64,000 bases of DNA from Lachnospiraceae bacterium (GTDB taxonomy: Bacteria; Bacillota; Clostridia; Lachnospirales; Lachnospiraceae): assembly GCA_014239155.1 (NCBI GenBank), contig JAAZZQ010000022.1, positions 1 to 64,000 of the forward strand, read 5' to 3'. This document shows, one piece after another, positions 1 through 64,000 of the stretch (position 1 is the first letter of the stretch; the number at the start of each line of letters is the position of its first letter). Both the position numbers and the translations under genes were made by a program. The notes beneath the pieces were generated by a model. It was not told the origin of the DNA. It ran no database searches and saw nothing but the letters and a program-made list of their open reading frames with translations.

Positions 1-5
1 AATAA

Positions 6-129
6 CTGCTTTAGCAGGACTTCCAGCTGACTTTAGTCAGGGAAAGACGGGGCTTTAGCCCCCAAAGCGACTTTCAGTCGCAAAACTTGGGCTTTAGACC
101 GAGATAACCCACCGGCTTTCAGCCGGTGG
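6..129. repeat. Array of six short hairpins with shared loops
   Basis: Six successive short palindromes lie at about 6-17, 27-40, 49-62, 67-81, 86-103 (imperfect) and 109-129. Each has a different stem, but the loop is always CTTTAG or CTTTCAG. The spacing is about 20 bp. The last hairpin is the longest and is followed by GTAGTTAAG. Hairpins of this type are known to me from the ends of IS200/IS605-type elements and from REP-like arrays in Firmicutes. No transposase is visible here, so the link is inferred. The array ends right at the break in the next gene. Confidence 0.7.
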
Positions 130-202
130 TAGTTAAGTTTTCTTTCTGCCGATTATCTATCTTGTATATTGGATTTGCCCCAATCTGAAAATAAAAAATG
201 CC

Positions 203-1483
203 TTGCTCATTTTGGCGAGTTTGTTTTTCTACGCTTTTGGGGAGCCAATTTATATCTTTCTAATGATTGGCTCTATCTTAGTAAATTATGTGATGGCGCG
301 TTTAATTGCGTCAAAACAACAGGGGGCGCAGTGGATTCTCGCCCTGACAGTGCTATTTAATATTGGATTACTTGTCGCATTCAAATATAGCGCGCTTTTG
401 GCAGAGACAATAGGACATGTTCTTGGCTTGCAGATTCCTGTCCCAGAAATTGCGCTTCCAATTGGTATTTCGTTTTATACATTTCAGGCACTTTCCTATT
501 GTATTGATGTGTACAGGGATAGAGAAGCTGTGCAGAAAAATGTATGGAAATTAATGTTGTATATCTCATTTTTTCCACAGCTTATTGCAGGGCCAATTGT
601 GAAATATCATGATATAGAGAAACAACTTTCGGACAGACAGATTACAATAAAAGATACAGCGTCTGGAATCCAACGCTTTCTCTGCGGACTTGGCAAAAAA
701 TTACTTATTGCCAATGCAATGGCTTATATTGTAGACACGCTATATACGACGCAGATGAATTTTTTCCTTACAGCATGGCTGGCAGCAATCTGCTATATAT
801 TTCAAATTTATTTTGATTTTAGCGGGTATTCGGATATGGCAATTGGACTTGGAAGGATGTTTGGTTTTACATTCCTAGAAAATTTCAATTATCCCTACAT
901 ATCGGCAAGTATTCAGGAATTTTGGAGAAGATGGCATATTTCACTGTCCACATGGTTTAAGGAATATCTATATATTCCGCTTGGAGGAAATCGCAAAGGT
1001 GAGACAAGAACAATGATTAATAAATTGATTGTCTTTATGGCGACAGGAATATGGCATGGGGCGAACTGGACCTTTCTTGTGTGGGGACTGTTTCATGGTC
1101 TGTTTATCACCTTGGAATACAAGAACTGGATTCCATTGAAAAATAAAGTGTTTTCCCATATCTATACAATGCTTGTTGTCATTTGTGGATTTGTTATTTT
1201 TAGGGCAGATACAATTGGGCAGGCAGGACATTTGCTATTGACAATGTTTACTGGTTTTCAGGCGGTTCCAGATGAGTGGATGCTGATTGCAAAACTACTG
1301 ACGCCCTATAATGTATTGTGTTTGCTGGCAGCAATTGTGCTCTCAGCGCCAGTGAGCGTTAAACGAAAAGAGCGAATTAGCGCTCCAATCGTTTTTTATG
1401 GCGCCTCAATGATATTACTAATTTTCTGTATTATGAATCTGGCAACAAGCAGTTACAATCCATTTATTTATTTCCGTTTTTAG
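203..1483 (+). CDS. MBOAT O-acyltransferase (AlgI-like), start of gene lost
   Basis: This is a membrane-bound O-acyltransferase of the AlgI/DltB type. Such proteins move acetyl groups across the membrane to an extracellular polymer. The protein is hydrophobic throughout and carries the family core RRWHISLSTWFKEYLYIPLGG (near residue 240) and the active-site histidine in GIWHGANW (near residue 285). The listed start is a TTG without a ribosome site. The frame is open back to 137 and reads like a normal family N-terminus (FFLPIIYLVYWI), but it meets a stop at 134-136 where the hairpin array ends. About ten codons including the real start are therefore missing, and the gene is probably disrupted. 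It is followed by DUF3048, lipoprotein and DHHW genes, a typical surface acetylation neighbourhood. Confidence 0.88.
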   Translation: MLILASLFFYAFGEPIYIFLMIGSILVNYVMARLIASKQQGAQWILALTVLFNIGLLVAFKYSALLAETIGHVLGLQIPVPEIALPIGISFYTFQALSYCIDVYRDREAVQKNVWKLMLYISFFPQLIAGPIVKYHDIEKQLSDRQITIKDTASGIQRFLCGLGKKLLIANAMAYIVDTLYTTQMNFFLTAWLAAICYIFQIYFDFSGYSDMAIGLGRMFGFTFLENFNYPYISASIQEFWRRWHISLSTWFKEYLYIPLGGNRKGETRTMINKLIVFMATGIWHGANWTFLVWGLFHGLFITLEYKNWIPLKNKVFSHIYTMLVVICGFVIFRADTIGQAGHLLLTMFTGFQAVPDEWMLIAKLLTPYNVLCLLAAIVLSAPVSVKRKERISAPIVFYGASMILLIFCIMNLATSSYNPFIYFRF

Positions 1484-1520
1484 GACCCTTGTTAGAGCAT
1501 GAAAAATAGGAGGAGAATTT

Positions 1521-2669
1521 ATGAGAAAAAAGCAGACATATATTATGCTTTCTGCCGCACTTGCGGCGAGCCTTTCTATCATTCCTAGTGTCGAGAGGAA
1601 AGAACAAATAGACGAGCAAAAAGTGACAGCGGTTTCTCTTGCGTATGCGGCAAAGGAGCATGTGCTCCCAGTAACATTACTTGAGATGACCGCAGATGAG
1701 ATACCAACACAAGGATATGCGCAGATGCCTACGCCGTATAGTAATATGTATCGCAGCGAATTGACAAATGAATGGATTGATGCAAAGTTAGAGAAGCAAA
1801 GACCAGTTGCGATTATGGTTGACAATGAAAAGACATCGCTGCCACATTATGGTCTGACAGAGGCTGATGTGGTGTATGAGATGATGAACAGCACTGCAAA
1901 TGGCCGCATTACACGCCTTATGGCAATTGTGAAAGATTGGGAAAAAATTAAAAGGTTTGGAAATATTCGCAGTACGAGATCGACAAATGTTATGATTGCA
2001 GCAGAGTGGAACGCAGTATTGTGCCATGACGGAGGCCCATTTTATGTTGATACGTATCTTTCAAGAGATTACTCTGCAAATCTCAGTGGTGGTTTCTCAC
2101 GTATCAATAATGGAAAGGCGCGAGAATTTACGGAGTATATTTCTACAGGTGAGTTGAGCAAAAGATTTCAAAGCGCAGGCTATTCCAAAGAATACAATGC
2201 ATTTTATCCGGGAAAGCATTTTCGTTTTTCTGACACAGAGATTGATTTGTCTTTGAAGCCAAATGCAATTGCATGTACTCAAATTCAATTGCCGTTTCCA
2301 CACAATCAGTCCAAGCTAATCTATAATGCTGCGACAAAAACATATGATTATTATGAGTATGGGAAAGCCCATGTTGACCCACAGCACAACAATGCACAAC
2401 TTACTTTTAAGAATTTGCTGATACAAGATACGACGTTCTCGCAGCTTGACCGCAATGGATATATGATTTATAACGTTATGGATGTTGGGCGTTCTGGCTA
2501 CTATATCACAAATGGAAAGGCGATTGAAGTAATTTGGGCAAAAACTGGTGAAAATACACCAACTGTTTACTTTGATAAGTTGACAGGAGAACAGATACAA
2601 ATCAACACAGGAAAGACCTATATCGCGCTAGTGCCTTCTGATACATGGGCAAATGTCGTGATTCAATAA
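1521..2669 (+). CDS. DUF3048 (YerB-like) extracytoplasmic protein
   Basis: The 382-residue protein has a basic start and a short hydrophobic stretch (about residues 8-22) that fits a signal peptide or anchor. I see no lipobox cysteine, although YerB of Bacillus is usually described as a lipoprotein. The body contains the DUF3048 core: RPVAIMVDN near residue 95, an ADVVYEMM segment, and the RSTRSTNVMIAAEWNA and HDGGPFYVDTYL stretches. The function of the family is not established. A strong AGGAGG lies 6 bp before the ATG. It sits between an acyltransferase and a DHHW protein, so a role in cell-surface polymer maturation is possible; that is inference from context. Confidence 0.8.
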   Translation: MRKKQTYIMLSAALAASLSIIPSVERKEQIDEQKVTAVSLAYAAKEHVLPVTLLEMTADEIPTQGYAQMPTPYSNMYRSELTNEWIDAKLEKQRPVAIMVDNEKTSLPHYGLTEADVVYEMMNSTANGRITRLMAIVKDWEKIKRFGNIRSTRSTNVMIAAEWNAVLCHDGGPFYVDTYLSRDYSANLSGGFSRINNGKAREFTEYISTGELSKRFQSAGYSKEYNAFYPGKHFRFSDTEIDLSLKPNAIACTQIQLPFPHNQSKLIYNAATKTYDYYEYGKAHVDPQHNNAQLTFKNLLIQDTTFSQLDRNGYMIYNVMDVGRSGYYITNGKAIEVIWAKTGENTPTVYFDKLTGEQIQINTGKTYIALVPSDTWANVVIQ

Positions 2670-2694
2670 AAAAATTTAGGGAGGAATTTATACT

Positions 2695-3468
2695 ATGAAA
2701 AATAATAGAAAATCATTGGTTATAGCAGCTATTTTAGCAGGGAGCATTGCGGCGATGTCAGGGTGTGGTGCATCTGATAAGCCAACATCAAAAATTACAT
2801 CAGAAGTTACATCGGAACCTGTAATTGAAACACAATCTGTGCAGGAGACAGAAACGCAAACAGAAATAGAAACGTCGTCAGAGCTCTCATCAGAGACAGA
2901 AACACAAACAGAGACACAGACAGAAACAGAGACACAAATAGAGACACAGACAGAAACAGAGAAGACAAAAGAGACAGAAACAGTATCCCAGCCAGAAGCG
3001 CCCTCAGAGACACAAGTGACCCCAGAATCAGAAGCGGAGCCAGAGCCAGTTGCTGCGGCAGAAGGTTCTGTATCAGAGGGTGATTATGCAGTGGTTGTGA
3101 AAGGCGCATTGATTCCCCTTGGCGGAGATATGAGAAACTATGTAGGTACACTAGGAGATCCAGATGAGTTTGGTTCTGCTAAGAGCTGTACAGAAGCAGG
3201 AGAAGATAAAGTTTACACATATGGAGGTACCGTTATCTACACTTACATTACAAACGGTGCGGATATTATATCATTGATTGAGGTGACAGGCGGCGAAGTG
3301 CTTCCTTCTGGAATCCATATTGGCAGCACAAAGGATGAAGTGATTGCGGCGTATGGAAGGAACTATACAGAGGAAGGGTCAGAACTTTTGTACGAACTGG
3401 GAGGTAAGACAATTGGATTGCAGATGACAAATGATAAAGTATCGTTTATGGAGTTGTTTGGCAGGTAG
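2695..3468 (+). CDS. Lipoprotein with long Glu/Thr-rich linker
   Basis: The N-terminus is a lipoprotein signal with the lipobox MSGC, so the mature protein would start at Cys24 and be anchored to the outer face of the membrane. Residues about 28-120 form a low-complexity linker built from repeated Glu-Thr and Glu-Thr-Gln units, likely an extended wall-spanning spacer. The C-terminal part (about 125-257) is a small folded region. It contains two segments (LIPLGGDMRNYVGTLGDP and GIHIGSTKDEVIAAYG) that resemble the repeated motif of BamE/SmpA- or BLIP-like domains; this resemblance is weak. The gene follows the DUF3048 gene with 25 bp and precedes the DHHW gene by 9 bp, so it is co-transcribed. 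The specific function is unknown. Confidence 0.75.
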   Translation: MKNNRKSLVIAAILAGSIAAMSGCGASDKPTSKITSEVTSEPVIETQSVQETETQTEIETSSELSSETETQTETQTETETQIETQTETEKTKETETVSQPEAPSETQVTPESEAEPEPVAAAEGSVSEGDYAVVVKGALIPLGGDMRNYVGTLGDPDEFGSAKSCTEAGEDKVYTYGGTVIYTYITNGADIISLIEVTGGEVLPSGIHIGSTKDEVIAAYGRNYTEEGSELLYELGGKTIGLQMTNDKVSFMELFGR

Positions 3469-3477
3469 GAGACAAAA

Positions 3478-4548
3478 ATGAACAAAGAAAGACTTACAGC
3501 GTGGGGATTTGTAATTGTATTTTTTATAATTTGCATAATTCCCTCCGCAGGAATGTTGTTTTATCATTCTGAGCTTGCGGAAAACCGAACGCTTTCCGAG
3601 AAGCCAAAATTCCGAACAGAAGAGGGGAAGTGGAATCAGGATTTTTTTGAGGAGCTACAGACCTATGTATCAGAACATTTTGCCTTTCGCGGAGAGCTTG
3701 TGGAGGCGGACAGTTTCATAAAATATAAACTGCTGCGCACGCCCAATGACGACCAAGTTGTGATTGGAAAGGAAGGATGGCTGTTTTTTGGACAGACACT
3801 TGCGGATTATGTAGGTGTTACCTTGCCTGATGAGGAGATTGACAAGATTGCCAACACGCTGTTAGAAGTGAGCCAATATGTAGAACATATGGGAAAAAAA
3901 CCACTCTTTGTCATAGTGCCAAACAAAAATAGTATCTATCCAGAGTATATGCCAGCGCGATTTGGCAGCAGGGCAGAGTGTCGAAATCTCACACTGCTCC
4001 AAGAGCGCATGACTGACAAAAAAATACCTTTTGTGGATGCATATCATTTACTGACTGCATATAAGGATACAGAGGAAGTATATTTACATGAGGATACACA
4101 CTGGAATCATACAGGCGCTAGACTTGTGCTCAATGAAATTTATGCGGCATTTGGAATCTCAGAACAATATACACTTACAGGATATACAATTGAGAAAAAC
4201 CATGAGCCTGATTTGTATAAAATTTTGTTTCCTTCATCAGAGTATTTTGAAGCCCAGCATATTTATGAGGACAATCAGCAATATGATTATGTTGGAAGAT
4301 TACACAGTCTCGATGACATTAAAATTCGGACAACATCATCAGCGCAAAATGGTTCTATTTTAGTATATCGAGATAGTTTTGGCAGGGCAATGATTCCTTT
4401 TATGGGAGGTTCTTTTTCACAGGCAGTATTTAACCGCTCTACACCTTATGATCTTTCAATTATAGAAAATACAGAATGTGATTATGTATTATTTGAGATT
4501 GTGGAGCGCAATTTGCAGGACCTTGGTCAGATGGTTATTCCTGAGTAG
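3478..4548 (+). CDS. DHHW-family protein, AlgJ/AlgX-like acetylation partner
   Basis: One N-terminal membrane segment (about residues 10-28) is followed by a large extracytoplasmic domain of the SGNH/AlgJ-AlgX type. The family motifs are visible: KEGWLFF near residue 100, HEDTHWNHTGA near residue 205 (the Asp-x-His pair) and YRDSFGR near residue 300 (the catalytic serine). In alginate systems such proteins accept acetyl groups exported by the MBOAT partner and pass them to the polymer. The operon begins with an MBOAT gene, so the pair fits. The polymer substrate cannot be told from sequence. Because the MBOAT gene has lost its start, this partner may be idle in this strain. Confidence 0.85.
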   Translation: MNKERLTAWGFVIVFFIICIIPSAGMLFYHSELAENRTLSEKPKFRTEEGKWNQDFFEELQTYVSEHFAFRGELVEADSFIKYKLLRTPNDDQVVIGKEGWLFFGQTLADYVGVTLPDEEIDKIANTLLEVSQYVEHMGKKPLFVIVPNKNSIYPEYMPARFGSRAECRNLTLLQERMTDKKIPFVDAYHLLTAYKDTEEVYLHEDTHWNHTGARLVLNEIYAAFGISEQYTLTGYTIEKNHEPDLYKILFPSSEYFEAQHIYEDNQQYDYVGRLHSLDDIKIRTTSSAQNGSILVYRDSFGRAMIPFMGGSFSQAVFNRSTPYDLSIIENTECDYVLFEIVERNLQDLGQMVIPE

Positions 4549-4579
4549 ACCAATAATTTTATATTTAGAAAGCACAGAA

Positions 4580-4611
4580 GTTTTCCCCTACTCGATTGTA
4601 GTAGGGGAAAA
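4580..4611 (+). terminator. Hairpin after the acetylation operon
   Basis: The perfect inverted repeat TTTTCCCCTAC / GTAGGGGAAAA has a 9-nt loop and starts 32 bp after the DHHW stop. The right arm overlaps the target duplication of the next mobile element. A 17-bp stretch of this hairpin (4581-4597) recurs identically at 46129-46145, so it may itself be a repeat. Confidence 0.6.
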
Positions 4612-4615
4612 TTTC

Positions 4616-4752
4616 GTTACAGTTCAGTCTAGGACTTTGTATTTGCTGCAAAGTCCGTAAAACTGTGTAGTGGCAGAGATACATCAAGCCACCACGAAGT
4701 GGTTTTGCATGGCTTGATGTCTGTAACAGGAAGCCAAGGGCTGAACTGTTAC
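4616..4752. mobile_element. MITE-like element, copy 1 (137 bp), perfect 8-bp target duplication
   Basis: The element starts GTTACAGTTCAG and ends CTGAACTGTTAC, a 12-bp terminal inverted repeat. It is flanked on both sides by AAAATTTC (4608-4615 and 4753-4760), an exact 8-bp duplication. Inside are two hairpins: one around AGGACTTTG...CAAAGTCC and one ACATCAAGCC...GGCTTGATGT. It has no coding capacity. Ends beginning GTAA or GTTA with 8-bp duplications fit the IS66 family, which is the likely source of the transposase. Confidence 0.85.
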
Positions 4753-4781
4753 AAAATTTCTTTCTACTCGCTTAGAAATTC

Positions 4782-4810
4782 TTGAATGCTATAATTTCTT
4801 GTGATATAAT
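4782..4810 (+). promoter_or_regulatory. Probable carAB promoter
   Basis: TTGAAT and TATAAT are separated by 17 bp. They lie about 110 bp before carA. Mobile element copy 2 sits between this promoter and the gene, so it would be part of the carAB leader RNA. Confidence 0.6.
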
Positions 4811-4830
4811 AAACCGATTATGAAAAGAAA

Positions 4831-4898
4831 GTAACAGTTCAGACAGGTCTGCGTATTTGCTGCGCTGACCATAACAGTGAAGGTATCTGAACTGTTAC
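4831..4898. mobile_element. MITE-like element, copy 2 (68 bp), in carA leader
   Basis: The element runs from GTAACAGTTCAG to CTGAACTGTTAC and is flanked by perfect 8-bp direct repeats AAAAGAAA (4823-4830 and 4899-4906). It shares its first 30 bp with copy 1 but is shorter. It lies between the likely carAB promoter and the carA ribosome site (AGGTGA at 4911-4916). In RNA it can form one long stem. Confidence 0.85.
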
Positions 4899-4920
4899 AA
4901 AAGAAAGTACAGGTGATTAG

Positions 4921-6129
4921 ATGAAGGCATTTTTGATTTTGGAAGATGGCACCGTATTTGAAGGGACTCATATTGGTGCGGACAGGGAAGTCGTCAGTGA
5001 AATTGTTTTTAATACTTCTATGGCTGGGTATCTTGAAGTGCTTACAGACCCATCTTATGCGGGGCAAGCGGTGTGTATGACCTACCCATTAATAGGAAAC
5101 TATGGCATTTGTATAGATGACATGGAATCAAAAAAACCTTGGCCTGACGGATTCATTGTCAGAGAATTATCCAGAAATTTCAGCAATTTCAGAGCAGACT
5201 TTTCCATTCAACAATTTTTAGAAGAAAATCATATACCAGGTATCGCAGGAATTGACACAAGAGCACTCACAAAGATTTTGCGAAAAAAAGGTACAATGAA
5301 CGGTATGATAACAACCGACGAGCAATATAAGCTTGATAAGATATTGCCGAGATTAAAAGCCTACACAACGGGTAAAGTCGTTGAGAAAGTTACCTGTAAA
5401 GAAAAATATAAGTTAAAGGGCTCTCAGAATTTATCAGAAAATGGTGCACTCTCTGGAAGTGCGAAATTTGTATTGGCAGATTATGAGGCTGGAAAGAGAG
5501 AGAAGAAGCCATCTCTTGTCAAAAACTTAAATGGCGCAGGTATACATATTGCGCTGCTTGATTTTGGCATGAAAGATAATATTGCCGATTCCCTTAAAAG
5601 AAGAGGGTGTGATGTTACCGTCTATCCAGCGACGACCTCTGCCGCAGAGATTATTGATGCAAATCCTGATGGCATTATGCTTTCCAATGGTCCAGGAGAT
5701 CCCAAAGAGTGCACTTCTATTATTGTAGAAATCAAAAAACTGTATGATACCAATATTCCAATTTTTGCTATCTGCCTTGGGCATCAGTTGATGGCGCTTG
5801 CAACAGGAGCAGACACCTATAAAATGAAATACGGACACAGAGGAGGCAATCATCCTGTCAAAGATTTGGCTACAGGAAGGGTATATATTTCCTCACAGAA
5901 TCATGGTTATGTTGTGGATATGGATAAACTAGACCCCAATGTGGCAACACCTGCGTTTATCAATGTCAATGATGGTACAAATGAGGGGTTGTATTACACA
6001 GGAAAAAATATTTTTACTGTTCAGTTTCATCCAGAAGCATGTTGTGGTCCGCAGGATTCCAGTTTTCTGTTTGACCGGTTTATTGATATGATAAAAAGTG
6101 CGAAGATGGAGGTGTCAAAAAATGCCTAA
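4921..6129 (+). CDS. carA: Carbamoyl-phosphate synthase small subunit
   Basis: This is the glutamine amidotransferase subunit of carbamoyl-phosphate synthase. It releases ammonia from glutamine and channels it to CarB for pyrimidine and arginine synthesis. The N-terminal CarA domain begins at MKAFLILEDGTVFEG. The class I amidotransferase domain holds the nucleophile in FAICLGHQ (near residue 285) and the His-Glu pair in VQFHPEA (near residue 363). At 402 residues it is longer than the usual 355-385. The extra length is a charged linker at about residues 155-200, between the two domains. The last 8 bp overlap carB, so the two are translated together. Confidence 0.96.
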   Translation: MKAFLILEDGTVFEGTHIGADREVVSEIVFNTSMAGYLEVLTDPSYAGQAVCMTYPLIGNYGICIDDMESKKPWPDGFIVRELSRNFSNFRADFSIQQFLEENHIPGIAGIDTRALTKILRKKGTMNGMITTDEQYKLDKILPRLKAYTTGKVVEKVTCKEKYKLKGSQNLSENGALSGSAKFVLADYEAGKREKKPSLVKNLNGAGIHIALLDFGMKDNIADSLKRRGCDVTVYPATTSAAEIIDANPDGIMLSNGPGDPKECTSIIVEIKKLYDTNIPIFAICLGHQLMALATGADTYKMKYGHRGGNHPVKDLATGRVYISSQNHGYVVDMDKLDPNVATPAFINVNDGTNEGLYYTGKNIFTVQFHPEACCGPQDSSFLFDRFIDMIKSAKMEVSKNA

Positions 6130-9100
6130 GAATCCAGATGTAAGAAAAGTAATGGTGATTGGCTCTGGTCCAATTGTTATTGGACAGGCGGCTGAATTTG
6201 ACTATGCAGGTACGCAGGCATGTCGTTCACTCAAAGAGGAAGGGATTGAAGTAGTGCTTGTAAACTCTAATCCTGCGACGATTATGACAGACAGAGACAT
6301 TGCGGACAAGGTTTATATTGAGCCTCTGACAACAAAGGTTTTAGAACAGATTATTGAGAAGGAAAAACCAGACTCAATTCTGCCAACACTGGGAGGACAG
6401 GCAGGGTTAAATCTTGGAATGGAGCTTGAGGAGAGTGGATTTCTGGCTTCTCATCATGTAAAATTGCTTGGCACGACAGCCGCCACAATCAGAAAGGCGG
6501 AGGATAGACAGGCGTTCAAAGACACTATGGAAAAGATTGGTGAGCCTTGTGCTGCCTCTCTTGTTGTCGAGAATGTTGCGGATGGGGTGGCGTTCACAAA
6601 CACCATTGGCTATCCGGTTGTGCTTCGCCCCGCATATACGCTTGGCGGCAGTGGTGGCGGGATTGCACACAATCAGCTTGAATTAGAAGAAATTCTTGAA
6701 AATGGTTTGAGACTTTCTAGGGTGGGACAAGTTTTAGTAGAGCGTTGTATTGCAGGCTGGAAAGAAATTGAGTATGAGGTGATGCGTGACAGCGCTGGAA
6801 ATTGTATTACAGTATGTAATATGGAAAATATTGATCCGGTTGGTGTTCACACGGGCGACAGCATTGTTGTAGCGCCCTCACAGACTTTAAGTGACAAAGA
6901 GTATCAGATGCTGCGCACATCGGCACTGAATATTATTTCAGAGTTAAATATTACAGGCGGATGCAATGTGCAGTTTGCATTACACCCAACAAGTTTTGAA
7001 TATTGTGTGATTGAGGTGAACCCTCGTGTGAGCCGTTCTTCTGCGCTGGCTTCCAAGGCAACTGGCTACCCGATTGCAAAGGTTGCAGCAAAGATTGCAC
7101 TAGGCTACACGTTAGATGAGATTAAAAATGCCATTACTGGGAAGACCTATGCAAGTTTTGAACCGACACTGGATTACTGTGTTGTAAAAATGCCAAGGCT
7201 TCCTTTTGACAAGTTTATTACGGCCAAGCGAACGCTCACTACACAGATGAAGGCGACGGGCGAGGTTATGAGCATTTGCACGAATTTTGAGGGCGCGCTT
7301 ATGAAGGCAATCCGTTCGCTGGAACAACATGTGGATTGTCTTAGAAGTTATGATTTTTCAGAGCTTGATACAGAGGCATTGCTGCGACGTATGCAGAAGG
7401 TGGATGACCAACGTATTTATGTCATTGCGGAAGCTCTTAGAAAAGGAATAGACTACGATACAATCTATAATATCACACGGATTGATCGATGGTTTATTGA
7501 TAAGATTGCAATTTTGGTGGAGATGGAGCACGCACTAGAAACACAGCCATTCACCCTAGAACTGTTGAAGGAGGCAAAACGACTGGAATTTCCTGACAGT
7601 GTGATTGCGCGGCTTGTCGGCATTGAGGAATCGGAAGTGAAACAGATGCGCTATGAAAATCATGTGACAGCTTCCTTTAAGATGGTAGACACTTGTGCGG
7701 CAGAATTTGAGGCAAGCACTCCATACTATTACTCGTGTTATGATGGTATCAATGAGGCAGTGGAGACAAAACCGCCGAAAAAAGTGCTTGTGCTTGGTTC
7801 TGGACCAATTCGTATTGGACAGGGGATTGAGTTTGATTACTGTTCTGTACATGCAACATGGGCATTTTCAAAAGCGGGATATGAGACAGTGATTATTAAC
7901 AACAACCCTGAGACGGTCAGCACAGATTTTGACATTGCCGACAAGCTCTATTTTGAGCCGCTTACGCCAGAAGACGTGGAGAATATTGTCAATATTGAGA
8001 AACCTGACGGCGCAGTAGTGCAATTTGGCGGTCAGACAGCAATTAAACTCACAGAGAGCTTAATGAAAATGGGTGTGCCAATTTTGGGAACCAAAGCGGA
8101 GGACGTCGATGCGGCGGAGGACAGAGAACTTTTTGATAAAATTCTTGAAAAGACGCAGATTCCTCGGGCGGCGGGTGGTACAGTCTACACAGCAGAGGAA
8201 GCGAAAACGGTTGCAAATCGTCTTGGTTATCCAGTGCTTGTTCGACCTTCCTATGTGCTTGGGGGACAGGGAATGCAAATCGCAATTTCTGACAAGGAGA
8301 TTGAGGAATTTATGGAGATTATCAATCGCATTGCGCAGGACCACCCCATTCTTGTTGACAAATACTTACAGGGCAAGGAACTTGAAGTAGATGCAGTATG
8401 TGATGGCACAGATATTTTAATTCCGGGGATTATGGAACATATCGAGAGAACGGGCGTTCACTCTGGCGACTCAATTTCTGTCTATCCAGCGCATACCATA
8501 ACAAATAAGGTAAAGGAAACGATTGCGGAGTACACAAGACGGCTTGCAAAGGCATTGCATGTCAAGGGATTGATTAATATTCAGTTTATTGCAGTTGGAG
8601 AGGAAGTGTTTGTAATAGAAGTCAATCCGCGCTCCTCAAGAACAGTTCCTTATATTAGCAAAGTGACTGGAATCCCAATTGTAGACCTTGCGACAGAAGT
8701 GATTATTGGAAAGACAATTCGGGAGCTTGGCTATGAGCCAGGATTACAGAAAGAGGCGGATTATGTTGCAATAAAAATGCCGGTGTTTTCTTTTGAGAAA
8801 ATCCGAGGGGCGGAAATTAGCCTTGGACCAGAAATGAAATCAACTGGAGAGTGTTTGGGAATTGCAAAAACTTTTAATGAAGCACTGTACAAAGCATTTT
8901 TGGGGGCTGGCATTGATTTGCCAAGACATAAGCGAATGATTATCACTGTGAAAGACGCGGACAAGGGAGAGGCTATTGAGATTGGAAGGCGTTTTGAAAA
9001 ATTAGGATATACTATTTATGCGACGCGCAGCACAGCAAAAGCGTTAAATGACGCGGGTGTCAAAGCAAAAAAAGTCAATAAAATTCAGCAGGAATCACCG

Positions 9101-9328
9101 ACTGTTATGGACTTGATTTTGGGACATAAAATTGACCTTGTCATTGATACGCCAACGCAGGGGCGTGATAAGTCAAGAGATGGATTTTTGATTCGACGGA
9201 CTTCTATTGAGACTGGCGTCAACTGTATTACAGCACTGGATACTGCAAAGGCGCTCGCTACAAGCCTAGAAAATAAAAATGACAATCCGCTGACACTCAT
9301 AAATATCGTAACAGTTCAGACAAGCTGA
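6122..9328 (+). CDS. carB: Carbamoyl-phosphate synthase large subunit
   Basis: The synthetase subunit makes carbamoyl phosphate from bicarbonate, ammonia and two ATP. The 1068-residue protein shows the duplicated ATP-grasp architecture: both halves open with a VIGSGPI or VLGSGPIRIGQ motif (near residues 14 and 557) and contain EVNPR motifs, and a C-terminal MGS-like regulatory domain follows. The ATG at 6122 was chosen because GGAGGTG lies 7 bp upstream; a GTG-like extension further upstream has no ribosome site. The final six codons (VTVQTS) and the stop lie inside mobile element copy 3. The native C-terminus has therefore been replaced or extended by element sequence. The catalytic domains are intact. 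Confidence 0.96.
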   Translation: MPKNPDVRKVMVIGSGPIVIGQAAEFDYAGTQACRSLKEEGIEVVLVNSNPATIMTDRDIADKVYIEPLTTKVLEQIIEKEKPDSILPTLGGQAGLNLGMELEESGFLASHHVKLLGTTAATIRKAEDRQAFKDTMEKIGEPCAASLVVENVADGVAFTNTIGYPVVLRPAYTLGGSGGGIAHNQLELEEILENGLRLSRVGQVLVERCIAGWKEIEYEVMRDSAGNCITVCNMENIDPVGVHTGDSIVVAPSQTLSDKEYQMLRTSALNIISELNITGGCNVQFALHPTSFEYCVIEVNPRVSRSSALASKATGYPIAKVAAKIALGYTLDEIKNAITGKTYASFEPTLDYCVVKMPRLPFDKFITAKRTLTTQMKATGEVMSICTNFEGALMKAIRSLEQHVDCLRSYDFSELDTEALLRRMQKVDDQRIYVIAEALRKGIDYDTIYNITRIDRWFIDKIAILVEMEHALETQPFTLELLKEAKRLEFPDSVIARLVGIEESEVKQMRYENHVTASFKMVDTCAAEFEASTPYYYSCYDGINEAVETKPPKKVLVLGSGPIRIGQGIEFDYCSVHATWAFSKAGYETVIINNNPETVSTDFDIADKLYFEPLTPEDVENIVNIEKPDGAVVQFGGQTAIKLTESLMKMGVPILGTKAEDVDAAEDRELFDKILEKTQIPRAAGGTVYTAEEAKTVANRLGYPVLVRPSYVLGGQGMQIAISDKEIEEFMEIINRIAQDHPILVDKYLQGKELEVDAVCDGTDILIPGIMEHIERTGVHSGDSISVYPAHTITNKVKETIAEYTRRLAKALHVKGLINIQFIAVGEEVFVIEVNPRSSRTVPYISKVTGIPIVDLATEVIIGKTIRELGYEPGLQKEADYVAIKMPVFSFEKIRGAEISLGPEMKSTGECLGIAKTFNEALYKAFLGAGIDLPRHKRMIITVKDADKGEAIEIGRRFEKLGYTIYATRSTAKALNDAGVKAKKVNKIQQESPTVMDLILGHKIDLVIDTPTQGRDKSRDGFLIRRTSIETGVNCITALDTAKALATSLENKNDNPLTLINIVTVQTS

Positions 9329-9443
9329 CCTGTTACTGCAAAAATCCATTCAAAATCGCCTTTGGCGATGGGATTTTTGCTCTCAGGCTTTATGTTTTTG
9401 TATGGTCTTCGCAGGTCTTGCGAAGACCTGTCTGAGCTGTTAC
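9308..9443. mobile_element. MITE-like element, copy 3 (136 bp), invading the carB 3' end
   Basis: The ends are GTAACAGTTCAGACA and its near-perfect complement TGTCTGAGCTGTTAC. The flanks TAAATATC (9300-9307) and GAAATATC (9444-9451) match at 7 of 8 positions. Internal hairpins lie at about 9345-9380 and 9405-9430. The first base of the element is also the first base of a carB codon, and the carB stop falls 18 bp inside. The element may also serve as terminator of carAB. Confidence 0.82.
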
Positions 9444-9475
9444 GAAATATCGTTGTAATAGAAAAGTGAGATACT

Positions 9476-10108
9476 ATGTTGACATCTAAAACACCAAATA
9501 CAAGAAATTTTCAACGGGAGTTGGACAAATTATTAATACAGATTACAACTGCACCAAATCTATTATTGCACAGTTGTTGTGCGCCGTGCAGTAGTTATGT
9601 GCTGGAATATTTGAGACAATATTTTAAGATTACAGTATTTTATTACAATCCGAATATCTCGGCAGACGCGGAGTATCAAAAGCGTATGGCAGAGCAAAAA
9701 CGTTTGATTGACGCTTATAATCATCAATTGCCTGATAATGCATATCCAATTTCTGTGATAGAAGGAGATTATGAGCCAAATGTTTTTTATGCGGCTGTAA
9801 AGGGCTTGGAACAGTGTTCCGAAGGTGGGGAACGCTGTTTTGCCTGTTATGAATTGCGCTTGAGAAAAACAGCAGAGCTTGCGAAACAGTTAAAGCAGGA
9901 CTATTTTACAACGACTCTTACAATTAGCCCATTAAAGAATGCTGCAAAGCTGAATGAGATTGGCGAGCATTTGGCAGAAGTGTATCAGATACCGTGGTTG
10001 CCATCTGATTTTAAGAAAAAAAACGGCTATAAGCGTTCAATTGAGTTATCGGCAGAGTATGATTTATATCGACAGAATTACTGCGGGTGTGTGTATTCGC
10101 AGAGATAG
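9476..10108 (+). CDS. queH: Epoxyqueuosine reductase QueH
   Basis: QueH (formerly DUF208) carries out the last step of queuosine synthesis, reducing epoxyqueuosine in tRNA, and is unrelated to the cobalamin enzyme QueG. The 210-residue protein has the expected cysteines: the adjacent pair in HSCCAPCSSY (near residue 35), the CxxC in RCFACYELR (near residue 122), and the C-terminal CGC. These bind an iron-sulfur cluster and an extra metal site. The start ATG follows a weak AAGTGAG. It lies just after mobile element copy 3 and 26 bp before argS. Confidence 0.92.
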   Translation: MLTSKTPNTRNFQRELDKLLIQITTAPNLLLHSCCAPCSSYVLEYLRQYFKITVFYYNPNISADAEYQKRMAEQKRLIDAYNHQLPDNAYPISVIEGDYEPNVFYAAVKGLEQCSEGGERCFACYELRLRKTAELAKQLKQDYFTTTLTISPLKNAAKLNEIGEHLAEVYQIPWLPSDFKKKNGYKRSIELSAEYDLYRQNYCGCVYSQR

Positions 10109-10134
10109 TAACAGCAAAAAGTATGGAGGTAGCA

Positions 10135-11907
10135 ATGAAAAAAATATTAGATTTGATTTCTGATGAAATGATGCAAGCATTTGAGCAGGCCGGATATGCG
10201 CGTACTCTTGGAACTGTAACGCTGTCAAATCGCCCTGACTTGTGTGAATATCAGTGTAACGGTGCAATGGCAGGTGCAAAACAGTACAAAAAAGCACCGA
10301 TTATGATTGCAAATGATGTCGCTGCAAAACTTTGTGACAGTTTGGTGTTTGAGAAAGTTGAGGCAGTCGCGCCGGGATTTTTAAATTTGACACTGAAAAA
10401 AGAATTTGTGGGAAACTATGTGAAAAATATGCGCGCTGATAAAAAATACGGTCTGGAGGAGACCAAGGCTCCTGCGACGATTATTATAGATTACGGCGGA
10501 CCCAATATTGCAAAACCGTTGCACATAGGGCATCTTCGCTCTGCAATTATAGGAGAGAGTGTGAAGCGTATTTTAAGATATATAGGACATAATGTAATCG
10601 GTGATGTGCATCTGGGCGACTGGGGATTACAGATGGGGCTTGTTATGAACGAACTGAAAGTTAGAAAGCCAGAACTGATATACTTTGATGAAACCTATAC
10701 AGGAGTGTATCCAGAAGAACCGCCGTTTACACTCTCGGAGCTTGAGGAACTTTATCCGTTTGCAAGTAAGCGTTCCAAAGAGGATGATGCATACAAGGCA
10801 GATGCTATGAATTGTACCTTTAAATTGCAAAGTGGTGTAGCGGGGTATCGGGCACTTTGGAATCACATTATCGCTATTTCTGTCACCGATTTAAAGAAAA
10901 ATTATGCGCGTTTAAATGTAGAGTTTGACTTGTGGAATGGGGAATCTGCTGTGCATAATATGATACCCGAAATGGTGGAATCCATGAAAAAAGAAGGGTA
11001 TGCATATCTAAGTGAGGGTGCTCTTGTGGTTGATGTGAAAGAAGAGACAGATACGAAGGAGATACCACCGTGTATGATATTAAAATCAGACGGTGCAGCA
11101 TTATATAACACAACAGATCTTGCGACGATTATGATGCGTATGGAACAAAATAAACCAGATAAAATAATCTATATGACAGATAAGCGCCAAGAGCTTTACT
11201 TTGAACAGGTGTTCCGCTGTGCAAGGAAAACAAAACTTGTAAAACCTGAGACGGAATTGAAATTTATCGGTTTCGGAACGATGAATGGCAAGGATGGGAA
11301 ACCATTTAAGACACGTGATGGTGGTGTGATGCGTCTTGAAAGTTTAATTCAGGAAATTCATGACAAGATGTTTAAAAAGATTACGGAAAATCGCAGTATA
11401 GAAAATGAGGAAGCAAGCCAAACTGCGGAGACTGTTGCGCTGGCAGCATTAAAATACGGTGATTTGTCTAATCAGGCGAGCAAGGATTATATTTTTGACA
11501 TTGACCGTTTTACATCGTCAGAGGGGGATACAGGTCCCTATATTCTATATACAATTGTGCGCATTAAGTCCATTCTTGCAAAATATACAGAGAACGGCGG
11601 TGATGTGCAAGCAGTATGCTCTGAGATTAAGCCGCCTGTGAATCAGAGTGAGAAACAACTAATGATGGAACTTGCGAAGTTTAATGCAAGTGTTGAGACA
11701 GCTTGTGAAGAGTATGCGCCGCATAAGCTCTGTGCTTATATCTATGACCTTGCAAACGCATTGAATCATTTCTATCATGATACTAAGATTCTAGCGGAGG
11801 AAGATGCAGAGAAGAAGGCAGGATGGATAGCACTTCTTACACTTACAAGAGATGTGCTTGAGACATCTATTGATTTGCTTGGTTTCTCTGCGCCAGAGAG
11901 AATGTAA
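10135..11907 (+). CDS. argS: Arginyl-tRNA synthetase
   Basis: This class I aminoacyl-tRNA synthetase charges tRNA-Arg. It has an N-terminal additional domain (residues 1-110), the HIGH signature as HIGHLRSAIIGE near residue 125, a DLGDWGLQMG-like segment (VHLGDWGLQMG), and the C-terminal DALR anticodon-binding domain near NALNHFYHD. A canonical KMSKS is not obvious, as is common in ArgRS. The ATG at 10135 is preferred over an upstream GTG because GGAGG lies 7 bp before it. The length of 590 residues is normal. A perfect palindromic terminator follows. Confidence 0.95.
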   Translation: MKKILDLISDEMMQAFEQAGYARTLGTVTLSNRPDLCEYQCNGAMAGAKQYKKAPIMIANDVAAKLCDSLVFEKVEAVAPGFLNLTLKKEFVGNYVKNMRADKKYGLEETKAPATIIIDYGGPNIAKPLHIGHLRSAIIGESVKRILRYIGHNVIGDVHLGDWGLQMGLVMNELKVRKPELIYFDETYTGVYPEEPPFTLSELEELYPFASKRSKEDDAYKADAMNCTFKLQSGVAGYRALWNHIIAISVTDLKKNYARLNVEFDLWNGESAVHNMIPEMVESMKKEGYAYLSEGALVVDVKEETDTKEIPPCMILKSDGAALYNTTDLATIMMRMEQNKPDKIIYMTDKRQELYFEQVFRCARKTKLVKPETELKFIGFGTMNGKDGKPFKTRDGGVMRLESLIQEIHDKMFKKITENRSIENEEASQTAETVALAALKYGDLSNQASKDYIFDIDRFTSSEGDTGPYILYTIVRIKSILAKYTENGGDVQAVCSEIKPPVNQSEKQLMMELAKFNASVETACEEYAPHKLCAYIYDLANALNHFYHDTKILAEEDAEKKAGWIALLTLTRDVLETSIDLLGFSAPERM

Positions 11908-11911
11908 GGGA

Positions 11912-11967
11912 AATCGCAATACAATAAAACCATGACATGCGTGTCATGGTTTTATTGTATTGCGATT
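11912..11967 (+). terminator. Terminator after argS
   Basis: A perfect 26-bp inverted repeat (AATCGCAATACAATAAAACC and complement) with a 4-nt loop begins 5 bp after the argS stop. Its inner arm supplies TTTTATTG on the downstream side. The stem is unusually long for a simple terminator. No further element is visible from here to 12200. Confidence 0.75.
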
Positions 11968-12208
11968 ATTAGACAAGACAAGCTTTTGTCAACTGTGAAC
12001 AGTAATAAAACGGAGATAAAGTTACTTTTACAAGCAATGTCAGTTCGTTAAGAATTATGAAAATCACATAAATAGTCTGAATATAGGAATAAAGAGTTAT
12101 TTAGAAATGAACCTTGGAACAAATGGTATGCATAATGCCATTTGCTAAGTAGTGTTTTTCTTTTATTACATAACAAATAAACAGGTATGAAAAATATCTG
12201 CCTTGTGG

Positions 12209-12214
12209 TATAAT
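12209..12214 (+). promoter_or_regulatory. Possible extended -10 promoter of the CooC/dehydratase cluster
   Basis: TGG followed by TATAAT resembles an extended -10 box. No convincing -35 is visible. It would start transcription near 12221, leaving a leader of about 180 nt before the first gene. Confidence 0.4.
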
Positions 12215-12257
12215 GATTTTGTCAGTTAAAATCGGTATGTAAAGCTGACTGGTACTT

Positions 12258-12364
12258 GGAATCTTTGCTGGCGGGCAAAGTTCCTGTCCGGTCTGATAGG
12301 AAGCGTATGTTTTCTTATCAGATCTAACACATCAAGGAGGAAAGATAAGTCTTCCTGTTTGATG
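12258..12364 (+). promoter_or_regulatory. Structured leader with three hairpins
   Basis: Three consecutive stem-loops can be drawn between the likely promoter and the CooC-like gene: 12258-12284 (CTTTGC/GCAAAG inside GGAA/TTCC), 12291-12322 (TCTGATA/TATCAGA) and 12330-12364 (CATCAA/TTGATG with GGA/TCC inside). The third contains a buried GGAGG. I do not recognise a known riboswitch class. The remaining intergenic sequence (11968-12208) is AT-rich with nothing I can name. Confidence 0.4.
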
Positions 12365-12399
12365 AATATAGATAATAAATAGTCATAAAGAGGTGTGTA

Positions 12400-13173
12400 A
12401 TGGCAGAAGCAATACAAAATAACACAAAAATAATTGCAGTGGTAGGAAAGGGTGGCGTGGGAAAAACTTCACTGGCGGCAGCAATGGTCAAAGTGTTAGT
12501 AAACCGCTATCCCAACAAGAGGATCCTTGCCATTGACGCAGACCCAGCGGTTGGTTTGTCTACTGCGCTAGGGGTGGAGGTACGCGGGACCATTGACGAT
12601 ATCCGAAAGGCGGTTGTGGCCACGGTAGAGGAAGGGAATAACAGAACAGCGCTAGAGCTTCTAGCAGAGTCGGAATATCGTATTTATGATGCGATGACAG
12701 AGTGTGATGGCTTTGTGTTTATTGCAGTGGGGCGCCCTGAGAGTGCAGGATGCTACTGTAAAATTAATAATTATCTGAAAGCAGTGATACAGTTACTTGC
12801 TCAAAACTTTGACTATGTGGTAATTGACGGGGAGGCTGGTATTGAGCAGATTAACCGGCGTGTAATGGAGAAGGTGACACATTTACTTCTGGTGACAGAC
12901 ACAAGCCGTAAAGGAACACAAGTCATTCAGACCATTCATCAGGTGGCAAATGAGCTGGTGATGTACGAGAAAGTGGGAGTTGTGGTGAACCGTGTGCTAT
13001 CAGAAGCCTCCATCAAACTGATTGACACAGGAAATCTTCCGGTTGTAAGTTATATTTACTCGGATCAACAGCTCGCAGAGACAGATTTAAGAGGGGAGAG
13101 TGTTCTGGCACTTCCTTTTGATACAGAGCTGGTGCGGGGAGCGGCTGAGGTGCTTGAAAAGATGGGTATTTGA
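12400..13173 (+). CDS. CooC/AcsF-like nickel-insertion ATPase
   Basis: This is a P-loop ATPase of the MinD/CooC group. CooC proteins use ATP to load nickel into carbon monoxide dehydrogenase, and the related AcsF matures acetyl-CoA synthase. The deviant Walker A GKGGVGKT is at residues 16-23, DADP at 46-49, and the metal-binding Cys-x-Cys in GRPESAGCYC at 118-120, the position expected for CooC. At 257 residues the length fits. It is the first gene of a run leading to dehydratase-like subunits and a short CdhC relative, so its likely client is a metallocentre in one of those proteins. No full CODH or ACS gene is in the window. Confidence 0.85.
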   Translation: MAEAIQNNTKIIAVVGKGGVGKTSLAAAMVKVLVNRYPNKRILAIDADPAVGLSTALGVEVRGTIDDIRKAVVATVEEGNNRTALELLAESEYRIYDAMTECDGFVFIAVGRPESAGCYCKINNYLKAVIQLLAQNFDYVVIDGEAGIEQINRRVMEKVTHLLLVTDTSRKGTQVIQTIHQVANELVMYEKVGVVVNRVLSEASIKLIDTGNLPVVSYIYSDQQLAETDLRGESVLALPFDTELVRGAAEVLEKMGI

Positions 13174-13236
13174 CAAATTGGGTGATGCAAAAGCAGCGAC
13201 AAGAATTTCTAAAAATATAGAATAGTGGAGGCAAAC

Positions 13237-14412
13237 ATGAGAGATTTATCACAGCTATATACATTTGAAAAGCTTTTGGAGGAGGCAAATAATGCGTTGG
13301 TGCGCGAGGGGATAAAAAGGGGGCTTCACTCAATTGGAAGTGTCTGTTCGTTAGCGCCGGAGCCATTATTGAATTTGCCAGGTTGCTTTTCGGTTCGGCT
13401 GCGGGCACCACGAACAGGATCTATTGATATCGGTACATATTACATGTCAAGCTTGCTGTGTGAGTGTTGCCGTGCAATTTTAGAGCGGGCCGTTGAGGGT
13501 GGATATCAATTTCTTGATTGTATTATTGCCCCAGATGCGTGTTCTCAGATGAATCGATGTGTGGAGAATATTGAGCACTTAAATTGTATTGAGAACGCTT
13601 TTGTCTCTTATTTTGATGCGCCTATGAAATCGGATGAGACCGCACTGCGCCATTATGTGCGGCAGATGCAAGAGCATGTGCTAAAACCATTATATGAAAA
13701 GTTAGGAGTGGACATTTCAGATGCAAGTATCCGAAAAGCGGTGGAACAGCACAATCAAATCTGTTGTGTTTTGCAGGAGTTATCAGAGTACCGCAAGGAG
13801 GAAAATCCACGTATTACAGGATATGAGTTTGCAGTTCTGTGCACAGCCACTTACTGTTGCCCTAAGGAGCTTTTAATCGAAAAACTTACCTCAGTGGCAG
13901 AGGAGTTGAAGACACGGAAACCGGATGAAAAACCGGCGTTTCGTGTAAAAGTAGTGGTTGCAGGCTCAGAGATTGATGATCCTAATCTTATTCAATTAAT
14001 AGAGGAGACAGGGGCTAGAGTGGTGGCGGACCGCTTCTGTTTTGGTGCTCTTCCAGAGCGGGAGCCGATTGTACTCAATGACACGGAAGATGCGCTGACA
14101 CAGGTGTGCAGACACTATCTTAAAATTGGAAAGTGTCCGCGGTATATGAATGCAGAAAAAGTCTTAGAGCGTCAAGAATATGTGCGGCAATTAGTGCAAG
14201 AATACCATGCGGACGGTGTAATTTATCAACAGATGAAGTTCTGTGATTATTGGGGATATGAGCGTGCGTATGCGTCAAAAACTATGCGGGAGACATATGG
14301 AGTGCCAACACTTTCTATAGATAGACCCTATGTGACAGGAATTTCAGGGCAGCTTAGGACTAGATTTCAGGCGTTTGTGGAGAGCCTAGAAATCAAGAAG
14401 CGTGGTATTTAA
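13237..14412 (+). CDS. 2-hydroxyacyl-CoA dehydratase-family subunit (HgdB-like)
   Basis: The 391-residue protein belongs to the HgdB/FldC/BcrC superfamily, whose members bind [4Fe-4S] or double-cubane clusters and carry out low-potential reductions. The three expected cysteine sites are visible: LCECCR (near residue 75), APDACSQMNR (near 105) and QMKFCDYWGYE (near 335). The C-terminal family signature GQLRTRFQAFVE is present. Neighbouring genes are a CooC-like ATPase, a second dehydratase-like subunit and an activase. No CoA-transferase or acyl-CoA dehydrogenase is nearby, so the usual amino-acid fermentation role is not supported. The start at 13237 is chosen because GGAGG lies 7 bp before it. 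Confidence 0.85.
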   Translation: MRDLSQLYTFEKLLEEANNALVREGIKRGLHSIGSVCSLAPEPLLNLPGCFSVRLRAPRTGSIDIGTYYMSSLLCECCRAILERAVEGGYQFLDCIIAPDACSQMNRCVENIEHLNCIENAFVSYFDAPMKSDETALRHYVRQMQEHVLKPLYEKLGVDISDASIRKAVEQHNQICCVLQELSEYRKEENPRITGYEFAVLCTATYCCPKELLIEKLTSVAEELKTRKPDEKPAFRVKVVVAGSEIDDPNLIQLIEETGARVVADRFCFGALPEREPIVLNDTEDALTQVCRHYLKIGKCPRYMNAEKVLERQEYVRQLVQEYHADGVIYQQMKFCDYWGYERAYASKTMRETYGVPTLSIDRPYVTGISGQLRTRFQAFVESLEIKKRGI

Positions 14413-14436
14413 CAAGAAAGGCATGGTGTCAAAAAG

Positions 14437-15975
14437 ATGGGAAAACAGATGGGCAGTGAGAAACTTGGTTCATTTTATACAGGAAAAAAAGCAAGAAAGC
14501 GACGTGAGTGGCGCGGCTTTAAAGATACAATGTATGATTATGCGCAGTGGCTGCGTATCTGGGGTGTGCTAATTGGTTTTGCCACAAAACCTAATAATGT
14601 GAAAGCATTTTTTCGTTATCGCTGGATGGTCAACTACTTGGTGGTGCCAGACTTTTTTGACAGACATACAGAGGGTATGCGTGGCGCACAGCTTCGCATC
14701 ACGCACACAGCGCTCAGCATTGTCGTTATCGACATGTGCAAGAGCATGACTAGAATGTTTAAGGCGGATCCGAATATTGGTAATGATAAAAAACTTAGAA
14801 AGAAAATGGTACTCTTTGATGAAAATATGATGAGTGAGATTATGAATGGATTTCCGAATCTGATTTGGGTTTCGGTGGAGGTGCCTGCGGTGTATACTTG
14901 CGCTATGATGGTTCAAAACGGTGTGGTTCATTATACAGACGCGGCGCAGACCTACGGTGTGCCGTCAGATGTCTGTCCAATGCCGCTTGCGGAACTTGGC
15001 GTTGCTTTGGAGGATGATTATCCCAGAATTGGCGCCTGTGCGGTGCATTGTAATACAACTTGTGACGGAAGTCTTATGGGAAACAGCATTGAAGGCCAAT
15101 ATTTTGGCATTCCCACCTTTGAGCTTGCTGTGCCAATCCGTCATACATATGACAGTGTGCAGCCGTATGCGGTGGAGGAAATTCAAAATTGTATTGCCTT
15201 TATTGAGAAGCACACTGGGGAAACTTTTGACTGGAACGCCTTTTTCAAAAGTATGGAGCTTTTTAATGTCGAGACACAGAATATGTTGGATTGGTTTGAG
15301 ATTAGCCGCACCAAGTATCCACAGATGATTGGTACGAATTTGGCGCTTTACCGATATTGTGTCTATCAGGCAACAGGTGGCAGATATGAGGTGTTCCGAA
15401 AAGTTGAGGAAAAGCTCAATCGTTATATTAGAAGAGGCTATGAGCGAAAAGAACTGGTCTGCCGTGAAATTCGTCATCGCGCAATTACTTGGGGTGTGCA
15501 GTCTGCATATTACACTGCATTTACAGTCTGGCTGCAAAACTGCTGGGGTATTGCGGCGCTTGTGGATATGTTAAGTTTATGTTCTACGCGTATGATAGAC
15601 ACCCACGACAAGCAACAGGCGCTTAAAGATCTGGCATACTTATATGGAAAGATGATTATGCGAAGCCGCTCAAATGGCGGTTATGAGGTTGGTGTTGAGG
15701 ATTTATGGCGTTTTTGCGAGAGCTTTGATGTGGATGTGGTCATTATGTATTGCCATATGGGGTGCAAGGCAATGTCCGGCTATCATGGACTTTTTGAGGA
15801 GGAGGCGAGAAAACGCGGCATTCATCTGATTTGGGTTAATCACAATCTAATGAAACCGGAGGACGGCTCGAGAAAAGACATGCGAACAGAAGTGAATCGG
15901 TATATGCGTACAGTGTTCCGTGAGGAACCGCTTGACCCAAGTCTTGAGGACTTTGACGACGATAATAATTGGTAA
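14437..15975 (+). CDS. 2-hydroxyacyl-CoA dehydratase-family subunit (HgdA-like, extended)
   Basis: This 512-residue protein is the second subunit of the HgdA/HgdB type. Its C-terminal half shows the family pattern (MYCHMGCKAMSGYHG followed by a LIWVNHNLMKPEDG segment near the end), and CNTTCDGSLMGN lies near residue 210. It is longer than typical subunits (about 380-480), mainly through an N-terminal region of about 90 residues. It likely forms a heterodimer with the preceding subunit; the two genes are 24 bp apart. The true substrate is unknown. The start is uncertain because no strong ribosome site precedes it. Confidence 0.8.
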   Translation: MGKQMGSEKLGSFYTGKKARKRREWRGFKDTMYDYAQWLRIWGVLIGFATKPNNVKAFFRYRWMVNYLVVPDFFDRHTEGMRGAQLRITHTALSIVVIDMCKSMTRMFKADPNIGNDKKLRKKMVLFDENMMSEIMNGFPNLIWVSVEVPAVYTCAMMVQNGVVHYTDAAQTYGVPSDVCPMPLAELGVALEDDYPRIGACAVHCNTTCDGSLMGNSIEGQYFGIPTFELAVPIRHTYDSVQPYAVEEIQNCIAFIEKHTGETFDWNAFFKSMELFNVETQNMLDWFEISRTKYPQMIGTNLALYRYCVYQATGGRYEVFRKVEEKLNRYIRRGYERKELVCREIRHRAITWGVQSAYYTAFTVWLQNCWGIAALVDMLSLCSTRMIDTHDKQQALKDLAYLYGKMIMRSRSNGGYEVGVEDLWRFCESFDVDVVIMYCHMGCKAMSGYHGLFEEEARKRGIHLIWVNHNLMKPEDGSRKDMRTEVNRYMRTVFREEPLDPSLEDFDDDNNW

Positions 15976-15998
15976 AAAGTGTTTAGGAGATTGAGCTT

Positions 15999-16790
15999 AT
16001 GAGATATTATGGTGGTTGTGATGCAGGGAGCACCTATACGAAGTGTGTGATTATTGATGAAAATAGTAAAATTGTGGCACATGTCACCAACAGAAGCCGT
16101 ATCAATCCTGTATTAAGTGCAGAGGCGGCGCTTAATGAAGCTGTTTCGCAGGTGGCAGATTTGCATTCGACAAGAGATTTAACCTATTTAGTCGGTACAG
16201 GATATGGACGCAATAAAGTGCCTTTTGCCGATGAAAATATATCAGAGATTAGCTGCCATGCGATGGGAGTGCACATGGCAAATCCCAAAGTACACGCTGT
16301 CATTGATATTGGCGGTCAAGATGTCAAAGGGATTGCGATTGACACAGATGGGACGGTGCTCAACTTTGCAATGAATGACAAGTGTGCGGCTGGAACAGGG
16401 CGCTTTTTTGAGAGTATGGCAAATGCCTTTGAAATGTCACTGGAGGAATTTTCCAAATTGTCATTAAAGGCTAAAAATGTGATTCCAATCACTGCACAGT
16501 GTACTGTTTTTGCTGAGAGTGAGGTGGTTTCTCTTGTTGGTGAGGGAAAGCCAATGGAGGAGATTGCAGCAGGAATACAGCTCTCTGTTGCAAAGCGGTG
16601 CTTTGTTATGGCAAAGAAAGCGGGGGCGACAGACAGCATTACGCTGACTGGGGGATGCGCGAAAAATGAAGGTCTAAAGCAGGCGATTGAGAAAGTACTC
16701 AAAATTAAGGTGGTAAATCTTTCAATTGACCCGCAACTTATAGGGGCATTTGGGGCAGCAGAGTATGCGAAACAAAAAAGCCCTATTTAA
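15999..16790 (+). CDS. Acyl-CoA dehydratase activase (HgdC/BadF-type ATPase)
   Basis: This is the ATP-driven electron-injecting partner of HgdAB-type enzymes, a homodimer with one [4Fe-4S] cluster between subunits. The ASKHA nucleotide fold is clear: GGCDAGSTYTK at residues 5-15, VIDIGGQDVK at 101-110 and TGGCAKNEG near 216. The bridging cysteines are Cys129 (NDKCAAGTG) and Cys168 (ITAQCTVFAE), matching HgdC. At 263 residues the length is standard. Its position after both dehydratase-like subunits indicates that the pair works as a reductively activated enzyme. Confidence 0.93.
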   Translation: MRYYGGCDAGSTYTKCVIIDENSKIVAHVTNRSRINPVLSAEAALNEAVSQVADLHSTRDLTYLVGTGYGRNKVPFADENISEISCHAMGVHMANPKVHAVIDIGGQDVKGIAIDTDGTVLNFAMNDKCAAGTGRFFESMANAFEMSLEEFSKLSLKAKNVIPITAQCTVFAESEVVSLVGEGKPMEEIAAGIQLSVAKRCFVMAKKAGATDSITLTGGCAKNEGLKQAIEKVLKIKVVNLSIDPQLIGAFGAAEYAKQKSPI

Positions 16791-16809
16791 TACAAGAGAA
16801 GGAGCAGAT

Positions 16810-16974
16810 ATGAATCTTAAAAAAATAATATTTAGAGCGGGTTTTGTGGCTGTAGTATTTTTTGTGTTGACATTTACCATTTATTTTTTTAACCTTGATA
16901 TGAAAATGGCAGAGAAAATAATGCCAATGATCTCAAAACAGTACGATAAAGTAAAGAAGGAAAAGCGATTGTAG
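16810..16974 (+). CDS. Small single-span membrane protein
   Basis: A 54-residue protein with a basic N-terminus (MNLKKIIFR), one transmembrane segment (about residues 10-29) and a Lys-rich tail. GAAGGAG lies 6 bp before the ATG. It sits between the activase and the CdhC-like gene with short gaps, so it is likely co-expressed with them. I do not recognise the family. It could anchor the complex or be unrelated. Confidence 0.65.
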   Translation: MNLKKIIFRAGFVAVVFFVLTFTIYFFNLDMKMAEKIMPMISKQYDKVKKEKRL

Positions 16975-16993
16975 GATAAGGAATAACATAGAC

Positions 16994-17710
16994 ATGAACC
17001 TTTTTGATAAAATGATAGACAAAACATTAGCTCAGCTAAATGGTCTCTCAACAATAGAAAATGCAAGGTTGGCAACGCCATCAAGGACATGGGCAGATGT
17101 AGGAGAACATCACATGATACTTGAAAAAGAGACCGCGTATGAGCTTGGCGGGCAGGGTACACTTGGATTAAGCGGCTGTCTTTATACAACAGAACCAATC
17201 CTGTTTCCACAAGGAGTCTATTTATATGGAAAGGATTTGGCACAAATCACAAAAAGTCAGTCTTATGCGCGGCTTGTGTTTGTTCAATTAGAAGAGAGCC
17301 ACAGTGAAGAGGCGCTTTACCGGAAAATTCGAGAGATAGATTATGTGTGCTATCATGTTCACCCAGAAGGATATATGGCGCGAATCTCGCCAGTTTGTCA
17401 GCGGGAACCAGTGCGCATTAGCAGAAAGGCATTGAAAAAAGGAATTAGCTTTGCGGATATCGGTCAAATGTATCTTACACAATATCACAAAATTCATCAG
17501 GTGAAGAATATTAATGTGATCTATATAACACACACCGGTTATAATTATCGGGCATTAGACGGTTTACTTTGCAAAGCGGAGCAAATCACACAATCTCTAA
17601 ATCATATTTTTACGACTGTAAATATGGACTGCAATACTTGTGGCCTTAAGGTGGTGTGTGATGAGATAGAGGAGTTGCGAGAGCTTCATTTTGGACGAAT
17701 GATTCTTTAA
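16994..17710 (+). CDS. Short CdhC/AcsB-like protein (acetyl-CoA synthase relative)
   Basis: The 238-residue protein resembles the core of CdhC, the acetyl-CoA synthase (ACS) subunit that carries the nickel-iron A-cluster. Matching features are YELGGQGTLGL (49-59), a YGKDL segment (78-82), the strongly similar block EPVRISRKALKKGISFADIG (138-157), and a Cys-x2-Cys-x5-Cys set at 213, 216 and 222, where ACS proteins place the first A-cluster cysteines. The protein stops 16 residues later. CdhC is about 460 residues and AcsB about 700, so the later Gly-Cys-Gly-Cys part is missing. It may be a minimal metal site or a scaffold. The CooC-like gene upstream supports a metal-loaded protein. The assignment rests on motif memory, not on a search. 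Confidence 0.7.
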   Translation: MNLFDKMIDKTLAQLNGLSTIENARLATPSRTWADVGEHHMILEKETAYELGGQGTLGLSGCLYTTEPILFPQGVYLYGKDLAQITKSQSYARLVFVQLEESHSEEALYRKIREIDYVCYHVHPEGYMARISPVCQREPVRISRKALKKGISFADIGQMYLTQYHKIHQVKNINVIYITHTGYNYRALDGLLCKAEQITQSLNHIFTTVNMDCNTCGLKVVCDEIEELRELHFGRMIL

Positions 17711-17829
17711 ATGCAAACATGCATTCAAAATTAATTTCTAATGACCGATATATAATATGGAACAAATTCATTTTTGTGATACAGAAGTGAGGTCACCAAA
17801 AACGTGTTTGAATCAAGGAGGATGATGAC

Positions 17830-18681
17830 ATGAGTATAATGTTAGGAGTAATGAAAACAAATACAAAAAGATTGGAAATCAAGGATTCTGGTGGAAAGGT
17901 AGTTGGTTCTATCTCAATCAGTAAAAGCCCGGAGAAGACGACAAAAAAACGTCTGCCATACAGCTACAAGCAGATTTCTACGAGGCTTTTGCAAACAAAA
18001 AAATCAGGAAGTGCACATCAAGTGTTGATTAGTGCAAAGCAGAAGGTCGTATCACTCCGACTGATGTACAAAAATGGTGTGTATAATGATGATGAAGTGT
18101 TTGCTGCACTTTTACATGCACAGGCAATCACCCGCGTAGCAAAAAAGCGCATGAAACATCTAGAGGAAGAGGAGAGAGTAGACAAGAAAGGCGGTTTTTG
18201 TGAAGGTGATTTGGAAGAGAAAACCGAGGAGGCGTCTGAGAAGCAACTATACAGGGAAGATAAAGCAGAAGTGGACATTAGGCGTATGCAGAAGCTTATG
18301 GAACAGTATGAGCGGATGATGGAAGAGGCTATGAAAGAGCTTGAGCGCTTAGAAGGTATGGATGAATTGTCTGATGAGATAGGGCTTAATGGCTCCATTA
18401 GTATGGATCCAGAAGATCTGGAGCTTATGAAAAAGAAACATCGGGCTGATGAAATGCGGGATATTATGGAAGCGGATATGAAATATCTCAAGTTTATGTT
18501 CAACAAGCTTGAGAAAGAGAAACAGAGCAATAGCAGTGCCAGTTTTGGCTTGAATTTGGGAAACAGTAACAACAGTAATCAAGGTGTTTCACTGCAATTG
18601 GGTGGTGTGGATATTCCTGTGGAAGCTGCACCAGATGCGATGACTATTGTTGAAGGCGGAGCTATTGATGCAACGGTGTGA
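17830..18681 (+). CDS. Coiled-coil protein of unknown function
   Basis: I do not recognise this 283-residue protein. The first 110 residues are basic (GGKVVGSISISKSPEKTTKK, then PYSYKQIS). Residues about 110-235 are strongly charged, rich in Glu, Met and Lys, and predicted by eye to form coiled coils. The tail is Ser/Asn-rich. There is no signal peptide. An AGGAGG lies 7 bp before the ATG. It stands alone after the metalloenzyme cluster with its own likely -10 (TATAAT near 17750). The opposite strand carries an apparent Ser-rich frame, which is a shadow of the Glu codons. Confidence 0.75.
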   Translation: MSIMLGVMKTNTKRLEIKDSGGKVVGSISISKSPEKTTKKRLPYSYKQISTRLLQTKKSGSAHQVLISAKQKVVSLRLMYKNGVYNDDEVFAALLHAQAITRVAKKRMKHLEEEERVDKKGGFCEGDLEEKTEEASEKQLYREDKAEVDIRRMQKLMEQYERMMEEAMKELERLEGMDELSDEIGLNGSISMDPEDLELMKKKHRADEMRDIMEADMKYLKFMFNKLEKEKQSNSSASFGLNLGNSNNSNQGVSLQLGGVDIPVEAAPDAMTIVEGGAIDATV

Positions 18682-18777
18682 CACATGCCTGTCAGAAAGC
18701 ATTTTTCATACACGCCCTAGCAAATTTTGATTTGTTATGTTAAAATGAGAATAACAAGTGAGAAAGGAGCTGATAGT

Positions 18778-19377
18778 ATGTATAAAATCATCACAATGGA
18801 ACGTGAATTTGGAAGCGGTGGAAATGAGATTGGCAGACGGGTCGCAAAGAAGCTGGGAATAGAGTTATACGACAGAAATATTTTGGTAGAGGCAGCAAAA
18901 CGGCTTGATATTCCGCCAATCTACATTGGAGATTTGGAGGAGACAGCACCAGGCAGTATTATTTTCAACCTTTCTAAGACAGCGATTGGCGGAAGAAAAG
19001 ACAATTCTAATTTACCAATGTCTGAAAAACTGTTTTTGGAGGAAAAAAAGATTATTGAGGAAATTGTGGAAAAGCATGACTGTGTGATTGTTGGCAGATG
19101 TGCTTCCTTCATATTAAAAGACAGAAAAGACTGCCTGAAAGTGTTTGTACATGCAGACAAGGATTATCGTATTGAACGAGCGATTCAGACAGAGAAAATT
19201 GAGCCGGGACAGGCGGAAGACTTTTTGCGGAAGTCGGACAAGAGAAGAAGCAGTTTCTACAATACCCATACAGGGTGGAAGTGGGGCGACTTGTCAAAAT
19301 TTGATTTGTGTCTGAATAGTAAGAGTCTTGGCATGGATACTTGTGTGGAGCTTCTTACAGGTATGATGCAATCGTGA
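18778..19377 (+). CDS. Cytidylate kinase-like protein
   Basis: The protein belongs to the cytidylate-kinase-like family. It has the nucleotide-binding start ITMEREFGSGGNEIGRRVAKKLG, in which the loop is GSGGNEIG in place of a classical Walker A, and then YDRNILVEAAKR. Later motifs are VIVGRCASFIL and RIERAIQ. At 199 residues from this start it is near the usual 200-220. The ATG at 18778 follows AAAGGAG by 7 bp. The substrate is not certain, since members of this family have not all been shown to phosphorylate CMP. Confidence 0.8.
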   Translation: MYKIITMEREFGSGGNEIGRRVAKKLGIELYDRNILVEAAKRLDIPPIYIGDLEETAPGSIIFNLSKTAIGGRKDNSNLPMSEKLFLEEKKIIEEIVEKHDCVIVGRCASFILKDRKDCLKVFVHADKDYRIERAIQTEKIEPGQAEDFLRKSDKRRSSFYNTHTGWKWGDLSKFDLCLNSKSLGMDTCVELLTGMMQS

Positions 19378-19452
19378 GAAATGGTATAGTTTCTACTTTA
19401 TAAAGTGGTTTTGCGGTCTTCCGTGCCATTTGTAGAAGTTTTTTTATAAAGG

Positions 19453-19496
19453 CGAGTATACGACATACAAAAACAGTATGTGTATGCTCGTTTTTT
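19453..19496 (+). terminator. Terminator after the cytidylate-kinase-like gene
   Basis: The stem CGAGTATACGACATAC pairs with GTATGTGTATGCTCG across a 7-nt loop and is followed by TTTTTT. It lies about 75 bp after the stop. Confidence 0.75.
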
Positions 19497-19501
19497 ATGC
19501 A

Positions 19502-19555
19502 GATGGTCACCCAAAAGGATATTGTCAGCGAAGCTGACGGGTGCCCAGCGCGCGG
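19502..19555. repeat. Dispersed GTCAGC-GCTGAC repeat, copy a
   Basis: The core is GTCAGC, GAA, GCTGAC, enclosed by a second stem (GTCACCC / GGGTGCCC) and followed by AGCGCGC. A near-copy with compensating stem changes lies at 58862-58915, and partial copies are near 24874 and 32282. It is non-coding and sits between two transcription units. Confidence 0.55.
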
Positions 19556-19707
19556 GTAGGGAGGATAAAACTTTCCTGCTCGAGTGGTTTATTAGAAAAT
19601 TAGGAGTGTGGTTGTACCTTTTTCACGATTTATAATTTATTAATAAATAAAATGAAAAAGATTGTTGACAATAAAAACTGAAAGTAGTAAGTTAGTATAT
19701 GTAAATG

Positions 19708-19734
19708 TTAGCACTCCATTACAATGAGTGCTAA
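19708..19734 (+). promoter_or_regulatory. CIRCE operator for HrcA
   Basis: TTAGCACTC, nine bases, GAGTGCTAA: an exact match to the CIRCE consensus. It lies 44 bp before hrcA. A TTGACA at 19665-19670 may be the -35, but the -10 is weak. HrcA bound here represses the heat-shock operon. Confidence 0.97.
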
Positions 19735-19778
19735 TAAGGTAATAGGATAGACAAGAAAATGGAAAGGAGAGTGGCAGG

Positions 19779-20843
19779 TTGGATTTAGACGAGCGAAAGC
19801 GAAAGATTTTGCAGGCGATTATTCGCAATTATCTGGAGACAGGAGAACCTGTAGGAAGCAGGACGATTTCCAAATATACGGACTTAAATCTAAGCTCTGC
19901 TACAATCCGAAATGAAATGTCAGATCTTGAGGAATTGGGGTATATTATACAGCCGCATACTTCCTCGGGGCGTATTCCATCCGATAAAGGGTATCGCCTA
20001 TATGTGGATCAGATGATGCTTGAAAAGGAAGAGCAACTCAGTCAGGCAACACAAGAAGTGCGGGAAATGCAGCGAATGGTGTTGGAGCGTGAGGATAAGA
20101 TGGAAGCTGTGCTGAAACAGATGGCAAAGATGCTTGCTGCCAATACAAATTATGCTACAATGATATCCGCACCGCAGGTTAGGGGCAATAAACTGAAATT
20201 TATACAGTTGTCCAGAGTCGATGCAAGACAGCTTTTGACGACAATTGTTGTCGAGGGTAACGTAATTAAAAATAATATGATTTCAGTGGAGCAGATGCTT
20301 GACGATGAAGTACTTTTAAAGCTCAATATTCTTTTGAACACCAATCTCAATGGTCTTCCAATTGAAGAGATTAATTTGGCAATAATATCAAAATTAAAGC
20401 AGCAGGCAGGCATTCATGCTGGGATTATTGCAGAAGTGATGGATGCGGTGGCAGAAGTAATCAAGGAAGGTGAGCATGTAGAAATTTATACAAGTGGTGC
20501 AAATAATATTTTTAAATACCCAGAGCTTGCGGATAACCAAAGGGCAAGCGAATTGATTACTACTTTTGAGGAGAAACAGTTGTTGAGTGAATTGGTACAG
20601 GACACACTGACAGATGAAACCGGCACAGGGATACAGGTATACATTGGCAATGAAACTCCAGTAAAAACCATGAAGGATTGCAGTGTTGTCACAGCGACTT
20701 ACGAGCTTGAGGAGGGCATGAAAGGGACGATTGGAATTATTGGTCCGCGGCGTATGGATTATGACAAGGTGATTCATACATTGAAGACACTGAAAAGTCA
20801 GTTGGATACAATCTACAAAAAAGATGATGGGCACAGCGGGTAG
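19779..20843 (+). CDS. hrcA: Heat-inducible transcription repressor HrcA
   Basis: HrcA binds the CIRCE operator just upstream and represses this operon. The N-terminal winged helix is clear (RKRKILQAIIRNYLETGEPV, then LSSATIRNEMSDLEELGYI and HTSSGRIPSDKGYR). The C-terminal domain contains the usual YIGNE and GTIGIIGP motifs. At 354 residues it is normal. The start is a TTG, with GGAGAG 9 bp upstream; no ATG or GTG in frame fits better. It is first in hrcA-grpE-dnaK-dnaJ. Confidence 0.96.
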   Translation: MDLDERKRKILQAIIRNYLETGEPVGSRTISKYTDLNLSSATIRNEMSDLEELGYIIQPHTSSGRIPSDKGYRLYVDQMMLEKEEQLSQATQEVREMQRMVLEREDKMEAVLKQMAKMLAANTNYATMISAPQVRGNKLKFIQLSRVDARQLLTTIVVEGNVIKNNMISVEQMLDDEVLLKLNILLNTNLNGLPIEEINLAIISKLKQQAGIHAGIIAEVMDAVAEVIKEGEHVEIYTSGANNIFKYPELADNQRASELITTFEEKQLLSELVQDTLTDETGTGIQVYIGNETPVKTMKDCSVVTATYELEEGMKGTIGIIGPRRMDYDKVIHTLKTLKSQLDTIYKKDDGHSG

Positions 20844-20881
20844 GCATAGAACTTCCCGATAATACGATTCAGAATAGATGC

Positions 20882-21541
20882 ATGAAAGAAAGGAAACGAG
20901 TGGTAGTGGAAGAAAAGGAATTGGATGAGGAAATTAAAAAAGAAGTAGATTCCGAAGAAGGCGATTCGGAGGAGGAAATTTTGGAGGAATCAAATCCAGA
21001 GAGCACAGAACCAGAAGTAGAGGCTTCGGAGGAAGATACAACTTCTGAGGCTGACACGACCAAGAAGAAATCTTTTTTTGGCAGAGAGAAAAAGGAGAAG
21101 CCAAATAAACTTCAGGAGAAGGTCGATGAACTTGAGGACAGAGTGAAACGCCAGATGGCAGAGTTTGAGAATTTTAGAAAGCGCTCTGAGAAAGAGAAAT
21201 CTGCCATGTTTGAGACCGGTGCAAAGAGTGTTGTGGAAAAGATTTTACCGGTTGTGGACAATTTTGAACGAGGACTTGCAGGACTTTCTGAGGAGGAGCG
21301 CAAGCAGCCTTTTGCAGAGGGGATGAATATGGTCTACAAGCAGCTTATCACAGAGCTTGAAAAGTTGGAAGTAAAGCCGATCGAGGCAGTTGGATGCGAA
21401 TTTAACCCTGGGCTTCACAATGCGGTTATGCAAGTGGAAAGCGAGGAGTATGAGTCAGGAATTATTGCTCAAGAGCTTCAGAGGGGGTACACATACCGCG
21501 ATAGTGTCGTGAGACACAGTATGGTAGCAGTTGTTCAGTAA
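20882..21541 (+). CDS. grpE: Nucleotide exchange factor GrpE
   Basis: GrpE releases ADP from DnaK. It has an acidic, disordered N-terminus (about residues 10-75), a long coiled coil (about 80-130, with FENFRKRSEKEK) and the beta domain with VGCEFNPGLHNAVMQVE. The 219-residue length is normal. The start could instead be the GTG at 20900, which has AAAGGA at a better distance; the ATG at 20882 lacks a clear ribosome site. Confidence 0.95.
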   Translation: MKERKRVVVEEKELDEEIKKEVDSEEGDSEEEILEESNPESTEPEVEASEEDTTSEADTTKKKSFFGREKKEKPNKLQEKVDELEDRVKRQMAEFENFRKRSEKEKSAMFETGAKSVVEKILPVVDNFERGLAGLSEEERKQPFAEGMNMVYKQLITELEKLEVKPIEAVGCEFNPGLHNAVMQVESEEYESGIIAQELQRGYTYRDSVVRHSMVAVVQ

Positions 21542-21589
21542 TAGAGCGTTTTGATAAAAGATAGTAAAAAGTGATTTTAATATGATTAG

Positions 21590-23476
<1,887 letters not shown>

Positions 23477-23510
23477 TTTCCATTTTACTGTATTATAAAG
23501 AAAGGCATGG

Positions 23511-24692
23511 ATGAACATGGCAGAGCAGAAGAGAGATTATTATGAGGTGTTAGGCGTTGAGCGGGGCGCAGACGATGCCAGTATTAAAAAAGCATACAGA
23601 CAGCTTGCCAAGAAATATCATCCGGATATGAATCCGGGTGATGCTGAGGCTGAGAAGAAATTCAAGGAAGCATCAGAGGCCTATGCCATATTAAGTGATC
23701 CTGACAAGAGGCGCCAGTATGATCAGTTTGGGCATGCTGCATTTGAAGGCGGCGCAGGCGGGTTTGGCGGATTTGACTTTGGCGGGGCTGATTTCTCTGA
23801 TATCTTTGGCGATATTTTTGGTGATTTCTTTGGTGGCGGCAGGAGCAGTTCTAGGAATAATGGACCAATGAAAGGCGCCAATATTCGTACTAGTGTGCGT
23901 ATTACATTTGAAGATGCAGTTTTTGGTATAGAAAAAGAGTTAGAGCTTAATCTGAAAGATACTTGCAAAATTTGTAACGGCAGTGGTGCAAAGCCGGGCA
24001 CATCACCGGAAACTTGTCATCGTTGTGGTGGGCGCGGTCAGGTAGTGACACAAAGCAAGACACCGTTTGGCATTATTAGAAATGCGTCAGTTTGCCCTGA
24101 TTGTGGTGGTTCTGGAAAAACGATTAAGGAAAAGTGCCCAGACTGTCATGGAAGCGGCTATATTGCAGGCAGAAAGAAAATACAAGTATCAATTCCGGCA
24201 GGGATTGACAATGGGCAGAGTGTGCGCATCCGCGATAAGGGTGAGCCCGGTGTAAATGGTGGACCAAGAGGTGATTTGCTGGTGGAGGTTGTGGTTGACA
24301 GACACCCTATTTTCCAACGGCAGGATATGAATATTTTCTCCACGGTTCCAGTATCTTTTGCGGTGGCAGCGCTTGGCGGTGAAGTTTTGATTGACACAGT
24401 AGATGGTAAAGTTGTCTATGATGTGAAGGCTGGCACACAGACAGATACGCGCGTAAGGCTGCGGGGAAAAGGAGTTCCTTCCCTCAGAAATAAAGATATC
24501 CGCGGCGATCATTATGTGACTCTAGTCGTACAAGTGCCAGAGAGACTTTCAAGCGAGGCAAAAGATCTTTTGCGCCAGTTTGACGCGCAGACAGGAAACA
24601 GTCTGGAAGCTGTCAAGAATATGGAAAAAACTGATTCAAGCGACGAGAGAGACAAAAAAGAGAAGAAACGCGGTTTTTTTAAAGGAAAATAG
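23511..24692 (+). CDS. dnaJ: Chaperone DnaJ (Hsp40)
   Basis: DnaJ delivers substrates to DnaK and stimulates its ATPase. The J domain has the HPD motif in [11 protein letters not shown] Gly/Phe-rich region (about 85-115) and the zinc domain follow, with four CxxCxGxG-type repeats: [24 protein letters not shown] and CPDCHGSG. The C-terminal substrate domain ends with a charged tail. At 393 residues it is full-length. The start may be two codons later at the second ATG. Confidence 0.97.
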
Positions 24693-24702
24693 ATACACAA
24701 TA

Positions 24703-24755
24703 AGACTTCTGTATGATATAGCAATCTAAATGCTATATTATGCAGAAGTTTTTTT
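24703..24755 (+). terminator. Terminator of the heat-shock operon
   Basis: An imperfect stem (ACTTCTG...GATATAGCA pairing with TGCTATAT...CAGAAGT) is followed by TTTTTTT. It begins 11 bp after the dnaJ stop. Confidence 0.8.
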
Positions 24756-24757
24756 GC

Positions 24758-24847
24758 TTATCTCAGTCGGAGAAAACCTCCTCTTCTATAAGTGGCGAAT
24801 AAAATACAATTTTGTTTCAGTGGGAGTACAATCTCCGACTGAGATAA
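24758..24847. repeat. 90-bp element with perfect 16-bp inverted ends
   Basis: TTATCTCAGTCGGAGA at the left and its exact complement at the right enclose 58 bp of AT-rich sequence. No clear target duplication is seen, and the ends differ from those of the GTAAC element family. It could be another MITE type or a long hairpin in the operon's 3' region. Confidence 0.55.
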
Positions 24848-24873
24848 ACCATCGGCAGGATAAATCGTAATCT

Positions 24874-24928
24874 GTCAGCAGAGCTGACCTGCACGCCGCA
24901 GCAAGAATGCCAATGGCATTCTTGAATT
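24874..24928. repeat. Dispersed repeat with GCACGCCGCA core, copy 1
   Basis: GTCAGCAGAGCTGAC is followed by CTGCACGCCGCAGCAAGAA and the small hairpin AAGAATGCCAATGGCATTCTT. A second copy at 32282-32327 keeps the GCACGCCGCA segment and the hairpin, with a compensated change (AAGAATGCCAGTGGTATTCTT). Confidence 0.6.
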
Positions 24929-24958
24929 TCATAAAATAATTATTTTAATACCGCCTAT

Positions 24959-25017
24959 GATACAACTTTGATGCAAAAAATATGCTTCTTTGATGCAAGA
25001 ACGATACAACTTTGATG
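24959..25017 (+). promoter_or_regulatory. Direct repeats before the VIT/exosortase operon
   Basis: GATACAACTTTGATG occurs at 24959-24973 and again at 25003-25017, with the related TCTTTGATGCAAGA between them at 24987-25000. The spacing of 44 bp is four helical turns. This suggests an activator or repressor site for the gene starting at 25136. Confidence 0.4.
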
Positions 25018-25135
25018 ATTTCAAATTGTATGATAACACTAACAAAAGAACTGGAAAAGGTGAGTTATATCTATTTTACAATAATTTCGTACAGTTCTTT
25101 ATAATAGATAATTTAGAGAAAGGCGGTATAGGTAG

Positions 25136-27355
25136 ATGAAAAAATACAAAAGACTTTTATGTTTTTTGAGTGTGATGTTACTTTTATTTATGTTTCCAGT
25201 GTATCCAGTACATGCAGAGGAAGAAGAAACTACTGTTCAGGAGGATAAAACAGGCGCCCCTTATTTTTATGTGGAGACAGATGATGTCTCTGTGGACAGT
25301 TTTCCGCTCAAAAAGACAAGTGTGGTGGCAGACATTAATGGTATGATTGCAGATATCCATGTGCGGCAATCTTATGAAAATAAAGGAAAAAAGCCGATTA
25401 ACGCCTGTTATGTATTTCCAGCTTCTACAAAGGTGACTGTTCATGGTATGCAAATGCAGATTGGAAATCAGTTAGTCACTGCAAAGATTAAGGAAAAGGA
25501 AGAAGCCAAACAGGAGTTTGAGGAAGCAAAAGAAGAGGGAAAAAGCGCTTCTTTATTATCGGAAGAACGTCCCAATGTATTTACAATGAACATTGCAAAT
25601 ATTATGCCCGGCGATAACGTTTCTATTGATTTGCACTATACGGAATTGATAACACCTACCGATGGAATCTATCAGTTTGTGTATCCTACAGTTGTAGGGC
25701 CGCGATATGTGGGACCTATTATTGATGACTGTGGAACACGTGAGGAGTGGACTGCGACACCATATCTGCCAGAGGGTACAAAATCTAAAGATGTTTATGA
25801 TATTTGTGTCAATCTCTCCGCAGCGGTTCCAATCACAGATCTTGCAAGTAGTTCTCATGAAATTATGGTTCAGTGGGAGGAAAATACAAAGGCGACAGTG
25901 TCGCTTGCTGACGCATCTGACTATGCAGGCAATCGGGATTTTATATTGGATTATAAGATGACAGGACAGGAAATTTCAACAGGACTGATGCTCAATACTG
26001 GGGAAAATGAAAATTTCTTTATGTTGATGGTGCAGCCGCCAGAGCGTTGTAATATAGAGGATATCCCACCAAGAGAATATATTTTCGTGCTTGACGTTTC
26101 TGGTTCAATGTCAGGTTATCCTTTAGAGACAGCAAAAGAATTGATTCGGAATTTAGTGTCGGACCTTCGAGAGACAGATACCTTTAATTTAGTTTTGTTT
26201 TCAAGTGATAATATTAAACTGTCAGATAAATCTGTATCGGCAAACGAAGAGAACATTCAAAGAGCAATCAAAATGATAGATGAGCAAGAAGGGGGCGGCG
26301 GTACGGAGCTTGCGCCAGCGTTAAAAGATGCGCTTGCAATTCCAAGTGATAAAAATGTATCGCGCAGCATTGTTGTTATTACGGACGGATATATTTATGG
26401 TGAGAAGGAAATATTTGAAATGATTCACAGTCATATGAGCGAAACAGATTTCTTCTCATTTGGTATTGGAATGGGAGTAAATCGTTATTTAATCGAAGGA
26501 ATTGCAAAGACGGGGCAGGGAGAGTCCTTTGTAGTCACAGAGAAAGAGGAGGCGTCAGATACCGCTGAGCGTTTTAAAACCTATATTCAGTCACCAGTGA
26601 TGACTGATATTAAAGTGAAGTTTGATGGATTTAATGTGTATGATGTGGAACCTGTTGCTTTACCGACATTGTTTGCGCAGAAGCCGATAGTTCTTTTGGG
26701 AAAATGGCGCGGGGAACCATCTGGTACAGTCCAGATTACAGGAAAGACGGGAAGTAGTGATTATGAACAGACGATCTCAATTGCAGAATTGCTTGTGGAT
26801 GAAACCGCTGCGGAGACAAAAGTGGTAAATGCGAATATAACAGATACAAAAACTGCCCATGTAAACAGTGCAGATATGAAAGCCGCTGCAAATACGTTAA
26901 ATGTGTCAAGTGGGGCGCTTTCTGATGAAGATGCAACATCTGCAACACTTTCTGGAGCAAAAATGGACAAGCAGCTTGTCTCAGCAGTCTCTCTTGAAGG
27001 GAATACTTTAAGTTATCTGTGGGCGCAGAAGAGAATAGAGCGATTGACAGATTATGGGCTCAATGACAACAATCCAGATATAAAAGAGGAAGTAACACAG
27101 CTTGGGCTGACATATAGTATGCTAACACCATACACATCATTTATCGCTGTGACAGAGACTGTGCGCAATCCAGACAAGAACGGTGAGGATGTAAAACAAC
27201 CCCTTTCGCTACCACTGGAAGTTTCAAACTTTGCGGTAGGTGGTTATCTGTTTGGATCAGAACCATCAGAAATCCTTTTGATAAGTGCACTCGTACTGGT
27301 TATGCTGTTGCAATTGCCATGTATTAGAAAAAAACTGCACAAAAGAACAGTGTGA
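25136..27355 (+). CDS. Secreted VIT and VWA domain protein with exosortase-type tail
   Basis: The 739-residue protein has a signal peptide (residues 1-27, ending VHA), a VIT domain (about 45-175, with FPASTKVTVHGMQMQIG), and a von Willebrand A domain beginning YIFVLDVSGSMSG. DVSGS at about 319-323 is an intact metal-binding MIDAS motif. Such architecture, as in inter-alpha-inhibitor heavy chains, suggests adhesion or surface-complex formation. The end is a sorting-like tripartite tail: GSEPSE near 706, a hydrophobic helix (about 712-729), and IRKKLHKR. The exosortase gene follows 75 bp later, so this is its probable substrate. There is no LPXTG motif. Confidence 0.9.
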   Translation: MKKYKRLLCFLSVMLLLFMFPVYPVHAEEEETTVQEDKTGAPYFYVETDDVSVDSFPLKKTSVVADINGMIADIHVRQSYENKGKKPINACYVFPASTKVTVHGMQMQIGNQLVTAKIKEKEEAKQEFEEAKEEGKSASLLSEERPNVFTMNIANIMPGDNVSIDLHYTELITPTDGIYQFVYPTVVGPRYVGPIIDDCGTREEWTATPYLPEGTKSKDVYDICVNLSAAVPITDLASSSHEIMVQWEENTKATVSLADASDYAGNRDFILDYKMTGQEISTGLMLNTGENENFFMLMVQPPERCNIEDIPPREYIFVLDVSGSMSGYPLETAKELIRNLVSDLRETDTFNLVLFSSDNIKLSDKSVSANEENIQRAIKMIDEQEGGGGTELAPALKDALAIPSDKNVSRSIVVITDGYIYGEKEIFEMIHSHMSETDFFSFGIGMGVNRYLIEGIAKTGQGESFVVTEKEEASDTAERFKTYIQSPVMTDIKVKFDGFNVYDVEPVALPTLFAQKPIVLLGKWRGEPSGTVQITGKTGSSDYEQTISIAELLVDETAAETKVVNANITDTKTAHVNSADMKAAANTLNVSSGALSDEDATSATLSGAKMDKQLVSAVSLEGNTLSYLWAQKRIERLTDYGLNDNNPDIKEEVTQLGLTYSMLTPYTSFIAVTETVRNPDKNGEDVKQPLSLPLEVSNFAVGGYLFGSEPSEILLISALVLVMLLQLPCIRKKLHKRTV

Positions 27356-27429
27356 AAAGACAGTTTTTAAAAGCTGTGGAAGTGTTCTGCACAAAATGAG
27401 TTGAGATGCCAATGACAAGGAGGTTTGTT

Positions 27430-28176
27430 GTGAAAAAGAATCTAACAATCTATATTCCGGCGATTCTAGCTGTACTTGCAGTTAAGGTGTATTATCGTAC
27501 AGCGGACAGTGAACAGCTTTTCTGGATTCTAGCACCCACTACAAAGTGGGTGCAGATTCTAAGCGGCATTTCTTTTGAGAAGATTACACAGGTTGGATAT
27601 GTGAGTCATGAATATCGTTTTATTATAGCGCCGTCTTGTTCTGGTGTGCGGTTCCTGCTCATTGCGTTTGTTATGATAGTTTTTACATTTGTTCCTATAG
27701 TAGATTCTATGAGAAAGAAGGTGTGCTGGTTGGGATTTAGTACTATCTTTTCTTATATAGCAACTATCTTTGTCAATGGAATTCGGATTACAGTTTCAAT
27801 TTATTTACCGCTTGCCTTAGCCGGCAAGAAGATTTTACCAGCATGGATAACGGCAGAACAGCTTCATACAATGATTGGTACAGCAGTATATTTTTCAATG
27901 CTTTTTGTTATTTATTATCTGGCAGGAAAGCTTTGTAAACAATTTTTTATGGGTATAGAAACAGTACAAAAGACCACCATAGGACGTTTTTTAATTCCTG
28001 TGTTTTGGTATTTTGCAATGGTGCTTGGGATTCCTGCTATTGGGAGGTTATATCGTGGTGACTGGTCTGGATTTTGGCAGTATACATTGCTTGTGACAGG
28101 AATCTGTATGTTGATTGTGCTGTTTCTTTGGCTGACTGTGCGGATAAGAATGCTTTTTGTAAATTGGCATAGTTAG
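27430..28176 (+). CDS. xrtK: Exosortase family protein, XrtK-like
   Basis: This polytopic membrane protein belongs to the exosortase/archaeosortase family of cysteine transpeptidases. The triad is visible: Cys70 in APSCSGVRFL, Arg119 in VNGIRI, and His146 in LHTMIG. It has about seven hydrophobic segments. I recall the XrtK subgroup as the one with this short form and SEP-type substrates, so the subgroup assignment is tentative. The GTG at 27430 was chosen because AAGGAGG lies 6 bp upstream; the ATG at 27406 has no ribosome site. The gene lies directly after a protein with a GSEP-helix-RKK tail, forming a one-enzyme, one-substrate pair. Confidence 0.85.
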   Translation: MKKNLTIYIPAILAVLAVKVYYRTADSEQLFWILAPTTKWVQILSGISFEKITQVGYVSHEYRFIIAPSCSGVRFLLIAFVMIVFTFVPIVDSMRKKVCWLGFSTIFSYIATIFVNGIRITVSIYLPLALAGKKILPAWITAEQLHTMIGTAVYFSMLFVIYYLAGKLCKQFFMGIETVQKTTIGRFLIPVFWYFAMVLGIPAIGRLYRGDWSGFWQYTLLVTGICMLIVLFLWLTVRIRMLFVNWHS

Positions 28177-28265
28177 TTTGTAGAAGTTCGTTGCTATAAG
28201 AGGCTTTCATGCCTTGAACAGTAACTGAACTGTAACAATAGCTTAGGTTTTAAGCCAAACGAAAG

Positions 28266-28294
28266 TTGACTTTTTCTTTGTTGTGTGCTATAAT
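28266..28294 (+). promoter_or_regulatory. Promoter of the FMN riboswitch-ribU unit
   Basis: TTGACT and TATAAT are separated by 17 bp. The expected start lies about 20 bp before the FMN aptamer. Confidence 0.8.
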
Positions 28295-28315
28295 TTTTTA
28301 AACAATTGAATAGCG

Positions 28316-28420
28316 ATGATGTCTTCAGGGCAGGGTGAAATTCCCGATCGGCGGTTATAGTCCGCGGGCGCGAAAGCGCGGGGGTTGGTGAAATTCCAAA
28401 ACCGACGGTATAGTCCGGAT
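28316..28420 (+). ncRNA. FMN riboswitch (RFN element)
   Basis: The conserved segments of the RFN element are all present in order: TCTTCAGGGCAGGGTGAAATT, CCGATCGGCGGT, TAGTCCGCG, a variable hairpin, GGTTGGTGAAATTCC, AACCGACGGTATAGTCC. FMN binding lowers expression of the gene that follows, ribU. Downstream, AAGGTGTATTG (28426) can pair with CAATACACCTT (28506), which fits an antiterminator or long-range stem. Confidence 0.97.
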
Positions 28421-28523
28421 TAAAGAAGGTGTATTGAAATTGTCAGAATTAAACTGACCATTATTTTTTGCACTCTTTTTTATTAAATTGCTCTGTAGGC
28501 ATTTACAATACACCTTAAATTTT

Positions 28524-28567
28524 AACACCTGAAAGGCAGTCAGACACTTTCAAGTGTTAATTTTTTT
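28524..28567 (+). terminator. Riboswitch-controlled terminator
   Basis: AACACCTGAAAG pairs with CTTTCAAGTGTT, followed by TTTTTTT. It lies just before the ribU ribosome site, so it can stop transcription when FMN is bound. Confidence 0.75.
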
Positions 28568-28581
28568 AAGGAGGTATTTCA

Positions 28582-29226
28582 ATGAAGATCAGTAAAACAA
28601 AGAAACTAACAACAATAAGTATGCTATGCACCCTTGCTTATGTCGCAGTGGTGGTTGGGCGTATCCCGCTCGTACTTTTTTTGAAGTATGACCCTAAAGA
28701 TGTTATTATAGTAATTGGTGGATTTATTTTTGGACCACTTACATCATTTGCGATAACAATAATTGTTTCTATAGTACAAATGTTTACGATTAGCGGAACA
28801 GGAATTTTGGGCTGCTTTATGAACATTATTTCGAGCTGTTCCTTTGCGTGTACTGCCGCATTTATTTATAAAAGGAAACATAGGCTATCTGGTGCATTAT
28901 TCGGGCTTTTTTGCGGCTGTGGTTGTCAGGCTGTAGTTATGATGTTTTGGAATTATTTGATTGCGCCTATCTATATGGGCTATCCAAGGGAAGCGATTGT
29001 AGAATTATTAATTCCAGCATTTTTACCGTTCAATTTGATTAAAGGCGGGCTGAATGCAGCAATAACAATGCTATTGTATAAACCTATTGTCACTGCTTTG
29101 CGCCGATCAAATTTGATTGAGTCTAAGACGGATTCCAGTAAAATGCAGATAAATATCAGAGTTTTATTAGCGGCACTACTAATGCTTATCATTTGTGTGT
29201 TATTCATACTTTCTTTTAAGATATAA
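28582..29226 (+). CDS. ribU: Riboflavin transporter RibU (ECF S component)
   Basis: RibU is the substrate-binding membrane subunit of the ECF-type riboflavin importer and works with the shared EcfAAT module, which is not in this window. The 214-residue protein has about six membrane helices and the typical start MLCTLAYVAVVVGRIPLV, followed by LKYDPKDVIIVIGGFIFGP. The upstream FMN riboswitch confirms the substrate class. A short frame (MKKLYKFV, 29241-29267) with its own AGGAG follows and may be the remnant of a lost gene. Confidence 0.92.
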   Translation: MKISKTKKLTTISMLCTLAYVAVVVGRIPLVLFLKYDPKDVIIVIGGFIFGPLTSFAITIIVSIVQMFTISGTGILGCFMNIISSCSFACTAAFIYKRKHRLSGALFGLFCGCGCQAVVMMFWNYLIAPIYMGYPREAIVELLIPAFLPFNLIKGGLNAAITMLLYKPIVTALRRSNLIESKTDSSKMQINIRVLLAALLMLIICVLFILSFKI

Positions 29227-29439
29227 TATAAGGAGCTGTAATGAAAAAACTCTATAAATTTGTTTAAAGCGGGGATTTATAAAATACATATGTTGTTTGA
29301 ATGAATAAAAAAGATTATAATCTGAATGGAAGTTTTTGCAGACTTTCTGTAAGCGGTATTATCATCAAAAGTAGGAAAGTAGCAATTATTCACAGCAAAA
29401 AGTATGATTATTATAAATTTTCAAGTGGAGGTATAATGG

Positions 29440-30162
29440 ATGAAAGTGCCTAAAATGGTTCTGTTTGATTATGGGCAAACGCTTATAGAGGAAAAATTTG
29501 ATGGTGTAAAAGGAACGGAGGCAGTGCTAAAATATGCCACAAAAAATAAATATCATTTGTGTGCCGAACAGGTGCAAGAAAAAGCAAATGAAATTAATCA
29601 AGAATTGGGAAGATTTGATCCGCAGAGAAGGCACTTGATGCAGATAGAAGTTCCTAATATGATGTTTACATCATATCTTTATGAATCGCAGGGAATAGAA
29701 ATTCCATTAAATAATGAAGAAATTGACACTATATTTTGGAATGCTGCTGCACAGGGAAAGCCTACGGAGGGAATTGAGGAATTTTTGGAATATTTAAAGA
29801 ATAATAATATCCGCACAGGAGTAATCAGTAATATTACCTATGCAGAAACTGTTGTCACAAAACGTATTGATAGATTGCTACCAGAAAATGCTTTTGAATT
29901 TATTATCGCTTCAAGCAATTATATATTTCGCAAACCAAATAAAAGAATATTTGATTTGGCATTGGAAAAAGCAGAACTTGCGCCAGAGGATGTGTGGTAT
30001 ATCGGTGATCAATATGAATGCGACATAAAGGGTGCGTTATGTGCAGGATTATTTCCGGTATGGTATATTGGAGCGATTGATTTACCATACACAGAGGATA
30101 AAGATATTTTGACAGTAAAGACTTGGAATGAATTAAGATGGCAAATGGAGACTTTGCGCTGA
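29440..30162 (+). CDS. HAD-superfamily hydrolase
   Basis: A haloacid-dehalogenase-type hydrolase of 240 residues. Motif I is LFDYGQTL (Asp near residue 9), motif II TGVISN, motif III with KPNKRIF, and motif IV GDQYECDIKGA. In motif I the second acidic residue is replaced by Gly, as in the YihX-like DLG subgroup, which is still active as a phosphatase. The substrate is unknown. GGAGG lies 8 bp before the ATG. The gene stands alone, with no operon partner close by. Confidence 0.85.
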   Translation: MKVPKMVLFDYGQTLIEEKFDGVKGTEAVLKYATKNKYHLCAEQVQEKANEINQELGRFDPQRRHLMQIEVPNMMFTSYLYESQGIEIPLNNEEIDTIFWNAAAQGKPTEGIEEFLEYLKNNNIRTGVISNITYAETVVTKRIDRLLPENAFEFIIASSNYIFRKPNKRIFDLALEKAELAPEDVWYIGDQYECDIKGALCAGLFPVWYIGAIDLPYTEDKDILTVKTWNELRWQMETLR

Positions 30163-30379
30163 AAAATTTATTTTTTTCCTTATAAGGTTTCATAACAAAA
30201 ATAGGCTATTGGATTGTTTGGGAAAAAGATATAACACAAGGAAAAGCGTGAGGGCAAGCCTCTCTACTATAAATTTAGCATCTTCAATGGTCTGCAGGCT
30301 TCACAAGGACAAAATATAAACTTATTAAATGCTATAAGATTCAGTCAAATAAGAATCGAAATTTATGGAGGAAAAGTGC

Positions 30380-30733
30380 ATGTATTTTTTACTAATTACA
30401 AACTTAATTATGCCATTTGTATTGATTTTAGTGGGATATACTCTAAAAAAGCATCCTGTGTCAGATATGAAGTCAGGCAATGGATATAACACGCCAATTT
30501 CACGAAAGACGCAAGCACACTGGGATTATGCACAAAGTATTGCGCCTGATATTTTTATATCTATTGGAAAAACTTTGGGAATAATTGAGATTGTAGTAAG
30601 TATAGTGATGTTTTTATTTCATGTCTCAATTCATATTACTCTCAGTGTTGGATGTTTTGTAGGGCTGGGATTCTTGCTTTTGGGATTTTATAAAACTGAT
30701 TTGGAAATAGAAAAGAAGTTTATAAACAAATAA
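30380..30733 (+). CDS. SdpI-family membrane protein
   Basis: The 117-residue protein has three hydrophobic segments and the SdpI-type signature GYNTPISRKTQAHWDYAQ near residue 40. In Bacillus SdpI protects against the SdpC toxin and controls SdpR. No sdpC-like toxin is visible next to it. A regulator with an HTH lies 230 bp downstream. The ATG at 30380 was chosen because GGAGG is 9 bp before it; the ATG at 30365 overlaps that site. Confidence 0.75.
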   Translation: MYFLLITNLIMPFVLILVGYTLKKHPVSDMKSGNGYNTPISRKTQAHWDYAQSIAPDIFISIGKTLGIIEIVVSIVMFLFHVSIHITLSVGCFVGLGFLLLGFYKTDLEIEKKFINK

Positions 30734-30962
30734 GAAAGGTTCTAAAGTATCTTACAGTATTTTTTAACATGCTCTGGCAGACAGTTACTATTATACAACA
30801 AAAATTCAAATAGCCGCCTTGAATGGTTGAAACTATGCAATGTTACGCTTTGCACAGGACAGAATGAACCATAACTACGCAACTGATATTTGCTTTTGCG
30901 CACGCACCAAATTCTTTTTTCTTCTTTCTATATGTATTATCATGTATAAAGGAGTGATTTTT

Positions 30963-31442
30963 ATGAATATGAATATTATATCAAAATATTTACAATTTCT
31001 ACGCAAAAGCCATCATTACACACAAGAGGACTTAGCAAAAAAATTAGACATATCAAGACAGGCTGTTTCAAAATGGGAAACGGGAATGACGGTTCCTGAT
31101 TTAGAGGTTTTACTGAAAATTTCCAAGCTATACAATGTTACTATAAATGATATATTAGAGCCAAATATACAGCCGCGGAGGATAATTGATTTTGAGCATA
31201 TAACGACAATTCCCGAAAAGGAATTGCGAGAGTTATTAAAACTGTTTGACACGGATACACTTGTTACAGCTTTAATGGGAGCGTCGCCTGAAACAAATAG
31301 TTTGTGTGAAAAGTTGTTTCCCGATGTAGATTTTAAGATGGTGAGAAATAGTATTGGCAGAGTAAGGATTGAAACTGTTGAGGAAATGCAGAAGCAAATT
31401 ATTGCTATGATAAATTTACAGTCAGTTGAAAAGGAAATATAA
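30963..31442 (+). CDS. XRE-type HTH regulator with FliG-like C-terminal domain
   Basis: The N-terminal 65 residues are a Cro/CI-type helix-turn-helix (YTQEDLAKKLDISRQAVSKWE, then PDLEVLLKISKLYNVTINDIL). The C-terminal part (about 75-155) closely resembles the middle domain of the flagellar switch protein FliG: EKELRELLKLFDTDTLVTAL, MGASPETNSL and then VRIETVEEMQKQI. The fusion suggests a regulator using a FliG-like fold for oligomerisation or partner binding. No flagellar gene is in the window. An AAAGGAG lies 9 bp before the ATG. Confidence 0.8.
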   Translation: MNMNIISKYLQFLRKSHHYTQEDLAKKLDISRQAVSKWETGMTVPDLEVLLKISKLYNVTINDILEPNIQPRRIIDFEHITTIPEKELRELLKLFDTDTLVTALMGASPETNSLCEKLFPDVDFKMVRNSIGRVRIETVEEMQKQIIAMINLQSVEKEI

Positions 31443-31732
31443 TACTTGAATCCGTGAAGTTTGTACATATGTCAACGCTCAAAATCTTAGAGTTTGCAAC
31501 AGATTTCCATTTTTTAGCCTAGAAAACTTTTACCTATTGAGTGAAGAAAATTTGGAGAGCAAAGAGTCTTGTAACCTTTGCCAATCAAGGCTCTGTTGAC
31601 AATATAAAAGCATTAAGTTTCACGGATTCAGGTAGTATACACAAAATTCATATGAAATTTATTGTAGACATGAGTATTTTTCTGCATATTATTTTCTGTA
31701 AAGTTTTTAGTGGGCAGACAAAATAGTGTGGA
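31443..31732. other. Non-coding stretch before Rpn remnant
   Basis: AT-rich sequence with a possible 61-codon frame (31541-31726) that I consider chance: it lacks a ribosome site and resembles no family I know. Nothing else is evident. Confidence 0.4.
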
Positions 31733-32019
31733 ATGACACAAAAGGCGGTTATGGAAACAATTCGGATATGCAAGAACAGAAATGTTTTGAGAGAATATTT
31801 GCTTGAGAGAGAAAAGGAGGTTGTGACAGTTATGTTGAGTTTGTTTGATGAAGAATGAAGTCATTTATCAAGAGTGAAAGGCATGGCGCAGACAGGGAAA
31901 CAGCGGAAAGGTTGATAAAAAAGGGGGAAATGACTCTTGAGGATATTGCAGAGTGTGTTCTGTCATTATCCTTTGATGAATTGAGAGAACTTGAAGCCGA
32001 AATTATGCAGTTGGCATAA
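31733..32019 (+). pseudogene. Remnant of Rpn/PD-(D/E)XK transposase-like gene
   Basis: Two frames joined by a shift near 31855 give the typical C-terminal end of Rpn-type recombination-promoting nucleases: first KAVMETIRICKNRNVLREYL and VVTVMLSLFDEE, then SERHGADRETAERL, KKGEMTLEDIAE and LSFDELRELEAEIMQLA. The N-terminal nuclease domain is absent, and the frame is closed by a stop just before 31733. It is a decayed fragment. A hairpin follows at 32059-32096. Confidence 0.65.
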
Positions 32020-32058
32020 TCGGTAAAATAATTTATTAATATCAAAAATAAAGTAAAG

Positions 32059-32096
32059 GCACATGGAAACAGTAAAATGTAAACCATGTGCTTTTT
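32059..32096 (+). terminator. Hairpin terminator after Rpn remnant
   Basis: GCACATGG and CCATGTGC enclose a 17-nt loop and are followed by TTTTT. The sequence from here to 32451 holds a repeat copy (32282-32327) and a likely -10 (TATAAT near 32255), but no gene. Confidence 0.6.
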
Positions 32097-32281
32097 GGCG
32101 TCAAAAGGAGGAATATGAACAATAATACTCAGCCCAACACCACAGGAAATTAACGTCTTGTTTGCAAAAGAAGATTGATGAGAAAAGTTTGTGTCAACTA
32201 ACGCTTGATACAAACAGGAGTACAAAAATAATGGAAAATACAATGATATAGTGATATAATATAAAATATGTTTGGAGCAGA

Positions 32282-32327
32282 ACTGACGCGCACGCCGCAA
32301 TAAGAATGCCAGTGGTATTCTTGAATT
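32282..32327. repeat. Dispersed repeat with GCACGCCGCA core, copy 2
   Basis: ACTGACGCGCACGCCGCAATA is followed by AAGAATGCCAGTGGTATTCTT. It matches the copy at 24874-24928, with one stem pair changed on both sides so pairing is kept. This suggests selection on the hairpin. Confidence 0.55.
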
Positions 32328-32451
32328 GGAAAGGAGTTGGCTGATCCTCCCACAACGCAAATGAAGTGGGGTTCCACAGCCTAAAAAATTTTATGAGAAA
32401 TTCGGAACTTCGAAAGAAAATACAGAATAAAAGACTGAGGAGGGGCTAGTA

Positions 32452-34023
32452 ATGGCAGCGAAAACAAAGGCAAAAGAAGTTTCTATGGAGGAGGCTTTAT
32501 GGAAATCGGCAGATAAATTGAGAGGTTCTGTCGAACCGTCTGAGTATAAGCATGTGGTTTTAAGTTTGTTTTTCTTAAAATTTGCAAGTGATAAATTTGA
32601 GGCTCAAAGGGCAAGAATCATCGCTGATGGTATGGAAAAATTTGTGGATAACATTGCTTTTTATACAAAAGATAATGTGTTTTATTTGCTACCAGAGAGC
32701 AGATGGTCTTATATTATGGAAAATGCCAAGCAAGATGATATTGCTTTAAAGATAGATACAGCGCTCTTTACGATTGAGAAAACAAATCCAATTTTAAAAG
32801 GTGCTTTGCCAGATAACTACTATTCACGATTGCAGATAGATACAATTAAATTGGCGTCTTTGTTAGATGAAATCAATAAGATTGACACTACAAAGGATAA
32901 GGAAAATGATATTATTGGTCGTATGTATGAATATTTTCTTAGTAAATTTGCGATTGCAGAAGGAAAAGGAAAGGGAGAGTTCTACACACCCAAAACAATT
33001 GTAAATTTGATAGCAGAGCTAATAGAACCTTATGACGGAACGTTATACGACCCTTGTTGTGGTTCAGGAGGCATGTTTGTACAATCTATGAAGTTTATTG
33101 AGGCGCATCATGGGAATAAAAAGAAAGTGTCTATTTATGGACAGGAATATACAAATACAACCTATAAGCTGGCGAAAATGAATCTGGCGATTCGAGGGAT
33201 ATCAGCGAATCTTGGAGAGATGGCAGCAAATACGTTTACCAATGACCAACATAAAGATTTAAAGGCAGACTATATTATGGCAAATCCCCCTTTTAACCAA
33301 AAAGAATGGCGCGCTGCTGATGAATTGACAGATGATGCAAGATGGAATGGGTACGAAGTGCCGCCTACAAGTAACGCAAATTATGGGTGGATATTAAATA
33401 TTGTATCAAAAATGTCCCAAAATGGAGTGGCAGGATTTTTGCTTGCGAATGGTGCATTGTCTGATGACGGAACGGAGTTGAAGATTAGGCAAAGGCTGAT
33501 TGAGAATGATTTGGTGGAAGCGATTCTAATTTTGCCAAGAAATCTATTTTATACGACTGATATTAGCGTAACGCTTTGGATTCTGAATAAGAATAAAAAA
33601 GAACGCACAGTGGATATGAATGGAGTAGAGAGACACTGTCGCAATCGAGAAAAAGAAATACTCTTTATGGATTTGCGGCAGATAGGAAGTCCCTATGAAA
33701 AGAAGTATATTGAATTGACAGAAAAAGATAGGGCAAAAGTAGTGGAAACCTATCATAATTGGCAGCAGGCAGGATATGAACATACCTATAAAAATATACC
33801 AGAGTTCTGTTATTCTGCGGGGTATGACGAAGTGGCAGAAAAAGGATTTACCCTTGTGCCAAGCCGATATATTGAGTTTGTGAATCGAGATGAGAATATT
33901 GATTTTGATACAAAGATGAAGGCACTTCAGAGCGAATTAAAGGAATTATTAATACAGGAAGAAAAGTCGAAGGCAGACCTTTTGGGAGTGTTTAAGGAGT
34001 TGGGGTATGAAATCGAATTATAA
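32452..34023 (+). CDS. hsdM: Type I restriction-modification DNA methyltransferase subunit
   Basis: HsdM methylates adenine in the sequence chosen by HsdS. The 523-residue protein has an N-terminal helical domain, the SAM-binding motif DPCCGSGGMF near residue 202, and the adenine methylase motif NPPF near residue 282. The C-terminal part ends with a coiled region that contacts HsdS. AGGAGGGG lies before the ATG. Its last 17 bp overlap hsdS. It belongs to a complete hsdM-hsdS-hsdR set in AT-rich accessory DNA. Confidence 0.96.
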   Translation: MAAKTKAKEVSMEEALWKSADKLRGSVEPSEYKHVVLSLFFLKFASDKFEAQRARIIADGMEKFVDNIAFYTKDNVFYLLPESRWSYIMENAKQDDIALKIDTALFTIEKTNPILKGALPDNYYSRLQIDTIKLASLLDEINKIDTTKDKENDIIGRMYEYFLSKFAIAEGKGKGEFYTPKTIVNLIAELIEPYDGTLYDPCCGSGGMFVQSMKFIEAHHGNKKKVSIYGQEYTNTTYKLAKMNLAIRGISANLGEMAANTFTNDQHKDLKADYIMANPPFNQKEWRAADELTDDARWNGYEVPPTSNANYGWILNIVSKMSQNGVAGFLLANGALSDDGTELKIRQRLIENDLVEAILILPRNLFYTTDISVTLWILNKNKKERTVDMNGVERHCRNREKEILFMDLRQIGSPYEKKYIELTEKDRAKVVETYHNWQQAGYEHTYKNIPEFCYSAGYDEVAEKGFTLVPSRYIEFVNRDENIDFDTKMKALQSELKELLIQEEKSKADLLGVFKELGYEIEL

Positions 34024-35095
34024 TGTTTTGGGGAAGTACATTCGTTTGGTTGATACACGTAATAAGGATAGTATAATGGATAACGTAGTAGGAATTAATA
34101 TTGACAAATTTTTTATGCCTTCGGTTGCAAATGTACTTGGAACGGATTTGAGTAAGTACAAATTGATAACAAAAGGGAAATTTGCCTGTAATCCTATGCA
34201 TGTTGGGCGTGATGAAAGGCTTCCGGTTGCATTATATGAAGAAGAGGAACCTGCTCTTGTTTCTCCGGCGTATTTTATGTTTGAGATTATAGATAATAAT
34301 GTTCTTGATGAAAATTATCTGATGATGTGGTTTCGTAGAGCAGAATTTGACCGTATTTGCTGGCTGCATACAGATGGCAGCGTCAGAGGTGGAATAACAT
34401 GGGACGATATTTGTCGAATGGAAGTTCCTGTTCCTGATATTGATAAGCAGAGAAAAATTGTTGGAGCATATAAGATTGTAGAGGAGAGAATTAAACTTAA
34501 ACGGAAGATAAATGATAATTTAGAAAAACAGGTGTCTTCAATTTACCAAGCATGGTTCGAGAATTTTACTCCTTTTGGTGGTGTTTGTCCCTGCTCATGG
34601 AAGCAAGGTTCTTTGGCAGATATTGCGACAATCACAAGTGGAAAACGACCTCCAATGAAATCAACTGAAAAAACAGATACATTTGATATTCCTCTTGTTG
34701 GAGCAGCATCGGTAATGGGATTTACTACAGAAGCCAATTATACAAATAAAATTCTCGTTATCGGTCGTGTTGGGACTCATGGTGTGGTTCAAAGATTCAA
34801 TTGTCCATGTTGGGCATCTGACAATACGCTAGTTATTACTAGCAATTTTTACGAGTACACATATCAGATTCTACAAAGAATCGACTATCAATCTATGAAT
34901 CGAGGTTCTACACAACCATTAATTACACAAGGCGATATAAATAAAATAGCAATTCTTATTCCAGATCAGGAGGTTCTCAAAAGGTTTGAGACTCTTGTCG
35001 GACGGCTTATGGCTCAGTGTGAAGTAAATTTGTTAGAAAGTAGTAAACTTGCTGAGTTAAGGGATCTTTTATTAATAAGACTAATGTCTAATTAG
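34007..35095 (+). CDS. hsdS: Type I restriction-modification specificity subunit
   Basis: HsdS selects the two-part DNA target. The 362-residue protein has two target-recognition domains, about 1-150 and 190-340, each followed by a helical spacer (KQRKIVGAYKIVEERIKLKRKI after the first). The first ends in GGITWDDICRMEVPVP and the second in QPLITQGDINKIAILIP, the usual end of such domains. It overlaps hsdM, so translation is coupled. The target cannot be read from sequence. I see no second hsdS copy or inverted repeats that would indicate phase variation. Confidence 0.93.
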   Translation: MKSNYNVLGKYIRLVDTRNKDSIMDNVVGINIDKFFMPSVANVLGTDLSKYKLITKGKFACNPMHVGRDERLPVALYEEEEPALVSPAYFMFEIIDNNVLDENYLMMWFRRAEFDRICWLHTDGSVRGGITWDDICRMEVPVPDIDKQRKIVGAYKIVEERIKLKRKINDNLEKQVSSIYQAWFENFTPFGGVCPCSWKQGSLADIATITSGKRPPMKSTEKTDTFDIPLVGAASVMGFTTEANYTNKILVIGRVGTHGVVQRFNCPCWASDNTLVITSNFYEYTYQILQRIDYQSMNRGSTQPLITQGDINKIAILIPDQEVLKRFETLVGRLMAQCEVNLLESSKLAELRDLLLIRLMSN

Positions 35096-35238
35096 TTTGA
35101 CGTATCTAAATTACTATTTATGCCAATTTGATTTTGGTACAACTCGGTTATTCAGAGGTGTAATATAGAAGCAATTTTTGCATATTCGTAAAAAGCAATA
35201 AACATCAACATTGATTATTAAGCTTAATTATATTTTGA

Positions 35239-35267
35239 TTGATATATAAATATGTATTTGTTATAAT
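35239..35267 (+). promoter_or_regulatory. Promoter of small toxin-like gene
   Basis: TTGATA and TATAAT are separated by 17 bp. The transcript would begin near 35274 and carry GGTACTGTC...CGGTTAGTCC at its 5' end. Confidence 0.6.
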
Positions 35268-35276
35268 ACTGTTATG

Positions 35277-35549
35277 GGTACTGTCATAACGGTAGGCGGT
35301 TAGTCCTTCAACAGAGAACTGAGATCTCTGATTACATAGAAATCTGTTTACAGAAATCGTACTAAGGAGGACATTGCGTATGTTCACCATCGAAAGCTTT
35401 ATTGCAGTCATTAGTTTATGTGTGGCTTGTTTTAGTCTTGGCTATTCGATTGGTAAGGATAGTAAGACAAAAAATAACCGCCCAAGCCTCGCAAACTTAG
35501 CGGTTATTTTAACACTACAAATGCGGACTAACCGTCTATCGACAGTACC
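35277..35549. repeat. Inverted repeat framing the toxin-like unit
   Basis: GGTACTGTC...CGGTTAGTCC at 35277-35306 is the complement of GGACTAACCG...GACAGTACC at 35525-35549. The repeat therefore sits near the start of both the sense and the convergent antisense transcript, giving the two RNAs closely similar 5' ends. Confidence 0.7.
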
Positions 35550-35616
35550 CTTTTATAATGTTATATTACCACTGGCTTGTGAATATGTCAATATTATGAT
35601 AAGTGGGTATATGTGA
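35380..35616 (+). CDS. Small hydrophobic protein, probable type I toxin
   Basis: AAGGAGG lies 9 bp before ATG. The product begins MFTIESFIAVISLCVACFSL, a single hydrophobic helix, then a charged GKDSKTKNNRP segment, like holin-like or Fst-type toxins. The frame continues to 78 residues, but the codons after NNRP lie in a hairpin (35473-35508) that would end transcription, so the natural product may be shorter. A convergent RNA with a good promoter covers the 3' end. The unit sits between hsdS and hsdR. The toxin call is inference from layout and protein type. Confidence 0.55.
   Translation: MFTIESFIAVISLCVACFSLGYSIGKDSKTKNNRPSLANLAVILTLQMRTNRLSTVPFYNVILPLACEYVNIMISGYM
35469..35556 (-). ncRNA. 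Probable antisense RNA antitoxin
   Basis: On the minus strand TTGACA (35591-35586) and TAATAT (35568-35563) are 17 bp apart, a strong promoter. The RNA would start near 35556 and end at the bidirectional hairpin (AATAACCGC/GCGGTTATT) followed by T residues near 35470. It overlaps the 3' part of the small toxin-like mRNA. This is the usual arrangement of type I toxin-antitoxin loci. Confidence 0.6.
35473..35508. terminator. Bidirectional terminator of toxin/antitoxin unit
   Basis: AATAACCGC and GCGGTTATT form the stem. T-rich sequence follows on the plus strand and A-rich sequence precedes it, so both convergent transcripts can end here. Confidence 0.65.
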
Positions 35617-35719
35617 TTTTCATGGGTCAGGAATGCGCATGAACTGCGTGTTCTGTGAGAATATGATTTAGAAATAAAGAGTGTGAAATACGATTCGGAG
35701 AAAAAGGAGTTACTAAAGA

Positions 35720-38700
35720 ATGAGTTTTAACGAACACGCATTAGAACTATCCATTATAGAACTTTTACAAAATAAAGGTTACCGCCATCAGACAGGCAGT
35801 AAATTATTACGTAAAAAATCAGAAGTTCTGATAGTAGACGACTTAAAAGAATATTTACATACCCGATATGCTTCGGCTGAGCTAACAGAAAGCGAGATTG
35901 ACAGCATTATTCTCTCTTTACGCACAGTAGGCGGAACATTGTATGAAGCAAATAAAGCAGTGATGTCTATGATAATAGATGGATTTGTATTCAATCGGGA
36001 AAATAAGGATAAGAAAGACATCTTGATTGAGTTAATAAACTATGCGGAACCGGAAAAGAATATTTTTAAAATTGTAAACCAGTTGGAGATAGAAGGATAT
36101 AACTATCAGACTCGGATACCAGATGGTATTATTTATATTAATGGGCTTCCCCTTATTGTATTGGAATTTAAAACTGCAGTACAGGAAAACACGACGATAA
36201 TGGATGCATACACGCAATTGACAGTTCGATACCAGAGAGATATCCCTGAAATTTTCAAATACAATGCATTTGTAGTAATTAGCGACGGGGCAAATAGTAA
36301 ATATGGCTCACTATTTACACCATATGAATTTTTCTATGCATGGAGAAAGGTTCATGATGATGACAAAGAAAAGGATGGCATCAACTCTTTGTTTACTATG
36401 ATAGAGGGTTTATTTTCACAGGACAGGCTTCTTGCAGTAATAAAGAATTTTATCTACTTTCCTGATTCTACAGACAGTAATTTGAAAATAGTATGTCGCT
36501 ATCCACAATTTTTTGCCGCCAATAATTTGTATGAAAATGCGAAGGCACATAGGAAGCCAGATGGTGATGGTAAGGGAGGGACATACTTTGGTACAACTGG
36601 CTGTGGGAAAAGTTACACAATGCTTTTTCTTACGCGCATGATTATGAAAAGTAGTTCTTTTAAAAGCCCAACTATTTTGATTATTACAGATAGAACTGAT
36701 TTAGACGACCAGCTTTCTAAACAGTTTGTTGCCTCTAAACAGTTTATTGGCGATAGCAATATTGTAAGTATTGAATCGAGAGACAAGCTTCGGGAAGAAT
36801 TACAAGGCAGACCAAGTGGCGGCGTATATTTGACTACAATACAAAAGTTTACAGAGGATACGCAGCTTCTAACAGACAGGTATAATGTGATTTGTATTTC
36901 AGACGAGGCACATCGTTCACAGATTAATCTGGATACGGAGAACGGGGTAAATAGGACCTATGGTTTTGCTAAATATTTACATGATTCCTTGCCGAATGCA
37001 ACCTATATTGGCTTTACAGGAACACCGATTGACGCGACAATGGAGGTGTTTGGAGATATTGTGGGGCACCCGTATACTATGACAGAGGCAGTGAAAGATG
37101 AAATCACAGTAAATCTTGTTTATGATGGGCGTGCGGCAAGAGTGACATTGCGCGAGGACAAGCTGCGTGAAATTGAAACGTATTATGATAAATGTGCCAG
37201 TCTTGGATCCTCGGAAGAACAGGTAGAGGAAAGCCAGAAAGCAGTAGCGCACTTGGATTCAATTATTGGTGATCCAGATAGATTAAAAGTGGTCGCAAAA
37301 GATTTTGTATCCCATTATGAAAAAAGAGTAGAGGAGGGTTCTACAGTAGCAGGCAAGGCAATGTTTGTATGTGCAAACAGGCTGATAGCCTATGCCTTTT
37401 ATCGGAATTTAATAGAACTTCGTCCGGCATGGAAGGAGAAGAGAAAAGCGCCAGAGGGTGTAGAACTAACAGAGAAAGACGAAAAAGAATTAAAACCAAT
37501 AGAAAAAGTTCGCCTTGTTATGACAAGGAATAAGGATGATGAGAAGGCGCTTTATGAGATGTTAGGCACAAAGGAAGACAGGAAGGAACTGGATAGGCAG
37601 TTTAAAAATGTAAAATCCAATTTCAAGATAGCCATTGTAGTAGATATGTGGCTGACGGGATTTGATGTGCCGTGTCTTGATACGATTTATATTGACAAAT
37701 CGATTCAGCAGCATACATTGATACAGACCATTTCCAGAGTAAACCGCGTCTATGAGGGCAAGGATAGAGGATTGATTGTCGATTATATTGGCATCAAGAA
37801 AAATATGAATATTGCACTTTGCAAATATACAAATTATGAGAAAGAGGAATTGGACGATATTAGTCGGGCAGTAACAATTGTGCTGGATCAGCTTGAAGTA
37901 TTAGACCAAATGTTTTGTAATTTCAGTGCGAAAGATTACTATGAAGGAAGTCCGGTTGAACAGTTAAATTGTTTAAATAGAGCAGTAGAGTATGTGCAGC
38001 TGACACAGGATTTGGAAGTTCGATTTATGGCAGCAGTGAAGAAGATGAAGCAGGCATTTAATCTGTGCAGCTCAAGTGAACAGTTTACAAATACACATAT
38101 TGAAAAATTGCATTTTTATCAAGCAGTGCGTTCCATATTGTTTAAACTGACAAAAGGAAATGCGCCGGATATTTCTCAGATGAATGCCAAAGTCCGCAAA
38201 CTACTGGATGATGCGATACAGTCTGATGGCATTGAAGAATTGTTTGAAACAGGAAAGCATATAGAAGTTGATATTTTTAGCGATGAATATATGGCGCGAA
38301 TTGAAAAAATTAACATGCCGAACACGAAAATCAAAGCGTTGCAGAGATTATTGTCCTATGCTATTGAGGAATTTAGGCGGGTAAACAAAATCAAAAGTGT
38401 TGAATTTGCCGAGAGAATGAGAGCAGTTGTTGACGCTTATAATAATCGAAGGAAGGAGGAAGCTTTTGCAAATGAGATTCTTGACGATGTGGCAAACCAG
38501 CTTGCAGATTTATTACATGAATTGAAGGCGGAAAGAAATTCTTTTCAAGATGTGGGAATTGATTATGAGGAAAAAGCTTTTTATGATATTTTACTTGCAG
38601 TGTCAAAAAAGTATGCGTTTGAATATCCAAATGACAAGATGATTGAATTGTCCAAAGAGATTCGGGTAGTTGTAGATGACAAAGCAAAATATACAGACTG

Positions 38701-38845
38701 GTCTACCAAAGAGGATATCAAGGCTACTCTGAAAGCGGATTTGACTGTTTTACTTGATAAATATGGTTCCCCGCTATCTGCAATTGATGATGTTTATAAA
38801 GAAGTGTTGGAACAAGCGGAAAATTTTAAGAAGTATGCAAAATAG
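35720..38845 (+). CDS. hsdR: Type I restriction endonuclease subunit R
   Basis: HsdR is the ATP-driven translocase and nuclease of the type I system. The nuclease PD-(D/E)xK motif appears as PDGIIYINGLPLIVLEFK near residue 135. The helicase domain has Walker A (GTTGCGKSYT near 295), DEAH (SDEAHRSQ near 397), and motif III YIGFTGTPID. A C-terminal helical domain follows, and the 1041-residue length is normal. It is separated from hsdS by the small toxin-antitoxin-like unit, about 620 bp. AAAGGAG precedes the ATG. Confidence 0.96.
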   Translation: MSFNEHALELSIIELLQNKGYRHQTGSKLLRKKSEVLIVDDLKEYLHTRYASAELTESEIDSIILSLRTVGGTLYEANKAVMSMIIDGFVFNRENKDKKDILIELINYAEPEKNIFKIVNQLEIEGYNYQTRIPDGIIYINGLPLIVLEFKTAVQENTTIMDAYTQLTVRYQRDIPEIFKYNAFVVISDGANSKYGSLFTPYEFFYAWRKVHDDDKEKDGINSLFTMIEGLFSQDRLLAVIKNFIYFPDSTDSNLKIVCRYPQFFAANNLYENAKAHRKPDGDGKGGTYFGTTGCGKSYTMLFLTRMIMKSSSFKSPTILIITDRTDLDDQLSKQFVASKQFIGDSNIVSIESRDKLREELQGRPSGGVYLTTIQKFTEDTQLLTDRYNVICISDEAHRSQINLDTENGVNRTYGFAKYLHDSLPNATYIGFTGTPIDATMEVFGDIVGHPYTMTEAVKDEITVNLVYDGRAARVTLREDKLREIETYYDKCASLGSSEEQVEESQKAVAHLDSIIGDPDRLKVVAKDFVSHYEKRVEEGSTVAGKAMFVCANRLIAYAFYRNLIELRPAWKEKRKAPEGVELTEKDEKELKPIEKVRLVMTRNKDDEKALYEMLGTKEDRKELDRQFKNVKSNFKIAIVVDMWLTGFDVPCLDTIYIDKSIQQHTLIQTISRVNRVYEGKDRGLIVDYIGIKKNMNIALCKYTNYEKEELDDISRAVTIVLDQLEVLDQMFCNFSAKDYYEGSPVEQLNCLNRAVEYVQLTQDLEVRFMAAVKKMKQAFNLCSSSEQFTNTHIEKLHFYQAVRSILFKLTKGNAPDISQMNAKVRKLLDDAIQSDGIEELFETGKHIEVDIFSDEYMARIEKINMPNTKIKALQRLLSYAIEEFRRVNKIKSVEFAERMRAVVDAYNNRRKEEAFANEILDDVANQLADLLHELKAERNSFQDVGIDYEEKAFYDILLAVSKKYAFEYPNDKMIELSKEIRVVVDDKAKYTDWSTKEDIKATLKADLTVLLDKYGSPLSAIDDVYKEVLEQAENFKKYAK

Positions 38846-38912
38846 TGTAATGCAAGAGGAAATAAGCTGTTATTGGCGCACAGGTTATGTGACGCGTAGA
38901 GAAGGATTTTTT

Positions 38913-39875
38913 ATGAAATGGAAAAAATTTACGATTAAAACGATTACAGAGGCAGAGGATATTATTATTAGCACATTGTATGATATTGGCTTAGAGGGGG
39001 CACAGATTGAGGATAAGATTCCACTGACCCCATTGGAAAAAGAACAAATGTTTGTAGATATTTTACCGGATGCGCCAGAGGATGACGGAATTGCATATTT
39101 GAGCTTTTTTGTTGAAGAAAATGAGAACAATCTGATAAATACAGATGAAATAACGGCAAATATTCACAGGGAACTTGACATACTTCGCAACTTTATGGAT
39201 GTCGGTGAAGGGACAATTATGGTTTCGGAGACGGAGGACATTGATTGGATTAATAACTGGAAGCAGTTTTTTCATCAATTTTACATTGATGATCTGCTTG
39301 TGATTCCCTCGTGGGAAGAGATTCAGCCAGCAGACAGAGATAAAAAAGTTCTTCATATTGATCCGGGAACAGCATTTGGAACAGGGATGCATGAGACAAC
39401 ACAGCTTTGCATTCGCCAGTTAAAAAAATATATCACATCAAAGACAGAACTGCTTGATGTGGGGACAGGCAGCGGCGTTCTTGCGATTATTTCACTTCTG
39501 TATGGAATCAAACATGCAGTTGGCACAGACCTCGACCCTTGTGCAATAGAGGCAGTGCAGGAAAATATGGCAGCAAACAATATTGCGCCAGAGTGCTTTG
39601 AAATGATGATTGGGAATCTTATCACAGACAAGATAGTGCAGGATAAAGTTGGCTATGAGAAGTATGATATTGTTGTCGCAAATATTTTGGCAGATGTGCT
39701 TGTGCCGCTTACCCCTGTGATTGTCAATCAACTCAAGCCAGGTGGGGTGTATATTACTTCTGGCATTATTGATAACAAAGAACAGATAGTGCGTGATGCC
39801 GTGGAAGCTGCGGGGCTTGAGGTTATCGAAGTTACTTATCAAGGCGAGTGGGTAAGTGTTACAGCACGCAAATAA
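38913..39875 (+). CDS. prmA: Ribosomal protein L11 methyltransferase
   Basis: PrmA methylates ribosomal protein L11. The 320-residue protein has the N-terminal L11-binding domain (from MKWKKFTIKT), a linker, and a Rossmann SAM site DVGTGSGVLAI, after DPGTAFGTGMHETTQLC and before ANILADVL. The ATG at 38913 was chosen because GAAGGA lies 8 bp upstream and the family starts here; the open frame extends upstream into hsdR. It begins a housekeeping run with a phosphorylase and rsmE. Confidence 0.93.
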   Translation: MKWKKFTIKTITEAEDIIISTLYDIGLEGAQIEDKIPLTPLEKEQMFVDILPDAPEDDGIAYLSFFVEENENNLINTDEITANIHRELDILRNFMDVGEGTIMVSETEDIDWINNWKQFFHQFYIDDLLVIPSWEEIQPADRDKKVLHIDPGTAFGTGMHETTQLCIRQLKKYITSKTELLDVGTGSGVLAIISLLYGIKHAVGTDLDPCAIEAVQENMAANNIAPECFEMMIGNLITDKIVQDKVGYEKYDIVVANILADVLVPLTPVIVNQLKPGGVYITSGIIDNKEQIVRDAVEAAGLEVIEVTYQGEWVSVTARK

Positions 39876-39921
39876 AATAGGAATTAGTACGACAAATGAA
39901 GTTCAGATGGGAGAAAAACAA

Positions 39922-40698
39922 ATGATTGTTGAAAATGAATTTCCGATTTTGGAGTATAGTACAGAACGAAATGCAATAATTAATCCCGGATGGAGAGGGG
40001 AACAGCAAAAGGGACCTTTTCCGCGGCTGTGTATTATGACATTTTTTAAGGAGGTATTTGATTCGTTTGTTGAACAATACCACGGCGAGATTATTGGTAC
40101 CTATATTTCGGAGATGAGACCATTTCACGCATATAAACTTAACTATAAAGATATGGAAATCTGTGTAATTCAAGCAGTTGTAGGTTCTGGCTCTATTTCA
40201 ATGATGACGGACTGGCTATATGGGGAAGGCGTTGAAGTGTTGTTGTGTTGTGGAGGATGCGGTGTGTTGGCGAATATTCCAGCAGGAGATAGTATCATTC
40301 CAATTCGTGCATTAAGAGATGAAGGGGCTTCCTATAAATATTTGCCGCCAAGCAGATATATTGAATTAGATGAGGAGCCTGTAAAAGTTTTTGAGCAGGT
40401 TTTGACAGAATATAAAATACCATATAGAAAGTGCACTACATGGTCTACAGATGGCTTTTATCGGGAGACAAAAGAAATGGTAGAGCATAGAATCCAGCAG
40501 GGATGTCAAACAGTGGAGATGGAATGTTCTGCTATGGCAGCAATTGCAAAATACCGCAATAAAGTTTTCGGACAGCTTTTGTACAGTGGAGATATACTGG
40601 TGGGAAATGAAGAATATGATGACAGAGGTTGGAACACAAATCTTTCTGCGCGGGAAAAGATTTTTCAAGTGACGCTGGAAGCATTACTTCGACTTTGA
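39922..40698 (+). CDS. Nucleoside phosphorylase family protein
   Basis: The protein is of the PNP/UDP phosphorylase superfamily, which splits nucleosides with phosphate. Motifs visible are ICVIQAVVGSGSISMMTDWL, a Gly-rich CCGGCGVL segment near residue 108, and TVEMECSAMAAIAKY near residue 195, the site of the ribose-binding Glu. The sequence is closest in feel to uridine phosphorylases, but the base preference is uncertain. GGGAGA lies 8 bp before the ATG at 39922; an ATG at 39907 is also in frame. Confidence 0.8.
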   Translation: MIVENEFPILEYSTERNAIINPGWRGEQQKGPFPRLCIMTFFKEVFDSFVEQYHGEIIGTYISEMRPFHAYKLNYKDMEICVIQAVVGSGSISMMTDWLYGEGVEVLLCCGGCGVLANIPAGDSIIPIRALRDEGASYKYLPPSRYIELDEEPVKVFEQVLTEYKIPYRKCTTWSTDGFYRETKEMVEHRIQQGCQTVEMECSAMAAIAKYRNKVFGQLLYSGDILVGNEEYDDRGWNTNLSAREKIFQVTLEALLRL

Positions 40699-40720
40699 TA
40701 TAGATATAGAGGTAAAGTTT

Positions 40721-41479
40721 ATGTATCATTTTTTTGTGGAGCCTTCTCAGATTAATGACAAGCGCATTGTTATCACAGGTGATGATGTGAATCATATTAA
40801 AAATGTAATCCGTCTTAAGCAGGGCGATGAAATTAGCATCAGCAATGGAATAGATGGCAGAGAGTATCGATGCGGGATTGCGGAGATTTCAGATTTAGAG
40901 GTTGTGTGTGCGCTTCGTTTTATTAAGGAAGAAGGTGTGGAGTTGCCCGCTAAGGTATTTCTTTTTCAGGGATTGCCTAAGGGTGACAAAATGGAGTTTA
41001 TTATTCAAAAGATGGTGGAGCTTGGTGTGCATGAAATAATTCCAGTGTCTATGAGTCGTTGCGTGGTGAAGCTCGACACAAAAAAAGCAGCGGCAAAAAA
41101 AACACGTTGGCAAGGCATTGCGCAGGCTGCTGCCAAGCAGAGCCGTCGCGCGATTGTGCCAAGGGTGCATGAAGTTATGAGCTATAAGGAAGCATTGTTG
41201 TATGCAAAAAGTATGGATGTCAAGCTAGTTCCCTATGAGATGGAAGAAATGCTGGATGGGGCGTCTGGCATGGAAGGCACAAGACAGTTGATCGACCATA
41301 TAGAACCAGAGCAGTCAGTTGCTATTTTTATTGGTCCAGAGGGCGGATTTGAAGAAAGTGAGATTCAGGCAGCAATAGATTGTGACATAAAACCTATTAC
41401 ATTAGGAAGAAGGATTTTGCGCACCGAGACGGCGGGCATGACGGTTATGGCATGGATTCTATATCGACTGGAAAAATAG
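40721..41479 (+). CDS. rsmE: 16S rRNA m3U1498 methyltransferase RsmE
   Basis: RsmE methylates U1498 of 16S rRNA. The 252-residue protein has an N-terminal PUA-like domain (MYHFFVEPSQ to about 70) and a SPOUT methyltransferase domain with the knot motifs FIGPEGGFEESEI and LGRRILRTETAG. It often stands next to prmA, as here. AGAGG precedes the ATG. Confidence 0.95.
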   Translation: MYHFFVEPSQINDKRIVITGDDVNHIKNVIRLKQGDEISISNGIDGREYRCGIAEISDLEVVCALRFIKEEGVELPAKVFLFQGLPKGDKMEFIIQKMVELGVHEIIPVSMSRCVVKLDTKKAAAKKTRWQGIAQAAAKQSRRAIVPRVHEVMSYKEALLYAKSMDVKLVPYEMEEMLDGASGMEGTRQLIDHIEPEQSVAIFIGPEGGFEESEIQAAIDCDIKPITLGRRILRTETAGMTVMAWILYRLEK

Positions 41480-41633
41480 AATAGTAGAAATTAATGTTTT
41501 TATTGCGCAAACATTGTCGTTCTGTTATGATGAAATATGTCGCATAAACAGGATTTTGAGTCACAAAAATAGAAAAAACTGCATATTTATATAAATATGA
41601 TAGTTTAGGTAATATATGTTTGAAGGTGTGAAT

Positions 41634-42791
41634 ATGATGGAAGTTTATCTTGACAACTCAGCAACAACCAGATGTTTGCCGGAAGTTGCTGCGCTTATGA
41701 CACGAATTATGTGTGAGGAGTATGGAAATCCTTCAAGTATGCACAAAAAGGGTGTGGAGAGCGAAAAGTATGTGCGCTATGCCAAAGAAGTTATTGCAAA
41801 ATGCATGAAAGTACAAGAGAAGGAAATACTTTTTACATCAGGAGGAACCGAATCGGACAATATCGCATTAATCGGTGGTGCATATGCCAACTGCAGGGCG
41901 GGGCGGCATATTATAACGACGCGCATAGAACACCCTGCGGTTTTGCAGACATGTGCTTATCTCGAAGAACAAGGCTTTGCTGTGACATATCTTCCTGTGG
42001 ATGCAAAAGGGGTAATTTCGCTTGTCAACCTAGAGCGGGCAATGACCAAAAACACAATTCTGGTATCGATTATGCATACCAACAATGAAGTTGGTGCTGT
42101 GCAGCCAATTGAGCAGGCAGGGGAACTGATTAAACGCATGAATCCTAACACTTTGTTTCATGTGGACGCTGTGCAAGGTTTTGGAAAGTGCAGGATTTAT
42201 CCCAAGCGCATGCACATTGACTTGCTGTCTGTCAGCGCACACAAAATACATGGACCAAAGGGTGTTGGCTTTTTGTATATCGACGAAAGGGCAAAAGTGC
42301 GGCCCATTATTTTTGGTGGCGGGCAGCAGAAAGGAATGCGCTCTGGTACGGAGAATGTTCCGGGTATTGCAGGAATGGCAAGGGCAATCGAGGAAATTTT
42401 TTCTGATTTAGATGAAAAAATAGAGTATTTATATAGTATCAAGGAGCGATTTGTGGAGGGTGTGCGCGCTTTGGACGGCATTCGGCTTAACGGTCCTGTA
42501 GGGCGTGACGGTGCGCCGCATGTTGTGAGTGTGTCCATACAAGGTGTGCGCAGTGAGGTGATGTTACATGCGTTAGAGGACAAGGGAATTTATGTGTCCG
42601 CAGGCAGTGCGTGTTCCTCTAACAAGCCATCTACATCGGCAACGCTAAAGGCAATTGGTGTTGAAAAACAATATCTTGACACGACACTGCGTTTTAGTTT
42701 CAGTTTGTATACAACAGAAGCAGACATTGACTATACAGTGAACTGCCTAAGTGAATTGCTGCCAATGCTCAGAAAATACACCCGCAAATAG
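41634..42791 (+). CDS. Cysteine desulfurase (NifS/IscS type)
   Basis: This PLP enzyme takes sulfur from cysteine and hands it on as a persulfide. YLDNSATT opens the protein; HVDAVQGFGK and the PLP lysine in SAHKIHGPKG are present, and the catalytic cysteine is in AGSACSSNKPS near residue 322. It lies directly before thiI, the arrangement of NifZ-ThiI in Bacillus, where the desulfurase serves 4-thiouridine formation in tRNA. AAGGTG precedes the ATG at 41634; another ATG follows at once. Confidence 0.93.
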   Translation: MMEVYLDNSATTRCLPEVAALMTRIMCEEYGNPSSMHKKGVESEKYVRYAKEVIAKCMKVQEKEILFTSGGTESDNIALIGGAYANCRAGRHIITTRIEHPAVLQTCAYLEEQGFAVTYLPVDAKGVISLVNLERAMTKNTILVSIMHTNNEVGAVQPIEQAGELIKRMNPNTLFHVDAVQGFGKCRIYPKRMHIDLLSVSAHKIHGPKGVGFLYIDERAKVRPIIFGGGQQKGMRSGTENVPGIAGMARAIEEIFSDLDEKIEYLYSIKERFVEGVRALDGIRLNGPVGRDGAPHVVSVSIQGVRSEVMLHALEDKGIYVSAGSACSSNKPSTSATLKAIGVEKQYLDTTLRFSFSLYTTEADIDYTVNCLSELLPMLRKYTRK

Positions 42792-42860
42792 GATAATAGA
42801 CTTTCAAAGCCTTTTGCACTGGAGAGTGCAAGAGGCTATGATAACATCATGGAGGGAAAT

Positions 42861-44045
42861 ATGTACAAATCATTTTTAATAAAGTACGCCGAGATTGGTG
42901 TGAAGGGGAAGAATCGATATCTGTTCGAGGACAAATTATGTGAGCAGATTCGCTATGCGCTGACACGCTGCGAGGGCACATTTGAGGTTACAAAATCTCA
43001 AGGAAGAATCTATGTCAATGCGCTTTCGGCATTTGATTATGAGGAGACAATAGAACAGTTAAAGAGCGTGTTCGGTATCACAGGTATCTGTCCTGTTGTT
43101 CACGTGGAAGATGAAGGATTTGAAAAACTTTGCGCAGATGTCATTGATTATATGAATGCGGTGTATCCTGATAAGAAGTTTACTTTTAAGGTTGATGCGC
43201 GTAGAGCACGCAAAAATTATCCAAAAAATTCTATGGAAATTAATTGTAACATTGGAGAAGCACTGTTGGATGCATTTCCAGAGATGCATGTTGATGTACA
43301 TAAACCAGACGTAATGCTGCACATAGAGGTGCGTGAAAAAATATATATTTACTCGACAGTTATTGCGGGTCCCGGTGGGCTTCCTGTCGGGACGAACGGA
43401 AAAGGTATGTTGCTTTTGTCGGGTGGCATTGACTCGCCGGTTGCGGGCTATATGATTGCAAAGCGCGGTGTGAAGATTGACGCAGTATATTTTAATGCGC
43501 CCCCCTACACAAGCGAGCGTGCGACACAGAAGGTAATTGACCTTGCACGAATCGTCTCCAAATACAGTGGTCCAATACAGTTGCACATTATCAACTTTAC
43601 GGATATTCAATTGTATATTTACGACCAGTGCCCGCACGATGAACTTACAATTATTATGCGTCGCTATATGATGCGGATTGCGGAGGAGATTGCGAAAAAA
43701 AGCGGCTGTCTCGGATTGATTACAGGAGAGAGCATTGGACAGGTGGCTTCACAGACAATGCAATCACTGATGGCGACAAATGATGTGTGTACAATGCCAG
43801 TCTATAGACCGTTAATTGGATTTGACAAGCAGGAGATTATAGAAGTTTCGGAGAAGATTGATACATATGAGACCTCAATTCAACCCTATGAGGACTGTTG
43901 TACAATTTTTGTGGCAAAGCACCCTGTTACGAAACCAAATCTCAATGTGATACGGATTCACGAGAGAAATCTTGATGAAAAAATAGATGCGCTGGTAAAG
44001 ACAGCGTTGGAAACGGATGAAGTGATAGAGATCGTATCAAAATAA
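42861..44045 (+). CDS. thiI: tRNA 4-thiouridine synthase ThiI
   Basis: ThiI adenylates U8 of tRNA and inserts sulfur. The 394-residue protein has a ferredoxin-like and THUMP N-terminal region and the PP-loop LLSGGIDSPVAGY near residue 185. It ends at VIEIVSK without a rhodanese domain, as usual in Firmicutes, so the sulfur must come straight from the desulfurase encoded just before. GGAGGG lies 7 bp before the chosen ATG. Confidence 0.95.
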   Translation: MYKSFLIKYAEIGVKGKNRYLFEDKLCEQIRYALTRCEGTFEVTKSQGRIYVNALSAFDYEETIEQLKSVFGITGICPVVHVEDEGFEKLCADVIDYMNAVYPDKKFTFKVDARRARKNYPKNSMEINCNIGEALLDAFPEMHVDVHKPDVMLHIEVREKIYIYSTVIAGPGGLPVGTNGKGMLLLSGGIDSPVAGYMIAKRGVKIDAVYFNAPPYTSERATQKVIDLARIVSKYSGPIQLHIINFTDIQLYIYDQCPHDELTIIMRRYMMRIAEEIAKKSGCLGLITGESIGQVASQTMQSLMATNDVCTMPVYRPLIGFDKQEIIEVSEKIDTYETSIQPYEDCCTIFVAKHPVTKPNLNVIRIHERNLDEKIDALVKTALETDEVIEIVSK

Positions 44046-44061
44046 ATGCGCAGAAACAAAA

Positions 44062-44087
44062 ACCGAGTACATTTTCATGCACTCGGT
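44062..44087 (-). terminator. Terminator of the HPr-like gene
   Basis: ACCGAGTGCATG and its pair (CATGAAAATGTACTCGGT) are followed on the minus strand by TTTTTG. It ends the minus-strand gene and may also act for thiI. Confidence 0.6.
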
Positions 44088-44131
44088 AAATGCTTCAATT
44101 GGACAAGATACAGTTATGTATTTACATGAAA

Positions 44132-44362
44132 TTATACTAAGTATGGTTTCAATACTTCCATAATCTCATCTGTGCCGCCCTCAGCATGGATATTTAGATC
44201 AATTGGCTTAGAGAGGTCTAAGCTGAAGATACCCATGATAGACTTTGCATCAATAACGTATCTGCCTGAAACAAGGTCAAAATCATAATCGAACTTTGTG
44301 ATATCGTTAACGAAAGACTTTACCTTATCAATAGAGTTTAAAGAAATCTGAACTGTTTTCAT
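44132..44362 (-). CDS. HPr-like protein lacking the active histidine (Crh-like)
   Basis: The 76-residue protein has the HPr fold. The region of the regulatory serine is preserved (DAKSIMGIFSLDLSKP, Ser41, equivalent to Ser46 of HPr), but the loop normally holding His15 reads NSIDKVKSF and contains no histidine. It therefore cannot accept phosphate from enzyme I, but could be a target of HPr kinase, like Crh of Bacillus. It stands alone on the minus strand with AGGAGG before its ATG. Confidence 0.8.
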   Translation of the reverse strand: MKTVQISLNSIDKVKSFVNDITKFDYDFDLVSGRYVIDAKSIMGIFSLDLSKPIDLNIHAEGGTDEIMEVLKPYLV

Positions 44363-44565
44363 TCTGATTTACCTCCTTTTATTATCCCTTCCTTTTAATA
44401 ATAAAGGGAAACAGTGGAAAAGTCAACTACAGATAAAAAACAGTTGTCATGAAAATTGACGAAAATAAACTAAAAATATGTACAAATTGACATTGGTGCT
44501 AAAATTTGTTTCTATTAAAGAGTTATATTTGTGTAATATGATTTTAGGAAAGGATAACCATAAAA

Positions 44566-45852
44566 ATGAAAACAGTAGCATATCACAATTTGGGCTGTAA
44601 AGTAAATGCCTACGAGATGGATGCCATGCTTGAGTCGTTGCGGGAGCATGGATATCAGATTGTACCATTTGAAGGAAAAGCGGATATTTATATTGTGAAT
44701 ACTTGTACAGTCACAAATATTGCAGACAGAAAGAGCAGACAGATGCTGCACAGGGCAAAAAAGACCAACCCTGAGGGAATTGTCGTGGCAGTTGGCTGTT
44801 ATGTCCAGTCTGATACACAAGCTGTGGAGGCGGACAGCGCTGTGGACCTTTTAATTGGAAATAATAGAAAAAAAGACTTGGTTAAAATTCTTGAAAACTA
44901 TATGAATGGTGTGGTTCAGGAGAACGTAATTGACATTTATCATGCATCGGAGTACGAGGAAATGCAGATAACATCGACTGTAGAGCACACACGGGCTTAT
45001 ATTAAGATACAGGACGGGTGCAACCAGTTTTGTACATATTGTATGATACCCTATGCGCGGGGGCGTGTTAGATGCAGGGCAAAGGAATCTATTCTCAAAG
45101 AGATTAAGGGACTTGCAGCTGCAGGATACAAGGAATTTGTATTGACAGGAATCCATATTAGTTCTTATGGTATAGAGGAATTGTTGTCCTTGATGCAGGC
45201 AATCGATATGATAGAGGGTGTGGAGCGAATCCGTCTTGGCTCGCTTGAACCACGTATTATCACAGAAGATTTTGTAAGAGAGTTGTCTGTGCTTATGCAT
45301 CTTTGTCCTCATTTTCATCTGTCACTTCAGAGTGGTTGTGATAGCGTGTTAAAGCGTATGAATCGCCATTATACGGCGAAGGAGTATTTAGAGGGGGTTT
45401 GGCTGCTGCGTAAGTATTTTGATAATCCGGCGATTACAACGGATGTGATTGTGGGATTTCCGGGAGAAACAGAACTAGAGTTTGATATTACTAGACAATT
45501 TGTTGAGTTGGTTGGATTCTATGAAATGCATATTTTTAAGTATTCCAAAAGGCGGGGCACGAAAGCAGCGGTGATGCCAGCTCAGGTATCAGAAGAGATT
45601 AAGACGCACAGAAGCAATGTGCTACAAGCTATCGAATTGCAGGATTCAAAGGCGTTTCGTGCCTCTTATATAGGAAAAGACAAACAGGTGTTATTTGAGG
45701 AAAAAAAAGTTCTTTCAGGAAAGGAATACTGGATTGGGCATACAAAAGAGTATGTGAAAGTGGCTTGCGAGGTGGAAGGCAAAATATTGGAAAATCAATT
45801 GATTACAGGAAAAATCAAAGGATTCTTACAAGATGATATTCTGATAATGTAA
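44566..45852 (+). CDS. mtaB: tRNA t6A37 methylthiotransferase MtaB
   Basis: This radical SAM methylthiotransferase converts t6A37 of tRNA to ms2t6A. The N-terminal domain carries the cluster cysteines (LGCKVNAYE, NTCTVTN and VGCYVQ). The radical SAM motif is CNQFCTYC near residue 150. A TRAM domain ends the 428-residue protein. The HNLGCKVN start identifies MtaB rather than MiaB. It is divergent from the HPr-like gene. Confidence 0.93.
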   Translation: MKTVAYHNLGCKVNAYEMDAMLESLREHGYQIVPFEGKADIYIVNTCTVTNIADRKSRQMLHRAKKTNPEGIVVAVGCYVQSDTQAVEADSAVDLLIGNNRKKDLVKILENYMNGVVQENVIDIYHASEYEEMQITSTVEHTRAYIKIQDGCNQFCTYCMIPYARGRVRCRAKESILKEIKGLAAAGYKEFVLTGIHISSYGIEELLSLMQAIDMIEGVERIRLGSLEPRIITEDFVRELSVLMHLCPHFHLSLQSGCDSVLKRMNRHYTAKEYLEGVWLLRKYFDNPAITTDVIVGFPGETELEFDITRQFVELVGFYEMHIFKYSKRRGTKAAVMPAQVSEEIKTHRSNVLQAIELQDSKAFRASYIGKDKQVLFEEKKVLSGKEYWIGHTKEYVKVACEVEGKILENQLITGKIKGFLQDDILIM

Positions 45853-46240
45853 TAGTTTAGCCATGCAGAATTGATTGTGCAAGTTGTACGTAGGAGCTTG
45901 CTCACTAAGGGCAATTTATACAATTAATTCTATATGGACGCCCAATATGAAATAAATTGTCAGCAAAGATCTAATATCATTGATGAAAGTATATATTCTG
46001 GCGACTTATGAATGGCATGGCGAAATTGTTACATATAATAGGTTGGGATATTTTTTATGTGTAGACCTGTGCAGAGGAAATAAGCCGCTATAGCGGCGTA
46101 CAGGTCGTGCGGCAAGTAGGGGAAAATTTTTTCCCCTACTCGATTTTGGTGCTAACTCTTGAATTTTGGACAGAATTAAGTTATGATAAATATAACAGTG
46201 CAAAAATACGGAAGCTCATCGATTGGAAGGAGCATAGAGA
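45853..46240. other. Repeat-rich gap between mtaB and ireB
   Basis: An imperfect inverted repeat (AGAATTGATTGTGCAAG / CAATTTATACAATTAATTCT) spans about 45870-45932. A second hairpin group at 46060-46145 has GACCTGT...ACAGGTC around GCCGCTATAGCGGC, then GTAGGGGAAAA / TTTTCCCCTAC. The 17 bp at 46129-46145 are identical to 4581-4597. No gene is seen. Confidence 0.5.
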
Positions 46241-46528
46241 ATGGAAGATTTAACACGTACACAATTTATACAGTTAATGCCGGAGGATCTCGGAGAGACT
46301 GCCTCGGTCAAGGATGTGATAGCTTCTGTCTATGCTGCTCTTACAGAGAAGGGGTACAATCCAGTAAATCAGATTGTTGGTTATATCATGTCAGGAGACC
46401 CAACCTATATCACAAGCCATAAGGGCGCGAGAGCGATGATTATGAAAGTGGAGCGGGACGAGCTTGTAGAGGAGATGCTTCGGTCTTACATTCGCAATGC
46501 AGGTTGGAACAAAACGGGACGGTTTTAG
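46241..46528 (+). CDS. IreB-family regulatory phosphoprotein (UPF0297)
   Basis: A 95-residue protein of the IreB/YrzL family. In enterococci IreB is a target of the IreK kinase and affects cephalosporin resistance. The family pattern SVKDVIASVYAALTEKGYNP followed by GYIMSGDPTYIT is intact, as are the early threonines that are phosphorylated in relatives. It begins the conserved ireB-ruvX-DUF1292 operon. Confidence 0.92.
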   Translation: MEDLTRTQFIQLMPEDLGETASVKDVIASVYAALTEKGYNPVNQIVGYIMSGDPTYITSHKGARAMIMKVERDELVEEMLRSYIRNAGWNKTGRF

Positions 46529-46556
46529 AGATTGATTGACCAATATGGAGAGATAC

Positions 46557-46997
46557 ATGAGAAAAATGGGACTAGATTTTGGAGCAAAAACAGTGGGGGT
46601 GGCGGTGAGCGACCCACTGCTGATTACGGCGCAAGGGATTGAGATTGTACGCAGAAAGTCTGAGAGCAAGCTGCGTCAGACTCTGGCAAGGATTGAGGAA
46701 TTAATTATAGAGTACGAGGTAGATGAAATCGTGCTAGGTTATCCTAAGAATATGAATGACACAGAGGGAGAACGAGTGGAAAAGACACTTGCCTTCAAAG
46801 AAATGCTGGAGAGAAGGACGGGTCTTGATGTACAGCTGTGGGATGAACGTTTGACCACAGTCGCAGCGGATAAAGCGATGATGGAAGCCGGTATAAGACG
46901 TGAGGAGCGAAAAGAGCACGTTGATAGGATAGCGGCAGTTTTTATTTTACAGGGATATTTGGACTATCTGAAAAATAAGGAAAGGTTTGGACAATAA
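46557..46997 (+). CDS. ruvX: Holliday junction resolvase-like RuvX (YqgF)
   Basis: An RNase H-fold protein of 146 residues, with [17 protein letters not shown] at the start, VLGYPKNMN and DERLTTVAA. YqgF takes part in 16S rRNA 5' processing and has been linked to Holliday junction cleavage. The ATG at 46557 follows GGAGAG at a short distance; an ATG at 46545 is possible. Confidence 0.93.
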
Positions 46998-46999
46998 GA

Positions 47000-47263
47000 A
47001 TGGAGAGAATTGCCTTCAAGCCGGATGGACAAGATGCCTCAGTAGATTTTTATGTGCTGGAGCAGACAACCATCGGTGGGGTGAATTATATTCTGGTGAC
47101 AGATGCAGAAGAAGAGGAGGATGGCGAAGCATATATTTTGAAGGCTTCCCCCGAAGCAGACGGCGATGAGCAGGTTTACTGTATGGTGGAGAATGAAGAG
47201 GAACTTGCGGCTGTGGCGGGTGTTTTTGAAAATATGTTGGATGACATCGACCTGATCGAATAA
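47000..47263 (+). CDS. DUF1292 protein (YrzB-like)
   Basis: This acidic 87-residue protein matches the DUF1292 family, with GVNYILVTDAEEEEDGEAYI and VENEEELAAVAGVFENML. The function is unknown. It follows ruvX with 2 bp, as in many Firmicutes. Confidence 0.88.
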   Translation: MERIAFKPDGQDASVDFYVLEQTTIGGVNYILVTDAEEEEDGEAYILKASPEADGDEQVYCMVENEEELAAVAGVFENMLDDIDLIE

Positions 47264-47284
47264 AAATATGATAGGAGGCTTATT

Positions 47285-48958
47285 TTGAAACAGAACAAAC
47301 AACAAAATACGGCAAAGCTGAAGATTATACCTTTAGGAGGTCTTGAGCAGATTGGAATGAACATTACTGCCTTTGAGTATGAAGACAGTATTATTGTGGT
47401 GGATTGCGGTCTGAGTTTTCCGGCAGATGATATGTTAGGGGTAGATCTCGTGATACCAGATATCACTTACCTGAAAAATAATCAGGATAAGGTGAAGGGA
47501 TTCGTGATTACGCATGGGCACGAGGATCATATTGGCGCGCTGCCATACGTGCTAAGGGAACTCAATGTGCCGGTATATGCTACAAAACTGACAATGGGCA
47601 TTATCGAGAACAAATTAACAGAACACAATCTGATTCATAATGTGCGCAGGAAAGTGGTTAAATTCGGGCAAAATATCAATCTTGGCTGCTTCAGGATTGA
47701 GTTTATTAAGACAAATCACAGTATTGTGGATGCGGCTGCGCTGGCAATCTATTCACCCGCAGGGATTGTGGTGCATACAGGAGACTTTAAGGTGGATTAC
47801 ACTCCTGTGTACGGTGATGCGATAGATTTGCAGCGTTTTGCAGAGCTTGGCAAAAAGGGCGTGCTGGCATTAATGTGTGATAGTACCAATGCGGAACGGC
47901 AGGGATTTACACCCTCTGAGAAAAAGCTAGGTCCAGTTTTTGATATGCTTTTTGAGGAACATAAAAAGACCAGAATCATTATTGCGACCTTTGCATCCAA
48001 TGTGGACCGAGTACAACAGATTATCAATACAGCAGATAAGTTTGGTCGAAAAGTGGTGGTTGAGGGCAGGAGCATGGTCAACATTATAGAGACCGCATCC
48101 AATCTCAACCGCATCAGTATCCCAGAAAATACTGTGATTGATATTGAGCGTTTGAAAAATTATCCAAAGGACAAGACGGTCATTATCACGACGGGAAGTC
48201 AAGGGGAGAGCATGGCGGCGCTCAGCCGTATGGCAAGTGGTATGCACAAAAAGATTTCGATTGGAAAGGGTGATACAGTTATCTTTTCGTCCAATCCAAT
48301 ACCGGGCAATGAAAAGGCGGTTACAAAGGTTATCAACGAGTTATTTAAAAAGGGTGCAGATGTAATTTTTCAGGATACGCATGTCTCTGGGCATGCTTGT
48401 CAGGAGGAAATCAAGTTAATTTACACACTTACAAAACCCAAATATGCGGTTCCAGTGCACGGGGAGTATAAGCATTTGAAAGCGCAGGCAAAAATTGCAA
48501 TGGATTTGGGTATTGATAAAGATGACGTTTTTATTTTGCAGTCTGGCGATGTGTTGTCACTGGATGACAACAGTGCGAGCATTACAGGAAAGGTTCCAGT
48601 TGGCGCAGTGCTTGTAGATGGGCTTGGTGTTGGCGATGTTGGCAATGTGGTGCTCAGAGATCGGCAGCATCTTGCGGAGGATGGTATTTTGATTGTGGTG
48701 TTGTCCTTGGATGGCACATCGGGCGAACTGCTTGCAGGACCAGATATTGTTTCGAGAGGGTTTGTGTATGTTAAGGAGTCGGATGAACTTCTTGACGAGG
48801 CACGCAAATTAATCGAGAAAGGAGTGCTTGGCTGTCTCAAGAAAAACATTACAGACTGGGGCAAGATTAAAGGTACTATCAAGGATACGTTGGGTGAGTT
48901 TGTGTGGAAAAAGACAAAGAGACGCCCTATGATACTTCCTATTATTATGGAGATATAA
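47285..48958 (+). CDS. Ribonuclease J
   Basis: RNase J is a 5' exonuclease and endonuclease of RNA decay. The metallo-beta-lactamase motif HGHEDHIGALPY, the later HTGDFK, and the beta-CASP motifs (TGSQGE, HVSGHA and PVHGEYKHL) are present in order. The 557-residue length is normal. The start is a TTG with AGGAGG 6 bp upstream. The last residues do not match the closest RNase J1 tails known to me, so J1 versus J2 is left open. Confidence 0.95.
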   Translation: MKQNKQQNTAKLKIIPLGGLEQIGMNITAFEYEDSIIVVDCGLSFPADDMLGVDLVIPDITYLKNNQDKVKGFVITHGHEDHIGALPYVLRELNVPVYATKLTMGIIENKLTEHNLIHNVRRKVVKFGQNINLGCFRIEFIKTNHSIVDAAALAIYSPAGIVVHTGDFKVDYTPVYGDAIDLQRFAELGKKGVLALMCDSTNAERQGFTPSEKKLGPVFDMLFEEHKKTRIIIATFASNVDRVQQIINTADKFGRKVVVEGRSMVNIIETASNLNRISIPENTVIDIERLKNYPKDKTVIITTGSQGESMAALSRMASGMHKKISIGKGDTVIFSSNPIPGNEKAVTKVINELFKKGADVIFQDTHVSGHACQEEIKLIYTLTKPKYAVPVHGEYKHLKAQAKIAMDLGIDKDDVFILQSGDVLSLDDNSASITGKVPVGAVLVDGLGVGDVGNVVLRDRQHLAEDGILIVVLSLDGTSGELLAGPDIVSRGFVYVKESDELLDEARKLIEKGVLGCLKKNITDWGKIKGTIKDTLGEFVWKKTKRRPMILPIIMEI

Positions 48959-48989
48959 AATAGCTGTGTGCAGGCAGGGAGGAAAGGGT

Positions 48990-49376
48990 ATGGATGTAAA
49001 ACAGTTATTGGGAGCGGTTTCCGCGACAATTATTAAAATTGCAGTGGCAGCAGTGATTATTGTCGCGGTGTTCCGTCTTGCAGTATACGCATATGATTTC
49101 GGATATCAGGTATTTGCAGATATGCCTGTGAGTGAAGGAGAAGGCAGAACAGTCAGTGTGGTGATATCTGAGGGGCTGGGAAACAGAGAGCTTGCCAAGA
49201 TGCTTGAGCAGAAGGGGCTGGTCAATGATGCGAACGTGTTCTACATTTATGATCTGCTTTCTGATTACAGGAAAAAAGAGCTGAAACCGGGTACTTATGA
49301 GTTAAGTACAGCGATGAATGCTGAGGAAATACTTGAAATACTGTGTGATGAGAAAAAGGAGCAGGAAGAGAAGTAA
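48990..49376 (+). CDS. Minimal MltG-like membrane protein
   Basis: A 128-residue protein with one N-terminal membrane helix (about 10-32) and a domain like the N-terminal LysM-like part of endolytic transglycosylase MltG (VSVVISEGLGNRELAKMLEQ, then KPGTYELSTAMNAEEIL). The catalytic domain of MltG, which holds the essential Glu, is absent. The short form may bind peptidoglycan only. A terminator follows. Confidence 0.75.
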   Translation: MDVKQLLGAVSATIIKIAVAAVIIVAVFRLAVYAYDFGYQVFADMPVSEGEGRTVSVVISEGLGNRELAKMLEQKGLVNDANVFYIYDLLSDYRKKELKPGTYELSTAMNAEEILEILCDEKKEQEEK

Positions 49377-49402
49377 ATTTCCTTTGCATGGATCTGTGTA
49401 TC

Positions 49403-49428
49403 AAAAGGGCAGTGTCTGCCCTTTTTGA
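49403..49428 (+). terminator. Terminator after the MltG-like gene
   Basis: AAAAGGGCAG and CTGCCCTTTT with a 3-nt loop, followed by TG. Confidence 0.65.
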
Positions 49429-49455
49429 TTTGGTGGTATTTCTCTGTGGAGGACA

Positions 49456-50151
49456 ATGATGAATGAGAGAATGTTGACATTTATACACTCTTTTGACAGT
49501 GAGAAACCGGCGTATCTCGCCGCGTTAGAACGCTATGCAAGAGAGACAAATGTACCGATTATCAGACCACAGATGCAAAGTCTTCTGAGGTTATTAGTTA
49601 CATGGGGGCGTCCCATGAAAATTTTAGAAGTGGGAACAGCCATTGGATTTTCGGCACTTCTAATGAGTGAATATGCACCCAAAGGCTGTCATATCACGAC
49701 AATTGAAAAATATGAAAAACGAATACCAATTGCGAAGGAGAATTTTGAAAAGGCGCAAAAATCGGATTGTATCACACTTCTTGAGGGGGATGCTGCTGAG
49801 GTTTTGGCGTCATTAAAGGAGGATGGCACCTTTGACTTGATATTTATGGATGCAGCCAAGGGGCAATATATCAATTTTCTGCCCGATATTCGGCGATTAT
49901 TGTCGCCAAAAGGATTGCTGGTGTCGGATAATATCTTACAGGATGGAGAGTTGATAGAATCCAAGTATGCAGTGATTCGCAGAAACCGTACAATTCACAA
50001 CAGAATGCGCGCTTATCTATATGAGTTGACACACTGTGAAGAACTTGAGACAACAATATTACCGATTGCGGATGGAGTGACGCTCTCCGCAAAAAGGGAT
50101 GCACAGGTAGTGAATAAAATAGGAGATGAGGAAGAATGGACAATAAAATAG
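49456..50151 (+). CDS. O-methyltransferase (YrrM-like)
   Basis: A SAM-dependent methyltransferase of the class with catechol O-methyltransferase. The SAM motif is LEVGTAIGFSAL near residue 58, and FDLIFMDAAKGQY lies near 135. YrrM-type enzymes in this operon position methylate 5-hydroxyuridine in tRNA (TrmR of Bacillus), which fits the U32 protein encoded next. Its end overlaps that gene by 16 bp. Confidence 0.85.
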   Translation: MMNERMLTFIHSFDSEKPAYLAALERYARETNVPIIRPQMQSLLRLLVTWGRPMKILEVGTAIGFSALLMSEYAPKGCHITTIEKYEKRIPIAKENFEKAQKSDCITLLEGDAAEVLASLKEDGTFDLIFMDAAKGQYINFLPDIRRLLSPKGLLVSDNILQDGELIESKYAVIRRNRTIHNRMRAYLYELTHCEELETTILPIADGVTLSAKRDAQVVNKIGDEEEWTIK

Positions 50152-51380
50152 TAAAAAAACCGGAGCTTTTAGTTCCAGCGAGCAGTCTGGAAGTGTTAAA
50201 GATAGCGGTTGTGTTTGGAGCGGATGCTGTGTATATTGGCGGGGAGGCATTTGGACTGCGTGCAAAGGCAAAAAACTTTTCTAGCCAAGAGATGACAGAA
50301 GGAATCCAGTTTGCACATAAGCATAATGTAAAAGTTTACGTGACAGCAAATATCCTTGCGCACAATGATGACCTTGAGGGTGCCAGAGAGTATTTTAAGG
50401 AATTAAGGGAAATGAAGCCAGATGCGCTGATTATATCCGACCCCGGAATGTTTCTGATTGCGCGGGAAATTTGCCCTGAGATAGAAATTCATATTTCCAC
50501 ACAGGCAAACAATACCAACTATAAAACATATCAGTTTTGGTGGGAGCAAGGGGCGAAGCGTGTTGTGTCTGCAAGGGAACTTTCACTCATAGAAATTAGA
50601 GAGATTCGCAATCAAATTCCAGAGGAGATGGAAGTTGAGAGTTTTGTCCACGGGGCGATGTGTATTTCTTATTCTGGAAGATGCTTGTTATCTAACTACT
50701 TTACGGGACGCGATGCCAACCAAGGGGCATGCACCCATCCATGCCGCTGGAAATATGCTGTGGTTGAGGAGACACGCCCGGGAGAATATCTTCCAGTCTA
50801 TGAGAATGAGCGTGGAACTTATATATTTAATTCTAAAGATTTGTGCATGATTGAGTATATTCCTGAGTTAGTAAGTGCAGGGATAGACAGCTTAAAAATA
50901 GAAGGACGTATGAAGACAGCGCTCTATGTAGCATGTGTGGCGCGCACTTACCGGAAAGCAATTGACGACTTTTTTGTGTCGGAGGAGACATACCGTAAAA
51001 ATATGGAATGGTATAAGGAAGAAATCTCCAAGTGTACCTACCGCCAATTTACAACGGGATTTTATTTCGGAAAACCAGATGACCATACACAAATTTATGA
51101 TAACAATACGTATGTCAATGAGTATGTATATCTTGGCATTGTAGAATCCGTGGATGAGCGCGGGTGTGCGAGATTTGAACAGAAGAATAAATTTTGTGTG
51201 GGAGATACGATTGAGATAATGAAGCCGGATGGACGCAATATCCATACCAAAGTGCTTGCTATGTACAATGAAGAAGGAGAACTGGTGGAGAGCTGCCCAC
51301 ACTCACGACAGATTTTGTATGTCGAGCTTGCGGACAAGCCAGAGGCATATGATTTGATGCGCGTCGAAAATGTGCGATAG
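50136..51380 (+). CDS. Peptidase U32 family protein (tRNA hydroxylation type)
   Basis: The U32 family includes TrhP/YrrN-YrrO, which help form 5-hydroxyuridine in tRNA, and RlhA. The 414-residue protein has PELLVPASSLEVLKIAVVFG, the FVHGAMCISYSGRCLLSNY motif near residue 170, and a CTHPCRW segment near 198. The preceding methyltransferase would act on its product, so the two genes form a plausible tRNA wobble-modification pair. A peptidase activity is unlikely. Confidence 0.85.
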   Translation: MDNKIVKKPELLVPASSLEVLKIAVVFGADAVYIGGEAFGLRAKAKNFSSQEMTEGIQFAHKHNVKVYVTANILAHNDDLEGAREYFKELREMKPDALIISDPGMFLIAREICPEIEIHISTQANNTNYKTYQFWWEQGAKRVVSARELSLIEIREIRNQIPEEMEVESFVHGAMCISYSGRCLLSNYFTGRDANQGACTHPCRWKYAVVEETRPGEYLPVYENERGTYIFNSKDLCMIEYIPELVSAGIDSLKIEGRMKTALYVACVARTYRKAIDDFFVSEETYRKNMEWYKEEISKCTYRQFTTGFYFGKPDDHTQIYDNNTYVNEYVYLGIVESVDERGCARFEQKNKFCVGDTIEIMKPDGRNIHTKVLAMYNEEGELVESCPHSRQILYVELADKPEAYDLMRVENVR

Positions 51381-51458
51381 CAGGGCGTAATCACACAAAA
51401 ATAGATGTATATTTTGTTGATAATATAGTAGTCTTTTGAAATAAAAGTGTTGTCTATG

Positions 51459-51510
51459 AAAACAATCGGATACAAGGGAGATTCCTCTCGTATCCGATTG
51501 TTTTATTTTT
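51459..51510 (+). terminator. Terminator after the U32 gene
   Basis: AAAACAATCGGATAC pairs with GTATCCGATTGTTTT, followed by ATTTTT. Confidence 0.85.
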
Positions 51511-51550
51511 GAAAGAAAAGAAAAAACAATTAAAATTGTTGAAATAAAAG

Positions 51551-51579
51551 TTGACAAACGCGTAAAACACTGTTAATAT
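51551..51579 (+). promoter_or_regulatory. Promoter of the PTS operon
   Basis: TTGACA and TAATAT are separated by 17 bp. Transcription would start near 51586, leaving a leader of about 150 nt before the regulator gene. Confidence 0.75.
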
Positions 51580-51687
51580 AAAAGTACAAACTTTTGAAAC
51601 AACAAAAATATGAAAGCAATACTTTTAAAACAAAAGTAGTGGTTGAAGAAGTTGTAGAAAATGTTACAATGAAAGGAGGAACACAGT

Positions 51688-51714
51688 ATGAAGCTGAGAG
51701 ATGAAAAGACATAG
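51688..51714 (+). CDS. Possible 8-residue leader peptide
   Basis: AGGAGG 7 bp before ATG, then MKLRDEKT and stop, just before the regulator gene. It could be a leader peptide or the relic of an older start. Nothing else supports it. Confidence 0.25.
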   Translation: MKLRDEKT

Positions 51715-51733
51715 GTTTATGGGAGGTAGCAGT

Positions 51734-52495
51734 ATGGATGCAATGGAACAGCGCAGGAATATGATCGTAGAACTGGTGAATCAGAGTGGAAATATTAGTT
51801 TTGCTCAGTTAAAGAAGAAGATTCCCCAGATATCTGAGATGACGCTGCGCACAGACTTAAAGGCTCTTGATGAGGCGAAACGAATTGTGCGAGTGCACGG
51901 TGGTGCAAAGTCCGTGGATGTGGTTATAGGTACAGATGATATGTTGAGCAGGAGACAAGTGCGAAATATCGAGTCAAAGCAGTTAATTACACAGAAAGCG
52001 TTGGAGTTTTTGCGGAAAGATACGACGATTTTTCTGGATTCTGGCAGCACAACGACAATGCTTGCCGCAAGCATTCCAGATCAATCTAGTTTAATCTATA
52101 CCAATTCTTTAACATGTGCAATGGAACTTGGCAGACTGACAAAGCCAGCTGTACATGTACTTGGTGGGAAGATGAATCAGTATAGTATGAGCGTATGCGG
52201 GATACATACTATTCAGGAGGTACAGCGGATTAATTTTGATCAGGCGTTTATGGGTGTTACAAGCTATTGTGACCAGACAGGATTTAACTGCGGTGTAGAT
52301 GAGGAAGCTGTACTAAAAAAGACTGTCATGCGTCAGGCAGAACAAGTGATTCTTCTGATGGATTCTTCCAAGGTAGGTGTAAAGAATACATACTCTTTCT
52401 GTGAATTGAGTGATGTGGATGTCATTATATCAGATGACAATCTTCCAGAGGAATTTCTTGAGGACTGCAAGAGACGCGGCGTGCAAGTTGTTTAA
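51734..52495 (+). CDS. DeoR-family transcriptional regulator
   Basis: The 253-residue protein has an N-terminal HTH (ISFAQLKKKIPQISEMTLRTDLKALDEAKR with VRVHGGA) and a DeoRC sugar-phosphate-sensing domain (IFLDSGSTTTMLAASI and VKNTYSFCELSDVD). DeoR-type regulators such as FruR respond to phosphorylated sugars. It is first in the PTS operon, with putative operators upstream, so local control by a pathway intermediate such as fructose 1-phosphate is likely. GGGAGG lies before the ATG at 51734. Confidence 0.9.
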   Translation: MDAMEQRRNMIVELVNQSGNISFAQLKKKIPQISEMTLRTDLKALDEAKRIVRVHGGAKSVDVVIGTDDMLSRRQVRNIESKQLITQKALEFLRKDTTIFLDSGSTTTMLAASIPDQSSLIYTNSLTCAMELGRLTKPAVHVLGGKMNQYSMSVCGIHTIQEVQRINFDQAFMGVTSYCDQTGFNCGVDEEAVLKKTVMRQAEQVILLMDSSKVGVKNTYSFCELSDVDVIISDDNLPEEFLEDCKRRGVQVV

Positions 52496-52538
52496 GCTAA
52501 TTGAGGAGACGAACCGAATACATTAAATGAGGTTTAAT

Positions 52539-54416
52539 ATGAAAAATGGTGTTCAACGTTTTGGCAAATTTCTCTCGGCAATGATTATGCCGAATATTGG
52601 TGCGCTGATTGCGTTTGGATTTCTCGCAGCGTTTTTTAATGGAAGTGGGTGGATTCCTCATGAGGGATTTGCAACAATTTTTTCAGCAATTTTAGTTTAT
52701 TTGATTCCGATTTTGATTGCCTCGACAGGTGGGAAACTAATCGGAGGGGAGCGAGGCAGTATTGTCGGTGCGATTGCAGTTGTCGGTGCAATTATGAGTG
52801 ACCCAAACACGACAATGCTGATGGCGGCAATGATTGTAGGACCATTGTCCGGATTCTGTATTAAAAAATTTGACAAGGCTATGGAAGGTCATATGCCAGC
52901 AGGTTTTGAGATGCTAATCAATAATTTTTCTGTGGGCATTCTTGGCATGATTCTTGCTATGGTGAGTTACCTTGTCATTGGTCCGCTTATGAACTTACTT
53001 TTGGCAGTGTTGACGGCAGGGGTTAATGTCTTGGTAGAGCATAGTATGTTACCACTAATCGCAGTGTTTATCGAACCGGCAAAGGTGCTGTTTCTAAACA
53101 ATGCAATTAACCACGGTATTTTTACGCCAATTGCTACAGCGCAGGCAGCGGAGACAGGCAAGTCCATTATGTATATGCTGGAGGCAAATCCAGGACCTGG
53201 ACTTGGTGTGTTGCTGGCATATATGTTTTTCTGCGAGGACAAAAAGACAAAGCAGTCAGTGCCAGGGGCAGTCATTATCCATCTGTTAGGTGGTATTCAT
53301 GAAATTTATTTTCCTTATATATTAATGAATCCTCTGGTAATTATTGCGCCGATTGTCGGTAATATTGTAGCAATTTTCTGGTATAACATGACTGGTGCGG
53401 GGCTGGTTGGACCGGCATCGCCAGGTTCGCTTATCGCATATTTAATGATGGCGTCGCGAGATAGTATGGTATCTGTTATTGTGGGTGTTCTGATTGCGAC
53501 AACAGTATCGTTTGGCATTGCGTCTGTGATAATTCGTATGTCTAAGGGAAAGAGTCTTGAGGAAGCACAAGCGGAAGTGGCGGACAGGAAAGCGGAGGCA
53601 AAAGGGATTTCTGGCAATGAAGTGAAAAAAGCGGAAGGCGTTAAGAAAATTGTATTTGCGTGTGACGCTGGAATGGGGTCGTCAGCAATGGGAGCGACAA
53701 AGTTTCGGAATCGTATTAAGGCACAGCGTTCAGATTTGACAGTGATTAATACTTCTGTGGACAATATTCCAGCAGATTGCGATATTGCTGTGGTTCAGAT
53801 TACATTGGTGGAGCGCGCAAGAAAGTCTGTTCCACAAGCACAGATTGTGACATTACAAAATTTTTTGGCTGATCCAGCATTGGATTTATTGTATGAACAG
53901 CTAACGCAAAAACAGGAGCAGACAACAGACCCACAGGAGGAAATAGTTACAGCCTCATTACCAACGCAGACAACACAGCAGACAGAATCCACAGAAAAAC
54001 AAATCCTAGTGAAAGATGGTGTGCAGTTAAATCTTGCGTCTGTCTCAAAGGAACAGGCAATACAGGCAGCAGGAGAACTTTTGGTAAAACTAGGATATGT
54101 AGATAAAACTTATGTTGACGCAATGCAGGAGCGCGAAAAGTTGGTATCTACCTATATGGGTATGGGCGTAGCGATTCCGCATGGTACTTCGCAGGCAAAG
54201 GACACAGTGAAGAAGACAGGAATTGTTTTAATGCAGTACCCAGAAGGCGTTGACTTTGGTGATGAGAAAGCGCAGTTGGTATTTGGCATTGCAGGCATTG
54301 GAGACGAACATTTGGATTTGTTAAGTAAAATCTGTGAGATGTTGGAAGACGAGGAGATTTTGGAAACATTAAAGACAACAAAGAATGTTAAGTGGATATT
54401 AGAGCGTTTAAATTAG
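52539..54416 (+). CDS. mtlA: PTS mannitol-type transporter IICBA
   Basis: This single chain has the membrane IIC domain (about 1-340, with NAINHGIFTP and the GGIHEIYFPY motif), IIB with the phosphocysteine in KIVFACDAGMGSSAMG near residue 375, and IIA with the phosphohistidine in GMGVAIPHGTS near 548. The IIC motifs are those of mannitol transporters. It would import and phosphorylate mannitol to mannitol 1-phosphate with HPr and enzyme I, encoded in the same operon. The ATG at 52539 has GAGG 6 bp upstream; the ATG at 52527 is less well placed. Confidence 0.9.
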   Translation: MKNGVQRFGKFLSAMIMPNIGALIAFGFLAAFFNGSGWIPHEGFATIFSAILVYLIPILIASTGGKLIGGERGSIVGAIAVVGAIMSDPNTTMLMAAMIVGPLSGFCIKKFDKAMEGHMPAGFEMLINNFSVGILGMILAMVSYLVIGPLMNLLLAVLTAGVNVLVEHSMLPLIAVFIEPAKVLFLNNAINHGIFTPIATAQAAETGKSIMYMLEANPGPGLGVLLAYMFFCEDKKTKQSVPGAVIIHLLGGIHEIYFPYILMNPLVIIAPIVGNIVAIFWYNMTGAGLVGPASPGSLIAYLMMASRDSMVSVIVGVLIATTVSFGIASVIIRMSKGKSLEEAQAEVADRKAEAKGISGNEVKKAEGVKKIVFACDAGMGSSAMGATKFRNRIKAQRSDLTVINTSVDNIPADCDIAVVQITLVERARKSVPQAQIVTLQNFLADPALDLLYEQLTQKQEQTTDPQEEIVTASLPTQTTQQTESTEKQILVKDGVQLNLASVSKEQAIQAAGELLVKLGYVDKTYVDAMQEREKLVSTYMGMGVAIPHGTSQAKDTVKKTGIVLMQYPEGVDFGDEKAQLVFGIAGIGDEHLDLLSKICEMLEDEEILETLKTTKNVKWILERLN

Positions 54417-54450
54417 GGATTGACAGTTTTTAGAAGGAGGAAAGAATAAA

Positions 54451-55713
54451 ATGAAAGTCAAAGGCGTTAGGTTACACGGGGCACACGATATTCGGTTGGA
54501 GGAGTTTGAACTTCCAGAAATTCAAGAAGATGAGATTCTGGTGAAAGTTGTAAGTGATAGTATCTGCATGTCAACGTGGAAAATGGTGCAGGCTGGCAAG
54601 GACCACAAGCGTGTGCCAGAGAATGTGGCAGAGCACCCAATTATTATTGGGCATGAGTTTACAGGGGATATTGTCAAGGTTGGCAGCAAGTGGAAGAATC
54701 AATTTCATGAGGGCAAAAAGTTTGCACAACAGCCCGCAATTCCGGGGCAGATGGAATCGCCTGGATATTCTTATGAGTTTTTTGGCGGGGCGGCGACATA
54801 CTGCATTTTCCCAAATGATGTAATTGAGAAAGGCTGTATCTGGGAGTATGACGGGGACAGTTATTTTGAGGCGTCTCTCGGCGAGCCAATGAGTTGCTGC
54901 ATTGGTGGATACCACAGCAATTATCACACAGAGCATCTCTCTTACGAGCATAAAATGGGAACGCTTGCTGGCGGTAATATCTTGATTCTCGGCGGATGCG
55001 GACCAATGGGGCTTGGTGCGATTAGCTATGGGCTTGCATTTGAAAATAAACCCAAAAGAATTGTTGTGACAGATATTAATGATGCTAAGATTGCACGCGC
55101 AAAAGAAGTGATTTCGGAGGAGGAAGCAAAAGAGAAGGGGGTTGAGCTGCATTATGTCAACACAGCAGGAATGGAGGACCCTATTGCAGAACTTCGCGCT
55201 ATCACAGGGGGTGTTGGATACAGTGATGTCTTTGTGTATGCACCTGTAAAGAGTATTGCGGAGATGGGGGATAAACTTCTTGCGGTAGACGGCTGCCTAA
55301 ACTTCTTTGCTGGACCTACAGACACACAGTTTTCTGCAAATATGAATCTTTATAACTGTCATTATGCACGGACAAAAATAATGGGGTCAACAGGTGGAAA
55401 TACAGATGATATGAAAGAAGCCATTGCAAAATCGGCAGCAGGTGAAATTAACTCCGCAGTGATGGTGACACATGTGGGTGGCATTGACTCTATTGTTGAT
55501 ACTACAAACAACCTGCCCAATATACCAGGCGGCAAGAAACTTGCTTATATCCAGTTTAATATGCCCATGACAGCAATTGAGGATTTTGGAAAATTAGGCG
55601 AAAAGGATCCATTTTTTAAGGAACTCGATGCGTGCTGCAAGCGCAATAAAGGGCTTTGGTCAAAAGAGGCAGAGGATATGCTGTTTGAACATTTTGGAGG
55701 GACACAAGTATGA
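54451..55713 (+). CDS. Zinc-type dehydrogenase, sorbose-1-phosphate reductase-like
   Basis: A medium-chain dehydrogenase of 420 residues. The start RLHGAHDIRLEEFELPEIQ, DSICMSTWKMVQAG, GHEFTGDIVKVGSKW and PGYSYEFFGGAATY closely recall SorE, the L-sorbose-1-phosphate reductase. The Rossmann motif is LILGGCGPMGLGAI near residue 175. SorE acts on the carbon next to the phosphate-bearing carbon. In a mannitol operon the same chemistry would turn mannitol 1-phosphate into fructose 1-phosphate, the substrate of the kinase encoded next. The 3' end overlaps that gene by 4 bp. No mtlD is present. The substrate is inferred. Confidence 0.75.
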   Translation: MKVKGVRLHGAHDIRLEEFELPEIQEDEILVKVVSDSICMSTWKMVQAGKDHKRVPENVAEHPIIIGHEFTGDIVKVGSKWKNQFHEGKKFAQQPAIPGQMESPGYSYEFFGGAATYCIFPNDVIEKGCIWEYDGDSYFEASLGEPMSCCIGGYHSNYHTEHLSYEHKMGTLAGGNILILGGCGPMGLGAISYGLAFENKPKRIVVTDINDAKIARAKEVISEEEAKEKGVELHYVNTAGMEDPIAELRAITGGVGYSDVFVYAPVKSIAEMGDKLLAVDGCLNFFAGPTDTQFSANMNLYNCHYARTKIMGSTGGNTDDMKEAIAKSAAGEINSAVMVTHVGGIDSIVDTTNNLPNIPGGKKLAYIQFNMPMTAIEDFGKLGEKDPFFKELDACCKRNKGLWSKEAEDMLFEHFGGTQV

Positions 55714-56618
55714 TATATACAGTGACATTTAACCCATCTCTGGATTATATTGTATCTATGGACCGTTTTGAGATGGGCAAAACCAACCGCACCACTGGGG
55801 AGCAAATGTTCCCCGGCGGCAAGGGAATTAATGTCTCTATTGTTTTGCGCAACTTAGGGATAAAAAATACAGCACTTGGCTTTACCGCGGGATTTACAGG
55901 GGACCAGATAGAGCGTGAGGTGCGAAAAGTGGGGCTGCTTACAGATTTTATCCATTTGGATAAGGGACTTTCCCGCATTAATGTCAAGTTGAAGGATTAT
56001 GATGGAACAGAGATAAATGGCATGGGACCAGAGATTGAACAGATTGATGTCAATGCGTTGTATGAAAAGTTAGATAGGCTAACGGCAGATGACGTGTTGG
56101 TATTGGCAGGCAGCATTCCAAACAGTTTGCCAGATTCCATTTACAGCGATATTCTTGCGCGGCTTCAGAAAAAAGGGGTTTTGTTTGTGGTGGATGCAAC
56201 AAAAGATTTGCTTTTAAATGTCCTGCAATATCGGCCATTTTTAATCAAGCCAAACAATTATGAGCTGGGGGAAATCTTTCAGGTGACATTGAACACAAGG
56301 GAGGAAGTTGTTCCCTATGCCAAAAAGCTTCAGGAAAAGGGTGCGCGGAATGTGTTGGTGTCTATGGCAGGACAGGGAGCAGTTCTTGTAGATGCATTGG
56401 GCGCAGTGCATATGCTTGCAGCACCAGAGGGAAGGCTTGTCAATGCAGTAGGCGCAGGAGATTCTATGGTTGCTGGATTTTTGGCGGGTTGGACAGAGAA
56501 AAAAGACTATGCATATGCATTTCGCATGGGAATCTCTGCCGGCAGTGCAAGCGCTTTCTCCGAGCTATTGGCGACGAGACAGGAAATAGAACAAATATTT
56601 GAAAGGCTTGAAAATTAA
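55710..56618 (+). CDS. fruK: 1-Phosphofructokinase (PfkB family)
   Basis: FruK turns fructose 1-phosphate into fructose 1,6-bisphosphate. The 302-residue protein has the PfkB start IYTVTFNPSLDYIV, PGGKGINVS near residue 35, and the C-terminal GAGDSMVAGFLAGW (catalytic Asp). FruK and tagatose-6-phosphate kinase are similar, but the context of a PTS and a 2-keto-forming dehydrogenase favours fructose 1-phosphate. No fructose transporter is encoded here. Confidence 0.88.
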   Translation: MIYTVTFNPSLDYIVSMDRFEMGKTNRTTGEQMFPGGKGINVSIVLRNLGIKNTALGFTAGFTGDQIEREVRKVGLLTDFIHLDKGLSRINVKLKDYDGTEINGMGPEIEQIDVNALYEKLDRLTADDVLVLAGSIPNSLPDSIYSDILARLQKKGVLFVVDATKDLLLNVLQYRPFLIKPNNYELGEIFQVTLNTREEVVPYAKKLQEKGARNVLVSMAGQGAVLVDALGAVHMLAAPEGRLVNAVGAGDSMVAGFLAGWTEKKDYAYAFRMGISAGSASAFSELLATRQEIEQIFERLEN

Positions 56619-56677
56619 TAAAACAAAAATTGTAGTACTACAGTGAATAAAATTAAAAATATAAGAAAGGAATCACT

Positions 56678-56935
56678 ATGAAAGAGTTTACATATGTCAT
56701 TACAGATAAAGAGGGGATTCATGCACGCCCAGCAGGCGAGTTGGTAAAATTAGCAAAGAGCTATGCATCGTCTGTATTCGTTATAAAAGAAGGAAAGAAA
56801 GCAGATGCAAAGAAAGTTTTTGGGCTTATGGGGCTTGGTGTCAAACAAGGCATGGAAATTACAGTGCAAGTGGAAGGCGAAGACGAGGATACGGCAGCAG
56901 TGGCTTTGGAGACATTCTTAAAAGAGAATCTATAG
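56678..56935 (+). CDS. HPr phosphocarrier lacking the regulatory serine
   Basis: HPr takes phosphate from enzyme I and passes it to the IIA domain. His15 is intact in GIHARPAGEL. The residue equivalent to Ser46, normally phosphorylated by HPr kinase, is Lys46 (DAKKVFGLMG). This copy should serve transport but not CcpA-dependent catabolite control. It lies between fruK and ptsI. An AGAAAGGA precedes the ATG. Confidence 0.92.
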   Translation: MKEFTYVITDKEGIHARPAGELVKLAKSYASSVFVIKEGKKADAKKVFGLMGLGVKQGMEITVQVEGEDEDTAAVALETFLKENL

Positions 56936-56944
56936 GAGAACTAT

Positions 56945-58579
56945 ATGGCAGAGGAATTTTTAGATAAAAAGTTTTCGGGCAAGACAGTATACAATGGCAT
57001 CACAATGGGCAAAGTGTTGGTTTTGCGCAAAGATCAGGAACAGATTAGAAGGATAAGAGTTGAGAATCCAGAACAGGAGACGAAACGGGTTCAGGATGCC
57101 GTTGATGTGTCAAAGCAGCAACTTTCCATGCTCTATAACAAGGCTGTAAAAGAAGTTGGCGAGTCCAGCGCTGCCATTTTTGAAGTCCATCAAATGATGC
57201 TTGAAGACGAGGACTATTTGGATGCCATTTATCATGTAATACGCACAGAGATGGTAAATGCAGAGTATGCAGTGGCAGTGACAGGGGACAATTTTGCTGG
57301 AATGTTCGCTGGAATGGATGACGAGTACATGCAGGCGCGCGCAGCAGATGTCAAGGATATTTCTGCGCGGCTGGTGCGCAATCTATCAGGGCAGAACAAC
57401 ATGGACTTTTCTACAATGGAACCCTCTATTATTGTGGCGGAGGATTTAAGCCCGAGTGAGACTGTGCAGATGGATAAAAAGAAAATATTAGCGTTTGTGA
57501 CAGTGCATGGTTCTACCAACTCGCACACAGCGATTCTTGCACGCATGATGAATATTCCGGCATTGATTGGTGTACCAATGGATTTGCGTGAGATTCAAAC
57601 AGGAATGACTGCGGTTGTAGATGGGGCAGCAGGTGAGGTGATTTTTGAGCCAACGGAATCTGAGTGTAGTAAGGCAGCGCAGAAAATTGCAGCGGAGCGG
57701 GAAAAATTACGCTTGTTACAAGAGCTAAAAGGAAAGAAAAATGAGACAAGCGATGGAAGGACCATCAATATTTATGCAAATATTGGCAGCGTTAGCGATG
57801 TCGGGTATGTGTTGGAAAACGATGCAGGTGGAATTGGACTTTTTCGCAGTGAATTTCTGTATCTAGGGCGCGATAATTTTCCGTCGGAGGAAGAGCAATT
57901 TCAAGCATATAAACAAGTTGTACAGACAATGGGACAGAAGAAGGTTATTATCAGAACGCTTGACATTGGCGCAGATAAACAGGCGGATTATTTTGCGCTT
58001 GGCAAGGAGGAGAATCCAGCGCTTGGATACAGAGCGATTCGCATTTGTCTAAAACAGCCTGAGATTTTTAAGACGCAGTTGCGCGCACTTTTGCGAGCAG
58101 CAGCTTACGGCAATCTTTCTATAATGTATCCAATGATTATTTCTGCTGAGGAAGTAAAGCAAATTGGTAGCATTGTTGAGGAAGTGGAAACAGAGTTAAA
58201 GCAAGCACAGATTCCCCATCGTAGACCAGAGCAGGGTATTATGATTGAAACGCCTGCGGCAGTGATGGTCAGCGATGAACTTGCTGTGTTGGTGGATTTT
58301 TTCAGCATTGGCACAAATGATTTGACACAGTACACGCTTGCAATTGACCGCCAAAACCAGCGGCTAGAGGATTTTTACAATCCGCATCACAAGGCGATCT
58401 TGCGCATGATACAGATGGTGGTGGACAATGCGCATAAATGTGGAAAATGGGTGGGAATTTGCGGTGAACTCGGCGCGGATACACAGCTTACAGAAACGTT
58501 TGTAAATATGGGCGTGGACGAATTATCTGTCGCGCCGCCTATGGTATTAAAAGTGCGGGAAAAAGTACGAGCGATCTAA
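56945..58579 (+). CDS. ptsI: PTS enzyme I
   Basis: Enzyme I autophosphorylates from phosphoenolpyruvate and passes phosphate to HPr. The 544-residue protein has the active histidine in GSTNSHTAILARMMN (His194), the PEP-site GGIGLFRSEFLYLGR near residue 295, and the C-terminal catalytic stretch GICGELGAD. It is slightly shorter than the usual 570. Its 3' end runs into a truncated copy of the GTAAC mobile element. Confidence 0.95.
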   Translation: MAEEFLDKKFSGKTVYNGITMGKVLVLRKDQEQIRRIRVENPEQETKRVQDAVDVSKQQLSMLYNKAVKEVGESSAAIFEVHQMMLEDEDYLDAIYHVIRTEMVNAEYAVAVTGDNFAGMFAGMDDEYMQARAADVKDISARLVRNLSGQNNMDFSTMEPSIIVAEDLSPSETVQMDKKKILAFVTVHGSTNSHTAILARMMNIPALIGVPMDLREIQTGMTAVVDGAAGEVIFEPTESECSKAAQKIAAEREKLRLLQELKGKKNETSDGRTINIYANIGSVSDVGYVLENDAGGIGLFRSEFLYLGRDNFPSEEEQFQAYKQVVQTMGQKKVIIRTLDIGADKQADYFALGKEENPALGYRAIRICLKQPEIFKTQLRALLRAAAYGNLSIMYPMIISAEEVKQIGSIVEEVETELKQAQIPHRRPEQGIMIETPAAVMVSDELAVLVDFFSIGTNDLTQYTLAIDRQNQRLEDFYNPHHKAILRMIQMVVDNAHKCGKWVGICGELGADTQLTETFVNMGVDELSVAPPMVLKVREKVRAI

Positions 58580-58685
58580 CGCATCAAGCCATATATAATC
58601 GCTTCGCGATGGGTTGATGCATGCTACCACTACGCAATTTTACAGGACTTTGCAGCGCAGTGCAAAGTCCTGTCTGAACTGTTAC
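58577..58685. mobile_element. MITE-like element, copy 4, truncated at its left end
   Basis: In reverse orientation this copy carries the element end GTAACAGTTCAG and the internal hairpins AGGACTTTG...CAAAGTCC and GCATCAAGCC...GGTTGATGC seen in copy 1. The other terminal repeat is missing; similarity stops at the ptsI stop codon. Right flank AAATAAAT has no left partner. Confidence 0.7.
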
Positions 58686-58819
58686 AAATAAATTATGCAA
58701 AAAATAGAGATTTTTTCAAGAAAGTCTTGATTTTTTTGCTGAGATATATTATTGTATAGAAAGTAAAAGAAATTAGGCACAAAGATTCAAATTTAAATCA
58801 TGATATCGTGAACGAAGGT

Positions 58820-58858
58820 GTTCCAAAAAAGAAGTATCTCTTTTTTTGGAACTTTTTT
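58820..58858 (+). terminator. Terminator in the ptsI-glnA gap
   Basis: GTTCCAAAAAAGA pairs with TCTTTTTTTGGAAC and is followed by TTTTTT. It is 240 bp after ptsI and may end either that operon or an unseen small RNA beginning near 58740. Confidence 0.6.
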
Positions 58859-58861
58859 ATG

Positions 58862-58915
58862 CACACGGGTGCCCAAATGAAATACGTCAGCAAGCTGACG
58901 GGCACCCGGCGCCTA
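58862..58915. repeat. Dispersed GTCAGC-GCTGAC repeat, copy b
   Basis: GGGTGCCC and GGGCACCC form an outer stem around GTCAGC/GCTGAC. It matches copy a at 19502-19555, with changes on both sides of the stem. Confidence 0.55.
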
Positions 58916-59003
58916 CTTGATCTTATATAGGCGAGCGTTATATTGCATAAAGTATATGCGCAACGGGAAGGTATTGTGAATAGTGGAAAGCGAGGAAATC
59001 AAT

Positions 59004-61115
59004 ATGAGCGAAGCGTTAAATGTGGAAAAAATTTTTGCTGAGAAAGTCTTTACCGTTGAAAAGATGAAGGAGAGACTTACTAGAAAGGTTTTTCTGGAAG
59101 TAAAGCGAGTTATGGAGTATGGCGGAGAGCTTTCTATGACAACAGCGGATGTTGTGGCGAAGGCAATGAAGGACTGGGCAGTGGAGAATGGCGCAACGCA
59201 CTATACACATTGGTTCCAGCCGCTTACAGGTATTACGGCGGAGAAGCATGATTCGTTTGTATCACACCCTGATACAGAGGGCAAGATGCTGATGGAATTT
59301 TCTGGAAAAGAGCTTATTAAAGGAGAGCCAGATGCCTCCTCATTTCCATCAGGCGGACTTCGTGCAACCTTTGAGGCGAGGGGATATACGGCGTGGGATA
59401 TCACTTCTCCAGCATTTTTAAAGGAGTCTGGTTGTGGTGTGATTCTCTGTATTCCAACGGCGTTCTGTTCTTATACAGGAGAAGCGCTCGACAAGAAAAC
59501 ACCACTTTTGCGTTCTATGGAGGCGTTGAGTGAACAGGCGCTTCGCATTGTGAAGTTATTTGGCAACGAAGGCGCAACAAAAGTTACTGCATCTGTAGGA
59601 CCAGAACAGGAGTATTTTTTGGTTGACAAGGATCTTTATTTACAGAGAAAGGATTTGATGTTTGCGGGGCGCACATTGTTTGGCGCACCAGCTCCAAAAG
59701 GGCAGGAGATGGAAGATCACTATTTTGGTGTAATTAAAGAACGTGTCGGTGCATATATGAAGGACTTGAATGAAGAGCTCTGGAAACTTGGCGTCACAGC
59801 CAAAACACAGCACAATGAAGTTGCTCCCGCGCAGCATGAATTGGCGCCAATCTATGAGACTGCAAATATTGCGGTTGATCACAATCAGCTTGTGATGGAG
59901 GCGATGAAAAGGGTTGCATACAAGCATGATTTGAGATGTCTGCTTCATGAGAAACCTTATGCAGGTGTGAATGGATCTGGTAAGCATAACAATTGGTCGA
60001 TTACAACAGATAATGGTGAAAATCTATTAGATCCGGGTGATACACCCAATAAAAATATTCAGTTTTTATTGGTGCTTGCTTGTATTTTGCGGGCAGTAGA
60101 TCGTCATGGTGATTTGCTGCGTCAGTCGGCAGCTGATGTGGGAAATGACCATAGACTTGGCGCAAATGAAGCACCGCCAGCAATTATTTCAGTTTTTCTT
60201 GGCGACCAGCTTGAAGATGTGGTGCGTCAGCTTGTCGAGACAGGAGATGCAGCAAAAGTAAAACAGGGTGGAAAGTTAGAAACGGGTGTATCTACACTTC
60301 CTGATTTTGAGAAGGATGCGACGGACAGAAACAGGACTTCACCATTTGCGTTTACAGGCAATAAGTTTGAGTTTCGTATGGTTGGATCAGCGGACTCTAT
60401 CGCAAGTCCCAATACTACATTGAATGCAATTGTAGCAGAGGCATTTTGTGAGACAGCTGACCGTTTAGAGAAAGCAAAGGATTTTGACCTTGAAGTACAT
60501 GATATTATCAAAGAATATATGACAGCACATCAGCGTATTATTTTTAATGGTGACGGATATTCTGATGAATGGGTTGCGGAGGCAGAGCGGCGTGGACTTC
60601 CAAATATTAAATCTATGATTGAGGCGGCCTCCACCATCACAACAGATAAGGCCGTTGCATTATTTGAAAAATTTGGTATTTTTACAAGAGTGGAGCTGGA
60701 ATCACGTGAGGAGATTATCTATGAGACATACGCCAAGACAATTAATATTGAGGCGCTCACAATGATTGATATGGCAGGGAAAGATATTATTCCAGCGGTT
60801 GCTTCTTATGCGGGAAGTCTTGCAAGCACAGTGATTGCAGTAAAGGAGGCTGGCGCTTCAGCGCAGGCACAGACGGAGATGCTTATAGAAGTGGATCGTC
60901 TTTTAGCAGAGGCGAAAAAGGCATTGAATACCTTAAAGGAAGTGGAGGCAAAGGCATCTGTCATATCCGATGCAAAGGAACGGGCATTTTATTATAAGGA
61001 TACGGTTAAGGAGGCAATGGAGGCACTTCGCGCACCGATTGATCAGCTTGAGATGATTGTAGATAGTACGATTTGGCCAATTCCTACATATGGAGAGTTA
61101 ATGTTTGAGGTATAA
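59004..61115 (+). CDS. glnN: Glutamine synthetase type III
   Basis: GSIII makes glutamine from glutamate and ammonia; it is the large (about 700-residue) dodecameric form found in Bacteroidetes and Clostridia. The sequence has [40 protein letters not shown], and the catalytic-domain motifs [15 protein letters not shown] and GSGKHNNWS. The ATG at 59004 has GAGGAA 8 bp upstream; a GTG at 58983 is possible. It is a single-gene unit. Confidence 0.95.
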
Positions 61116-61118
61116 GAA

Positions 61119-61154
61119 AAATGAGCAGGGGAAAGTTATTTCTCCTGCTCATTT
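61119..61154. terminator. Bidirectional terminator between glnN and the chemoreceptor
   Basis: AAATGAGCAGG and CCTGCTCATTT pair with inner GAAA/TTTC, leaving a short loop, between two converging genes. Confidence 0.75.
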
Positions 61155-61180
61155 GTGTGGAAGGGGGATTTCCAACACAT

Positions 61181-62887
61181 CTAAGAGGTATGAAATACAT
61201 CAACGCTTGCTGTCATTTCTTTTGACAATGAATTAAGAAACTTTGTTTTTTCAGAAATGTCTCCTAATTCTTGATAAATATTTTCAATAGATGCCATCAC
61301 CTCCTCAATACTTGCGGAATTTTGTTCAGAGTGTGAGGCAGAGTCTTGCACAACAGTCATCGTTTCAATTCGGATATCTTCTAAGAGTTTAGAATTTTCC
61401 ATAATATTGTCCATGTCAGATGCGGACTGATCAATATGATTACAGACATTACGAAAGATTTCACTTGCCTTTTGAATGTTCTGCTCTTGTCTTTCTATAA
61501 TGTTTTGGACTTCTTTTACACGCTCCAAGGTGTGTGCAGAATTGGTATTTAAGTTTGTAATCATTTTCTGGATTTCACCTGCAGCGCGGTTGGACTGCTC
61601 TGAAAGTTGCTGTATCTCTGAGGCAACGACAGAAAATCCCCTGCCATGTTCCCCTGCGCGTGCCGCTTCAATACTTGCGTTTAAGGAAAGCAAGTTTGTC
61701 TGGGAAGCAATTGCAGTAATCAGTTCCGTTGTTGAGCTAATCTTTGCGACAGATTCATTTGTTAGGCTAGTTTGCCGTGACAGAAAGGAAATAGATTCTT
61801 TTACATCATGCATTACGTCGTTTAAGTGCGCAACTTGTTCTAATGCGCCAACAGCGTCAGTTTTCATTGTTCCAGAAAGTTTATGTAACTCTGTGATTTG
61901 CGTGGTGTTATCCACAATCATCTCTCCCATAGAAGTTACATTGCTGTTTGCTTGATTTGCGTCTTCTGTTTGGGCTGTACAACTGACACCCATTTCCTGT
62001 GCAGCGTTGTTCACTTCTCGCATAACCTGATACACATTGTCAGAGATATGTTCAATTTGGTTTGTTTCTACGCTAAGCGCTTCGCTTTTTGCGCGAATAT
62101 TTAGAACAATAGTGCGCAGTGCGTCAGTTAAATTGACAATGTTTTTTGCTAAGTCGCCGATTTCATCTTTGCGTTTTAATAAATTTGGATGAACTTCAAC
62201 CTGCAATATACCATTTGAAATGCTGTCGAGAAGTTCCATATTTCTTTTTAGGGCAGATACAATGCGGCTGACCAAAAGATAGGCAATAATCGTTACAAAA
62301 AGGAGCATACACAGGATAATAATTAAAAACTGGGACCTAATTTTGTTAATAATCATAGAGACCGTTTTTTGTGGTGTGCCAAGAAAAATCATACCCACAA
62401 TTTCACTGGAATTTTCCTGATAAATCGGTGTGTAGGATACAATGTATTTTTGTCCAAGGATTTCAATGTTTCTGTCCTGATAGATTTCGCCATTTTTGAG
62501 CACATGCTCTACCACTTCTGCGGAAGCACGGGTATTGGTTTGCCGGTCGCCATGTTCGTTGACAATGGATGTGAGGATTCTGGTATCTCCCCAAAAGATA
62601 GTGACATCAATTCCAGTGCTTTCCTTGATGTGATCCACAATGTTGACTGCCTGTGAAATGTTTAGCGTGTCGCCTTTCCAGAGCATTCCATTCTCGTCTA
62701 TGTGATATGCTCCACTGTTTCCTTCTTCAAAAATATTGCGCACAGCAAGTGTTGTTGCCTGCATTCCAATGTATGCTTCGTCGTAGATTCCATTTGCAAT
62801 GCGGTCGGCTGCGACAAGGAACATGGTAATGCCCAGCACAAGAACTGGAACAAGTGATAGCGCAAATATTTTTCCTTTTAATTTCAT
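61181..62887 (-). CDS. Methyl-accepting chemotaxis protein
   Basis: A 568-residue transmembrane receptor. It has a first membrane helix (about 7-27), an extracellular Cache-type sensor (about 30-190, with [20 protein letters not shown]), a second helix near 200, a HAMP domain, and the signalling domain with the highly conserved tip [20 protein letters not shown]. The ligand is unknown. No che genes are nearby. It faces the glutamine synthetase gene. Confidence 0.93.
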
Positions 62888-63247
62888 AATATAATGTCCT
62901 CCAAGAGCTGAAACGGTCCTAAATGTAGGATAATTTCAATAGTTGTATAATTGTTACAGTTCAGTCTAGGACTTTGCATTTACTGCAAAGTTCGTAAAAC
63001 AGTGTTACATATAATCACTTTATTTCTTATTATACTATTGCTTTTTAAAATACAACAAGTGTCGATTCTTCGCAAAAAGGGTTCTTTTTTCGCAACTTGC
63101 ACATAAAAGTGCAGCTTACCAGTTAAAAAAAGCAACTTACTGCAAAATCAATGCAAAGGATTGCCTCTTTTTGTATGATAAAGAGGTGTGAAAGATAAAG
63201 TTGTGTATCTGGCAGGCATGGCGTATTGGAGAGAAGGAGGCAACTAA
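62888..63247. other. Gap holding mobile element copy 5
   Basis: This gap of 360 bp between divergent genes contains a short element copy (62953-63008). The rest is AT-rich with several AAAGTG and TTGCA segments. I see no gene or clear promoter pair. Confidence 0.5.
62953..63008. mobile_element. MITE-like element, copy 5 (56 bp)
   Basis: GTTACAGTTCAGTCTAGGAC opens this short copy and CAGTGTTAC closes it, with the inner hairpin ACTTTGC...GCAAAG. The flanks GTATAATT and ATATAATC share TATAAT (6 of 8), fitting a decayed 8-bp duplication. Confidence 0.65.
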
Positions 63248-64000
63248 ATGGAACCAGTGATTCAAGTAAAAGATTTAAAAAAATATTTTGGTGATGTAAA
63301 AGCGGTGGATGGTATCAGCTTTCAGGTGGAACAAGGCGAATTGTTTGGATTTTTGGGGATTAACGGCGCAGGGAAATCCACAACCATCAACATGCTCTGC
63401 ACACTGTATCCGCCAACGGCGGGAGAAATTAAAATCTGTAGTTTTTTGGCGGGAAGAGACGACGAGGAGATTCGAAAACGAATTGGGGTAGTCTATCAAA
63501 ATAATTGCTTAGACGACAAACTTACTGTCAAGGAGAATTTGCTGCTTCGGGGAAGTTTGTATGAGAAGAATAGACGAAAATTGACGGCAAATATTGAAAG
63601 AATTTGCAGTGTCTTGGATTTGGAAGACGTATATAACAGAAGATTTGCCAAGTTGTCCGGCGGGCAGAAAAGACGGTGCGAGATTGCGCGAGCACTGATA
63701 AATGCACCACAAATTATGTTTTTAGATGAACCGACAACAGGGCTTGATCCCGCTACCAGAAAAAAGGTATGGGAGTCGTTGGAGAAATTACGGCAAGAGG
63801 AACATATGACAATTTTCCTGACAACACATTATATGGAGGAGGCAGCGCGAGCGTCACATATTGCCATTATGGATGCGGGGCACTTAAAGGAGTACGGGAC
63901 CCCTTTTTCATTAAAGGAAAAATATGCGAAGGATAAGCTTAAATTGTATTCCAGTTCGTCAGAGTTAAAAGAACAGCTTGATAGATTGCAGATAGTTTAT
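63248..64000 (+). CDS. ABC transporter ATP-binding protein, incomplete at window edge
   Basis: The frame is open to the last base, so 251 residues are seen and no stop. Walker A is GINGAGKST near residue 36, the signature LSGGQKRR near 137, Walker [14 protein letters not shown] near 156, and the H-loop TTHYMEEA near 190. This form is typical of drug or antibiotic exporters (DrrA/CcmA type). The permease gene is expected just past the window edge. GGAGG lies 8 bp before the ATG. Confidence 0.93.

Follow-up and report, generated by a model that had tools for sequence, protein, structure and literature searches.

Among described systems, the operon reported here comes closest to ATP-driven enzymes of the BCR I/HAD/DCCP superfamily. 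With the bzd-type class I benzoyl-CoA reductase (BzdNO and BzdPQ) it shares six predicted [8Fe-9S] cysteines, a BzdO-like fold and an ATP-driven activase; with DCCP and its reductase, a six-cysteine double-cubane site and an ATPase as electron donor; and with 2-hydroxyisocaproyl-CoA dehydratase, the superfamily, the fold and the activase. Known activases obtain their electrons from ordinary ferredoxin. Other genes of the operon recall CODH/ACS systems, in which CooC-type ATPases deliver nickel to CODH; CooC binds nickel, with Cys112 and Cys114 as its metal site (both according to PMC6006190). BzdNO has been produced in E. coli (PMC11971306, which also lists acetylene, azide and hydrazine as substrates of DCCP), and MCR is a known case of an enzyme activated with ATP by way of [8Fe-9S-C]-like clusters (PMC12176620).

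The operon differs from each of these systems. It has a single activase gene where bzd clusters have two, no CoA ligase was recognized nearby, its partner subunit is longer with conserved tails, and a CooC-type ATPase and a short relative of CdhC (here called mini-CdhC) are constant members. Unlike DCCP, it encodes two different subunits, only one of which has the six cysteines, together with helper genes. HadC of 2-hydroxyisocaproyl-CoA dehydratase lacks two of the six cysteines, and genes of a dehydratase pathway were not recognized beside the cluster. Mini-CdhC shares the middle domain of acetyl-CoA synthase (ACS)/CdhC but lacks the N-terminal and C-terminal domains and the CGC motif. The ATPase resembles CooC/AcsF in its deviant Walker A motif, its CYC motif and its position in the tree on one side with one ATPase type of CODH/ACS operons, but is linked to a double-cubane reductase. 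The original prediction was aware of no described system of this composition, which agrees with the searchable literature, a mention in the main DCCP papers being possible. The enzyme type is already known; that a CooC/AcsF-type ATPase and a truncated ACS constantly accompany it appears undescribed as far as our literature searches reach.

Organization of the operon

The window, i.e., the whole stretch of 64,000 nucleotides that was analyzed, belongs to a contig of 245 kb and carries six open reading frames on the + strand between positions 12400 and 17710. The features are as follows.

12187..12214, + strand: promoter-like site with the -10 box TATAAT preceded by TG (consensus scan, 10/12 matches)
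12215..12399, + strand: 5′ leader with a strong RNA fold (z -4.9 against shuffles, computed for 12215-12400)
12400..13173, + strand: CooC/AcsF-type P-loop ATPase, CYC motif at C118 and C120 (PDB match, motif, tree)
13225..14412, + strand: short HGD-D subunit (BzdN-like), predicted [8Fe-9S] carrier (PF06050; six cysteines)
14437..15975, + strand: long HGD-D subunit (HadB/BzdO-like), predicted [4Fe-4S] cluster at C180, C209 and C443
15999..16790, + strand: activase, HgdC-type ATPase (TIGR00241; C129, C168)
16810..16974, + strand: membrane protein of 54 aa with one hydrophobic stretch and the motif YFFNLDMK (motif upstream of mini-CdhC)
16994..17710, + strand: mini-CdhC, ACS middle domain plus C213-x2-C216-x5-C222 ... 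H232

The six-gene cluster that had been observed in the sequence is confirmed: the genes are real and the operon is conserved among relatives. The usual dehydratase partners, whose lack had also been pointed out, were not recognized in any of the adjacent open reading frames. The short subunit probably starts at the Met codon at 13237.

Because the consensus scan found 19 promoter-like sites in the region against 14.6 expected, the site at 12187 is not evidence of function. A riboswitch in the leader was considered and rejected: the fold is unusually good, but the leader has no Rfam match at E ≤ 1, and the upstream sequences of sister loci appear unrelated to it (compared by eye, unaligned). 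Low-score microRNA matches in the Rfam search fall on an inverted repeat at 11916-11963.

Reductase subunits and activase

Both subunits match the HGD-D family PF06050 (cut-off 28.4 bits), the short one with 295.5 and the long one with 139.1 bits, and are accompanied by an activase ATPase with a conserved cysteine pair, the combination that characterizes the BCR I/HAD/DCCP superfamily. Counts of residue conservation exclude sequences outside set lengths, those with stops or X, and identical copies. The six cysteines of the short subunit are invariant in 64/64 aligned homologs and map on the published BzdN ligands C36/73/100/263/293/327, whereas HadC has P35 and A261 at the positions of C41 and C272 in the window. 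The cut-offs of the specific models were not passed by the short subunit: 150.6 bits against 350 for the DCCP equivalog (NF040772), 98.1 against 453.8 for bzd-type BzdN (TIGR03190) and 105.7 against 700 for HadC. Its sequence and fold show the six-cysteine site of BzdN/DCCP, and these cysteines predict an [8Fe-9S] cluster.

The fold of the long subunit is nearest by Z to that of a dehydratase (3o3m_A, 31.8), with BzdO at 30.5. C180, C209 and C443 are present in all 60 homologs compared; C180 aligns with Cys95 of BzdO, C209 with BzdO residue 129, one off Cys128, and C443 falls near BzdO Cys380 in a weak alignment only. Sequence and fold identify a HadB/BzdO-type partner, whose conserved cysteines are candidate ligands of a predicted [4Fe-4S] cluster. 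In a tree of 36 long subunits plus outgroup, built with a quick method, several deep groups were seen, and the two long subunits of one locus fall into different groups (L052, L053, L055, L133).

The activase reaches 227.8 bits with TIGR00241 (cut-off 125.4) and keeps C129 and C168, which we take to be the [4Fe-4S] ligands, in 64/64 sequences. Sequence and fold assign it as the usual ATPase electron donor of the superfamily. The proposal of a low-potential, ATP-driven reductase is supported by these features, namely the six candidate [8Fe-9S] ligands, the HadB/BzdO-like partner and a canonical activase.

CooC/AcsF-type ATPase

Pfam and NCBIfam describe the first gene product as a P-loop ATPase of MinD/ParA type. 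The top PDB match was CooC (3kje, 5.6e-16), with the CYC motif aligned on that of CooC. As had been noted from the sequence, CYC is a feature of this protein: it occurs in 57/57 members, and the deviant Walker A motif GKGGVGKTS is conserved as well.

The ATPase tree comprised 41 proteins: 19 helper ATPases from clusters, 12 'A' and nine 'C' copies, and the ATPase of a second reductase operon (L203). The helper ATPases form one clade (100/100) and share a side of the tree with the 'A' copies, apart from the 'C' copies (99/98). The closest single sequence to them is the long-branched L203 ATPase (97/92). Both the 'A' and the 'C' type occur in CODH/ACS operons, since ACS was seen near 7/12 'A' copies within the fetched stretch and 5/9 'C' copies adjoin CooS in operons that also hold ACS. 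Two of the seven 'A' loci (L198, L199) are without CooS, and from these we tentatively guess that the 'A' ATPases are AcsF. Nickel delivery by the helper ATPase is plausible, and the CooC-type ATPase is the one argument for nickel in the operon.

Mini-CdhC and membrane peptide

The description of the last gene as a short ACS/CdhC relative applies to the middle-domain fold and the short cysteine loop; the CGC nickel motif is missing. Alone, mini-CdhC scores just below the CdhC cut-off; with the ACS model TIGR00316 it does not pass (18.6 against 355.95 bits), and a PDB search with the window's sequence alone gave nothing at E ≤ 10. An ACS sequence scored 5e-7 against a profile of 53 mini-CdhC members, weaker than the 2e-8 obtained with 13 members. 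Members more than 85% identical were removed before alignments A2-A4, and in A2 seven of the 59 listed mini-CdhC were left out by hand (L075, L101, L102, L110, L112, L123, L051).

The C-x2-C-x5-C loop and a histidine are retained, and beyond this C3H loop there is no other conserved cysteine in 78 members. MAFFT and one HMMER alignment matched the loop, weakly, to the A-cluster loop; the profile-profile alignment breaks off at residue 184, short of the loop, and many of the structural alignments extend no further than about residue 207. The loop probably corresponds to the place where the cysteine loop of the A-cluster begins in ACS. An A-cluster was rejected, as the CGC motif and the C-terminal domain of ACS are absent from nine mini-CdhC aligned with four full ACS, and the A-cluster-like nickel site that had been postulated thus finds no support.

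As in the membrane peptide of the window, an aromatic-[ND]-L-[DN] motif lies directly upstream of mini-CdhC in 65 of the 70 loci with at least 400 bp of upstream sequence.

Distribution and co-occurrence

The genome scan yielded 461 mini-CdhC-like stretches, the best 80 of which were analyzed. The cluster is widespread in anaerobes, many of which come from animal guts, and its reductase family occurs in many Clostridia of the gut, the rumen and other sites. Among those of the best 80 of 461 loci that had enough upstream sequence, the activase was present in 56/62, the long subunit in 47/56, the short subunit in 45/54 and the ATPase in 48/52. The gene-order search from the CdhC-like protein, as originally suggested, recovered the ATPase, both subunits and the activase together in 39/52 loci of this set. 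These counts do not include the activase of L057 and L058, which an inserted gene places beyond the distance limit; L063 has no activase at the locus.

In the order sample, the long subunit (E ≤ 1e-20) and mini-CdhC (profile, E ≤ 1e-5) were found in the same 23 of 392 genomes, in the class sample in the same seven of 391 (four of them common to the order sample), and in the genus sample in the same nine of 36. In these searches with the long subunit, none was found without mini-CdhC in any of the three samples. Five of the 12 profile matches in the class sample were left out of the count as full or partial ACS, given open frames of 715-719, or 537 aa. The paired scans of the order and class samples were taken as one draw each, since they agree in size and in the handles listed, the genomes free of matches being partly listed. 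The counts are not independent, owing to kinship among the genomes and overlap between the samples; four genera (g1, g26, g30, g34) each include genomes with both genes and genomes with neither. With these overlaps in mind, the identical genome sets support the view that the genes act as one functional system.

Mini-CdhC is single-copy wherever it was found in the three samples, including 23/23 genomes of the order sample; each genome has between one and three long subunits, and 12/23 in the order sample have two or more. An ATPase of at least 50% identity is likewise found as a single copy in 25 of 26 cluster genomes and in none of 19 others, three of which carry ATPase copies at 31-35%; the cluster genome without it, G447, is a draft with a contig end inside the cluster. 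CODH exceeded the cut-off in 3/26 distinct cluster genomes and ACS in 0/26 (28 handles representing 26 genomes, with G193/G428 and G222/G432 as duplicates; by handles, CODH 4/28). HypA, another nickel chaperone, was over the cut-off in 21/26 cluster genomes and 9/20 others; the window's genome lacks it, as do G108, G234, G419 and G447. HypA as an essential part was rejected on account of its absence from the window's genome.

Separation of helper genes and reductase pairs

Scattering of the genes in relatives, named at the outset as an observation that would count against the cluster, does occur, yet each of the eight genomes of this kind that were examined retains both halves. Nine of the best 80 of 461 loci had ample room and no long subunit nearby; it was encoded elsewhere in the genome in 8/8 cases examined (L071, L073, L077, L084, L108, L121, L059 in G005 and L060 in G002). 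The ninth, L095, a locus lacking the reductase pair, is not among these eight; G240 and G436 are one genome. At L121 the ATPase adjoins mini-CdhC and the rest of the cluster is not there. Conversely, reductase pairs stand alone at L043 and L044, with mini-CdhC on another contig of the same genomes.

The unlinked halves, the distribution of the ATPase and the deep groups of long subunits argue for one helper set serving several reductases. The idea that all six genes form the reductase therefore stands for two of them; the other four seem to make up a helper set that several pairs have in common and that is in some cases encoded elsewhere. On the best reading, the ATPase, activase, membrane peptide and mini-CdhC constitute a helper module common to a family of ATP-driven double-cubane reductases.

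Neighboring genes and a second operon

An IsrA-like oxidoreductase with HypA adjoins the clusters of Pseudobutyrivibrio and others (L047, L066), the likeness being one of size and gene company, unaligned, as described in PMC10134865. OYE-like neighbors occur at L050, L052-L055 and L132; their nearest models are BaiCD/bilirubin reductase, with scores far below the cut-offs. G723 encodes an iron alcohol dehydrogenase and a protein that in part resembles aldehyde ferredoxin oxidoreductase, and at L196 AOR-like and Fe-ADH genes stand beside the pair. As linkage is confined to some lineages, an IsrA-like or OYE-like enzyme was rejected as a general partner; no IsrA-, OYE- or AOR-like neighbor was recognized in the window or at the listed loci of its genus. 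The varied neighbors at most suggest reductions of unsaturated or aromatic compounds. Near unlinked pairs, heat-shock, Fur-type, rubrerythrin and thiamine genes (all four kinds identified by eye) and nitrogenase-like genes were found; a substrate guess from these was abandoned for want of a common theme.

L203 is a second CooC-linked reductase operon, without mini-CdhC. A second operon in G617 holds two activases, one of which passes the bzdQ cut-off, together with a CoA ligase, a CooC-type ATPase, a CoA-transferase-like protein, a short subunit with six cysteines (by eye) and a long subunit, but no mini-CdhC. From this gene set it seems that a CoA-ester reductase can be accompanied by a CooC-type ATPase.

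Proposed mechanism and alternatives

We read the operon as an ATP-driven double-cubane reductase with a dedicated helper set that includes an ATPase/mini-CdhC pair, and assign this reading a probability of about 0.6. The activase would hydrolyze ATP and push electrons into the [8Fe-9S] cluster of the short subunit; from there they would reach the [4Fe-4S] cluster in the long subunit, the proposed site of substrate reduction. The CooC/AcsF-type ATPase and mini-CdhC would work as a pair, in the manner of a maturation ATPase and ACS: the CYC site may deliver a metal, most likely nickel, or a conformational push, and mini-CdhC, with its ACS middle domain and C3H loop, may dock to the long subunit and bring it a metal or an Fe-S cluster. 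Tethering of this helper is the probable role of the small membrane protein.

E. coli is not known to have a CooC. Since BzdNO can be made there, the double cubane alone seems not to need such helpers, and the ATPase and the ACS-derived protein should therefore supply something else. With 23/26 cluster genomes lacking CODH and 0/26 having ACS over the cut-off, the reductase or mini-CdhC is the likely client of the ATPase; as CooC-type ATPases deliver nickel and CODH/ACS are mostly absent, we infer that nickel is the first metal to consider. That the CGC motif is missing and the window's genome has no HypA argues against the operon simply duplicating the ACS system. A new class of nickel- or otherwise hetero-metal double-cubane reductases, in which hosts without ACS would have co-opted an AcsF/CooC-type ATPase and a truncated ACS as a pair that loads metal into several paralogous benzoyl-CoA-reductase-like enzymes, can be put forward only tentatively.

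Mini-CdhC might instead be a small Fe-S protein that carries electrons to the activase, with the ATPase merely regulating docking and no extra metal involved. Its C-x2-C-x5-C motif and histidine could hold one Fe-S cluster, the CGC motif is missing, the activase gene lies directly upstream of those for the membrane protein and mini-CdhC, and HypA is not required. However, this leaves the invariant CYC motif (57/57) and the kinship with CODH/ACS maturation ATPases unexplained, and ordinary ferredoxin already feeds known activases, so that we consider it rather unlikely. Still less probable is that the whole system is an activator whose pair injects very low-potential electrons into other enzymes instead of reducing a substrate of its own. 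The ATP-driven activation of MCR through [8Fe-9S-C]-like clusters (PMC12176620) offers a model for this, and different flavin/Fe-S oxidoreductases (IsrA-, OYE- and AOR-like) adjoin different pairs, but no such neighbor was recognized in the window or the listed loci of its genus and the fold of the long subunit is that of substrate-reducing enzymes. An ordinary 2-hydroxyacyl-CoA dehydratase with unrelated neighbors, to which the fold of the long subunit would point (Z 31.8 for 3o3m_A, 30.5 for BzdO), is highly improbable given the HadC score of 105.7 against 700 bits, the two extra cluster cysteines, the lack of recognized partners in adjacent frames and the co-occurrence with mini-CdhC.

ATP-driven [8Fe-9S] reductases perform reductions that are among the hardest in biology, and few of them have a known role. 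The family described here, for which cultured hosts exist (Pseudobutyrivibrio, Clostridium gasigenes), raises the questions whether CooC/AcsF-type ATPases serve clients other than CODH and ACS, and whether another metal can be used by a double-cubane enzyme.

Upstream region of the operon

The sequence preceding the six-gene operon of the window contains the following elements:

11916-11963, near-perfect long inverted repeat following the upstream gene, resembling a terminator on the - strand
12215-12400, + strand, leader RNA of the operon

Sub-threshold microRNA matches to the inverted repeat in the Rfam search are probably due to chance. Folding of the leader is far stronger than that of shuffled sequences (z -4.9), and no Rfam family was matched within it (Rfam search, E<=1). 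Upstream sequences of the sister species, compared by eye, look unlike this leader.

Cluster in related genomes

In a second genome of the same genus (locus L019, G016:C13) the cluster proteins are 99.7-100% identical to those of the window, and the genes following the cluster are the same. In sister species, locus L012 carries an additional gene (5142-6263, DUF3829) between the activase and the mini-CdhC, which is absent from the window; genes similar in appearance occupy this position at L013, L015, L017 and L018.

Other genomic neighborhoods

At L196 the cluster adjoins an iron alcohol dehydrogenase and a gene in part resembling aldehyde ferredoxin oxidoreductase, and at L195 a GAF/PAS regulator and an oxidoreductase of similar appearance. 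Near the unlinked reductase pair of L192 (5943-15158) are nitrogenase-like genes of the NifH, NifE and BchB types (each below its cut-off) and a methylthioadenosine/SAH nucleosidase-like gene.

Locus L203 (6834-16550) holds a second operon of the benzoyl-CoA-reductase-like type, broken by two opposite-strand frames and encoding a CoA ligase, two activases (one exceeding the bzdQ cut-off), a six-cysteine subunit (cysteines read by eye), a CooC-type ATPase and a CoA-transferase-like protein. In the tree of 41 proteins, no other sequence lies closer than this ATPase to the helper clade, which comprises the cluster-associated ATPases.
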